From Synergistaceae bacterium (GTDB taxonomy: Bacteria; Synergistota; Synergistia; Synergistales; Aminobacteriaceae), in the NCBI GenBank assembly GCA_031272035.1, contig JAISUO010000045.1, positions 1-43,685 of the forward strand: a stretch of 43,685 nt of DNA, written 5' to 3'. Positions 1 to 43,685 of the stretch are shown here, piece by piece (positions within the stretch are counted from its first letter, which is position 1; every line of letters begins with the position of its first letter). The position numbers and the translations under genes were made by a program. The notes below the pieces were generated by a model. It searched no databases and was not told the DNA's origin. It worked only from the letters and a program-made list of their open reading frames with translations.

Positions 1-122
1 TAACATGAGAGCGTTTCGAACATTTTCTCTCCGCAGCACGTGGAACTTCATCTGCGGAAATTGTCGGCTACAGGCTTCTGCGTGAGCAGACAGCAACATA
101 GAATGACGGGTGTGTTTACAAA

Positions 123-2147
123 GTGTTTAAAAACATGAAAATCGGTCATCAAATCATCTCCGTTTCCTTCGTTTTAGTCCTCGTATCCGTTGTGAGCAGC
201 CTTCTGATCAGCAGACACAACTTCAGCAGCTACTCCCGAAAGAAACTCATTGGGGCCTCAGAGTCCTCTATTGAAGGATTTCAGAGAATTCTTACCAACT
301 CGATGAACGAGACCCGGTTCTTTCGGGATCAACTGGTGCACATACCTGAACTTGGGCGTCTGATTCTTGCGGGGGACAGCGAGGGGCTCTATAACTTTCT
401 GACCCCTCTCATGGAGGCGTCGGGAGTGAAGCTCGTGACCGTGACGAACTCAGAGGGGACGGTTCTGGCCAGGCCGCACGACAAAAAACGCGTGGGAGAC
501 AACATCGGCAAAAGCCGGAACGTGCAGGTCGCTCTGCAAGGCCAGACATACGAAAGCTTTGGCCCCACCTCCACGGAGGGACTGGGCTACTACGCCAGCG
601 CCCCTGTCGTTTACGAGGGTAAAATTGTGGGTATGCTGAGGACGGCTCTTTCCCTGAGGGACACCCAGCTGGTGGACAACGTAAAGCAGTTATTCAAAAT
701 GGAGGCGACGATATACGACCGCCAGACGCGGATCAACACGACTCTGATCAACAACGGAAAAAGGCTCACGGGCAGCGACGCGCCACGGGAAGCGGTGGAA
801 GCCGTTCTGGAAAAAGGCCTCGACTACGAGGGAAACGTCATGATATCGGGCAGGGAATACTATGCGCACTACGCCCCCATCAAAACTCCGGGCTCCGAAG
901 AGATCATCGGAATGTTTCTGACGGAAAAACCCCTGGACGAAGAGCGGATAATGTCGGCAAATATTCTGAAAATGTTCATCATTGCCGCCGTCTGCACTCT
1001 CGTCCTTGCCTTTGTGATCTCCTGGCTGCTGGCAAAAAGGATCTCCAGACCTCTCGCCCGCATTGTCCAGCTTGCCCAAAGAGGGCAGGAAGGCGATCTT
1101 TCCATAACCCGTGAAGACTTCGCCTACAATGGCGGCGGGGAACTGAAAGCGCTGGTGGACGCAATCTCTTCCATGCTTTTGACTCAACATAAAGTCCTTA
1201 TCAAGGTCACGGAAAATTCCGATTCCATATCGGAACAAACGGTTACCCTCACCGAGCTGTCCCGACAAAACAACGAGGCCATGAACTCCACAAAATCCCT
1301 CATAGAAGAGGTATCGGGCCTGTGTACCCGAAATTCCGAGGCCGTAGCTCAGGGGACGCTGGGCATTGCCGAGATGGTCCAAGGAACCATGTCCGTGGCC
1401 AAAATGTCCGAAGCCGGAGTGGAATCCCTGTCGAAAACAACCAGATTATCCAGGGAGGCCGCGGATTCCGTGAGCCGTCTGGTCAGCAATATCAACATCG
1501 TGGACGAAAGAACCACCGCAAATCAGGAAAAGCTGCAGGCGCTTCTGAGCTCGGTGGCCGAAATATCGAACTTTATGGATGTTATCGCGTCTATCGCGGA
1601 TCAGACCAACCTTCTGGCACTCAACGCGGCAATCGAGGCGGCTCGCGCGGGAGAAGCCGGACGGGGTTTCGCCGTCGTCGCCGAAGAGGTCCGTAAACTT
1701 GCCGAAGATTCACGCCATGCTTCGAAAAGCGTTGAGGAACTCGTCTCGACTCTGAGCAAAAATACGGACGAAGTAATGAGCGCCACGGCCATCACCGTGG
1801 ATACCGTGAAAGAAATCATGGAAATGGCCGATTCCACCATTGGCGGGCTCAACACCTCCCTCTCGGAGGTCACCAGCGTCAACGACTCGATGCAATCCAT
1901 CGCGGCCACCGCGGAGGAACAGGCCGCAACCAGCACTGAAATCTCGGAGGCCATAGACGCCATCAATAAAAGCACTGAAAAGATCGCGAAGATGATGTCT
2001 CAGTTGAATACTTTGAGCGGCACGGCGGCCGGCATCGGCGACTCGGTCATGACGGCGGCCCGCGACGTTTCCCGGTCCACGGCGGATCTGAAAAGTTCCC
2101 TGTCTCACTTCGAGACCGGTACGCTTCTCGCCCCTCCCGCAGTTTAA
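123..2147 (+). CDS. Methyl-accepting chemotaxis protein
   Basis: Transmembrane chemoreceptor that would signal to the CheA/CheW array. A membrane segment lies at about residues 10-28. A periplasmic Cache-like sensor region follows (about 35-275), then a second membrane segment (about 282-305), a HAMP domain and a long cytoplasmic coiled-coil. The conserved signalling hairpin is clear at about 495-530 ([20 protein letters not shown] then [15 protein letters not shown]). At 674 aa it has the usual length. There is no CheR-docking pentapeptide at the C terminus. The start is GTG (MFKNMKIG, a common MCP beginning); an in-frame ATG at 135 is the alternative, and neither has a strong Shine-Dalgarno. 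It stands alone, with no che genes in the window. The ligand cannot be told; amino acids would suit the Cache fold, but that is inference. Confidence 0.95.
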
Positions 2148-2192
2148 AATTTTTCATTAATTACAGCCCGCGACGTCGGCTGACCGTCGCCC

Positions 2193-2220
2193 GCAGTGGT
2201 ATCATTATCGCAGTGGTATC
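2193..2220. repeat. 11-bp direct repeat
   Basis: The sequence GCAGTGGTATC occurs at 2193-2203 and again at 2210-2220, in the gap between the chemoreceptor and the small downstream gene. The role is unknown. It could be a binding site pair or chance. Confidence 0.4.
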
Positions 2221-2233
2221 GAATTTGCTCATG

Positions 2234-2293
2234 TCCGTCCCGCTATGCCCGTCTTCCCTGATTTCAGCAGAAGCAGGGGCATAGCGAGGGGGG
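2234..2293. repeat. Long inverted repeat (hairpin) upstream of small gene
   Basis: CGCTATGCCC at 2241-2250 pairs perfectly with GGGCATAGCG at 2277-2286. Partly matching GTCC/GGAC flanks extend the stem outwards. Inside the 26-nt loop, CTTC..CTG can pair with CAG..GAAG to form an upper stem. No T-tract follows on either strand, so it is not a classical terminator. It may be a 3' stability element for the chemoreceptor mRNA or a structured leader for the next gene. Confidence 0.5.
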
Positions 2294-2338
2294 ACAGATA
2301 CGACGATATGAACGATCCGGTGAAAGGAGAGATCACAA

Positions 2339-2581
2339 GTGAGCGGAGCCTTCGTCAGAGAGGATGAAGAACGTAATGCGCGCCTCGAAGCCCAAACGCT
2401 GGAAGAACAGCGCGCCGCTCTTTTGTCGATGCTGCTCCGGGAACGGGAACGTATCGAAACGGACCCTAAACTGTCACAGCTTCCCGCATCGAAAAAACAA
2501 AAGTTTCTTGCCCGTATCGAAAAAGAGATCGCGAAACTCCAGGAGCAGACCGATTCTCCCTCCCAAACAGGCATTAGTTAG
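2339..2581 (+). CDS. Small charged coiled-coil protein, unknown function
   Basis: Unrecognised 80-aa protein, rich in Glu, Arg, Lys and Leu, with no signal peptide or membrane segment. Almost all of it should be helical or coiled-coil, from ERNARLEAQTLEEQRAALLS through KQKFLARIEKEIAKLQEQ. The GTG start is supported by AAGGAGA at 2324-2330, eight bases upstream. Its last eight bases overlap the end of the convergent aminopeptidase gene (stop codons at 2579-2581 and, on the other strand, 2574-2576). It is probably cytoplasmic and may be a partner or regulatory protein; nothing in the sequence says which. Confidence 0.65.
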   Translation: MSGAFVREDEERNARLEAQTLEEQRAALLSMLLRERERIETDPKLSQLPASKKQKFLARIEKEIAKLQEQTDSPSQTGIS

Positions 2582-4073
2582 CCCGCGATCTGATCTCCGC
2601 CAGACGATAAAGCAGAGAGACTCCGTAACCGGTCGCTCCCTTCTGAAAATACGCTCCGTCTTCGGCCGCCCAGTTGACGGACGCCATGTCGATGTGCAGC
2701 CAGGGGCGTCCCTCCGTGAACTCCCGCAAAAAGAGCGCCGCGATGATCGCCCCTGCGCCCGCAGTGTTGCCTGGGCGGCTGTTCGCGATGTCCGCCACGT
2801 GAGAGTCGATGACGTGACGCAGTTCGCCGTCGAGGTCCAGCCTCCAGATTTTTTCGCAGGACGCAAGGGACGCCAAACGAGCTTCATCATACAATTTTTC
2901 GCTGGTCGAGGTGACGACCGCGCTCCTGTTGCCCACCGCCTGTTTGGCGGCGCCGGTGAGCGTTGCGATGTCCACGATCGTATCGGCGGATTCCTCACGA
3001 ATCGCGCAGGTTATGCCGTCGGCAAGAATGAGCCGCCCCTCGGCGTCGGTGCTGAGCACTTCGATCGTACGTCCCGACTTCGAGCCGATGACGTCTCCCG
3101 GAACATACGCGTCGGGAGAAATCATATTTCGGCATACCGGAAGGATACCCGCGATATTGACGCGCAGCCCGCGAAGGGCAATGGCCCGCATGGCCCCGAG
3201 AACCGCCGCCGCCCCTCCCATGTCGTCATGCATCGTCGCCATGGAGGACTTGATCGTATAGCCGCCGCTGTCGAAAATGATCCCCTTGCCCACCAGACCC
3301 AGCGTGCCGTCCTGAGGACTGCCGCCCCGGTATCGCATCACGATCAGGCGGGGTTCGTCGCCTGTCGCCCGGGCAACGGAGAGAAAAGCGCGCATATCCC
3401 GCGCTTCGATTCCGGCGCGGTCGAACACCGCGATCTCGACGCCGCACTGGTTGCAAACCCGCTCGGCCTCCCTGGCAAATCGTTCAGGCGTCATCGTCAC
3501 AGAGGGATGATTGACGAGATCCCGGGCGAGCCTCACGCTTTCACCGCAAATCGACGCTTCCTCGACGACGTCGTCCAGGGCCGCGCCCGTGATGTAGTCC
3601 ACGCTGTCCATCTCCGGCGGAGCTTCCGAGGTTTTGTAGGCCCTGAAGGTGTACGCGGCCAGCCAGGGAAGCTCGCAGAGTTTTTCGAGCAGCCCGTGCC
3701 GCGCCGCGATATTCGTTTCCAGCGTGTTTTTCAGAAGCTCAGGAACGTTGTCCAGCAGCACGGCGACACGCGAAAGCTCAAGTTTCCGGCATTTTCTGAA
3801 AGCATCGGCGAAATGCAGGAAAATTTCACGATTCGAACTCTCCGCGAAATTTCCCATTCTCAGCATAATGATGTGAAGAACCTTTCCGTCGACGCAGGTC
3901 GTCAGATCGAACAGGCTTCCCGGCGCGGTTTTGAACCGGCCGGACCCAAGCACGCACCGAATGGCGCTGTCCTGCGCCTCCGGAAGAACGACGTGAAATG
4001 CGTCGCCGCTGAAGGGAATGATCAGCGCGTCGTATTCCCTCACATCGAAATTCTCACGTTTCGCAATTTTCAT
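2574..4073 (-). CDS. pepA: Leucyl aminopeptidase family (M17) metallopeptidase
   Basis: Cytoplasmic di-metal aminopeptidase that removes N-terminal residues from peptides. The C-terminal catalytic domain keeps the M17 signatures. [10 protein letters not shown] supplies the metal-binding Lys and Asp, [10 protein letters not shown] another Asp, and [12 protein letters not shown] the Asp/Glu pair and the catalytic Arg. The family usually has NTDAEGR, so the first position is Asn to Ser. The divergent N-terminal domain and 499-aa length are normal. Its ATG overlaps the TGA of the preceding transporter ATPase gene by 4 bp, so it is the last gene of the peptide-importer operon. This implies that imported peptides are hydrolysed by an enzyme made from the same transcript. 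It could process special peptides rather than act as the general housekeeping PepA. Confidence 0.93.
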
Positions 4074-5047
4074 TTTTTGAGCATCTCCTCGTACTCCCGC
4101 CTCTCAGCTGCGTTCGCCGAAACGAAGTGTCCCGGCGTGATCTCCGTCCACTGAGGAGGGTCGGTCTCGCAGCGGTGGCGGGCAGGGTCATAGACCGTAA
4201 CTTTTCTGCCGCGCCCGGCGCGGGGGTCCGGCTGGGGAATGGCGGCCAGAAGCGCCCGTGTATAGGGGTGCAGCGGATTGGTGAAAAGCTCCTCCGTCCC
4301 GGCGAGTTCAACGATCGTCCCCCTGTAAATGACGGCGGTACGGTCGGTGATGAACCGCACCACGGACAGGTCGTGGGCGATGAACAGATAGGTAAGGGAT
4401 TTTTTCTTTTGAAGGGCCGACATCAGATTGAGGACCTGCGCCCGAATCGACACATCCAGCGCTGAAATCGGCTCGTCCGCAATGACAAGCTCCGGCTCCA
4501 TCACCAGAACCCGCGCAATTCCTATGCGCTGTCTCTGCCCTCCGGAAAATTCGTGGGGGAACCGGTCGGCAAACTCGGGCAGAAGCCCCACGTCCAGAAG
4601 CGCCTGAGCGACCTTTTTCCGGCGCTCTTCGCTGCTGCCGTTCGGGTCGATGTTGTACAGCCCCTCGGAGACAATATAATCGACCTTGGCCCTTTCGTTG
4701 AGGGAGGCCATAGGGTCCTGGAAAATCATCTGGATGTTCCTGACGACCCGCCGGTCCACGTCGGCTGGAATTTTTCCGCTGATCCGCTCTCCCCGATAGA
4801 GAATTTCGCCGCCGCTCACCTCGTTGATCCGTATAATCGCGCGGCCGATGGTGGTCTTGCCCGAGCCCGACTCTCCCACCAGACCAAAAATCTCGCCCTT
4901 GTATATGTCGAAACTCACGTCACGGACCGCGGTGAACTTTTTTCGTCCGGATCCAAATTGAACCGTGATGTTTTTTACCTCCAGCAGTTTTTCTTTTTCT
5001 ATTATTTTTTCCTGCCCCATCACTTTTTCTCCCGTGCTCTCAGCCAT
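4070..5047 (-). CDS. Oligopeptide ABC transporter ATP-binding protein, OppF/DppF type
   Basis: One of the two ATPases that power peptide import across the inner membrane. Walker A is GESGSGKTT, the signature is [15 protein letters not shown], and Walker B is [14 protein letters not shown], followed by the H-loop (FIAHDLSVV). A C-terminal extension ([19 protein letters not shown]) is the oligopeptide/dipeptide ATPase C-terminal domain, confirming the subfamily. It is 325 aa. Its ATG overlaps the end of the upstream ATPase gene by 8 bp and its stop overlaps the aminopeptidase start as ATGA, so translation is probably coupled along the operon. Opp and Dpp cannot be told apart from sequence alone. 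Confidence 0.95.
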
Positions 5048-6098
5048 TCGACGCCTCCTCCTTCCAGCGCATACGTGCCCGCAGGATGGAGTCCGGAGGC
5101 GTGACCCGAGGCGCTCTGGGATCCAGAAGCCACGTCCGCGCGGCGTGCGTCGGGCTCACGGCAAAGTACGGCGGCCGCTCCACAAAGTCGATTTCAAGGG
5201 CATAAGGGCTGCGCGGCGCGAAAGCGTCTCCCTTGATCTCCGTGTGGAGATTCGGCGGAGTCCCCCTGATCGCGAACAGCGGCTCTCCTTTGACCCCAAG
5301 CTGTGGAAGCGAGGAGAGCAGCGCCCAGGTGTAGGGATGCTGAGAGTTGTAGAAGATTTCGTCGCATTTTCCATACTCGACGATGTCCCCCGCGTACATC
5401 ACCGCGACCCTGTCCGCCACGCTGGCCACAACCCCCAGGTCATGAGTGATGTAAACGAGAGTCAGCCCGTATTTTTCCTGCAGGGACCGAAGCAGCTGCA
5501 GAATCTGCGCCTGCACCGTAACGTCGAGGGCGGTGGTGGGCTCGTCGCAGATCAGGATATTCGGGTTGCACGCCACCGCAATAGCGATCACCACGCGCTG
5601 GCGCATACCGCCGGAAAATTCGTGGGGATACTGTCCGTAACGCCGCTCAGGATCGGAGATTCCCACGTCTTCCAGAATTTCCAGCGACAGTCTGCGCGCC
5701 TCCGCCCGGCTGACCTTTCTGTGAAGTTCGATGGTCTCGGAGATCTGGCGGCCGATGGTTCTAAGGGGGTTGAGGCTCGTCATCGGATCCTGAAAAACCA
5801 TCGCGATCTCCCGACCTCTGATCTTCAGCCACTCCCGCTCCGTCCTGAACCGGGCAAGGTCCTCTCCCTTATACAGAATTCTTCCGCTGGCCACCCAGCC
5901 ATTGGCGTCCAGCATCCCGAGAAAAGTTTTTGTGAAAACCGACTTGCCCGAACCGGACTCCCCCACAATCGCCAAGCTCTCTCCTTTGTACAGCGTCATG
6001 GAGATCCCGCGAATCGCGGTCAGCACCTCGCCCCTCAGTTTGAATTTAACGACCACGTCCTCCGCCGAGAGGACGATTTCCCGTTCTGCATCCGTCAT
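5040..6098 (-). CDS. Oligopeptide ABC transporter ATP-binding protein, OppD/DppD type
   Basis: Second ATPase of the peptide importer. Walker A is [12 protein letters not shown], the Q-loop region reads [12 protein letters not shown], the signature is [16 protein letters not shown], and Walker B is [14 protein letters not shown]. The C-terminal part has the oligopeptide-transporter extension ([18 protein letters not shown]). At 352 aa it has normal length. It lies 15 bp after the OppC-type permease gene and overlaps the OppF-type gene by 8 bp. It should form the heterodimeric ATPase with that protein. Confidence 0.95.
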
Positions 6099-6113
6099 CT
6101 GTCCGCCCTCCCT

Positions 6114-7091
6114 CTAAACATGATTTCTGGGGTCCGCCGCGTCCGCAAACGCGTTCCCCAGGATGTAAAACGAGATCGTAATGAGCGACAGAATCAGAGA
6201 GGGGTAGAGCAGCTGATATCGCAGCGCGGGGCTCATCATCACGATTCGGCCCTCGTTGACGAGGTTGCCGAGGGAAGGAATGCTCACCGGAAGACCCAGC
6301 CCGATGTAGGTGAGAAACACTTCGTGCCCGATGGCCAGAGGAATCGCCAGAGCGGTCCTCATCATGATGACCGAGACGAGCTGCGGCAGGAGGTTCTTCG
6401 TAATGATGCGGGACACCGGCGTTCCAAGGCAGCGGGAGGCCAGGTTGAACTCCCGGTCGCGGATGATGATGATCTGGTTGCGCACGTAGCGGGCCGTGGG
6501 AAGCCATCCCGTTATGCACATGGCGAAGATGATGGTGACGATCCCCGGCCGCAGGATGTACGCCACAAGAATGAGGATGACGGTCTCGGGGATATTTTGA
6601 ACCACGTTGTAGAGCTCCGTGATGAGGCGATCCAGCTTCCGGACGTATCCCCACATGGACCCGATGGTGACCCCCGCCAGCGCGTTGAAGAGCCCCACCG
6701 CCATGCCGATGAACATCGAGGTGCGGGTCCCGCTCCAGATTCGCGCCCACAGGTCCTGCCCGATGGCGTTGGTTCCAAAACGAAATTCCCCGCCGGGAGG
6801 GATATTTCTCAGCTGTTTTCCCCCTCCGTCGGTGAAAATCTCCGTGGCGCTTTTCTGATTTGGCAAAAACGGCTGTATGAACGTGAAAAGAAGCAGCCCC
6901 AGCAGCAGGCAGATAAAAAACACCGCGACCCTGTTTTGCATGAACACCTTCCAGGTGGAGTGCCAGTACGAATAATTGGAGTAGCCGACGCGCTCGCCGA
7001 CGGTTGCGTCCACGACGGCGGGGCGGAAAAGATCCTGATTCAGCCGGTCGAGGTTCTCGCAGACCCGATCGGCCCTGCCCTGCAGCATCAT
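6114..7091 (-). CDS. Peptide ABC transporter permease, OppC/DppC type
   Basis: Inner-membrane permease subunit. An N-terminal cytoplasmic stretch of about 50 residues precedes the first membrane segment (VAVFFICLLLGLLLFTFI). The periplasmic loop carries the OppC-type FGTNAIGQDLWARIWSGTR motif. The EAA coupling loop is recognisable at DREFNLASRCLGTPVSRII, where the ATPases dock. About six membrane segments are expected. The start ATG overlaps the stop of the OppB-type gene by 4 bp. At 325 aa it is slightly longer than many OppC proteins because of the N-terminal tail. Confidence 0.94.
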   Translation of the reverse strand: MMLQGRADRVCENLDRLNQDLFRPAVVDATVGERVGYSNYSYWHSTWKVFMQNRVAVFFICLLLGLLLFTFIQPFLPNQKSATEIFTDGGGKQLRNIPPGGEFRFGTNAIGQDLWARIWSGTRTSMFIGMAVGLFNALAGVTIGSMWGYVRKLDRLITELYNVVQNIPETVILILVAYILRPGIVTIIFAMCITGWLPTARYVRNQIIIIRDREFNLASRCLGTPVSRIITKNLLPQLVSVIMMRTALAIPLAIGHEVFLTYIGLGLPVSIPSLGNLVNEGRIVMMSPALRYQLLYPSLILSLITISFYILGNAFADAADPRNHV

Positions 7092-8032
7092 CGCGCGCCT
7101 CCCCTGTTCTCCAGCCGAATCCTCGGGTCCACCATCGCCATCAGGACATCTCCCAGAAACAGCCCGAGAATGCCAACGCTGGAAAAAATGAGCACCAGAG
7201 CCTGAACCAGCGTGTTATCCTGCCTCTGAATGGCGTTGACGAGAAGCCCGCCCATTCCGGGAATGGAAAAAAGGGACTCCACGTAGATTGATCCGGAAAT
7301 CGTGAGCAGAATGCTGGTGGGCAGAAGCTGCGCCATGGGCACGAAGGCGTTTCGGAGAACGTGGCGCGTCATGATTTTCGCGTTGGGCATGCCCTTCGCC
7401 CGCGCCAGTTTGATATAGTCCCGGTTCAGCTCGTCCACCATGTAGCGCCTCATCCACATGGCATAGTTCGCGATGTTCCCCAGGGCCATGCAGATCACGG
7501 GCAGGATCCAGCTCATGGGTTTCCTCTGGTTGAAGAGCATCGGGATCTTCAGCCAGGACGAAAGGTAAAGCTGGAGGAAAATATAGCAGACCGCCGGAGC
7601 CACGGCCTTGACCAGCACCACGTAACCCGACCCGACGCTGTCGGGAAACTTTCCCCTGAAACGCGCCATCATCATCCCCATCGGGATGCCGAGCGCCAGG
7701 GACAACGCGATGGACGCGAGGCCAAAGTACACCGACCAGTGAATTTTAGGAGCAATGATTTCGAGCACGGGAACGTGAGGGCGAAAAATGATCGACTCCC
7801 CCAGGTCGCCGTGAAGGATATTGTTCAAAAACCGATACAGCTGAGTGTGAAGAGGGTCCCGCAGGCCCATTTGGGTCAGCGCCGCTTCGATCTGGATTTT
7901 GTCGAGTTTGTCGAAGTTCTCTCCGAAGTAGCCTTCCTCGGGCATCAGCCGCATAAGGAAAAAAATCGCGACAGCAAGGACAACAAGAGTCAGAAGGGAT
8001 TGCAGCAGTCTCGTCAACGCGTACTTAACCAT
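7088..8032 (-). CDS. Peptide ABC transporter permease, OppB/DppB type
   Basis: Inner-membrane permease partner of the OppC-type subunit. It has the typical N-terminal membrane segment (LLQSLLTLVVLAVAIFFLMR), the GLRDPLHTQLYRFLNNILHG segment common in OppB/DppB, and the EAA loop DYIKLARAKGMPNAKIM, followed by NAFVPMAQLLP. Length (314 aa) is normal. It is separated from the binding-protein gene by about 105 bp that hold an inverted repeat, so transporter membrane genes may be expressed less than the binding protein. No strong Shine-Dalgarno is visible for this ATG. Confidence 0.94.
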   Translation of the reverse strand: MVKYALTRLLQSLLTLVVLAVAIFFLMRLMPEEGYFGENFDKLDKIQIEAALTQMGLRDPLHTQLYRFLNNILHGDLGESIIFRPHVPVLEIIAPKIHWSVYFGLASIALSLALGIPMGMMMARFRGKFPDSVGSGYVVLVKAVAPAVCYIFLQLYLSSWLKIPMLFNQRKPMSWILPVICMALGNIANYAMWMRRYMVDELNRDYIKLARAKGMPNAKIMTRHVLRNAFVPMAQLLPTSILLTISGSIYVESLFSIPGMGGLLVNAIQRQDNTLVQALVLIFSSVGILGLFLGDVLMAMVDPRIRLENRGGAR

Positions 8033-8067
8033 ATCACATCACAGTCTCCATAATTAACGGCAAATCA

Positions 8068-8113
8068 GCCGGACGCCCCGCCAGAACATGGTCCTGGAAC
8101 GGAAACGTCCGGC
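8068..8113 (-). promoter_or_regulatory. Inverted repeat between binding protein and permease genes
   Basis: GCCGGACG at 8068-8075 pairs with CGTCCGGC at 8106-8113, with a smaller CCAG/CTGG pairing inside. There is no T-tract, so it looks like a processing or 3'-end stabilising hairpin rather than a full terminator. In transporter operons such elements often keep binding-protein mRNA in excess over permease mRNA. That role is inferred here. Confidence 0.45.
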
Positions 8114-8137
8114 ATGACGAGCCACAAAAAGCGGGGC

Positions 8138-10000
8138 CTATTTCAAGGCAGCGCCCGCGGCCGCTCTTTCGCTCTCGTATCTCTCCAGGGCTTTGGGATA
8201 ATCGTCCATTCCCACCGGCTTTTCCAGCATTTTAATACCTTTCATCTTGAAGGCGCCGAAACGCCCCATCTGTCCGGTAAGCCCCGAAAACGGGTCGAGG
8301 AGGGAAGCCCGATATCCGCCGCCCGACGTGTAAAACGGGATCAGAACGGCGTTGTCCAGCGCCAGCTTCTCCGCTTCGGCAAAAAGCTCATAGCGGCGCT
8401 TCATGTCCTTCACCTCGGACGCGGCTTCCTCGAACATCGTTTCCAGCCTGTAATGGCCGTCGGCGCTCTGCAGGTCCTTCGCCCTGTCCGTTCTGAACCA
8501 GCGATTCGTGCTGGCCGCCATAAGAGGGACCATCATGCCGTAAGGGTCGGCAAAGTCAGGCCCCCAGCCGCTCTCCATCATCGAAAATTTCCCGGGCACG
8601 CGGACCTCCTGGTTATAGCCGGTGGCCGGATATGAAACGAGAACGATATCGATGTAATCCGTGCCCAGCAGTTTTTCCATCTGCTGTTCGATGATCTGCA
8701 TCCGGTTGGCCGTGTCCACGTTGTTTGTCGCGTAGGGCATCACGACCCTGATCGGAAATTTCACCCGCCCTTTGAGAGATTCCAGGGCTTTGTCTCTGTA
8801 CTCCAGCGCCTTTTCCGGATTGAAGGACTCGTTATCCGAATATTCCTTCAACCCGCCCAGCTGAGTGTAGTCCACGCCGGCAAGGCTGACCAGCCCTCTG
8901 CGGGTGAAGGTGTTGAGCAGTTTGCGTTTGGGGTTGAAGGGCTCGACGGTGAGAACGGCGGCCTCCCGGTCGAAGGCGTGGAAAAGCGATTTGCGGAAGC
9001 TGAGGTCATTGACCGCCACGGCCCAGTCGGCGGGCGCGTACTGTTCCTCGTACTTCGGCTCGAAGTTGAAAGCCAGAAAATAGGACATGTTGGTGAGGTT
9101 ATTGGGGTACATCATGGCCTTCTTCGCCGGATCCTTCATCCATTCGTCAACGATGCTGCCCGGAAGGACGAAGTCATTGATCTCTCCCCGAAGGAACAGC
9201 TCCGGCCCAAGGGCCGACGCCTCGGCGTTGTAGATAAAAACCATTTCCTCGACTTCGTTGGCCTCTTTGTTCCAGTACCCGTCGTTCGCCGTGAGGATCC
9301 TTCGCTGCTGGGGCTCGAACTCGGTCAGCAGGTAGGCCCCGCAGTACAGCAGATTCTCCTTCGACGACCCGAAACGATCGCCCTTCTCCGCGAGGAATTT
9401 GCCGTTCACAGGGAAAAACGCCGTGAAGGAAAGCTGTTTGATAAAGTAAGGAATTGGCTTGAGGAGCGTGTATTGAAGCGTGTGGTCGTCCAGGGCTTTG
9501 ACCCCGACCTCTCCAAAGTCCGTTATTTTGCCCTCGTAGAACTCGCGGGCGTTTTTGATGGACGTGTAGATCGTGTTGCTCTGCGACGAAGCGTTCGCCT
9601 TGGTGAGAATCCACTTCGCGGAGTCGACGAAGTCCTGCGCCACCAGAGGGGCGTATTCCTTTCCTTCCCACGTGTACCATTTGATGTCGTCCCTGAGATG
9701 GAAGGTGCAGGTGAGGTTATCATCGGAAATTTCCCAGCTCTTTGCGATACAGGGGATAAGGTATCCAAACCGGTCGAACTCCACGAGGCCGTCCTGTGTG
9801 CTGTAAGCCAGGGAAATATTGCTGGTCGCCGAATCTTTGAGATAATTGGCCGTGGTGAGCTCGCTGAATACACCGTTGGGATAAACCGTCACGTATTCCG
9901 AAGCTCTTGCGGCATCAAGGGGCAGCAGCGACAGACAAAGCAGCAGCACGGAAAACAGCGCGCCCCTCATTCCCGTCAGTCCTCTCTTCACTTCTCTCAT
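8138..10000 (-). CDS. Peptide ABC transporter substrate-binding protein (SBP family 5)
   Basis: Periplasmic binding protein that captures peptides for the importer encoded downstream. After a Sec signal peptide (GALFSVLLLCLSLLPLDAARA, cut before SE) comes the family-5 fold. Diagnostic stretches are DGLVEFDRFGYLIPCIAKSW, TCTFHLRDDIKW, DFVDSAKWIL and, near the C terminus, GWGPDFADPYGMM. There is no good lipobox, so it is probably soluble. I chose the ATG at 10000 (MREVKRGL) because GGAGG lies 11 bases upstream and the signal peptide starts there. A GTG at 10099, also with a GAGG-like site, would add 33 residues before the signal peptide and is less likely. The mature protein is long (about 590 aa), as in OppA. 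Confidence 0.93.
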   Translation of the reverse strand: MREVKRGLTGMRGALFSVLLLCLSLLPLDAARASEYVTVYPNGVFSELTTANYLKDSATSNISLAYSTQDGLVEFDRFGYLIPCIAKSWEISDDNLTCTFHLRDDIKWYTWEGKEYAPLVAQDFVDSAKWILTKANASSQSNTIYTSIKNAREFYEGKITDFGEVGVKALDDHTLQYTLLKPIPYFIKQLSFTAFFPVNGKFLAEKGDRFGSSKENLLYCGAYLLTEFEPQQRRILTANDGYWNKEANEVEEMVFIYNAEASALGPELFLRGEINDFVLPGSIVDEWMKDPAKKAMMYPNNLTNMSYFLAFNFEPKYEEQYAPADWAVAVNDLSFRKSLFHAFDREAAVLTVEPFNPKRKLLNTFTRRGLVSLAGVDYTQLGGLKEYSDNESFNPEKALEYRDKALESLKGRVKFPIRVVMPYATNNVDTANRMQIIEQQMEKLLGTDYIDIVLVSYPATGYNQEVRVPGKFSMMESGWGPDFADPYGMMVPLMAASTNRWFRTDRAKDLQSADGHYRLETMFEEAASEVKDMKRRYELFAEAEKLALDNAVLIPFYTSGGGYRASLLDPFSGLTGQMGRFGAFKMKGIKMLEKPVGMDDYPKALERYESERAAAGAALK

Positions 10001-10152
10001 TGCAGGTATTGCCTCCTTATTCTCTGTGTGTGACTCCTGTGTCCAATTACCTGAATCCAGTTTTGAAAACCTCAATACCGCCCTCTGTTTTGAACTCACA
10101 CCTTTCCTCTGATTCTTTGAATCGTTGTAATGTTTGAACGAATACTAATTGC

Positions 10153-10161
10153 ATTATAGCA
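10153..10161 (-). promoter_or_regulatory. Extended -10 promoter for the peptide importer operon
   Basis: On the minus strand TGC TATAAT is an extended -10 box (TGnTATAAT). I see no good -35. It predicts a leader of about 145 nt before the binding-protein ATG. That leader contains palindromes (GATTC/GAATC at 10111-10123, and GTTTTCAAAAC), so it may be structured. Confidence 0.5.
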
Positions 10162-10223
10162 GTTTTTGCAGAATTTATTTAAAACACAAAATAACAGAAT
10201 ATTTGATATACGAATAAAAATTA

Positions 10224-10262
10224 AGCGACAGCCGCCCGCAGTCAGGCAGCTGCCGCTTTTTA
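10224..10262. terminator. Bidirectional intrinsic terminator
   Basis: AGCG.CAGC.GCC at 10224 onwards pairs with GGC.GCTG.CGCT ending at 10257, with two mismatches and an 8-nt loop. A run of T follows on the plus strand, and TAATTTTTA follows on the minus strand. On the minus strand it ends the Synerg-CTERM surface-protein operon just upstream of the peptide-importer promoter. Confidence 0.7.
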
Positions 10263-10286
10263 CTACTACTCAAATTTGGCGTAAAG

Positions 10287-12314
10287 TTACTTTCGACGTC
10301 TGCGAAGGATCGTACTTAGAACTGGCAGAAGCAGAACCGCGCCCGCCGGGATGCCTCCACTGCAGCCGCCGCCTCCCCCGGACCCCGGAGACACAGGGGT
10401 GGTAGGAGTCGCGGGGTCATCCAGAGACGGGGCTTCTCCCGCGGGGGCCACGAAAAAGCTCAGATCTATCTTTCCATCCGCCGCCCCGTCGCCAATCAGG
10501 ATGTAGGGAACGCCGTCGTCCTGGACGACCTCGCAGAACGCCGTTTTTCCGGTATTTTGGCTGACCGCGTCCGCGATAAGGACGATAAAATCGATGTAAA
10601 CAAAATCTTCATAGGTGAAGGCCTGAACGCATCTTTCCACGCTGTATCCCCTGTTGCGCAGGGTCGTGAACAGATTCATGTCCCGCTCCGCCGTGGCGTC
10701 CGACCTCACCCACACCGCGCAGATGTTGGCCAGGGCGCTGATGACGCTGTCGGCGTTTTCGATGGCGTCCCACTGGTTCACAAGAGGGGCTTCCTTCCGG
10801 GAGACGCGCATCCGGATATGGACGGGCAGCAGCGCAACGCCGGACGAAACGGCGGGCACGTCGTTCGAGCTCACCACGTCTCCGGACGCGGTGACATCCG
10901 CCGAGGGATCCCGCATATCGACGAAAATCTGGAAAGACGAAATCGCGTCGGCCTTGATGTAACGATCGTAAACTCCGGAAAAATCGAAGCTGGCGACAGG
11001 CATGGAGGGCGATCCCCCCGCGTATTTGGCGATTTCCGCCCTCGTGTTGTCGCTGTTCTCAGCCACGTCGGCAAAAGTCATGTTGAAGGCCGTCACCGTC
11101 GCTCCCGTGGTGCTCTTCGTCCCCTGTCGCAGCATCCCCCCCACCTTGCGGAAGGTGAGGCGCAGGTCGCTGGGCGCGGCGGCCCCCTGGTAGGGATAGA
11201 GTCTCAGGGATTCGCTGGAGCCGTAGGTCATATCCATCGAACTGTTGTAGGTGGTGATGAGGCCAGGCGCGATCTGGCTCTGAGGGTCCAGCTCGAAGGA
11301 AGCCGGCAGCGTCGCGTAAAGATCCGGAGTCAGGTCGTACATCCAGTACTGGGGCCAGATTTCTTCGTATCCTCCGCTGCCGATGTTATCATAGCGCTGG
11401 ACACGGTAACGAACCCCCGTTCTGTTGGTGACCCGCGTCCTCAGAGCGTATCGGGGGGCCGCGTCGCTGGACGCGAGGATCATGAAAAAAGTGCCCATGT
11501 CGCGGGTCATGTTCTGAGCCGCGCCCCAGCGGAATTTCTGGCGGGTGACGGGCTCGGTTCCATTCAGCACCGTCATGTCGAAATACAGCTCGTTTCCCGC
11601 CTCGGAAGCCGGACCGTCAAAAACGTTCGCCACCACCAGCGGAATTTTTATCGACTCGCGATACCCCGTGAAGGCCGTGTCGAAGCTGGCCGACTGACGA
11701 AAGGTCAGATACCCGAGAGAACTGCCGTAGGTCTGGGGGGATTCGGACTGCAGCCTCATGTTCGTCTCCAGCCAGCTTCCGCCCGGAACCAGCGTCGGGG
11801 TATCCGGAGTCACCCGCGTGACGTAGTCGGGAACCGACAGCAGAACGTCCTCCATCGCGGGCTCACTTGTGCCGTAGGGCATATGATGCGCGTAATTGTT
11901 GCCGAAGTTGACGTTCAGCTCACCCCGTCCCTCCGTGATGACGAGACAGACCGACTCGATGGGGTCGAAGCTGACGTCGTCCCCCCAGGCCAGTTCATCC
12001 TGAGGGTCTTTGAGGTAAACGCCGTTGAAGTCCGACACCAGGTCCGCTGAAGTGACCATGGGGGCCTCCGGCGCCTCGCCTCCGTCGGTATCTCTGTAGG
12101 CGACCCAGGCGCTGTCAACCCAGTGCCAGTCCGTAACCGTGGCAAACCACTGGGACCCGGCGACGGTATGCCCGTCCTTTTCGCCGCTGACGTCTCTCAG
12201 CTGGTACCAGGAGAAATGATAGGGATTGGTGGACGCCGCCGAGGCCGCGCCGGAGGTCCACAGCACCAGCGCCAAAACGAACGCGAAGGCTGAAAAACGC
12301 GAATTTCGTTTCAC
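10287..12314 (-). CDS. Secreted Synerg-CTERM surface protein, paralogue of the 16.3-18.2 kb gene
   Basis: Unrecognised 675-aa exported protein. A signal peptide (FSAFAFVLALVLWTSGAASA) is followed by a long beta-rich region and a C-terminal Synerg-CTERM tail: Gly-rich linker with one Cys (GSGGGGGCSGG), a hydrophobic stretch and RRRRK. The tail marks it for surface sorting or anchoring. The GTG start at 12314 is set by AAGGAGG, about ten bases upstream, and lies 2 bp after the stop of the beta-helix gene. It is clearly paralogous to the gene at 16330-18225: TNRTGVRYRVQRYD matches NYTGIRYAMQRYD, and IAPGLITTYN matches IPPGLVTTYN. Just before the linker it has a DG..DGKIDLSFFVA element shared with its neighbours. 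Function is unknown. Confidence 0.85.
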   Translation of the reverse strand: MKRNSRFSAFAFVLALVLWTSGAASAASTNPYHFSWYQLRDVSGEKDGHTVAGSQWFATVTDWHWVDSAWVAYRDTDGGEAPEAPMVTSADLVSDFNGVYLKDPQDELAWGDDVSFDPIESVCLVITEGRGELNVNFGNNYAHHMPYGTSEPAMEDVLLSVPDYVTRVTPDTPTLVPGGSWLETNMRLQSESPQTYGSSLGYLTFRQSASFDTAFTGYRESIKIPLVVANVFDGPASEAGNELYFDMTVLNGTEPVTRQKFRWGAAQNMTRDMGTFFMILASSDAAPRYALRTRVTNRTGVRYRVQRYDNIGSGGYEEIWPQYWMYDLTPDLYATLPASFELDPQSQIAPGLITTYNSSMDMTYGSSESLRLYPYQGAAAPSDLRLTFRKVGGMLRQGTKSTTGATVTAFNMTFADVAENSDNTRAEIAKYAGGSPSMPVASFDFSGVYDRYIKADAISSFQIFVDMRDPSADVTASGDVVSSNDVPAVSSGVALLPVHIRMRVSRKEAPLVNQWDAIENADSVISALANICAVWVRSDATAERDMNLFTTLRNRGYSVERCVQAFTYEDFVYIDFIVLIADAVSQNTGKTAFCEVVQDDGVPYILIGDGAADGKIDLSFFVAPAGEAPSLDDPATPTTPVSPGSGGGGGCSGGIPAGAVLLLPVLSTILRRRRK

Positions 12315-12316
12315 GT

Positions 12317-15300
12317 TTACCGATACCTCCTTCTGAGGGCGAAAAGAACCGCCGGCAGCAGCAATACCGCGCCCCATCCGGCGCTGCAGCCGCCGCCCGA
12401 AGAGCCGCCGCCGCCATTGACGGAGCTTCCGGTTCGCTTCAGAAGCCACATGGATCCGCTGATCGTCCCATCCATCACGCCATCCGCCACAACCAGCGTG
12501 TTGTCGATCAGGGCGGCTTTACCGTTACCTGCCACATCACCCGGCAGAACCTTCAGCTTCAGGGTCAGGCCGTTGTTGCCGTTGGTCATCGTCAGAGCTC
12601 CGCTGGAAACGGCCTTCGACGCGGCAATACCATACTCTCCGTCCGCGTCCACCACAGGGGTCGTCGCTCCGTTCACGCTCTCGAAAACCAGTTTCAGCCT
12701 CTGGAAAAGCTCCGTCGCGTTGTCGACCGTGGTCACCGTTTTGCCAAGGATGCCGCTGACCTCGTCCCAGTCCAGGTTCCACGTATACTCCAGCGGCAGA
12801 ACAGACCCGCCGGAAGAGGACAGAGCGGCCAGAGAAACGCCGATGGAGGGCTTCGTGGAAACCCAGTTGCTTCCCGTGTAGGTGGACTTCGAGTCGAAGG
12901 TGATCACGCTCACGTTCTGGAGCTCCGTGACCTGCGTCGATTCCACGCCGTAAGCGGCTTTAAAAGTGGTCTGGAACGAGGCTGCGTTCACGGTCGCCGG
13001 ATTGGCGTCCACGAAGTAAACCTGTTCGTTGTACGGCTGGAGACTGTTGTTGAAAGTTCCCAGCCGGATCCAGACATCAGGGTGAACGTTGGTGTAGGAC
13101 ATTTCGTCCGTCACCACCAGAACGACGGAATCCGTGGCCAATTTGCCGTCCGCCATGATGCCCACCGAGGTGACGGCAATCGTCGTCGTCCCCCGTCTCA
13201 GGGAAACGAGGTTGCCAAACTGGTCAATGCGGGCCACGGTCGGGTCGCTGCTGGACCAGGTGACTCCCTGTGTGGCCCGGGTGGGGTAGACCGTCGCGGT
13301 CAGGCTGCAGGTCTGGCCGATTTTCACCATCGTGTTGGGGATGCCGCTCATTTTGACATACTCGACATAATACTGGTCGGGATCGGGGGTGGGCCCGCCT
13401 CCGCCGGCCTGCTCCGCCTCATAGGCTCCCACGTCGAAAAGGCCGTTGGGGTTGGGCTGAGGACGATCCAGGTTGCGCTGGTCCACCCGGGAGCTGAAAA
13501 GGTTTCCCTCCCGATTGGGAATCTGGTCCTGCGCGGGGTTGTCCGCCGTTCCCGTCACCAGCGCGACGGTCAGCAGATCGTGAGTGGCTCCCGCGGCTCC
13601 AATGATGATGTCGTTGGGGTTCGATGTTGGGGGGTTGGCCGCAAGAGCGCCGTTGCCGAACATGGAGCTCTGCGACACGCCCGTCTGGTCCTGCGTCTTA
13701 TTGTTCCCCCGAACGTTGCTGTCGGATGCCCAGGGATAATTGGTGGGCTGGGATTGAGAGATAATACCGTACTCTCCCAGGCGGTTGTATCCGCCGGTGT
13801 TGATGGTGACGCCGCCCACCCGGAAGATGTCAGCTCCGAAACTGGCCGCGTTGCCCGCCACGGCGCTGGCGGTAATGGAAAATGTCCCCCCCGCGATGTA
13901 GATGCCGCCGCCCAGGCCGTTGCTGTTGGCGCCGCTGAAGGTGGCGGAGTTCTGATTGGTCACGGTACAGTACAGCATACTGGTCTCGCCTGAAACGTAA
14001 ATCGCGCCGCCCAGGCTGTTTCTCTGGGAGCTTCGGGCCTCGTTCCGGGTGAAGGTGCAGTTGGTGAAGGCGAAGGTCACATTGCCCACCGCGTAAACCG
14101 CGCCGCCCTTGATGTCAACGGTGGAGTTCGCGGCAGCCGTGGCGGTATTCAGAGTGAAGGTGCAACTGTCGAAGGTGGCTGGGCCGAGGACGAAAACAGC
14201 GCCGCCTCCGCCGCCGCTCGAAGTGCCGTCAAGGGATGAATTTCCGGTAAACAGGGATCGCCTGAAGGCCACGGAAGTATTGTTCGCGCCCATATGAACG
14301 GCGCCTCCGTCCTTACCGGCCTGGTTCTTTTCGAAATAGGATTTGTCAAAACGATTGTTCGTGCCGGACTGGAAATAAACGGCTCCGCCGAACTCTTTTG
14401 CCGTGTTGCCGATGAAATTGCAGTTATCCGCGATGACGCCTCCATCGCTGGCCACCGCCCCTCCGGACAGTTCCGCGGTGTTTATATCCGTCGGGGCGGT
14501 TCCGCCGAAAATACAATCGACAAACGTACTGTCCTCACCGCTCTTGGTCGCGCCTCCACTGCCGGCAAGGGCGCGATTGTTTTTGAACACCGCTCCATAA
14601 AATCGAATCTTCTTCCCGGAATAAACAGCGCCGCCGTCGCCGCCCGCCGCAGTTGTTCCATCGGCGCTGTTGCCCGTGAAGGTCACTCCGGCGCCCTGGG
14701 GCAGTTCGATGCCGGCTCCGGTCCAGATCCCGCCTCCGTCTCCCAGTTGCGCTTTGTTGTCCACAAAACTCGCGCCGTTGGCAAGGGTTACGGTTCCCGC
14801 GACATACACCGCGCCGCCGTTTTGCCCCGCCGTATTCGACGAGAAGGCGCTGCCGGACAGGGAGGCGCTGTCATTGGCCGTAATCGCTCCGCCGTTCTGT
14901 CCGGCGGTATTTTGACTGAATGTTCCGGCGGCCGTCAGGTTGACAATCTTGCCGTTGATGGCTCCGCCGTCGCTCGCCGCGCCCGTCGCCCTATTCGTGG
15001 TAAAAGTTCCTCCCGCAAGAGTCACCGTCGCTGAAGGCGCGTTGATGGCCCCGCCCGAACCGGCTCCCGCCAGGTTGCTTACGAAGGAGGCGGCTCCCGT
15101 GATGGTGACGGTACTTCCCGCGTTGATGGCCCCGCCAGCTCCCCCGCTCGCTTTGTTGTCCTGAAAACTTCCCGCGGCAAGAGAAACGGGCCCGGTCGAA
15201 TTAATCGCTCCGCCCGCGCCCGATGTTGTCCCCGCCTCATTTCCAGTGAAAGTCACAGAGCCCGTGGCGGTGACGGAAGACGCGTCGATAGCTCCGCCGT

Positions 15301-16333
15301 TGCCTCCCGTCGCCTTGTTCGTGGTGAACGTCCCTGTCGAAAGAGTGACAGAACCCGCTTTAATCGCTCCGCCATTGACAGAAGCCGTGTTATCCGCAAA
15401 GGTGACGCCGCTCGACGCGGTGACAGAACTGGCGTTGATGGCTCCGCCGCTGCCGTTGCTGACGCTGTTCGTGTTGAACGAACCTCCGGCCAGGGTCAGC
15501 GTCCCCGTGGCGCTGACGGCCCCTCCCGAAGTCCCGGCACTGTTGTCCGTAAACGTGGGGGTTCCCGTAACGGTGAGATTCCCGACGACGTTGACCGCCC
15601 CTCCTGAACCTGAAGCGCCGGCAGTGTTGTCTCTGAAGGTTCCCCCTGGAAGAGTAATATCCGCCGCGGAATTGATCGCGCCTCCCGATGCGCCCGCACT
15701 GTTGTTCGTGGCGCTCAGTGTTCCGGTAAAGGTCGCCTTTGCGCCGGCCGCCACATGGACAGCGCCGCCGTTGCCTGCCGTGGCGGAGTTGTTGGTCAGA
15801 GTGACGTTGTTGAAAGTGGCCTCCCCTCCGTTGACGTTGACGGCCCCTCCATCGCCTGTCGCCAGCGTGTTATTGGTGAAAGAGGTTCCGGTGAAGGTTA
15901 CTTTTCCGCCGTCAATCCTTACAGCTCCTGCTGCTCCGGAGGCGCCCGTGTTATTTTGAAAGCTCGTGCCGGTTCCAAAAGTGACCGTCCCCGCACTGCT
16001 CCCGACAGTCACGATTGTCGCGCCCGTGCTGCCATGAAAGGGAACTCCATTGAACGCCACGGTTCCGGAGCCCGTAATGTTGAGCCCACCTCCGCTCGTC
16101 GCATTCAGAGATCCCGTTCCGCTGACGGTAAAAACAATCGGGTCGGCAACAGTCAAGGGAGCCGTAAGCGTAATGGGTGCGGTAATTTCAATGGCCGGCT
16201 GAGGCGTAAGCCAGGTGGGACCGCTTCCCGTAACGGCTTCAATAAGATCCGCCGCAGTTCCAACCGCCGTCGCCGCGTGAGCACTGTCACTAAGCGCCGC
16301 GACCAGCAGGCACGCCAAAAGAAATTTTTTCAT
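12317..16333 (-). CDS. Giant beta-helix surface protein with GGA[IV] repeats, Big2 domain and Synerg-CTERM tail
   Basis: 1338-aa exported protein, probably an adhesin or surface-layer component. Signal peptide residues 1-20 (ending HAA). Residues about 115-840 hold roughly two dozen repeats of 25-29 residues, each with a GGAI/GGAV core and an F..N.A element. This is the pattern of polymorphic-outer-membrane-type right-handed beta-helices. A DQRNLDRPQ...DVGAYE segment, common at the end of such helices, follows. Then comes a Big2-like Ig domain (about 1030-1110: WSSSDPTVARID, GTTTIAVTS). The end is Synerg-CTERM: GGGGSSGGGCSAG, hydrophobic stretch, RRRYR. There is no autotransporter barrel. ATG at 16333 has GGAGGGG six bases upstream and overlaps the previous stop as ATGA. 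Confidence 0.9.
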   Translation of the reverse strand: MKKFLLACLLVAALSDSAHAATAVGTAADLIEAVTGSGPTWLTPQPAIEITAPITLTAPLTVADPIVFTVSGTGSLNATSGGGLNITGSGTVAFNGVPFHGSTGATIVTVGSSAGTVTFGTGTSFQNNTGASGAAGAVRIDGGKVTFTGTSFTNNTLATGDGGAVNVNGGEATFNNVTLTNNSATAGNGGAVHVAAGAKATFTGTLSATNNSAGASGGAINSAADITLPGGTFRDNTAGASGSGGAVNVVGNLTVTGTPTFTDNSAGTSGGAVSATGTLTLAGGSFNTNSVSNGSGGAINASSVTASSGVTFADNTASVNGGAIKAGSVTLSTGTFTTNKATGGNGGAIDASSVTATGSVTFTGNEAGTTSGAGGAINSTGPVSLAAGSFQDNKASGGAGGAINAGSTVTITGAASFVSNLAGAGSGGAINAPSATVTLAGGTFTTNRATGAASDGGAINGKIVNLTAAGTFSQNTAGQNGGAITANDSASLSGSAFSSNTAGQNGGAVYVAGTVTLANGASFVDNKAQLGDGGGIWTGAGIELPQGAGVTFTGNSADGTTAAGGDGGAVYSGKKIRFYGAVFKNNRALAGSGGATKSGEDSTFVDCIFGGTAPTDINTAELSGGAVASDGGVIADNCNFIGNTAKEFGGAVYFQSGTNNRFDKSYFEKNQAGKDGGAVHMGANNTSVAFRRSLFTGNSSLDGTSSGGGGGAVFVLGPATFDSCTFTLNTATAAANSTVDIKGGAVYAVGNVTFAFTNCTFTRNEARSSQRNSLGGAIYVSGETSMLYCTVTNQNSATFSGANSNGLGGGIYIAGGTFSITASAVAGNAASFGADIFRVGGVTINTGGYNRLGEYGIISQSQPTNYPWASDSNVRGNNKTQDQTGVSQSSMFGNGALAANPPTSNPNDIIIGAAGATHDLLTVALVTGTADNPAQDQIPNREGNLFSSRVDQRNLDRPQPNPNGLFDVGAYEAEQAGGGGPTPDPDQYYVEYVKMSGIPNTMVKIGQTCSLTATVYPTRATQGVTWSSSDPTVARIDQFGNLVSLRRGTTTIAVTSVGIMADGKLATDSVVLVVTDEMSYTNVHPDVWIRLGTFNNSLQPYNEQVYFVDANPATVNAASFQTTFKAAYGVESTQVTELQNVSVITFDSKSTYTGSNWVSTKPSIGVSLAALSSSGGSVLPLEYTWNLDWDEVSGILGKTVTTVDNATELFQRLKLVFESVNGATTPVVDADGEYGIAASKAVSSGALTMTNGNNGLTLKLKVLPGDVAGNGKAALIDNTLVVADGVMDGTISGSMWLLKRTGSSVNGGGGSSGGGCSAGWGAVLLLPAVLFALRRRYR
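13814..15991 (-). repeat. Coding repeat array of the beta-helix protein
   Basis: Tandem imperfect repeats of about 75-87 bp encode the GGA[IV] turns (residues about 115-840). Early repeats are the most regular, with GGA cores spaced 25-29 residues apart; later ones are more divergent and acquire Cys residues. DNA identity between copies is only moderate, with the Gly-Gly-Ala-Ile/Val codons most conserved. Confidence 0.85.
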
Positions 16334-18225
16334 TTTTTACCCCTCCGTTTCACAATCACGGGGATGCAGACCGGCAGCATCAGTAGAACAAACCCCGCCG
16401 ACCCGGTGTTGCAGCCGCCGCCGCTGCTGCTTTTCGACTGAGGACGGTCCGTCGACACGTATCCGTTGGAGGCGACGAAGAACGTCATCTCCCATTTGTT
16501 GTCGCCGCTGCCGTCCATCGCTACAATAAAGCTGTTGCTGGTGGCCGTCGTCGTGTCGTTCACGAGGCGCACCACCGATCTCGGCCCATCCGCAAGCAAA
16601 ACGATAAAACTGACCGTCAGGACGCTCCGCTGTTCGTCGAGGAAGACCTTCACCGTTTTGGTGTAGGCTCCCTGATTTCTCAGCCAGTCCGTCAGGTCCA
16701 GGTTGTTTCCGAAGGCGTCCTGCATATAGAGGCCGAAGGAGGAAATGAAGGTATTTCGAATCTCGCCCGTCTCGCGCCACTCTTTGAGCAGTTCATCCCA
16801 TTTCGGGTACACGAGCTGGTTCGAGCGAGGCAGATTGAACGTGACGTGGAGCGGCAGAATTCCCGCCCGACTCGCGCCGCTCAGGCGTCCCGGCACGGGC
16901 GCGCTCACGGAGAAGGACCCAATGGCGTCCCCTCCCACCCAGGCGTAACTCACGGCGCCCCCCATGACGCCGTCGGTCCCCTCGGGCATCTGCGCTTCTG
17001 AGACGCCCAGCGCACTGGCCACATTGGACAGAAAATTCGTTCCGGCGGAGAGCAGGCTGAATCCCGTCACGCTGTACCCGTGGGGCGACGCGGAGTCTCT
17101 GCCCGTCCCCAGGTCCAATCCGAAGATGGAGCGGTGGGAAATGGTGAGGTTGCGGAATCCGGAGGCGGGGTCCACGGGATACATGTGCATGGTCTCACGA
17201 ACGCCGCTGACGACGTTAAAGCTCTGGTTGTAGGTTGTGACCAGTCCAGGCGGGATATGGCTGAGTTCGTCCAGATAAAGAGTCGAGGGGACGTCGGTCT
17301 GGGCGGGAACGTCGAAAGCCCACCGGCTCGGGTACATGGGGTTCCAGACGTAGCCATCGTACCGCTGCATGGCGTAGCGGATGCCCGTGTAGTTGACGAC
17401 CTCCGTGCTCATGCGATAGTTGACGGCATTGCTGTCCACGGGCAGCTTCGAGATCGGAACGAAGACCCAGTCCGTGTCCGTCCCGACAGTCAGGTCATCC
17501 ACAACCTTCCAGGTGAAGCGATCATGGGCGACGATGTCTCCATTTCCGGTTCCCGTGGCCGTTTCCCGAATGGTGGACCGGAAGAGCAGGGGGTTTCCCT
17601 CCGCCGTGCCATCGTAGACGTTGGCGACGATGAAGGGGACCTGGAGGGTCTGAGAGGGCAGGTCGTTGGGGTTCTGGTGAAAGATGAAATTCCCCCGAAC
17701 GCTGCCGTACTTCCCCGCGTCGACGGTTTTGAGGAAGGAGAGGTCGAAGAGTTTGTCCGGCGCGCTGGACTGGGTCAGAGGGGTCTTCACCACCTGATAG
17801 GAGGCGTTGTCCACCAGAACATCCTGAGTGAAGGACTCCCCTGGTGAAGGAACCCGCGGAAGCCAGTCGAAACTCACCCGCATACTGCCATTGTTGCCGG
17901 GCATCACCAGAAACAGCGTATGAATCCCCCATCCGTCGCCATTGGGAGAGCTCGCCAGGCCCCTGCCGTTGGTGAGGTACACGGACGCGCGCGAGAGCGC
18001 GAGATTCCCCTCAGTGTCCAGAGGCGCGCGAAACGTCGCGTTGCCCCCCGTTGTCATGCTGGTGGTGACGGCCATCCACTGAGCGCCCACTCCGCTGGGT
18101 CCGTACAGATCGTCGAACTGATAATCCGCCCGGCACTCCGCCGCGAACAAAATCATCAGAAGAACAGACGCCCATACCGTTATTCGAGCCTTTTTACAGG
18201 TCTTTCGCATCCCGGTCTTTTTCAC
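16330..18225 (-). CDS. Secreted Synerg-CTERM surface protein, first gene of the trio
   Basis: Unrecognised 631-aa exported protein and paralogue of the 10.3-12.3 kb gene. Signal peptide ARITVWASVLLMILFAAECRA, then a beta-rich body. The C-terminal Synerg-CTERM tail has SSSGGGCNTGS, a hydrophobic stretch and KRRGKK. Shared blocks with its paralogue include VANVYDGTAEGNPL (VANVFDGPASEAGNEL), NYTGIRYAMQRYD and PPGLVTTYN. The pre-linker element reads MDGSGDNKWEMTFFVA. I place the start at GTG 18225 (VKKTGMRK), nine bases after GGGAGG; ATG at 18210 is the alternative. Its stop overlaps the next start by 4 bp, so the three genes are one operon. No enzymatic motif is seen. Confidence 0.85.
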   Translation of the reverse strand: MKKTGMRKTCKKARITVWASVLLMILFAAECRADYQFDDLYGPSGVGAQWMAVTTSMTTGGNATFRAPLDTEGNLALSRASVYLTNGRGLASSPNGDGWGIHTLFLVMPGNNGSMRVSFDWLPRVPSPGESFTQDVLVDNASYQVVKTPLTQSSAPDKLFDLSFLKTVDAGKYGSVRGNFIFHQNPNDLPSQTLQVPFIVANVYDGTAEGNPLLFRSTIRETATGTGNGDIVAHDRFTWKVVDDLTVGTDTDWVFVPISKLPVDSNAVNYRMSTEVVNYTGIRYAMQRYDGYVWNPMYPSRWAFDVPAQTDVPSTLYLDELSHIPPGLVTTYNQSFNVVSGVRETMHMYPVDPASGFRNLTISHRSIFGLDLGTGRDSASPHGYSVTGFSLLSAGTNFLSNVASALGVSEAQMPEGTDGVMGGAVSYAWVGGDAIGSFSVSAPVPGRLSGASRAGILPLHVTFNLPRSNQLVYPKWDELLKEWRETGEIRNTFISSFGLYMQDAFGNNLDLTDWLRNQGAYTKTVKVFLDEQRSVLTVSFIVLLADGPRSVVRLVNDTTTATSNSFIVAMDGSGDNKWEMTFFVASNGYVSTDRPQSKSSSGGGCNTGSAGFVLLMLPVCIPVIVKRRGKK

Positions 18226-18315
18226 ATCAAAAAACCTCCCGTCGCAACTCGTCATTTTCTTTTACTTTTCGGCTGTCGCGTCGTTTTATTTTACGCGCTC
18301 ACGCCGTCCTGCGTT

Positions 18316-20391
18316 TCACTGCTCCCGGTGTATGACCCGGCGGGAGCCTCCCGCTCCGTCTCTGGGGCTTCTGCGTTCCCGGCGATAGCGGGATTCTCTG
18401 AGGTTTGCCGGCTCTTCTCGATCTTTGGGGTTCTTCGGTTCCAACCCGTCGAGTTCGTGTTTGTCCTGAGTTTTTTCCTGATCCGGATCCTCATGAGCGG
18501 CATCTTTGGGAGCTTTTACGTATTTCAGATCCCGCAGCAGCATCGAGGCCGTGACGACGGAAACGTGTTCGATGGGCTGAAGAACCGCCATGCGAGCGAA
18601 GCAGGACTCGATTTCACCTGCCGCATGGGCGTATTTTTTGTCGTCGAAAACCCGGGCCATGGCCACGTACGCCATCATGGCCATGCCGTTGGCCGAGGGA
18701 AAACTGTCGTCCACGGCGGTTTTTCGCCTGAAAAAAATGCAGGATTCGTCCTCTCCGGAGAGGAAAAATCCGCCCTTTTCCCCGTCCCGGTAATGGATCT
18801 CCAGCCCCGTGGCAAGGTCAAGGACGTATTTCGTCCAGTCTTTTTTCTGCCGATCCGTTTCCGCGGCCTCGCAGAGCTCCATGACGCCCCACATCAGCGC
18901 GGCGTAGTCGCCGGGAAGAGCGGGAACGGCGGCCTCCTTGCGGCGGTAACGACGACGCCACTGGCCCTTGGGGTCCACGAGAACCTTCTGCAGGAAAAGC
19001 GCCGCCCGTTCCGCGGCAAGGATCCATTCCTTCCTCTCGAACACCCGTCCGGCCCGGGCGAGAGCTCCGATCATGAGCCCATTGTCCTCCATCAGAACCC
19101 GGGAGTCCACCTCGGGAGCGGGTCGGCGGCTTCGAACTTCGAGAAGCGCCCGTCGATCGTTTTCCAGACGTTTGGCCACTTCGGGGGCGCGAATGCCATA
19201 ACGCCGCGCCAGATCGCTGACGGAGAGGGCCTCGTAAATCACGTTGCGCCCCATCTGAACGCCGGAAACCTCGTTGCAGAAATTTCCTCCGGGCAGGATG
19301 CCGCCGGCCGCACAGAACAGACCTGCGTCTCCCGAAGGCAGCGCGGAGCGGATTTCCTCGTCCGTCCAGAGATAGAAGCGCCCTTCCTCCCCCTCGCTGT
19401 CGGCGGCGATGGAGGTCAGGAAACAGGACTCCGGAGAGGTGAAATCCCGGGTGACGCAGGTGACGATATCCTCGGCAAAACTTCGGTAGAACTCGTCAGG
19501 ATGAACCTCCTGAGCGACAGCCGCCACTCGCAGCAGCATGGCCTGGTCCCGAAGCAGTTTTTCGAAATGGGGGGCCATCCACCGCTCGTCGGCGGCGCTG
19601 TGGGCAAACCCTCCGCCCAGGTGATCGTGAATGCCGCCCTTCCACATTTTGCGCAGCGTGGTGTCCACCATGGCTAAAGCCTCGTCCCGGTCGAGGTTCG
19701 ACTCTTTTCTGGCGTACTCCAGAAGAAAGAGCAGGGCGGGAGCGCAATGCCGTTTCGGAGGCGGTCCAAACCCCCCCCAAATCGCGTCGCTGGTTCGTTT
19801 AAGCTCCTTCATGACGTTGCGAACGTGAACCGTCCCGATACGCCCTCCCGAAGCAAAGGTGAACTTCGCCGAAATCGTATCCACAAGGCTCTTCGCGCCG
19901 CGAACGACGTCTTCCCGCTGCATCAGCCAGAGCCATTTCACCCGGGGGACGATGTCCGCCAGCCCCGGAACCTGTCCTGTGGTCCGCTTGGGCAGAAAGG
20001 TGGCGGCAAAAAAAGGCTCCCCCTTCGAGGTCAGGAAGAGGCTGAGGGGCCATCCCGCGCTGCCGTTCTGAATGCGGCAGATCTCCGTGAACAGGTCGGC
20101 GAGATCGGGGCGCTCCTCACGATCCACTCGAACCGAAACGCAGGTGTCGTTCAAAAGATCGGCCACCTCCGGGTCGTTGAAACAGTCCCGTTCCATGACT
20201 CTGCCCCAGTGATCGGACGGAGAGCCGATCGAGAGAAAAACGGGCCGATCCTCCTCCGCCGCGGCATCGAAGGCTTCTTTTCCCCAGGGATGCCACTTCA
20301 CGGAACGACGTGAACGTTCCTCCCGAACGTCGGACCCCAGCCCGACCTTACGGGTTCCGTCCCCTTCGTCTTCCGTCATTTTCATTTCCAT
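18316..20391 (-). CDS. YyaL/DUF255-family thioredoxin-like protein with lost CxxC motif
   Basis: 691-aa protein of the YyaL/SSP411 family: an N-terminal thioredoxin-like domain followed by an (alpha/alpha)6 barrel. Family landmarks are VKWHPWGKEAFDAA, PVFLSIG, VRVDREERPD, AGWPLSLFLT and, further on, HDHLGGGFAHSAADERWMAPHFEKLL. The usual CHWCHVM motif is DHWGRVM (residues 60-66), so both redox cysteines are gone and thiol chemistry is unlikely. After about residue 620 there is a charged low-complexity tail of roughly 70 residues rich in Asp, Glu, Lys, Pro and Arg, which is unusual. The ATG start (MEMKMTED) has GGAGG five bases upstream. The family function is poorly known; it lies upstream of and co-oriented with the Synerg-CTERM trio, 90 bp away. 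Confidence 0.88.
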   Translation of the reverse strand: MEMKMTEDEGDGTRKVGLGSDVREERSRRSVKWHPWGKEAFDAAAEEDRPVFLSIGSPSDHWGRVMERDCFNDPEVADLLNDTCVSVRVDREERPDLADLFTEICRIQNGSAGWPLSLFLTSKGEPFFAATFLPKRTTGQVPGLADIVPRVKWLWLMQREDVVRGAKSLVDTISAKFTFASGGRIGTVHVRNVMKELKRTSDAIWGGFGPPPKRHCAPALLFLLEYARKESNLDRDEALAMVDTTLRKMWKGGIHDHLGGGFAHSAADERWMAPHFEKLLRDQAMLLRVAAVAQEVHPDEFYRSFAEDIVTCVTRDFTSPESCFLTSIAADSEGEEGRFYLWTDEEIRSALPSGDAGLFCAAGGILPGGNFCNEVSGVQMGRNVIYEALSVSDLARRYGIRAPEVAKRLENDRRALLEVRSRRPAPEVDSRVLMEDNGLMIGALARAGRVFERKEWILAAERAALFLQKVLVDPKGQWRRRYRRKEAAVPALPGDYAALMWGVMELCEAAETDRQKKDWTKYVLDLATGLEIHYRDGEKGGFFLSGEDESCIFFRRKTAVDDSFPSANGMAMMAYVAMARVFDDKKYAHAAGEIESCFARMAVLQPIEHVSVVTASMLLRDLKYVKAPKDAAHEDPDQEKTQDKHELDGLEPKNPKDREEPANLRESRYRRERRSPRDGAGGSRRVIHREQ

Positions 20392-20741
20392 TTTTCCTCC
20401 TCCACCCCGCCGTCCGCACTCGTAAAGGACGCGTCGGAACCTGCTGCGACCAGAATTCATGAGCTCCGTCAAACGCCCCTCAGGATGTCCCGAAAACGTC
20501 ACCCTTACCCTTCAGTTTCGGCTTCGCAGGGGATTTTTACAACACCGGGACAACCTTTTCTTCCTGTTCACAATTATTCGGATACAGATGTTACCTCATG
20601 CCAGGGCTAAAAGCAAAAGCGGCTCTTTCCGTAATTGCTGAAGCAAAATATGGGGGCTTCGTGCCGGATGTCGTTTTTCTATTGCAGGCTTTTGTTGTAT
20701 GATAGAAACGTTTTCCACCGAAGTGACAGGAGGTCGTTTTT
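20392..20741. other. Intergenic region between divergent genes
   Basis: About 350 bp separates the YyaL-family gene (minus) from the small plus-strand ORF. The only candidate signal I see is a -10-like TGTATGATA at 20696-20704 on the plus strand. I see no gene, terminator or tRNA. No convincing minus-strand promoter could be picked by eye. Confidence 0.5.
20696..20704 (+). promoter_or_regulatory. -10-like box upstream of the 30-aa ORF
   Basis: TGTATGATA, 37 bases before the ATG of the small ORF, with a weak -35 (TTTTCT) 17 bases further up. The same nonamer precedes ompH at 32495-32503. Confidence 0.35.
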
Positions 20742-20834
20742 ATGCGTCCATATATTATGCGTCAAATTTATCGCCGTAACAAAAGAGGACTCAGCGATCT
20801 GCCGGACGATATCGGAGTGTGTGACAATGAGTAA
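20742..20834 (+). CDS. 30-aa basic small protein or leader peptide
   Basis: Short ORF encoding MRPYIMRQIYRRNKRGLSDL then PDDIGVCDNE. It is preceded by a near-perfect Shine-Dalgarno AGGAGG (20729-20734) seven bases from the ATG, far better than the site of the next gene. Its TAA (20832-20834) overlaps the ATG of the PAS/GGDEF-like gene (20827) by 8 bp, which suggests translational coupling. The N-terminal half is very basic (RRNKR), the C-terminal half acidic. It may be a real small protein or a leader ORF that sets translation of the downstream membrane protein. Confidence 0.6.
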   Translation: MRPYIMRQIYRRNKRGLSDLPDDIGVCDNE

Positions 20835-21960
20835 AGTCAGTATTAGCGAACACAACATATCCATCCAGTGGGTTTTTCTGCCTCCGTTTGTGGCGGTGTT
20901 CACATTTATTATCGCGAGATGGACGCAGGGCAACGAGCCGATGGAGGTGAATCCCTCTCTCTGGGGACTCACTCTGCTTCTATTTGTCGTTTTTTCCATT
21001 CTTTACGGCATTTTCATCCACACGGAATTTTACAGAGGGCTGCTGCCCGTGCAGGTCTGCTCTCAGGGTCTTCTTCTGGTTCCCCTGTCTCTGGTTCTGG
21101 GTTCGCGGCTGGAGTGGCTGGGAGTGACCATGACCATCTGCGGGGTGGTCTCCCTGCTGGTGGTCTACCATCGTCATATTCGCTCCATGCTCTACGAGGT
21201 GACCCCGGAACTGGCGGCGCTGCCCTTCGCCTTCGCCATAACGGACGACACGGGGACCATGCTTTTTGTCAGCGAGGCTCTGCTGCAGCTGGAAGGGCGA
21301 ATCCGGGAACAGGCGGAAGGAAAAAAGATTTCATACCTGCTGCCCCAGGATCAGAAAAATATTGAACTCCAGGGGAAAAACTGGGAAATTTTATACTCTC
21401 CCATGGAGGAGAGCCGGCGCTGTTATCTGCTGGTGGAGCAGAGAGAAGCGCCCGCCGCCAGCGTCACCGTCTCCACGGGAGGAGAGGACCCCGCCGCCTT
21501 CATCGACCCGGACACCTCGCTGTACACCCGGCCCTACGCCGTCAAAAACGTGGGCGGCGATCTGTATCGGGCCCGGCGTTACCAGCGTCCTCTGTCGGCC
21601 ACGCTGATGCGCATGACCTTCAGCTATCCCGAAGGCGTGAAAGAAGAACCCGATAAAGAAGATGCCATCTTTAACGCCTGGTGCCATTTCATCCGCGCCA
21701 ACATTCGGGAATCGGACACCCCCTGTCTCGTGGGACCCAGGGACGTTCTCGTTTCCATGCCCGAAACTCCGCTGGACATGGGGCGGGAAGTGGCGGGCAA
21801 GCTGGCCTCCTTCGAGACTCATGTTCAGGAGCAGATCCAGGGCTTTTCCGGCAGCGTCTCGGTACGGGACGGCACCGTGGCCTTCGACCCCGCCGAGGGC
21901 AGCGTCGACTTCGACGAGTTCATGGACCGTCTGGACGAAGCTCTGAGCTTTCCCCGGTAG
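20827..21960 (+). CDS. Membrane protein with PAS-like and degenerate GGDEF domains
   Basis: 377-aa putative signalling protein. Four hydrophobic segments lie within residues 13-125. A PAS-like region follows (about 132-205: FAFAITDDTGTMLFVSEALL). The C-terminal region (about 225-377) resembles a diguanylate cyclase domain: DPDTSLYTRPYAVKN matches the usual DPLTGLYNRRYF, and RARRYQRPLSATLMRM matches RARRYGRPLSLLLLDI. The catalytic GG[DE]EF is replaced by GPRDV, and the metal-binding Asp of the first motif is absent, so it is probably catalytically dead and may act as a receptor or scaffold. ATG at 20827 has only a weak GGAGTG site inside the overlapping 30-aa ORF. Confidence 0.7.
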   Translation: MSKVSISEHNISIQWVFLPPFVAVFTFIIARWTQGNEPMEVNPSLWGLTLLLFVVFSILYGIFIHTEFYRGLLPVQVCSQGLLLVPLSLVLGSRLEWLGVTMTICGVVSLLVVYHRHIRSMLYEVTPELAALPFAFAITDDTGTMLFVSEALLQLEGRIREQAEGKKISYLLPQDQKNIELQGKNWEILYSPMEESRRCYLLVEQREAPAASVTVSTGGEDPAAFIDPDTSLYTRPYAVKNVGGDLYRARRYQRPLSATLMRMTFSYPEGVKEEPDKEDAIFNAWCHFIRANIRESDTPCLVGPRDVLVSMPETPLDMGREVAGKLASFETHVQEQIQGFSGSVSVRDGTVAFDPAEGSVDFDEFMDRLDEALSFPR

Positions 21961-21990
21961 GTTTCGAAACTTTTCAGGGCGGAAATCCCT

Positions 21991-23169
21991 TTGATTCGGG
22001 GCGTCATCATTTTCATCGTTCTCACCAATCTCTATCTGTACCTGAAGCTGCGTTCGGGGTTCGGAGGAGGACGGTGGAATCTTTTTTACCTCCTGTGGGC
22101 TGTCGCCTGGGGAGTTCTTCCTTTCATCACCCGATCGGGAAGAGTGACCAGCGGTCGATGGGGAGAGGTTCTTTTCTCCCTGGGTTTCACCTGGGTCGCC
22201 ATTGTCGGCATGGCCTGCATGATTTTTCTTTTTACGGATTTGCTCTCCCTGCTCTCGCGCCTGGTCGACGCTCTGGCCGGCACGACCTTCACAGCCCGAT
22301 TTTTCATCCCCGCCCGACGCGTTCCCGGAACGCTGATTCTCGTCATTCTTGTCGTGGGGTACAGTTTCTTCGAAGCCTGGAACGTCCGCCCCGTGTACGT
22401 GACCCTGACCACGTCGAAACCCCTTCCTTCAAAACCCGCTCCTTCCGGCGAGAAAAAAAGCCTGCGGCTGGTTCACCTCACGGATATTCATCTGGGGGGA
22501 CTTCACGGATCGGGACGGCTGAAGCGCCTGATGGAAATCGTCCGGGCCGCCCAACCCGACCTGCTGGTGATAACGGGAGATTTGGTGGACGGCGACATGG
22601 CCGGACGGGACGCGGACGCGGCGGAGCTGGCCTCCAACGGAGCCCGATACGGGGCCTTCATCGTGCCCGGCAATCACGATTACTACTCGGGGATTGACCG
22701 CGCGCTGGCCTTCATGAAAAAAGCGAAGCTGACCGTTCTTCGCGGGCAATCCGTCATGGCGGGGGACATCACCCTGATGGGGCTGGACGATCCGGCGCGA
22801 TCCGGCATCGGCATAACCCAGGGGGAACGCCTGCCGGAGGGGCTTGTTTTTCCGAAAGGGCCCTTTGTGCTTCTCCTGAAACATCGGCCTCAGGTTCTGC
22901 CGGAGACCATCGGTCTGTTCGACCTGCAGCTTTCGGGACATACCCACGGCGGTCAAATCTGGCCCTTCGGTTATCTCGCCGCGCGGCTCAACAAAAGCGT
23001 TCAGCATCTTTCGTTCCATTCAGCCCCGCCTGACGCGGAAGGCCGGTCCGAACGGAAAAGCGCCGTCTACGTCAGCAACGGAGTCGGGTTCTGGGGACCC
23101 CCTCTCCGGTTTCTCACCCCTCCGGAGGTAACGATCATCGACCTGGTCAGCGAGCCCGAGGGAAACTGA
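21991..23169 (+). CDS. Membrane-anchored metallophosphoesterase (YkuE-like)
   Basis: 392-aa protein with four to five N-terminal membrane segments (residues 1-135), then a calcineurin-like phosphoesterase domain. Metal-binding motifs are complete: LTDIHLGG (DxH), GDLVDGD, GNHDYYSG, KHRPQ and LSGHTHGGQ. The general fold hydrolyses phosphodiesters, and close relatives act on the outer face of the membrane. Substrate unknown. The only plausible start is TTG at 21991, with a weak GGCGG-type site. It follows the PAS/GGDEF-like gene by 30 bp and probably shares its transcript. Its end is 27 bp from the convergent MacB-like gene. Confidence 0.88.
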   Translation: MIRGVIIFIVLTNLYLYLKLRSGFGGGRWNLFYLLWAVAWGVLPFITRSGRVTSGRWGEVLFSLGFTWVAIVGMACMIFLFTDLLSLLSRLVDALAGTTFTARFFIPARRVPGTLILVILVVGYSFFEAWNVRPVYVTLTTSKPLPSKPAPSGEKKSLRLVHLTDIHLGGLHGSGRLKRLMEIVRAAQPDLLVITGDLVDGDMAGRDADAAELASNGARYGAFIVPGNHDYYSGIDRALAFMKKAKLTVLRGQSVMAGDITLMGLDDPARSGIGITQGERLPEGLVFPKGPFVLLLKHRPQVLPETIGLFDLQLSGHTHGGQIWPFGYLAARLNKSVQHLSFHSAPPDAEGRSERKSAVYVSNGVGFWGPPLRFLTPPEVTIIDLVSEPEGN

Positions 23170-23196
23170 GCCTCAGGGCATCAACCCAAATTGGCG

Positions 23197-24420
23197 TCAC
23201 TCGGCCCGCAGGGCGTCGATGGGTCGCAGCAGAGAGGCCTTCCAGGCGGGATAGAAGCCGAAGAAGACCCCGACGCAGGCGGAAAACCCCGCGGCCAGGG
23301 CGACGGCCCCCGTTGAAACGGACGTGGGCCACTGAAGAAAAGCCGTAATGCCCTTCGACGCGCCAAAGCCGAGGAGGATGCCCAGAAAACCCCCCGCCAG
23401 AGAGAGCAGAAGGGCCTCCAGCAAAAACTGCATCCGGATATCCCAGGCCCGGGCTCCGATGGCCATGCGGATGCCGATCTCCCGGGTCCGCTCCGTCACG
23501 GAGACCAGCATGATGTTCATGATGCCGATTCCTCCCACCAGAAGGGAAATCGAGGCCACCGCCCCCAGCAGAAGCGACATCACCTGAGTGGACTGCGCCA
23601 GGGACTCCAGCATCTGGGTCATATTCCTCAGCTCGAAGTCGTCCTCCCGGCCGTTCTCGATGCGGTGACGCTGACGCAGCAGAGCGGAGACCTCCGAGAT
23701 CACGCTGTCCATCATGCTGGCGTCCCTGGCCTGAATGAAGGCCATGCTCACGGAGCCCGCCAGAGCGCTTCTCACCAGCCGGCGCTGGGCCGTGGTGACG
23801 GGCACCACGACGGTGTCGTCCTGATCCTGCCCCATGGAGGACTGCCCCTTCGCGGTCAGAACCCCCACTATCTCGAAGGGAATCCGGTTGATCCGCATGA
23901 CCTCCCCCACGGGATCGGCCGTTCCAAAAAGATTTTCCGCCACCGTCTGTCCAATGACGCAGACCTTGGCGGCGCTTCGTTCGTCCTCTTCATCCAGAAG
24001 ACGCCCGAGCCGCACGGAAAGCCCCCGGATGGCAAAAAAACCCGGAGTCGTCCCCGTCACCTGCGAGGGCCAGTTCTGATTTTCATAGATGAGCTGAGTC
24101 CCCACGCTTACCTGAGGGGCTATTTCCTGCACGGACCAGCATTCGTCCCGAATCGCGTCGATGTCCGCCAGAGTCAGAGCGGCTCCGCTGCCCGCGCTCT
24201 GCCTTACGCCCCCCGTGCGGGGAGCCCCGGAGCGCAGGATGATCATGTTGCTTCCCATGCCGGAGATGACCCCTTCCATCTGGATGCTGGCGCCTCGACC
24301 GATGGCGATCATTGCGATGACGGCGCTGACCCCGATGATGACCCCCAGCATCGTCAGAAGGGAACGGGTCTTGTTCGCCAGAAGGGAGGAAACGGCGGTA
24401 CGCAGAATCTCAAACATCAC
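23197..24420 (-). CDS. MacB-like ABC transporter permease (FtsX domain)
   Basis: 407-aa inner-membrane permease of the MacB/LolC type. The N-terminal segment (LLTMLGVIIGVSAVIAMIAIGRG) is typical. It is followed by a periplasmic MacB-core domain of about 220 residues and a C-terminal FtsX domain with three membrane helices (LLLGAVASISLLVGGIGIMNIMLVSVTERTREIGIRMAIGA). MacB of enterobacteria fuses ATPase and permease; here the ATPase is a separate gene. The first codon can be GTG 24420, overlapping the upstream TGA, or ATG 24417. With its neighbours it forms a tripartite efflux set; no TolC-type outer-membrane factor is seen in this window. Confidence 0.93.
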   Translation of the reverse strand: MMFEILRTAVSSLLANKTRSLLTMLGVIIGVSAVIAMIAIGRGASIQMEGVISGMGSNMIILRSGAPRTGGVRQSAGSGAALTLADIDAIRDECWSVQEIAPQVSVGTQLIYENQNWPSQVTGTTPGFFAIRGLSVRLGRLLDEEDERSAAKVCVIGQTVAENLFGTADPVGEVMRINRIPFEIVGVLTAKGQSSMGQDQDDTVVVPVTTAQRRLVRSALAGSVSMAFIQARDASMMDSVISEVSALLRQRHRIENGREDDFELRNMTQMLESLAQSTQVMSLLLGAVASISLLVGGIGIMNIMLVSVTERTREIGIRMAIGARAWDIRMQFLLEALLLSLAGGFLGILLGFGASKGITAFLQWPTSVSTGAVALAAGFSACVGVFFGFYPAWKASLLRPIDALRAE

Positions 24421-25193
24421 ACGACCTCCTTCGCCCCCGCCGGCATCGTCCGACCCCGCCGCGCTTCCGACCGCCGCTCGTCCGAGACCAGCTTTCCGTC
24501 TCTGAAGTGAAGCACCCTTCGGGCGTACTCCGCAATATCCGGCTCGTGAGTGACCAGGACCACCGTCTTGCCCTCGTCGTTGACCTCGACCAGCAGGTTC
24601 ATGATCTCCTCGCTCATTTTCGTGTCCAGATTGCCCGTGGGCTCGTCGGCCAGAATCAGAGGAGCCCGTCCCACCAGCGCCCGGGCGATGGCCACCCGTT
24701 GCTGCTGTCCGCCGCTCATCTGGCTGGGGCGATGATGGGCGCGATCCCCCAGCCCCACCCGTTCGAGGGCATCTCTGGCCCGATTCCGGCGCTCCGCGGC
24801 GGAGACCCCCGAGTAGACCAGGGGAAGCGCCACGTTGTTCAGGGCGTCGAGACGGGGCAGAAGGTTGAACCCCTGAAAAACAAACCCCAGCTTGCGGTTG
24901 CGGATCTCCGCCAGGGCATCGCCGGACAGCTTCGCCACATCCTGCCCGTCCAGCCAGTATTCGCCCCTCGATGGAGAATCCAGACAGCCCAGCATGTTCA
25001 TCGTCGTGGACTTGCCGGAGCCGGAGGGTCCCATCACCGCCACGAACTCCCCCGAATCGATGGAAAAGGAAACTCCGTCCAGCGCGTGAAGCTCCACATC
25101 CCCTGTGCGATAGATTTTCACCAGGTCCCGCACCTCGATCAGAGGGGGCTGAGTCCGATTTTGCGTCTGAGTATGGGTCATTTCATCCGTCAT
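24417..25193 (-). CDS. MacB/LolD-like ABC transporter ATP-binding protein
   Basis: 258-aa ATPase. Walker [11 protein letters not shown]-loop [18 protein letters not shown], signature [15 protein letters not shown] and Walker [14 protein letters not shown] are all intact and typical of the MacB/LolD/FtsE family. N-terminal residues 1-17 are polar and rich in Thr and Gln. The ATG overlaps the adaptor gene stop as ATGA and the 3' end overlaps the permease gene, so the three proteins are translated from one message. Confidence 0.95.
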
Positions 25194-26449
25194 TTTGTTC
25201 CCGCCAGGGCCGTTCCGGAAGCGCCTTCCTCTTTGCTGAAGGCCACCGCCAGCTCCTGCCCTTCCCTTAAATTTGTATCCACCAGCTCCACCCAGGTGCG
25301 GTCGCTGATTCCCTGAGTCCCCACCGGCAGGCTGCCCACGAGACGCCCGTTTTCCACGACCCAGACCATCACCTCATCGTTTTTGCTCTGTCCCCGGCCT
25401 CCCCGGGGAGGCATACGCGGCATACCCAGAGGCGAAGCCACTCCCCCGGCGTCCTTTTCCTGTTTCTGATCTCCGGCGGCTACGGCGTCGGAGGGCGGGG
25501 TAAAGCGGAGGGCGGCGGCGGGCACCTTCAAAACGTCGTCGCGCTGTTCCGTGACGACAGTGACGTTGGCGGTCATGCCGGGTTTCAGTTTCATCTCCTC
25601 GTTGCTGACCTTCAGAACGACCACGTAGGTCACCACGTTCGAGACGATTTCGGGGTTCAGGCGCACCTGCGTCACCGTCCCCTCGAAAGTCTGCTTCGGC
25701 CAGGCGTCGAACCGGCACTCGGCTTTCTGCCCCTCCGCAATGCGTCCAATGTCCGCTTCGTCGATGCTGGCCTCGATCTGCATCTGGGTCAAATCCCGGG
25801 CGATGGAAAAAAGCGTCGGCGTCTGGAGGCTGGCCGCCACCGTCTGTCCCACGTCCACCTGACGGGAGATGACGACTCCGTCCACCGGCGAGACGATTTT
25901 CGTGTAACCGAGGTTTGTTTCCGCCTGACGAAGCTGGGCTTTGGCCTGAACCACCCGCGCCGAACTCTCCGCCAGGTTCGCCTTCGCCAGGGTCAGCGCC
26001 GTCTCCGACGCGTCCAGCTCGCTCTTCGCGATGAGGTTACGGCCCCAGAGCTCTTTATTGCGCGTCCAGGAGCGGGTGGCATCCGTGACGGAGGCCCGGG
26101 AGCTCGTCACCCCCGCCTCGGCCAGGGTCAGGCTGGCCTTCGCCTGTTCGACCTGCGACATCAGGACGTCGGGATCCAGCAGCGCGATCACCTGGCCTTT
26201 TTTGACGGAGCTGTTGTAGTCCACGTAAATTTCCCGGATCGTCCCCGACACCTGCGTCCCCACCTCCACCATCTCCACGGCGTTGAGACGCCCTGTGGCG
26301 CTTACCGTGGCCGAGATGCTCCCCCGGGTCACGGGCTGCGTTATCCAGACGTAACGGGAGGGCTGAGTTCTCAAAAAACGATACCAGACCCCGCCTCCCA
26401 CAATCCCCGCTATGATAAGCAAAACGAAAAGCCTTTTTATGGTTTTCAC
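25190..26449 (-). CDS. MacA-like periplasmic adaptor (HlyD/MFP family)
   Basis: 419-aa membrane fusion protein that would link the inner-membrane transporter to an outer-membrane channel. N-terminal anchor LFVLLIIAGIVGGGVWYRF. A lipoyl/barrel-sandwich domain follows, split by a coiled-coil hairpin (about 90-165, alternating Ala, Leu, Glu, Lys, Ser). The second half reads TNLGYTKIVSPVDGVVISRQ, the family's hallmark. A Gly/Pro/Arg-rich insertion (about 345-360) is unusual. The GTG start at 26449 is supported by GGAGG nine bases upstream. Substrate (drug, lipoprotein, peptide or siderophore) cannot be told. Confidence 0.93.
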   Translation of the reverse strand: MKTIKRLFVLLIIAGIVGGGVWYRFLRTQPSRYVWITQPVTRGSISATVSATGRLNAVEMVEVGTQVSGTIREIYVDYNSSVKKGQVIALLDPDVLMSQVEQAKASLTLAEAGVTSSRASVTDATRSWTRNKELWGRNLIAKSELDASETALTLAKANLAESSARVVQAKAQLRQAETNLGYTKIVSPVDGVVISRQVDVGQTVAASLQTPTLFSIARDLTQMQIEASIDEADIGRIAEGQKAECRFDAWPKQTFEGTVTQVRLNPEIVSNVVTYVVVLKVSNEEMKLKPGMTANVTVVTEQRDDVLKVPAAALRFTPPSDAVAAGDQKQEKDAGGVASPLGMPRMPPRGGRGQSKNDEVMVWVVENGRLVGSLPVGTQGISDRTWVELVDTNLREGQELAVAFSKEEGASGTALAGTK

Positions 26450-26499
26450 GAGACACTTCCTCCTCCTGATTTCAGCCCCTGATTTTCAGCTTCCGTAAA

Positions 26500-26616
26500 T
26501 CACAGAACGTCCCACATCGGTTCCAGCAGGCAGAATATCACGGCGACGCAAAAAATAATCGCCAGCAACAGCCTTTCCCAATCTATATTATTCATCTTTT
26601 TCCAAAACATTTTCAC
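26500..26616 (-). CDS. 38-aa single-pass membrane protein upstream of macA-like gene
   Basis: Small ORF starting at GTG 26616: an amphipathic basic start (MKMFWKKMNN), an acidic patch (IDWER), one membrane segment (LLLAIIFCVAVIFCLL) and a short EPMWDVL tail. A strong Shine-Dalgarno (GGGAGGAG) lies about nine bases upstream. It is co-oriented with, and ends 50 bp before, the MacA-like gene. It looks like a small membrane subunit or regulator of the efflux complex. It could also be a leader ORF. Confidence 0.6.
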   Translation of the reverse strand: MKMFWKKMNNIDWERLLLAIIFCVAVIFCLLEPMWDVL

Positions 26617-26690
26617 GACGGACACTCCTCCCGTTTCCTTTTTCATCATCGTCAGCATCGTCGCCATTCATCGGCAGCGCCATCATCCAT

Positions 26691-26721
26691 CGCGAAAAGT
26701 GTACGTTTTCCCCGCGAAAAG
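26691..26721. repeat. Paired CGCGAAAAG direct repeats, possible operator
   Basis: CGCGAAAAG at 26691-26699 and again at 26713-26721, 22 bp apart (two helical turns), between the divergent small-membrane-protein/MacAB genes and the YciI-like gene. Between them lies a GAAAA...TTTTC dyad. It may bind a regulator of one or both operons. Confidence 0.35.
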
Positions 26722-26792
26722 CACATTGTATTTTTGTGCGAACGCCGGATTGTATAAATGTCCAGGACAATCACAGGCCAATTAACGCCGTC

Positions 26793-26803
26793 TGTATTAT
26801 AAT
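26793..26803 (+). promoter_or_regulatory. -10-like box upstream of YciI-like gene
   Basis: TGTATTATAAT contains two overlapping -10 matches (TATTAT and TATAAT), 65-70 bases before the YciI-like ATG. No clear -35. Confidence 0.4.
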
Positions 26804-26867
26804 AACCTCTACAGTTCATTATTCTTATATCGTATCATTATTATTTAATTCAAAGGAGGAAATGTCC

Positions 26868-27161
26868 ATGATTCTTGTCGTTGTGTCCTACGTAAAACCC
26901 ATCGGAGAAGTGGAACGTTTCGTGACGGAGCATCGGGCGTATCTGACAAAATATATGGAATCCCGTCAGATCGTGCTCTTCGGCAGACGCACGCCTCCCA
27001 TCGGCGGCGTCATCCTCTTCAACGTCAACAGTGCCGAAGAAGTGGACGCCATCATGAAGAAAGATCCGTTTTACCTGAACGGCATTTCAAAGTACGAGCT
27101 GATCGACTTCACTCCCTCCAAAATCGACGAAAGAATTGCGGGCATTCTGAACAAAACATAA
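26868..27161 (+). CDS. YciI-like protein
   Basis: 97-aa soluble protein of the YCII family (ferredoxin-like alpha/beta dimer). It has the conserved His in TEHRAYL, the central GGVILFNVNSAEEVDAIMKKDPFY and the final YELIDFTPSK. The family is linked to small-molecule catabolism, but this member has no assigned reaction. Start at ATG 26868 is fixed by AAAGGAGG eight bases upstream; the longer frame upstream lacks a site. It lies 24 bp before an MBL-fold hydrolase and probably shares its transcript. Confidence 0.9.
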   Translation: MILVVVSYVKPIGEVERFVTEHRAYLTKYMESRQIVLFGRRTPPIGGVILFNVNSAEEVDAIMKKDPFYLNGISKYELIDFTPSKIDERIAGILNKT

Positions 27162-27185
27162 CTTTAAAATGGAACAGGGGGCTTG

Positions 27186-27917
27186 ATGGTTTTGGTGGAA
27201 ATTGACGTTTTGTACTACGGTTTTCCGGGGAAAGCCAGCAACACTTTTCTGGGGTGGAGCACAATCGCCCTTCTGAAGGGAAAGGATCGCCTGTGCCTTG
27301 TGGACACGGGGGGACACGGCGCCCGGCTGTGGCTTCTGGAGGCGCTGAAAGAACGGCATCTCTCCTGCGACGACATCGACTCCGTGTTCCTGACCCATCT
27401 GCATTTCGACCACATCGCCAGCGTCGGACTGTTTCCTCACGCCACGTTCTACACCGGAAAAGTGGAGTGGGACTACGCCAACACCACGCAGGATCCCGTG
27501 GTGCAGGAGGGTGTCCTGCCCCTGCTGCGGGTATTCCGGAAGGTCCTTCTGGAAAAGGACGGGGAGGAGATTCTGCCGGGAGTTACGTTCTGTCACACGC
27601 CGGGACACACTCCGGGCTGCGGCTCGCTGGTGGTGGACAACCCCGAGGGGCGGACGGTCATATCGGGGGACGCCGTCAAAAACCGCGCGGAGCTCAGGAC
27701 GGGAAGCGTGGGCATGACCCAGGCCGCGGAGGTGAGCCGGAAGAGCATCGAAAAGGTCCGAAGCATCGCCCGGTACGTGCTGCCGGGACACGACTGCCGC
27801 CTGCGCATCGAGGGCAGCGAGGTCATTCCCGAGGGGAACAACGACATCACCATCACGTTTCCGGAGGGGATCAGCATCGGAGGCAAAAGCGTCATCCAGC
27901 TTCACCTGGACGACTGA
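27186..27917 (+). CDS. MBL-fold metallo-hydrolase
   Basis: 243-aa metallo-beta-lactamase-fold hydrolase, cytoplasmic. The metal site is complete: THLHFDH (HxHxDH), CHTPGHTPGC, SGDAV and LPGHD. It resembles the N-acyl-homoserine-lactonase/quinolone-synthesis type of hydrolase (lactone, thioester or ester substrates), but the substrate cannot be inferred. ATG at 27186 has AGGGGG four to five bases upstream; an adjacent TTG at 27183 is possible. A strong hairpin lies after the stop, before the symporter genes. Confidence 0.9.
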   Translation: MVLVEIDVLYYGFPGKASNTFLGWSTIALLKGKDRLCLVDTGGHGARLWLLEALKERHLSCDDIDSVFLTHLHFDHIASVGLFPHATFYTGKVEWDYANTTQDPVVQEGVLPLLRVFRKVLLEKDGEEILPGVTFCHTPGHTPGCGSLVVDNPEGRTVISGDAVKNRAELRTGSVGMTQAAEVSRKSIEKVRSIARYVLPGHDCRLRIEGSEVIPEGNNDITITFPEGISIGGKSVIQLHLDD

Positions 27918-27928
27918 CGGAAATTCCA

Positions 27929-27958
27929 GAAGAGCGGGGCGCATCCCCTTCGCTCTTC
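27929..27958 (+). promoter_or_regulatory. Hairpin between MBL hydrolase and symporter genes
   Basis: GAAGAGCG at 27929-27936 pairs perfectly with CGCTCTTC at 27951-27958, with an inner GGG/CCC pairing. It is not followed by a T-tract (the next bases are CGGTGAATAATCG). It may be a 3' stabiliser or a weak terminator. Confidence 0.5.
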
Positions 27959-28025
27959 CGGTGAATAATCGTGATCATAATTAAAATTAAGGAAAATTAA
28001 GATAAGAAAGGAGAAGTGACGGGTT

Positions 28026-28139
28026 ATGGAGCTTTTGGGTTTCGGCGAGTATTTTGTGGTGTTCATCGGTCCGCTGATTCCACCGCTGCTGGTGATTTAC
28101 TGGTTCCTCACCAGCAAAAAAGGAGGGACCGATAAATGA
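28026..28139 (+). CDS. Symporter small accessory protein
   Basis: 37-aa single-pass membrane peptide: MELLGFGEY, a hydrophobic segment (FVVFIGPLIPPLLVIYWFL) and a polar end (TSKKGGTDK). Its TGA overlaps the ATG of the sodium:solute symporter as ATGA, and its last codons contain the symporter's ribosome binding site (AAAGGAGGG). An AAAGGAG site lies upstream of its own ATG at a rather long spacing of about 12 bases. Small ORFs of this kind are known before SSS-family symporters and are thought to be accessory subunits. Confidence 0.8.
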   Translation: MELLGFGEYFVVFIGPLIPPLLVIYWFLTSKKGGTDK

Positions 28140-29575
28140 GCGGCGTCGTCGTTGGACTCATTCTGTATTTCGCGATCACCATCGGCATCAGCTACCTTTC
28201 CAACCGTATGCGTCCCATCGACAGCCAGGGCGACTACATCGTGGGGAAGGGCTTCGGGAGCATCGTCAGCGGCTTCGCCACGGCCTCCACTCTGGCCAGC
28301 GGCTACGCCTTCATCGGACTGGTGGGGCTGGGCTACCACATGGGCTTCCTGTCCCTTTACCAGGCCATTCTGGCGCCTTTCTGCGACTTCCTCTGCTGGC
28401 GCTTCATCGCCCCCAGGGTCAAGAGGCTGTCCACGAAGCACAAGTCCATGACCACGGTGGACCTTCTGGCCTCTCTTCGGGGAGATCCCACGGGGCTCAT
28501 CCGCATCCTCAGCGGACTCATCGTCTCCGTGTTCATGTTCGCCTACCTGGGCTCCAACATCATCGCGGCGGGCAAGGCGGCCATCGCCCTCCGGATCGAC
28601 TACATGACGGCGATCATCGGCTCCTCGCTTCTCGTGATGCTCTACGTGGTTTATGGAGGCGTGACGGCGGCCTACTGGGCCGAAGCGTTCCAGGGCGTGC
28701 TCATGGTGGGCATGTGCCTCCTGATGCCCATAGCCGCCGTCACCCATCTGGGCGGGGTCAGCGAGTTCATCCGCAAGCTGCATTCCATTGATCCCCTGCT
28801 GGTCTCCTGGTCCGGAGGGAAAATGGGGTGGCCGCTCTTCGCGGCGCTATGGCTCTGGGGCGGAGTGGCCATCGGCTTTTTGGGACAGCCTCAGGGTCTG
28901 CAAAAGTTCATCGCCATCGAGTCCGAAGAAAAAATACCCGGAGCGGCGCTGATCGCCATCCTTTTCAACACCATCCGGCAGTATTTCCCGCTGATTCTCG
29001 GCCTTTGCTGCCGCATCCTCTTCCCCGCCATGCCGGACGCCGAGCTGGCCACGCCCACGTTCATCTACGAGTTTTTCCCCAACTTCATGGGGGGGCTGAT
29101 GCTGGCCGCGGTTTTCGCCGCCATCATGTCGACGAACTCCTCCCTGCTCCTTCAGGGCACGGCTGAGATTTCCGTCAACGTGCTGCGGAAGGGCTTCTTC
29201 AAAAACGTGGTGAAGAGCGAGGCCTTTTATAAAAACTTCAGCCGGCTCTGCACGGGGATATTCGGCGTCGTGGCGTTCATTCTGGCCTTCATGGAGGTGG
29301 ACTCCGTGTTCAGCCTGAACCAGCTGGCCTGGGCCGGGCTCGCGGCCTCCTTCGGGCCGGCGCTGATCCTGGCCATCTACTGGAAAAAGACCACGCATCA
29401 GGGAATCCTGATAGGAATCCTGGGCGGCTCCATCATCACTTTCCTCTGGTATAACGGAGGCAAGCCCTTCTTCGGCCTGCACCAGGGACCGCCCTCGTTC
29501 GTGATCACAGGCGTCCTTATCGTTCTGGTGAGCCTCCTGACTTACAGAGAAACTCCGGCGGCGGCCGAAAAGTGA
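28136..29575 (+). CDS. Sodium:solute symporter family protein
   Basis: 479-aa inner-membrane transporter of the SSS family (LeuT fold), about 13 membrane helices. It begins with VVGLILYFAITIGISYLSNR, then DYIVGKGFGSIVSGFATAST, the typical first-helix/loop region of this family, and later GFLGQPQGLQKFIAIESEEK, and AAIMSTNSSLLLQGTAEISVN, which forms the sodium-site helix. The relatives carry proline, pantothenate or other organic acids with sodium; the substrate here is unknown. ATG at 28136 overlaps the accessory peptide stop, and its own TGA overlaps the GTG of the next gene. Confidence 0.93.
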   Translation: MSGVVVGLILYFAITIGISYLSNRMRPIDSQGDYIVGKGFGSIVSGFATASTLASGYAFIGLVGLGYHMGFLSLYQAILAPFCDFLCWRFIAPRVKRLSTKHKSMTTVDLLASLRGDPTGLIRILSGLIVSVFMFAYLGSNIIAAGKAAIALRIDYMTAIIGSSLLVMLYVVYGGVTAAYWAEAFQGVLMVGMCLLMPIAAVTHLGGVSEFIRKLHSIDPLLVSWSGGKMGWPLFAALWLWGGVAIGFLGQPQGLQKFIAIESEEKIPGAALIAILFNTIRQYFPLILGLCCRILFPAMPDAELATPTFIYEFFPNFMGGLMLAAVFAAIMSTNSSLLLQGTAEISVNVLRKGFFKNVVKSEAFYKNFSRLCTGIFGVVAFILAFMEVDSVFSLNQLAWAGLAASFGPALILAIYWKKTTHQGILIGILGGSIITFLWYNGGKPFFGLHQGPPSFVITGVLIVLVSLLTYRETPAAAEK

Positions 29576-30489
29576 ACCTTCGACGCCCGGGCAGAAGTAA
29601 AATCCGCGCCGCGAAATTTTTTCCCTTCGCGGCGCTTCCTGTTGTTTTTTTCCTTTTTGTCCTTCTCTTCGCCGGCCTCACGCTCTTTTCCGCCCCCGGC
29701 GAGGCGGCGTGGAACGAGGAAAATCTGGAGCGGATTCCCAGGGATCGGGAGGCCTTTTCGTTTGTCGTCCTGGGGGACACCCAGGGGCCGAACTCGAAGT
29801 TTCCCAGAGTGCTTCCCGCAATTCTGAAAGAAAAGGACCTGCTTTTCGCCTTCGACCTGGGAGATCTGGTGGACTACGCCACGGAAGCGGAGTACGAGGA
29901 CACCTTTTTCCGCCACGTCCGGGGACTTTCTCTGCCTTTCCTCACCTGCGCCAGCAATCACGATCACTTCAAATCCAAAAACGCGGCGCTCTACTCCCGG
30001 CTTTTCGGCTCCCCCCACTATTACGCCTTTCAGGTGGGGAGCACCTCTTTCATCGTGCTGGATAACGGCCAGGACTGGTCCCTCACGGAAGAGCAGTTCC
30101 TCTGGCTGGAGGGCGAGCTGGAAAAATCCCGCGCCTCCGCCCGCCGTTTCCTGATGATGCATCGCCCCCTGGCCGATCCCAGGCCCAACAGAAAAAACCT
30201 TCACGACATGAGCGGCAAACCGGAGAACGTCCGCCGCCTGAACGCGCTTGCGGACAAATACGGCGTCACAATGATTTTCACCGGGCACATCCACTCGTTT
30301 TACACCGGCAGATGGGGACAAACGCCCTTTATCATCACGGGAGGAGGGGGCGGCGGCCTTTACGACCGAGGCACTCCCGCCTCGTTCCACCATTACATGC
30401 GGGTGGACGTCCTCCCCGACGGACGGGTCAAATACAGCGCCGTAAAAGTCGACGTCAACGTCAAAGTCAATGTGAAAAATCAAAAATAA
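29572..30489 (+). CDS. Secreted metallophosphoesterase
   Basis: 305-aa calcineurin-like phosphoesterase with an N-terminal signal or anchor: basic start (RRPGRSKIRAAK) then FFPFAALPVVFFLFVLLFAG. Metal motifs are VVLGDTQG, DLGDLVDY, ASNHDHFK (GNHD variant with Ser), MMHRPL and TGHIHSFYT. It should work outside the inner membrane. The GTG start overlaps the symporter stop by 4 bp. No alternative start codon occurs before the hydrophobic segment. A strong terminator-like hairpin lies within its first 30 codons. The C-terminal tail repeats VDVNVKVNVK. Substrate unknown. Confidence 0.87.
   Translation: MNLRRPGRSKIRAAKFFPFAALPVVFFLFVLLFAGLTLFSAPGEAAWNEENLERIPRDREAFSFVVLGDTQGPNSKFPRVLPAILKEKDLLFAFDLGDLVDYATEAEYEDTFFRHVRGLSLPFLTCASNHDHFKSKNAALYSRLFGSPHYYAFQVGSTSFIVLDNGQDWSLTEEQFLWLEGELEKSRASARRFLMMHRPLADPRPNRKNLHDMSGKPENVRRLNALADKYGVTMIFTGHIHSFYTGRWGQTPFIITGGGGGGLYDRGTPASFHHYMRVDVLPDGRVKYSAVKVDVNVKVNVKNQK
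29606..29655 (+). terminator. Terminator/attenuator inside signal-peptide coding region
   Basis: GCGCCGCGAA at 29606-29615 and TTCGCGGCGC at 29626-29635 form a perfect 10-bp stem with a 10-nt loop, followed by a T-rich run (TTCCTGTTGTTTTTTT). This is a good intrinsic terminator 30 bases after the symporter stop, but inside the phosphoesterase gene. It probably ends most symporter transcripts unless ribosomes translating the phosphoesterase melt it. Confidence 0.65.
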
Positions 30490-30490
30490 C

Positions 30491-30503
30491 GGGGAAATTC
30501 CCC
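30491..30503. repeat. Short palindrome after phosphoesterase gene
   Basis: GGGGAA A TTCCCC, a 6-bp-arm perfect palindrome directly after the phosphoesterase stop. No T-tract follows. A second inverted repeat (TGCCGC...GCGGCA) lies just downstream. These may be 3'-end structures. Confidence 0.35.
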
Positions 30504-30543
30504 CGGTGAAAAACCCTGCCGCAAACCATGCCGCGGCAAACAA

Positions 30544-30552
30544 TGCTATGAT
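30544..30552 (+). promoter_or_regulatory. Extended -10 box upstream of vsr
   Basis: TGC TATGAT fits an extended -10, 30 bases before the vsr start. No clear -35. Confidence 0.4.
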
Positions 30553-30582
30553 TGAGTACAGCTGTGAAAAAGGATGGCCGAA

Positions 30583-31035
30583 ATGGATATAAAATCTGTG
30601 GAAGCTCGAAGCCGCAACATGGCGAGGATCAAAAGCGAACGGACAGCGCCCGAGATGTTCATTCGCTCCCATTTTCACAGGCGGGGTCTGCGTTACCGGG
30701 CGAACTTCAAAGAAACGCCGGGAAAGCCCGACCTGTATTTCCCCGGCCGCCGGGTGGCGGTGTTCGTCCACGGATGTTACTGGCACCGGCATCCGGGCTG
30801 CAGATACGCGTACACTCCCTCTTCCCGTCCGGAGTTCTGGCTGCCCAAACTGGAGGGGAACCGCCGGCGGGATCTGGAGGTGCTGCAAGAGCTGAAGACG
30901 CGGGGAATCCGGGTCCTTATCGTCTGGGAGTGCACCGTCCGCCGCATGATGAAAGATCAGGCGTTTTGCAGCGCCGCGCTGGAACGGGGGATCCGCTTCG
31001 TGCGGGACGGAACGGAGGACCTCCTGGAGCTGTAA
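30583..31035 (+). CDS. vsr: Very short patch repair endonuclease (Vsr)
   Basis: 150-aa endonuclease that nicks T:G mismatches produced by deamination of 5-methylcytosine. Landmarks are RSRNMARIKSERTAPEM, GLRYRANFKETPGKPDLYF (catalytic Asp in GKPD), FVHGCYWHRHPGC (zinc/active-site His and Cys), RPEFWLPKLEGNRRRD and VLIVWECTVR. ATG 30583 has AAGGA eight bases upstream; an ATG at 30574 has none. Vsr genes normally neighbour a DNA cytosine methyltransferase. None is seen within this window, so either the methylase is elsewhere or it has been lost. Confidence 0.93.
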   Translation: MDIKSVEARSRNMARIKSERTAPEMFIRSHFHRRGLRYRANFKETPGKPDLYFPGRRVAVFVHGCYWHRHPGCRYAYTPSSRPEFWLPKLEGNRRRDLEVLQELKTRGIRVLIVWECTVRRMMKDQAFCSAALERGIRFVRDGTEDLLEL

Positions 31036-31070
31036 AGCGGCGCCGATTCGCTATCGTAAAGGAGAAGGAA

Positions 31071-32462
31071 ATGTCCAATATTTACGGGCTCATTCTGGCG
31101 GGAGGCAGCGGCGTTCGGCTGTGGCCCCGCTCCCGGGAGGAACTGCCCAAGCAGTTTCTGTCCCTGCGAAACAACGACACCCTGCTGCAGTCAACGGTGA
31201 CGCGCATGCTGCGAGCCGTGCCGCTCCCGTCCCTTTACGCGGTGGCGGGAAGCCGGTGGAGCGCCCTGGTGGCCCATCAGGCCAGGGAGGTGGCCCGCGT
31301 CCGGGAGGATTTCGTCATCGAAGAACCCTCCGGGCGCAACACGGCCCCGGCCATTCTGCTGGGCTGCGGAATCCTGCGGGAGCGGGGTCTCATGGAGGAC
31401 GACGTCGTCGTGGTCACCCCCAGCGACCACATCGTGGAGAACGTCGCCGCCTTCGACGCGGCCATGGACAGGGCGGTGGAAACCGCGTCCGCCGGGTACG
31501 TCGTAACCCTTGGAATCGTCCCCACCCGACCGGAAACGGGCTTCGGCTACATCAAACGGGGAGCGTCCCTCGACGGGGGGTTCGAGGTGGAGCGTTTCGT
31601 GGAGAAACCCGACGCCAAACAGGCGGAAGAGTACCTGAAAAGCGGACAGTACCTCTGGAACGGCGGGATTTTCGTTTTCACCCTCAAGACCCTCGAAAGA
31701 GAGCTGGCCCAGGCGTCTCCCGAACTTTTCGCGGAGTTTCAGAAAGGCGGAAAGTCGCTCCGGGAAAATTTCGACGCTCTGCCCTCCATTTCCTTCGACC
31801 GCGCCGTCATGGAAAAGGCCCGGCGTGTGGCCGCGGTGGAGCTGGACGCGGGGTGGTCGGACGTAGGCTCCTGGGACGCCCTGTACGACCTGCTGGAAAA
31901 GGACGACTCCCGAAACGCCGCCGTCGGAGACGTCATCCTGAAGGACAGCGCGGATTGTCTCGTGGACTCCCGCAACCGCCTGACCGCCCTCATCGACGTG
32001 AAGGATCTGATCGTGGTGGACTCGCCCGACGCCCTTCTCGTCGCACGGCGGGGCTCGTCTCAGAAGGTGCGCTCTCTCGTGGAGGGGCTGAAGACGGAGG
32101 GACGGAGAGAGGCCGTCCAGGCCCCGGAAAGCGCGCGCCCCTGGGGACTCTACAAAATCCTCTGCGAAGAGGAGCGCTTCAAGATCAAACGCATCGTCAT
32201 CACGCCGGGCAAACGCCTGAGCCTCCAGTACCACCACCACCGCAGCGAACACTGGGTCGTGGTGCGGGGAACGGCCAGGGTCACCCTCGACGACGAGGTG
32301 CGGTTCATCCACGAGGGCGAAAGCGTATTCATCCCCAAAAACGTCCTCCATCGTCTGGAAAACCCTGGAAAAATCGAGCTTGAAATCGTGGAAATTCAGG
32401 GAGGCGAATACCTGGGAGAGGACGACATCGTCCGGGTGGAGGACGATTACCGGCGAGTCTGA
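31071..32462 (+). CDS. manC: Mannose-1-phosphate guanylyltransferase / mannose-6-phosphate isomerase
   Basis: 463-aa bifunctional enzyme making GDP-mannose for surface polysaccharide or glycoprotein. The N-terminal nucleotidyltransferase has LAGGSGVRLWPRSREELPKQF-type pyrophosphorylase signature (Val where Thr is usual), EEPSGRNTAPAI and FVEKPD. The C-terminal cupin isomerase domain has PWGLYKIL, QYHHHRSEHWVVVRG and FIPKNVLHRLENPG. Length is normal. The ATG has AAAGGAG upstream. It is 35 bp downstream of vsr and may be co-transcribed, but no other sugar genes are adjacent. Confidence 0.95.
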   Translation: MSNIYGLILAGGSGVRLWPRSREELPKQFLSLRNNDTLLQSTVTRMLRAVPLPSLYAVAGSRWSALVAHQAREVARVREDFVIEEPSGRNTAPAILLGCGILRERGLMEDDVVVVTPSDHIVENVAAFDAAMDRAVETASAGYVVTLGIVPTRPETGFGYIKRGASLDGGFEVERFVEKPDAKQAEEYLKSGQYLWNGGIFVFTLKTLERELAQASPELFAEFQKGGKSLRENFDALPSISFDRAVMEKARRVAAVELDAGWSDVGSWDALYDLLEKDDSRNAAVGDVILKDSADCLVDSRNRLTALIDVKDLIVVDSPDALLVARRGSSQKVRSLVEGLKTEGRREAVQAPESARPWGLYKILCEEERFKIKRIVITPGKRLSLQYHHHRSEHWVVVRGTARVTLDDEVRFIHEGESVFIPKNVLHRLENPGKIELEIVEIQGGEYLGEDDIVRVEDDYRRV

Positions 32463-32494
32463 AACAATCTGAAAAAACGGGCATGGCAATCGGG

Positions 32495-32503
32495 TGTATG
32501 ATA
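32495..32503 (+). promoter_or_regulatory. -10-like box upstream of first ompH
   Basis: TGTATGATA, identical to the box at 20696-20704, about 85 bases before the OmpH start. A second -10-like TACAAT overlaps downstream. No clear -35. Confidence 0.35.
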
Positions 32504-32587
32504 CAATTCGTCCGGTAAAAGAAAAGGCCTCAGGGTGAGAGGAACGATAATTTGCCGTACAGTTTTCAGAGGAGGTTATTTTTTGTA

Positions 32588-33073
32588 ATGAAGAAACTCA
32601 TAGTGGGTAAAGTTTTTGGTAACATGGCGAACCGGATGGAGAAGCGGAGCGGGCTTTGGACGAGAGTCTCCCTTATGACGGCGGCGGCGCTTCTGATTCT
32701 CCTGACGGGAAGCGCGGCGCAGGCGGCGGACACGATCGGCGTCATCAATTCCCAGGAAATCGTCAGAAGCCACCCCAAGTTCGAGGAAGTGACAAAGCAG
32801 CTTCAGCAAATCGGCCGGCAGAAGGAAAGCGAAGCCAGGGAAGCGGCGGAGAAGGAGACGGATCCCTCCAAAAAGGCTCAGGTCGTCCAGGCCAAGCGGG
32901 TGGAGCTCTCCAAAGAAGAAGAACGCCTGATGACGCCGATCTTCAAGGACTGCGAAGCGGCGGTGCGCGTTGTGGCCAAGAACAAAAAGGTGACCATCGT
33001 GCTGGAAAAGGCCTCGGTTTATTTTGGCGGACTGGACATCACTCTGGACGTTGTTCAGCAGATAAAGAGATAA
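32588..33073 (+). CDS. OmpH/Skp family periplasmic chaperone-like protein
   Basis: 161-aa exported protein. A long basic N-region precedes the signal peptide core (LMTAAALLILLTGSAAQA, cleaved before AD). The mature part starts DTIGVINSQEIVRSHPKF, the OmpH beginning. A coiled-coil helical region (about 70-125) follows, ending in KKVTIVLEKASVYFGGLDIT, the family's C-terminal strand. OmpH/Skp proteins hold unfolded outer-membrane proteins in the periplasm. AGGAGG lies 12 bases from the ATG. A strong terminator follows. It is one of two paralogues in this window. Confidence 0.9.
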   Translation: MKKLIVGKVFGNMANRMEKRSGLWTRVSLMTAAALLILLTGSAAQAADTIGVINSQEIVRSHPKFEEVTKQLQQIGRQKESEAREAAEKETDPSKKAQVVQAKRVELSKEEERLMTPIFKDCEAAVRVVAKNKKVTIVLEKASVYFGGLDITLDVVQQIKR

Positions 33074-33104
33074 CAGGATAACCGTTTCGGCATAGAAATC
33101 GAAG

Positions 33105-33135
33105 GCTGCGCCTGTCTGCGCAGCTTTATTTTTTC
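33105..33135 (+). terminator. Intrinsic terminator after first ompH
   Basis: GCTGCGC (33105-33111) pairs with GCGCAGC (33118-33124), with a 6-nt loop, followed by TTTATTTTTT. A strong rho-independent terminator. Confidence 0.85.
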
Positions 33136-33160
33136 ATGTTTCGAGCGGAGGGAGTTTTTT

Positions 33161-33973
33161 ATGAAGTTGTTTGTCACCGATATTGACGATACCCTTACCG
33201 TGGGAGAGACGGTTTCCGGCGAGGTTTGCCGCGCCTGCGCCCGCCTTCGGGAAGCGGGCTGGGATATCATGATCGCTACGGGCCGGACCTTCGGAATGTC
33301 GAAAAACCACATGAGGGCCATCGGCGTTACTCAGCCGGCCCTTCTTTACGACGGAGGCCGGACCATGACCCCCGCCGGACGGGAAATCCGCTCCACCCTC
33401 ATGGACCCGGCTCTGACGGCGGCGCTTCTCCGCAGCCTTTGGAACGAACCCTTCGAGGTCCAGGTCGCCGGAGACGAGGTCATTTACTGCCGCGAAAGGG
33501 ACGTGGAAACGATTTCGTTTTATCGTCAGGGAGGAGTGCCCGTCCGCTGCATCGAGGAGCCATTTGCCCCGGACCCCGTTTACCGGCTCGCCCTGTGGCT
33601 CCCGGCCAGTGACAGGGTCGCCGTGGAAACGCGGTTGCTCCGCTCTTTCAGCGAAGTGGAAGTTCTCTCCGGGGGAGACCGTTTTCTGGACATTCTCCCG
33701 AAAGGCGTCTCAAAGGGAGCCGCTCTGGAGCGTTTTATCGAGGATCTGCCGGAAAGGCCGGAAGTTATCGTGGCGGCCGGCGACCACAAAAACGATTTCA
33801 CGATGCTAAACTGCGCGGACATCGCGGCGGTCCCCCAAAACGCGGACGCCGAAGTGCTCGCTCTGGCCGACGTCGTTTTTCCCGCGGCAGCGGAAAACGG
33901 TATCGCCGCCCTGATGGAGCGGCTTCTTTCCGGGGGAATTTTACCCTCCGGCCGCGTCGCATCCCATAACTGA
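33161..33973 (+). CDS. HAD-superfamily hydrolase, Cof-like (IIB)
   Basis: 270-aa cytoplasmic phosphatase. It has VTDIDDTLT (DxDxT nucleophile motif), IATGRTFGM (motif II-like), KGAALERF (motif III Lys) and AAGDHKNDFTML (motif IV). This arrangement is that of IIB sugar-phosphate or cofactor phosphatases. ATG has GGAGGG six bases upstream. It starts just after the terminator of the first ompH and ends 17 bp before the second OmpH paralogue, with which it may be co-transcribed. Substrate unknown. Confidence 0.9.
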   Translation: MKLFVTDIDDTLTVGETVSGEVCRACARLREAGWDIMIATGRTFGMSKNHMRAIGVTQPALLYDGGRTMTPAGREIRSTLMDPALTAALLRSLWNEPFEVQVAGDEVIYCRERDVETISFYRQGGVPVRCIEEPFAPDPVYRLALWLPASDRVAVETRLLRSFSEVEVLSGGDRFLDILPKGVSKGAALERFIEDLPERPEVIVAAGDHKNDFTMLNCADIAAVPQNADAEVLALADVVFPAAAENGIAALMERLLSGGILPSGRVASHN

Positions 33974-33989
33974 GGAGGTTTTTCTTTTG

Positions 33990-34490
33990 ATGTCAACTCT
34001 GAAATCGAGCCTGAATCTGAATACACATCTGAAAAGCGATTTAAAACTAAAACGAAACTGGACAAAAAAACTGTTCCTGGCGGTTTTCCTTTGCGCGATG
34101 CCGGCGTTTTTCCCGGCGAAAATCGCGGCCGCCGCGGACACGGTAGGAGTGATTGAGTCCCAGAAGATCCTGTACCAGCACCCGAACTTCGAACGGGTCG
34201 CCCATGAAGTGGGGAACGAAGCCCGAACCCGTGAGGCCGAGCTTCGGGCGTCCCTGGAAAAAATCACGGATCCCGAGGAAAGGCGGCGCATTCTGGAAGA
34301 GGGCGCTCTGAGCATGAAAGCGGAGGAGGCCCGGCTGATGGCCCCCATCAACAAAGAGTGTCTGGAGGCGGTCACCGCCGTGGCGAAAAAGAGAAAAATC
34401 ACGGTGGTTCTGGAAAAGGACGCCGCCTACTACGGGGGGACGGACATCACCGAAGAGGTGATCGCGCAGTTAAAGGCCGCGGTCAAATAA
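33990..34490 (+). CDS. Second OmpH/Skp family protein
   Basis: 166-aa paralogue of the 32.6-kb gene. Signal peptide KKLFLAVFLCAMPAFFPAKIAAA, then DTVGVIESQKILYQHPNF (matching DTIGVINSQEIVRSHPKF), helical coiled-coil (AELRASLEKITDPEERRRIL) and KITVVLEKDAAYYGGTDIT. AGGAGG lies upstream; ATG 33990 or the adjacent TTG 33987 can start translation. The pair probably arose by duplication; divergence is already large. One may serve a different subset of envelope clients. Confidence 0.9.
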   Translation: MSTLKSSLNLNTHLKSDLKLKRNWTKKLFLAVFLCAMPAFFPAKIAAAADTVGVIESQKILYQHPNFERVAHEVGNEARTREAELRASLEKITDPEERRRILEEGALSMKAEEARLMAPINKECLEAVTAVAKKRKITVVLEKDAAYYGGTDITEEVIAQLKAAVK

Positions 34491-34529
34491 AACGGCCCGC
34501 CCCAAACCGGCAGTGACGCCGTAACACCG

Positions 34530-34590
34530 GGCGACGGTTCCGGCTTCGGGACTTCGCCAATTACGCGTTTTCTTTTTGCGTTTTTTCCGG
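34530..34590 (+). terminator. Possible weak terminator after second ompH
   Basis: GGCGA (34530-34534) pairs with TCGCC (34554-34558), with an inner TCCG/CGG(G)A stem, followed by a T-rich stretch (GTTTTCTTTTTGCGTTTTTT). The T-run is offset from the stem, so termination strength is uncertain. Confidence 0.4.
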
Positions 34591-34616
34591 TTCCGGAGAA
34601 AAACCCCTTTTATTAT

Positions 34617-34626
34617 TGTATTATAA
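34617..34626 (+). promoter_or_regulatory. -10-like box upstream of binding-protein-like gene
   Basis: TGTATTATAA, 33 bases before the ATG at 34660. Upstream GAGAAA, 17 bases away, is a weak -35. Confidence 0.4.
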
Positions 34627-34659
34627 GCAGGTATGAGCTTTATCAGGGAGGGGTCCGGA

Positions 34660-35877
34660 ATGAGGAGTTCCCAGCGAAAATCGTTTCTGAAAACGTTTCT
34701 AAAAACGATGGCAGGAAGGGCTTTCTTTGTCTGTTTTTTTATTCTGGCGGCAGGGAAGGCCCTGGCGGCTGACCCGGCATCCTGGACCTGGGACGTTCTG
34801 GTCGTTCCTCCGGAGGAGGGATGGGAGAAGGAGCCGGGAATTTCCATCCGAAAAACCCTCCTCTGGCATCAGAACAGGATCTCAGAGGAGGGAGACGGCA
34901 TTCTCGGGCACGATCTGCAGTTCATCTTCCTTCCGCCCGTTGACGAAGCCACCATCGACACGGGAATTTTTTCCCCGCCCCTGACCCAGGGGACGGTGGG
35001 GATATTCAGCTTCGCCCCCTCCGCCGCGGACGAACTGCTGACGGCCCAGATGCGGACCAGGGACATCCCCCTGCTGCTGGCCGGAGGAGAGGAGGCTTTC
35101 CTTTGGGAAGGGAAGCAGCTCTTTCCCAGTGTTTTTGCGCTGGACCTGTTTCGGGATTACCGTTGCAGGGCCTTTGTGGACTACGCCGCGCAAACCCAGC
35201 CTCCCTCCGCCCGCATCGGCGTAATGGGAGCCCGCTTCACTCTGAACGAGGCCCGGGAGGCTCAGATCACGCTGGACCTCCTGAGAGCGGCGAACTTCCA
35301 GCCCCTGCCCTTCTGGACCGATCCCTCCGTTTCGGATACCTTCGACATGCTGTCCCAGGAAATCCAGAACAGCAGCAACGGAATCATCATCAGCTGCGCA
35401 GGGAGAATGGCCAGCGCGGAAATCTGGCGCGGCCTGACTTTTACCCTGTCTCCCTACCGGCTCTGGTACGACGGACCGCCGGACAAATCCTTTCTTTCCT
35501 ACAAAGGCATGATTTTCGCCGACCAGAACATATACCTCGACGCCCGGGGCGGTTTCGAGCAGGTCAAGCGGGACCTCTGGAGCTCCAGCGCCGTGGCGGT
35601 CGCGGACACTGTGGCGGCGGGACGGGCCAACGCTCTCGTGCTCTGGCTGACCGGAGCCCTGTCAGGTCTGAACGAGGGAAGCCCGCTGGACCTGAAAGCC
35701 CTTCTCCGCAACCTTTCCAGGGCGCGAAGCATTCCTTTCGGCAATCAGACGCTGGACATCGACCCGACGACTCATCGGCCTCTGCGGCGTCGAGTCAGCA
35801 TTCTGGAAATTCGTGATCGCTCCTTTTTCGTTTTGGACAGCATTGACGTTACAGGACTGGGATACTACGAGTACTGA
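34660..35877 (+). CDS. Exported periplasmic-binding-like protein, unknown ligand
   Basis: 405-aa exported protein. After a signal peptide (GRAFFVCFFILAAGKALA, cut before AD) the sequence has the alternating alpha/beta pattern of type I periplasmic-binding (receptor-family) proteins: strands VGIFSFAP, IPLLLAGG and ARIGVMGARF, and GIIISCAGRMASAEIWRGL. I cannot name the family; no transporter genes are adjacent. ATG has GGAGGGG six bases upstream; the upstream ATG at 34633 has none. It ends 24 bp before the DRTGG gene and may be the first gene of the hydrogenase-regulatory-like run. It could be a sensor, or the binding part of a distant transporter. Confidence 0.7.
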   Translation: MRSSQRKSFLKTFLKTMAGRAFFVCFFILAAGKALAADPASWTWDVLVVPPEEGWEKEPGISIRKTLLWHQNRISEEGDGILGHDLQFIFLPPVDEATIDTGIFSPPLTQGTVGIFSFAPSAADELLTAQMRTRDIPLLLAGGEEAFLWEGKQLFPSVFALDLFRDYRCRAFVDYAAQTQPPSARIGVMGARFTLNEAREAQITLDLLRAANFQPLPFWTDPSVSDTFDMLSQEIQNSSNGIIISCAGRMASAEIWRGLTFTLSPYRLWYDGPPDKSFLSYKGMIFADQNIYLDARGGFEQVKRDLWSSSAVAVADTVAAGRANALVLWLTGALSGLNEGSPLDLKALLRNLSRARSIPFGNQTLDIDPTTHRPLRRRVSILEIRDRSFFVLDSIDVTGLGYYEY

Positions 35878-35901
35878 ATAATTTGGGGGAGGAAGCCGCG
35901 T

Positions 35902-36267
35902 ATGAAGCTGAAGCTCAGTGCAATCAGAGACCTTTTGGAAGCAGAAGTCATTAACGGGCAGGAACGTCTGGACGCGATAGAAATCGAGAAAGGATACGCG
36001 TCGGATCTTATGAGCGACGTGCTGGCCTTTGCATCGCCCGGCGTGCTGCTTCTGACCGGTCTGACCAACGTACAGATTTTCAGGACCGCTCAGATGCTGG
36101 ATATTCCGTCCATCGTGTTTGTCCGGGGGAAAATGCCCTGCGACGAACTGCTGCACCTGGCTCAGGAGGCGGAGATGCCCATTCTCGTAACCTGCATGAG
36201 CATGTTCGAGTCGGCCGGACGGCTTTATAACACCGGACTCGCTCCCTGCAGCATCCCAAAACGATAG
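35902..36267 (+). CDS. DRTGG-domain protein
   Basis: 121-aa single-domain protein resembling the DRTGG domain of phosphotransacetylases and CBS-linked proteins (DVLAFASPGVLLLTGLTNVQIFRTAQMLDI, then PSIVFVRGK). In many anaerobes such proteins form a conserved set with a HATPase, a HydS-like Fe-S protein, a second DRTGG protein and a PHP protein beside [FeFe] hydrogenase genes; all five are here in that order. GGGGGAGGAA lies seven bases before the ATG. Confidence 0.8.
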   Translation: MKLKLSAIRDLLEAEVINGQERLDAIEIEKGYASDLMSDVLAFASPGVLLLTGLTNVQIFRTAQMLDIPSIVFVRGKMPCDELLHLAQEAEMPILVTCMSMFESAGRLYNTGLAPCSIPKR

Positions 36268-36278
36268 AGGCGTTTCCC

Positions 36279-36710
36279 GTGTCCTCCGCATATGTGGAAA
36301 GCTACGTCGTGGACGGGAACGAACTCGTCGCCATCGGTGAAGCCTCTACAAAAATCAAGGCTGTTCTCAAAATGCTGGGGATCTCCTCCGACCTCATCCG
36401 GAGGGCCGCCATCGTCGCCTACGAAGCCGAAATGAACCTGGTCATCCACGGCGGAGGCGGGAGCATGTCCCTGGAGGTGGGGCCCGGAAGCATCAAAATA
36501 CTGGCGGTGGATACCGGACCGGGGATACCGGACATCAACAAGGCAATGACAGAGGGATTTTCCACCGCCTCCGACAAAATAAGGGAAATGGGCTTCGGCG
36601 CGGGCATGGGACTCCCCAACATAAAACGCAATTCCGATAACTTTGAACTCACCTCCGAGGTGGGAAAGGGAACAACCCTGAAATCCGAGATTCTGCTGCA
36701 AAAAACCTGA
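36279..36710 (+). CDS. HATPase-domain protein (anti-sigma/serine kinase type)
   Basis: 143-aa small kinase-like ATPase of the RsbW/SpoIIAB type. N-box AYEAEMNLVIHG, G1 VDTGPGIPD, G2 GFGAGMGLPNIKRNSD and G3 GKGTTLKSEI are intact, so it should bind ATP. It could phosphorylate or sequester a partner, but no anti-anti-sigma or sigma gene is adjacent. GTG start 36279 has GAGG eight bases upstream, overlapping the end of the previous gene. Confidence 0.88.
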   Translation: MSSAYVESYVVDGNELVAIGEASTKIKAVLKMLGISSDLIRRAAIVAYEAEMNLVIHGGGGSMSLEVGPGSIKILAVDTGPGIPDINKAMTEGFSTASDKIREMGFGAGMGLPNIKRNSDNFELTSEVGKGTTLKSEILLQKT

Positions 36711-36734
36711 AAATAAAATCTGAAGAAAAACAGG

Positions 36735-36750
36735 CCTGTTTTCGAACAGG
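36735..36750 (+). promoter_or_regulatory. Small hairpin with TTCG loop before the Fe-S gene
   Basis: CCTGTT TTCG AACAGG, a perfect 6-bp stem with a four-base loop directly upstream of the AAGGAGGG ribosome binding site. It may influence translation of the Fe-S gene or stabilise the processed mRNA. Confidence 0.4.
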
Positions 36751-36767
36751 AGAAGGAGGGTTGAACC

Positions 36768-38111
36768 TTGTCCCTGGGCATAGCGGTACGACACAGCGCC
36801 TGCAGGCGCTGCACGAAATGCATCAGAAGCTGCCCCACCCGGGCAATGAGAATTTTTCAGGGTATGGTTCGCGTCGACGACGAGCTCTGCATGGGCTGCG
36901 GAGAGTGCATCCGGGTCTGTCCCTGGAAGGCCATTGAGGTCCGGCAGGACAGTTGGGATACCATTCGAAAAAACCAGAATCTCCTGCTGACGGCTGACCC
37001 TTCCTTTTACGTACAAACGGGTTCCAGCGGCAGGACAGGGGCTCTGCAGGATTCCCTCACGCGTCTGGGGTTCGAGGATATTTCCGACTACATTTCCACC
37101 GCCTACGACCTAGCCGCTCTGGCAATCGGGCGTCAGATCAACGAACGCAAACCAGAGGAGCTTCCTCTCATATCCACCTACTGCCCCGCCGTCCTGCGCC
37201 TGATTCAGCTCAACCATCCGGAGCTGATCCGCCACCTCGTCGGGGTGGAGTCCCCGCTGGAGATCGGCATCGACTACTGGCGGAACACCACGGGCCGCGG
37301 GGAAAGCGTCGCCCTCATCGCGCCCTGCCCCGCCATGTCCCAGCTCCAGAGTCTCCCCGCGGGACGGGTAAAAAGCAACTTCGACCACGTGGTCATCATA
37401 CGCCAGGTGATACGAACCCTGATCAGCGAGGGCATGGCGGGCAATGAGCTGCCCCGGTCCTTCGAACGCCACGGACGCTGGCTGATGTGGGCCCTGCACG
37501 GCGGAGAGACCCGACACATCGCCGCCACGATGGGACGCCCTCTGACCTCCATCGTCGCCACGGGAATCCGCAACGTGCAGGACCTGCTGAACGAACTGGA
37601 GCTGGGACGGCTGGGCTGCGTGGAATACCTGGAATGCCGCATGTGCGACCAGGGGTGCCTGGGCGGCGTGGCTACCTCCGAATCCCGGTTTATGTCCCTG
37701 GTGCGCCTGCAGAACCTGAACATCAACTGGACCCTGAACAAAGAAGAGCGGGAACGGCTTCTGGAGCTCTACGCCACCGACCTGTGGCGTTTCAGCGCCC
37801 CCATACAGGCGCTGGAACAGAAATCTCTGTCCGGAGACATCCAGGAGGCCATGACGCGCCTCAGGAAAATGAACGAAATTTACACGACCCTGCCGGGAAT
37901 CGACTGCGGGTCCTGCGGACATCCTTCCTGCCGGGCCATGGCCGAGGATTTGGCCCGGGGCGAGGGCGAAATCACAAACTGCATTTTCAAGCTCAAGGAA
38001 CGCATCACCGACCTGAGCACGCAAATTTTCGAACTCTGCGGCAAAAATCCGGAGACTCCCACGTCTCTCAGAGAGCATGAAATCGACGGCAGAGAGGGGG
38101 TACAGGAATGA
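36768..38111 (+). CDS. HydS-like [FeFe]-hydrogenase-related Fe-S protein
   Basis: 447-aa protein. Two ferredoxin-type 4Fe-4S motifs at residues 12-22 (CRRCTKC...C) and 41-51 (CMGCGEC...C). A [FeFe]-hydrogenase-like large domain follows. The L1 motif keeps one Cys (STYCP, C139), L2 reads APCPAM (C187, without the usual Lys), and L3 is ECRMCDQGC (C290, C293, C297). A C-terminal CGSCGHPSC motif (C380, C383, C388, plus C405) binds another 4Fe-4S cluster. No PAS domain is seen, unlike many HydS proteins. TTG start 36768 is supported by AAGGAGGG seven bases upstream. Likely a redox or H2 sensor rather than a bulk hydrogenase. Confidence 0.85.
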   Translation: MSLGIAVRHSACRRCTKCIRSCPTRAMRIFQGMVRVDDELCMGCGECIRVCPWKAIEVRQDSWDTIRKNQNLLLTADPSFYVQTGSSGRTGALQDSLTRLGFEDISDYISTAYDLAALAIGRQINERKPEELPLISTYCPAVLRLIQLNHPELIRHLVGVESPLEIGIDYWRNTTGRGESVALIAPCPAMSQLQSLPAGRVKSNFDHVVIIRQVIRTLISEGMAGNELPRSFERHGRWLMWALHGGETRHIAATMGRPLTSIVATGIRNVQDLLNELELGRLGCVEYLECRMCDQGCLGGVATSESRFMSLVRLQNLNINWTLNKEERERLLELYATDLWRFSAPIQALEQKSLSGDIQEAMTRLRKMNEIYTTLPGIDCGSCGHPSCRAMAEDLARGEGEITNCIFKLKERITDLSTQIFELCGKNPETPTSLREHEIDGREGVQE

Positions 38112-38458
38112 AAACCACAGGAGAACTCTGCAGCGCCCTCGCGCTGAACGTGATTTGTCCGGGGGACCCCGCGCGCCCCATTGAGAACGTGATCGTGGGC
38201 GACCTCCTCAGCCACATTCTGGGGGAGGCCAGAGAGAACTGGGCCTGGGTGACGATTCAGGTCCACCTGAACGTCGCCGCCGTGGCCGTGCTGAAGGAGC
38301 TGCCGCTGGTGATCCTGGCCTCGAACCGCGCCCCTCAGGAGGACCTGACTGCCAAATGCGCCGAGGAAAACATCGCTCTCGCCACCACCCCTCTCGGCGC
38401 TTACGAGCTATGCTGCCGGCTGGGGGCACTGGGCGTAGGCAATGCCGGAAACTCCTGA
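38108..38458 (+). CDS. Second DRTGG-domain protein
   Basis: 116-aa protein, DRTGG-type fold, often annotated as serine kinase in this cluster (IVGDLLSHILGEARENWAW, then LPLVILASNRAPQED). It differs from the first DRTGG protein. It overlaps the Fe-S gene by 4 bp (ATGA) and the PHP gene by 17 bp, so the three are translationally linked. No kinase active site is recognised. Confidence 0.8.
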   Translation: MKTTGELCSALALNVICPGDPARPIENVIVGDLLSHILGEARENWAWVTIQVHLNVAAVAVLKELPLVILASNRAPQEDLTAKCAEENIALATTPLGAYELCCRLGALGVGNAGNS

Positions 38459-39209
38459 ACTTTCCCGCTTCCTGGTCGATCTCCACCTGCATACCGTCCT
38501 GTCCCCCTGCGCCGATTTGGGCATGGGCGCCCCTGAAATCATCGCCCGCTGCCGCGAGGAGGACATCAGCCTCATCGCGGTGACGGACCACAACCACACG
38601 GGAAACTTCGCCGCCCTGCGAGACGCGGCCCTTGAGGGCGGCCGAGGCCCTGTGGTGCTCCCCGGCATGGAGATTCAGAGCATGGAGGACATCCACATCG
38701 TCACCCTCTTCAGAAGCGAAGAAGAAGCAAAGACCTTCAAGGACTGGCTGTGGCTGCGTATGCCGCCCATACCCAACCAGGAGGAGATTTTCGGCTGGCA
38801 GCTCGTCATCGACGCTCGAAACGACGTTCTGGAACAGGAACCGATTCTGCTGATTCAGGGGGCGCAGTACACGATCGATGAGATTGCCGCCCGAGCCCTT
38901 GCCGCCGGCGCCATTGTCATCCCCGCCCACCTCGACCGCCCCTCCTTCTCCTACGAGGCCGTCCTGGGGCAGCTCCCCGAAACCTTCCCCTGCTCCGCCG
39001 TCGAGCTTTCCCCTCACGTCTCCCACGCCGCCCTGGAGGGCTGGAAGAAACGCTGCGCCGGACGCACCCTCGTGCGGTCGTCCGACGCCCATCGAATCGA
39101 AGAAATCTCCCGCAGCCGCTGCACCCCCATGCTTCTCGCCGAGCCCTCCTTCAATGAGCTGAAACTCGCCCTTGCGGGTGAACAGGGGCGCAAAGTGCTG
39201 TTTCCCTGA
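38442..39209 (+). CDS. PHP-domain phosphoesterase-like protein
   Basis: 255-aa PHP-domain protein. Metal-binding motifs are DLHLHTVLSPC, VTDHNHTGNF, PGMEIQS, PAHLDRPSFSYE and RSSDAHRIEE. It may hydrolyse a phosphoester or nucleotide; in other anaerobes it closes the same hydrogenase-linked cluster, but its role there is not defined. ATG at 38442 overlaps the DRTGG gene. A promoter and the porin gene follow. Confidence 0.9.
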   Translation: MPETPELSRFLVDLHLHTVLSPCADLGMGAPEIIARCREEDISLIAVTDHNHTGNFAALRDAALEGGRGPVVLPGMEIQSMEDIHIVTLFRSEEEAKTFKDWLWLRMPPIPNQEEIFGWQLVIDARNDVLEQEPILLIQGAQYTIDEIAARALAAGAIVIPAHLDRPSFSYEAVLGQLPETFPCSAVELSPHVSHAALEGWKKRCAGRTLVRSSDAHRIEEISRSRCTPMLLAEPSFNELKLALAGEQGRKVLFP

Positions 39210-39262
39210 AGTTCCGGGACGTTTGCTCCCTCGGCCGCTTCCTCGCTCAGGGGTTATTTTTT
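39204..39262 (+). terminator. Possible terminator after PHP gene
   Basis: CCCTGA (39204-39209) pairs with TCAGGG (39247-39252), with a further GGGA/TCCC pairing inside, followed by GTTATTTTTTT. The loop is long, so the fold is not certain. Confidence 0.4.
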
Positions 39263-39276
39263 TCTCTGCTTTATGT

Positions 39277-39305
39277 TTGACAAACCATACTTTATACAGT
39301 ACCAT
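39277..39305 (+). promoter_or_regulatory. Sigma-70-type promoter for the SLH porin gene
   Basis: TTGACA (perfect -35), 17-bp spacer, TACCAT (4/6 -10). The start would be near 39312, giving a leader of about 55 nt. It is the clearest housekeeping promoter in the window and suits a highly expressed outer-membrane protein. Confidence 0.65.
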
Positions 39306-39368
39306 ATGCCCTGATTCAAACGTGGTAATCCATAAGAATAATCTGTATAAAAAGATGGAGGGACCGAT

Positions 39369-40910
39369 GTGAAAAAATTTTGGATTTCAGTTTTGTGCGT
39401 GTTGTGCATTTTGAGTTTGTTCCCTCAAAAATCTCCCGCGGCGACGAACCCCTTCATTGACGTTCCGTCGGGACACTGGGCCTATGACGCCATCGGGACT
39501 CTGGCGGCCCGAGGGATCCTGTCCGGCTACCCGGACGGCACGTACAGGGGGAAGCAGCCGACGACCCGCTACGAGATGGCCTCCGCGATTGCCCGCGCGC
39601 TGGCTGTCGTGGACATGACGAAGGCCTCCCGGCAGGACGCGGAGACGCTCAAAAAACTCGTGGTGGAGTTTAAGGACGAGCTGGACGCCCTGGGGGTGAA
39701 GGTGGATACCTTCGACGGACGTCTGAAGAAAATCGAAGACCGGCTGGGCGGATGGAAAATCAGCGGAGAACTGCGCCTGGACATCGAGGACTGGGACAGT
39801 GAAGAGGGCGACGGCAACTCGTTCCTCAGCCTCTCCCGACTGGAGCTGCATCGATGGTTCGGCGAGGACGAGGGCCTTTACTTCTACGCCCGGCTGGAGG
39901 ACGGCGGGGACGGGAAGGACAAGACGATCACCTTCGACAAGCTCTACGTCGAAACCCCCTTCGTCTGGGACTCCACTCTGACCGTGGGGCGCTTCGACCG
40001 CGACTTCGAAGGCGACTATCGCTTCCAGACCGGCGGGATGACCGACATCGCCAACGAGGCCTGGCTGACCGACCGCACGGTGGACGGGATCGGCTTCGAC
40101 AAATCCTTCGCTCTGGGGTCCGTGGGCTTTTACGTGGCGCGGCCCGACGACATTCCGGCCTGGACCGCGGACGACGCCTTCAACGTCTGGGAGGTGATCG
40201 CCCTGGGGCAGTTCCAGTTTACGGAGCAGATCGGCTTCGACGTCGGCGCTCAGGCCTTCTTCGGCGACGATTCGTCTGTCGTCCCCTTCGAAAGTCACGA
40301 GCGCAAAGTTGACAACCTCTGGACCCTTTTCGCCGGCCTGCGCTATAATTTCAGGCCCGAAATCGCGCTTCGCGGCATCTACTACCACCAGGACAGCAGC
40401 TTCGAGGAAAATTCCTCCGGCGCGTGGAAAGACGTGAATACGGACAGCGCCGGAGCCTGGAAGGCCATCGTCAGCGTCGGGCAGGAAGCCCTCAAATTTA
40501 CGAGCCTCTGGCTGGAGTACGGAAAGCTGGAAGAAGGCTTCTATCTGCCCTACGGCAACATCGCCCTGACCCTGGTGGACGACGACCGCTGGAACACCCG
40601 GGACGGCGGAGCGGGGTTCGTCGGCAATGACACGACGATCTGGCGCGTGGGAGCGATTCAGCAGTGGAACGATCAATGGCGCACCTGGCTCTACGCGGCG
40701 GGGCACACCCTGGACAGCGGCGGGGAAAGCGCCTCCGGCCGCTCCGCGGACGCCAAACTGCTCCAGTGGGGAGTGGGCTTTGAGTATCAATACAATCCCG
40801 CGGTCGCCTTCGGCCTCGGTTATATCAACGCCGACTGGAACGACGACGCGGAACGCTCCGGCTACACGGACGACCATCGCATTCAGTTCAGAACCTCCGT
40901 CGTTTTTTAG
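39369..40910 (+). CDS. SLH-domain porin-like outer-membrane protein
   Basis: 513-aa exported protein. Signal peptide ISVLCVLCILSLFPQKSPAA, then one S-layer-homology domain (about 27-85: NPFIDVPSGHWAYDAI, ILSGYPDGTYRGKQPTTRYE). A short coiled-coil (about 85-125) follows, then a beta-barrel made of alternating aromatic strands (RLDIEDWDSEEG, FYARLEDGGDGKDK). It ends in VVF, the C-terminal aromatic signal for outer-membrane assembly. This is the OmpM-like arrangement in which SLH attaches the porin to the cell wall. GTG start has GGAGGG six bases upstream. Confidence 0.92.
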   Translation: MKKFWISVLCVLCILSLFPQKSPAATNPFIDVPSGHWAYDAIGTLAARGILSGYPDGTYRGKQPTTRYEMASAIARALAVVDMTKASRQDAETLKKLVVEFKDELDALGVKVDTFDGRLKKIEDRLGGWKISGELRLDIEDWDSEEGDGNSFLSLSRLELHRWFGEDEGLYFYARLEDGGDGKDKTITFDKLYVETPFVWDSTLTVGRFDRDFEGDYRFQTGGMTDIANEAWLTDRTVDGIGFDKSFALGSVGFYVARPDDIPAWTADDAFNVWEVIALGQFQFTEQIGFDVGAQAFFGDDSSVVPFESHERKVDNLWTLFAGLRYNFRPEIALRGIYYHQDSSFEENSSGAWKDVNTDSAGAWKAIVSVGQEALKFTSLWLEYGKLEEGFYLPYGNIALTLVDDDRWNTRDGGAGFVGNDTTIWRVGAIQQWNDQWRTWLYAAGHTLDSGGESASGRSADAKLLQWGVGFEYQYNPAVAFGLGYINADWNDDAERSGYTDDHRIQFRTSVVF

Positions 40911-40933
40911 CGGGACACGAACCCGCCCCACCC

Positions 40934-40970
40934 AAAAGGCTTCCCGACTCTTCCGGGAGGCCTTTTTTAT
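40934..40970 (+). terminator. Intrinsic terminator after SLH porin gene
   Basis: AAGGC.TCCCG pairs with CGGGA.GCCTT (one mismatch, short loop), followed by TTTTTTATTT. Strong rho-independent terminator. Confidence 0.85.
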
Positions 40971-41091
40971 TTCCGACCCTTTACCGCGTCTGAGACTGCA
41001 CGCTCCGGACTGTACAACTGGTCCGCAATATTGTATCCTCAACGGGATTTCAGAGTTTCGTATATACATTTTATGAGGACGAGTGTTCGAG

Positions 41092-41799
41092 ATGGCTAAA
41101 AAACGGATCAAACCTGTTCTGTCGCCGGAGGAGGCGGTGAAGGCGGTCACGCCGGGCTGTTCTCTGATGGTTGGTGGATTCAACTACGGCGGCGTCCCCT
41201 ATACCCTCATGGACGCGCTGGCGGAGGCGGGAACGAAAGACCTGTATCTGATCTGCGACGACACCTGCTACGTCAACGACGAGCACCCCAAAGGCATCGG
41301 GCAGGGGCGGCTCATCGTGAACAGACAGGTTCGCAGGCTCACCACCTCCCACATCGGATTGAATCGGGAAACTCAGCGACTTTTCAACGAAAATCTGCTG
41401 GAGCTGGAGCTGGTCCCTCAGGGAACGCTCATCGAGCGCATCCGCTGCGGCGGCTACGGAATCGCCGGCTTTCTGTCCCCCGTGGGAGTGGGGACGGTGT
41501 ACGAAGAAAAGAAGCGGACCCTGGAGCTGGACGGGAAAAAATACATTCTGGAGACGCCCCTGAAAGCCGACGTGGCGTTCATCCGCGCCTTTCGCGCCGA
41601 CAGTGTCGGAAATCTGACTTATTTCGGAACCAACCGCAATTTTTCTCCCGTCATGGCGACCGCCGCGAAATACGTGGCCGCCGAGGTGGACGAGATCGTT
41701 CCCGTGGGCGCCATCGACCCCAACGACGTGGTGACCCCGGGAATTTTCATCGACGCTCTGGTCCTGAAAGGAGAGGGCCTCTATGCTTCCCGAACTTGA
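41092..41799 (+). CDS. CoA transferase subunit A (family I)
   Basis: 235-aa alpha subunit of a short-chain acyl-CoA:acid CoA-transferase (AtoD/ScoA type). Landmarks are VGGFNYGGVPYTLMDALAE, ELELVPQGTLIERIRCGGYG, GFLSPVGVGTVYEE and ADVAFIRAFRADSVGNLTYF. It works with the beta subunit encoded next. It moves CoA between organic acids in fermentation; the particular acids are not predictable. The start is uncertain: ATG 41092 or GTG 41083. Confidence 0.93.
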   Translation: MAKKRIKPVLSPEEAVKAVTPGCSLMVGGFNYGGVPYTLMDALAEAGTKDLYLICDDTCYVNDEHPKGIGQGRLIVNRQVRRLTTSHIGLNRETQRLFNENLLELELVPQGTLIERIRCGGYGIAGFLSPVGVGTVYEEKKRTLELDGKKYILETPLKADVAFIRAFRADSVGNLTYFGTNRNFSPVMATAAKYVAAEVDEIVPVGAIDPNDVVTPGIFIDALVLKGEGLYASRT

Positions 41800-42451
41800 C
41801 GAAAACACCGCCCGTTACCGCATCGCCCGACGTATCGCCCTGGACCTGGAGGACGGCAGCTTCGTCAACCTGGGCATCGGAATCCCCTCGCTGGTTTCCG
41901 ACTTTCTGCCCGAAGGAGTGAGCCTGCTGGTCCACACGGAAAACGGGGTGATCGGCGCGGGCCCCAAACCGGAGGAGCCCGACCTGCGCTGCATCGGCGC
42001 GGGGGGGCACTGCATCACCCTCCTGCCGGGAGGCTGTTACATCTCCAGCGACATGAGCTTCGGCATCATTCGGGGCGGGCACCTTGACGCGACGGTGCTG
42101 GGGGCACTGGAGGCGGACGGAGAGGGCAATCTGGCGAACTGGTGGATCCCCGGCAAGCGAACCCCCGGCATGGGCGGCGCCATGGATCTCGTCTACGGCG
42201 CGAAAAAAGTCTACGTGGCCATGACCCACCTGGACAAAAACGGCAGCCCCAAACTGGTGGAGCGATGCTCTCTGCCCCTGACGGCCATCGGCGTGGTGGA
42301 CGTCATCGTGACGGAATACGCCGTCGTGCGCAGAATCGAGGGAGAAATGCAGCTCTGCGAGGTGGCTCCCGACGTGACGGTGGAACAGGTTCTGGAGCAC
42401 ACCGGAATGAAACTGAAACTCGCCGACCCCGTCCTTCCCATGCCCGGCTGA
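41783..42451 (+). CDS. CoA transferase subunit B (family I)
   Basis: 222-aa beta subunit. It contains the catalytic Glu in TENGVIGAG and typical stretches VNLGIGIPSLV, GGHLDATVLGALEADGEGN and TPGMGGAMDLVYGAKKVYV. It overlaps subunit A by 17 bp, which fits the heteromeric complex. AAAGGAGAGG lies just before the ATG. Confidence 0.94.
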   Translation: MLPELDENTARYRIARRIALDLEDGSFVNLGIGIPSLVSDFLPEGVSLLVHTENGVIGAGPKPEEPDLRCIGAGGHCITLLPGGCYISSDMSFGIIRGGHLDATVLGALEADGEGNLANWWIPGKRTPGMGGAMDLVYGAKKVYVAMTHLDKNGSPKLVERCSLPLTAIGVVDVIVTEYAVVRRIEGEMQLCEVAPDVTVEQVLEHTGMKLKLADPVLPMPG

Positions 42452-42461
42452 GGCCACGGCC

Positions 42462-43553
42462 TTGCGAAAAATCATCCACGTGGACATGGACGCTTTTTAC
42501 GCCTCCATCGAGCAGCGGGACCACCCGGAATATCGGGGCAAACCCCTCGCTGTGGGATACGGCGCCGAGCGCGGGGTCGTGGCGGCGGCCAGCTACGAGG
42601 CGCGAAAATGGGGCATTCACTCGGCCATGCCCTCCCTGACGGCCATTGCCCGATGTCCTCAGCTCATCTTCGTCCCCGCCCGCTTCGAGGTTTACCGCGA
42701 AATCTCCCATCAAATAAGGGAAATTTTTTTCGAGTACACGGATCTGGTGGAACCCCTCTCTCTGGACGAGGCCTATCTGGACGTGACCCGTAACAAAAAA
42801 GGCGAGTCCTCCGCACTGCGCATCGCCCGGGAGCTTCGGCAGCGCATTCGGGAAACCACCGGCCTCACCGCCTCGGCGGGAATCTCCATCAACAAATTCC
42901 TCGCCAAAATCGCCTCCGATTACAAAAAACCGGACGGGCTTTTCGTGGTCCTGCCGGAGGAGGCGGAAAAATTTGTGGAGACCCTGAAAATAGAACAATT
43001 TTGGGGCGTCGGCAGAGTCACGGCGGAAAAAATGCACCGGCTGGGAATCCACACGGGCAACGACCTGAAACAGTACGACGAAGCCACGCTGACCCGCCTT
43101 TTCGGAAAAATCGGGCATATCTATTACCTGAACGCCAGAGGGGTGGACGACAGAGAGGTGGAGGCCAGCCGCGTTCGCAAGTCCCTTGGAGCTGAACATA
43201 CCTTCATGACGGACCTGAGCGACGAAACGACGCTGAGAGAAAAACTGCGGGCCATCGCCAGGGAGCTGTGGGAAAGACTTTCCCGCCACACCTTCACGGG
43301 GCGCACGGTGACGCTGAAGGTCAAATACGCCGATTTCCGCGAGACATCGAAGCGCAAAACCCTTTCAAAGAGCATAAAAAAGTTCGACGCCTTCTGGAGC
43401 GTCAGCCAGGAGCTTCTGAGCGCCGTGGATTTCGGCGAAACCCGAAGGATACGGCTGATGGGGCTGACCGTGAGCAACGCGGAAGAACTGGACGGCGCCG
43501 AATACAGACAGCTGAAACTCAATTTTGGAGACGACGCGCCGGCCGACGGCTGA
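42462..43553 (+). CDS. dinB: DNA polymerase IV (Y family)
   Basis: 363-aa translesion polymerase. Catalytic motifs are IHVDMDAFYASIEQRD and LSLDEAYLDVT, followed by SAGISINKFLAKIASDYKKP and the helix-hairpin-helix region WGVGRVTAEKM. The C terminus has RQLKLNF, a plausible clamp-binding motif. TTG start 42462 has GAGG about eight bases upstream. It follows the CoA transferase by only 10 bp and probably shares its transcript, an unusual pairing. I see no LexA-type box upstream. Confidence 0.95.
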   Translation: MRKIIHVDMDAFYASIEQRDHPEYRGKPLAVGYGAERGVVAAASYEARKWGIHSAMPSLTAIARCPQLIFVPARFEVYREISHQIREIFFEYTDLVEPLSLDEAYLDVTRNKKGESSALRIARELRQRIRETTGLTASAGISINKFLAKIASDYKKPDGLFVVLPEEAEKFVETLKIEQFWGVGRVTAEKMHRLGIHTGNDLKQYDEATLTRLFGKIGHIYYLNARGVDDREVEASRVRKSLGAEHTFMTDLSDETTLREKLRAIARELWERLSRHTFTGRTVTLKVKYADFRETSKRKTLSKSIKKFDAFWSVSQELLSAVDFGETRRIRLMGLTVSNAEELDGAEYRQLKLNFGDDAPADG

Positions 43554-43588
43554 CGAAAACGTTCGCGCGCGCAATAATTCGCGTCGCG

Positions 43589-43597
43589 TGATATAAT
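43589..43597 (+). promoter_or_regulatory. Extended -10 promoter for last gene
   Basis: TGA TATAAT is an extended -10 (TGnTATAAT). No clear -35. It is 44 bases before the ATG of the partial gene. Confidence 0.55.
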
Positions 43598-43601
43598 TTG
43601 T

Positions 43602-43618
43602 TAAATTCTCAGAATTTA
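43602..43618. repeat. 17-bp palindrome over the expected transcription start
   Basis: TAAATTCT C AGAATTTA is a perfect inverted repeat with 8-bp arms and one central base, beginning five bases after the -10. The position suits an operator for a repressor. Confidence 0.45.
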
Positions 43619-43641
43619 TCAGCAACAAAGGGGGTTATGTT

Positions 43642-43685
43642 ATGCCATTTCTGCTCTTGACATCCAACGGAGAGGCCGGTTACAC
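43642..43685 (+). CDS. Start of an unidentified gene (partial)
   Basis: Fourteen full codons (MPFLLLTSNGEAGY) and part of another before the window ends. AAAGGGGG lies eight bases before the ATG, and a promoter with palindrome precedes it. Too short to identify. Confidence 0.55.
   Translation, partial: MPFLLLTSNGEAGY

Follow-up and report, generated by a model that had tools for sequence, protein, structure and literature searches.

An undescribed pre-anchor domain in a conserved Synerg-CTERM gene pair, and the predicted MrtS/type II secretion route

Three adjacent genes in 43,685 nucleotides of Synergistaceae DNA (the window) encode proteins, here P3, P2 and P1, which end in Synerg-CTERM tails and carry a short motif rich in Asp and Gly, the D-G element, ahead of the linker. 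Is the D-G element a module of the anchoring signal that serves in docking or processing, as the initial annotation suggested, or does it belong to the protein which is anchored? The best reading is that it belongs to the cargo, as the end of a folded domain, and not to the anchoring signal. Overall, we consider it very probable that a known anchoring chemistry is combined here with a conserved P3-P2 pair possessing an undescribed pre-anchor domain, that the D-G element is part of the cargo and that the proteins follow a route via MrtS and a type II secretion system (T2SS).

Gene order and Synerg-CTERM tails

The host is a Fretibacterium-like member of the Synergistaceae, a diderm, and P3, P2 and P1 are probably located at its surface. 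The three genes are all on the minus strand between 10287 and 18225 (Table 1), in agreement with the operon initially annotated, and are presumably co-transcribed. The stop codon of P3 overlaps the start codon of P2 in AAATGA. Because the GTG at 12314 adjoins the P2 stop, 2 bases past it, and an AAGGAGG is present within the end of P2, this GTG is the likely start of P1, and the open reading frame start at 12449 is probably too early. A hairpin following P1 (10258-10223) likely marks the operon end. Upstream, a gene for a DUF255/thioredoxin-like protein (18316-20502) has the same direction as P3 and is separated from it by 90 bases. The downstream gene (8138-10099) encodes an SBP_bac_5 binding protein.

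Table 1. Positions of the genes, domains, motifs and tails in the window.
Feature	Positions	Strand	Description
P3	16330-18225	minus	631 aa, GTG start, predicted exported; C-terminal domain, D-G element, linker, Synerg-CTERM tail
P2	12317-16333	minus	1338 aa; signal peptide, POMP/Chlam_PMP repeats, Big_2 Ig-like domain, conserved C-terminal domain, tail
P1	10287-12314	minus	675 aa, likely GTG start; P3 paralogue with same C-terminal domain and tail
P3 C-terminal domain	16420-17022	minus	homologous to P1 domain, hhalign 99.7-99.8 %
P2 C-terminal domain	12434-13108	minus	conserved in P2 orthologues; possible remote homologue of P1/P3 domain
P1 C-terminal domain	10401-11045	minus	allP...W...LF...DFivl.AD...PYILiGDG..D..W.L.FyVa
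P3 D-G element	16471-16521	minus	AMDGSGDNKWEMTFFVA
P2 D-G element	12440-12490	minus	VADGVMDGTISGSMWLL
P1 D-G element	10446-10496	minus	IGDGAADGKIDLSFFVA
P3 Synerg-CTERM tail, Cys onward	16333-16413	minus	CNTGSAGFVLLMLPVCIPVIVKRRGKK; TIGR04564 19.3 bits
P2 Synerg-CTERM tail, Cys onward	12320-12388	minus	CSAGWGAVLLLPAVLFALRRRYR; TIGR04564 15.1 bits, E 0.018
P1 Synerg-CTERM tail, Cys onward	10290-10364	minus	CSGGIPAGAVLLLPVLSTILRRRRK; TIGR04564 19.9 bits, E 5.7e-4
Terminator-like hairpin	10223-10258	minus	16 pairs, then AATTTTTATT; just 3' of P1; consensus match only

All three C-termini consist of a Gly/Ser linker followed by one Cys, a hydrophobic segment and a basic end, in which 4-5 of the last 8 residues are Lys or Arg. 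The family model TIGR04564 aligns over its full length with each of them at scores (NCBIfam whole-protein scan; Table 1) which are below the curated cut-off of 22.5 bits. P3 reaches 22.9 bits in a genome search in which the neighbours are counted, and tails of P2 orthologues exceed the cut-off (L190, 27.3; L174, 28.8; L159, 29.1 bits). A DNA-level pattern search for the tail gave no match. Full-length alignment and architecture bear out the initial assignment, and we treat the three tails as probable genuine members of Synerg-CTERM.

MrtS and the type II secretion system

The initial annotation considered a CPBP-family protease as the likely processing enzyme and saw no such gene in the window. 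Both remarks are correct: the only PF02517 (CPBP/Rce1-like) gene of the genome is located elsewhere, at G000:C3:5584-6096. Its product, MrtS, matches NF040589 with 239.6 bits (2e-71; equivalog cut-off 130) and possesses the Rce1-type catalytic motifs EExxxR and HxxxN as EETFYR and HALCN. Against Mrt_core it attains 68 bits (cut-off 100). NF040589 is named Synerg-CTERM system glutamic-type intramembrane protease, i.e., the pairing of MrtS with Synerg-CTERM is already known from NCBIfam, and MrtS is the predicted cutting enzyme. As far as the protease is concerned, the initial annotation is superseded: MrtS is known and present in this genome. The pairing is reportedly a published prediction of an in-silico paper by Haft in 2024, to which PMC11980579 refers as its reference 16. 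In the literature we found no demonstration of Cys lipidation or MrtS cleavage in Synergistota.

Does the protease accompany the tail across genomes, as was initially proposed for examination? A comparison drawn from 41 genomes of the family and filtered for at least 95 % completeness demonstrates agreement of MrtS and Synerg-CTERM in 23 of 23 genomes, 19 with both and 4 with neither (Fisher 1.1e-4, kinship ignored); three of the four genomes without MrtS, Synerg-CTERM and the rest belong to a single genus. Similarly, MrtS and a Synergistota-type GspL agree in 44 of the 45 genomes that are at least 95 % complete, out of 83 family genomes (Fisher 3.4e-5, kinship again ignored). Because the compared genomes share ancestry, these Fisher values overstate independence. 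MrtS, Synerg-CTERM and the Synergistota-type T2SS are thus found together across the family. Counts of the secretin (PF00263) fail to split genomes with MrtS from those without; the Synergistota GspL model splits them.

In this genome a T2SS cluster is present on contig C102 (L291) with GspC, GspD, a GspE-like and a GspF-like protein, GspG and GspL. GspD scores 381.6 bits vs a cut-off of 351.35, and GspG, GspL and GspC also surpass their cut-offs, GspL and GspC having been identified with Synergistota-specific models. GspE and GspF are best matches below their respective cut-offs. Co-occurrence and analogy suggest that P1-P3 may be exported by this system.

We observed directly the tails, the one MrtS gene and the T2SS genes, together with the co-occurrence of these parts, the conservation of the domains and the synteny. 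Carrying over the MYXO-CTERM model, one can envisage the following route. P1-P3 would be exported by Sec through their N-terminal signal peptides, and the C-terminal hydrophobic helix would hold them in the inner membrane, the Arg cluster lying on the cytoplasmic side. The single Cys of the tail would be lipidated, and MrtS, a glutamic intramembrane protease, would cut just after it. The proteins would then cross the outer membrane via the T2SS, and the lipid would retain them on the surface. For P1-P3, co-transcription, lipidation, cut site, export route and surface location are inferred. In a little-studied phylum, the locus thereby links a defined operon with the whole set of components, i.e., tail, MrtS and T2SS.

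The pre-anchor domain and its D-G ending

P1 and P3 are paralogous from end to end (26 % identity, 9e-45). For P2 the situation is different: BLASTP reveals no relation to P1 or P3 outside the tail. The P2 C-terminal domain is nevertheless collinear with P1 over about 110 residues, scoring 28.4 and exceeding all 60 of 60 column-shuffled controls (at most 19.6), vs a homology probability to P1/P3 of 12.7 % after linker trimming and an E of 0.11 for the P2 model against P1. These alignments are suggestive of a distant homology of the P2 domain with that of P1 and P3. Neither C-terminal domain matches a solved structure. This pre-anchor domain is undescribed and unnamed. The repeat region of P2 matches TIGR01376 and PF02415 (POMP/Chlam_PMP). 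Since Pfam detects only Big_2 in P2 besides the repeats, the protein has no autotransporter barrel.

The P2 C-terminal domain is present in 45 of 83 family genomes. P3 relatives occur in 13 of the family's 20 genera and also outside it, in another family of the same order. Every intact relative of P1, P2 or P3 whose C-terminus was read has the Cys tail behind a linker of variable length, including seven P3-type proteins of that other family. All of these intact relatives possess the tail and most proteins with the tail lack the domain; therefore the domain predicts the tail, and the converse does not hold. In 33 of the 37 genomes which have both P3 and the P2 domain, P3 is the upstream partner, in the same orientation and no more than 6.5 kb away. 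P3 and P2 constitute a conserved surface-protein gene pair, and P1 is a P3 paralogue which in this genus is placed beside the pair. Among the matches listed, P1 adjoins P2 only here and in one genome of the same genus (G017); usually it is unlinked.

How does the D-G element relate to these domains? The initial annotation reported such a motif ahead of the linker in all three proteins, and all three are present as described (Table 1). The element occurs above chance. Of 133 sampled tails, 20 have the pattern DG..[DN][GN] in the 60 residues which precede the anchor, whereas 500 shuffles give 2.3 on average and never more than 8; farther upstream, 273 windows from these proteins contain no instance. 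The 133 tails were not drawn at random: they comprise the better-scoring matches of a family search and the tails of this genome. When each homology cluster is represented by a single protein, the pattern is retained in about 7.5 of 62 vs 1.15 after shuffling (maximum 4). At least two of the clusters with the motif (L121, L141) resemble low-complexity coincidences.

In this genome P1, P2 and P3 are the only carriers of the D-G element among about 16 recognisable Synerg-CTERM proteins, 4 of which were judged by eye. The element is thus enriched, not randomly distributed, and at the same time absent from most other Synerg-CTERM proteins. The expectation that it always accompanies the tail fails. 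As a minority feature it therefore is no required part of the tail.

Within orthologous groups a different picture emerges. The DG is kept in 29 of 29 P1 orthologues and nearly always in those of P3 and P2; the second pair is looser. The strict pattern is retained by 17/29 orthologues of P1, 24/27 of P3 and 17/30 of P2. P1 and P3 share the element by descent, because they are paralogues. In orthologues of P1 and P3, DG and Cys are 32 to 82 residues apart; a minimum of 11 for P2 is due to a mis-assigned row. The element may be the end of the last strand pair of the folded domain, a hairpin just ahead of the flexible linker. The AlphaFold models obtained for the C-terminal domains of P2 and P1 are poor (mean pLDDT 39 and 39.5) and lend this hairpin no structural support. 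A dockerin or calcium loop was considered and dropped, as there was neither a family match nor a structure.

The idea that the D-G element and the following strand are a dedicated part of the Synerg-CTERM signal, read by MrtS or an accessory factor, thus has to be judged against these figures. It would account for the enrichment directly before the anchor, for the occurrence in several unrelated clusters and for the tail on all intact P1, P2 and P3 relatives. Yet 113 of the 133 tails, and about 13 of the 16 in this genome, do without the element in genomes that have a single MrtS. Since the spacing to the Cys varies so widely, a flexible linker fits better than a docking site. Further, a similar ending, DGG..DLDG..NG, closes the choice_anch_U domain, the name of which marks its pairing with more than one anchor. 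We consider a docking or processing module highly unlikely, and the initial idea of the D-G motif as a processing site is corrected accordingly to that of a cargo ending.

Two other proposals concern the domain as a whole. The pre-anchor domain ending in D-G may be an export signal for the T2SS, other Synerg-CTERM proteins using other pre-anchor domains. The precedent is VesB of Vibrio cholerae, the T2SS-dependent surface display of which requires both the tail and the Ig fold that adjoins the GlyGly-CTERM linker (PMC13393428). The co-occurrence of T2SS and MrtS is in line with this, as is the high conservation of the domain, which always adjoins the tail; such conservation, however, could equally fit ligand binding or P3-P2 pairing, and the pre-anchor domains of most Synerg-CTERM proteins are different ones. 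We regard an export signal as unlikely. We would also give only a small chance to its explicit form, in which the Synergistota T2SS recognises the domain of P1 and P3, possibly that of P2, while MrtS handles the tail and the D-G ending recurs in one class of such domains. If true, each Synerg-CTERM protein would have two separable C-terminal addresses. Alternatively, the conserved domain may be an interface by which P3 and P2 pair or assemble on the cell surface. The usual position of P3 directly upstream of P2 and the collinearity of the P2 domain with P1 argue for it; the weak homology of P2 to P1/P3 and the usual separation of P1 from P2 argue against it, and we hold such an interface to be rather improbable. 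The D-G element as the end of a cargo domain remains the preferred reading. Cargo recognition by the T2SS is an old question, which can conveniently be addressed with proteins that have a known anchor signal separable from their last folded domain.

Comparison with known systems

In the MYXO-CTERM system of Myxococcus xanthus the tail is cleaved by MrtX, the Cys is required, and dependence on the T2SS is reported; lipidation was proposed (PMC11980579). The tripartite tail with its invariant Cys, the CPBP core of the protease and the presence of a T2SS are the same here. The phylum and the Cys motif differ, and MrtS is below the cut-offs of other myxosortases. Experiments on cleavage concern MrtX alone and were made in Myxococcus and in E. 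coli.

The GlyGly-CTERM/rhombosortase system of Vibrio cholerae (PMC13393428) has the same succession of folded pre-anchor domain, unstructured linker and tail, and a T2SS. RssP, however, is a serine rhomboid protease and the motif is Gly-Gly; here it is Cys. The choice-of-anchor U domain (NF041766) resembles the present proteins in its D/G-rich ending shortly before a sorting tail. The model matches two family proteins, L107 and L128, below its cut-off (25.0 and 25.4 bits); the C-terminal regions of P1, P2 and P3 gave no match at E up to 10. P2 shares its repeats with the POMP/Chlam_PMP proteins (TIGR01376, PF02415), yet ends in a Synerg-CTERM tail instead of an autotransporter barrel.

Finally, the Synerg-CTERM/MrtS system as defined (TIGR04564, NF040589) has the same Gly-rich single-Cys motif, hydrophobic stretch and basic end, and a single MrtS in the genome. 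The tails of P1-P3 score just below the cut-off of the model and differ from it in no other respect.

Distribution of the pathway and the MrtS neighbourhood

In four nearly complete family genomes (G005, G014, G024 and G034) the protease MrtS, the Synerg-CTERM tail and GspL, the latter scored with the Synergistota-specific model, are jointly missing, as if the entire pathway were absent. In the genome of the window (G000) two Synerg-CTERM matches are located within about 5 kb of MrtS (L020).

Coordinates of the features discussed
Feature	Location	Remark
MrtS	G000:C3 5584-6096	two Synerg-CTERM matches, around 1186 and 9606, the latter weak by score
Tail-end codons overlapping Shine-Dalgarno-like sequence, P2	window 12300-12345	
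Tail-end codons overlapping Shine-Dalgarno-like sequence, P3	window 16318-16355	
Chlam_PMP/POMP repeats	in P2, window 12317-16333	

A separate protein family and the gene junctions

A separate family of Synerg-CTERM proteins (L107, L109, L111, L127, L128 and L140) ends in DGG.YDLDG.ANG.VVDP. The two members tested, L107 and L128, both match the choice-of-anchor U domain (choice_anch_U, NF041766) below the cut-off.

The Arg/Gly codons of the basic tail ends of P2 (AGAAGGAGG) and P3 (CGGAGGGGT) double as a Shine-Dalgarno-like sequence for the respective next gene. At three loci from a second family of the order (L293, L294 and L299) a start codon directly follows the P3 orthologue, and the coding sequence which begins there is signal-peptide-like and similar to the start of P2.

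Architecture of P2

P2 carries Chlam_PMP/POMP repeats, and Pfam reported no autotransporter barrel in this protein. The sorting tail of P2 appears to stand in place of such a barrel.
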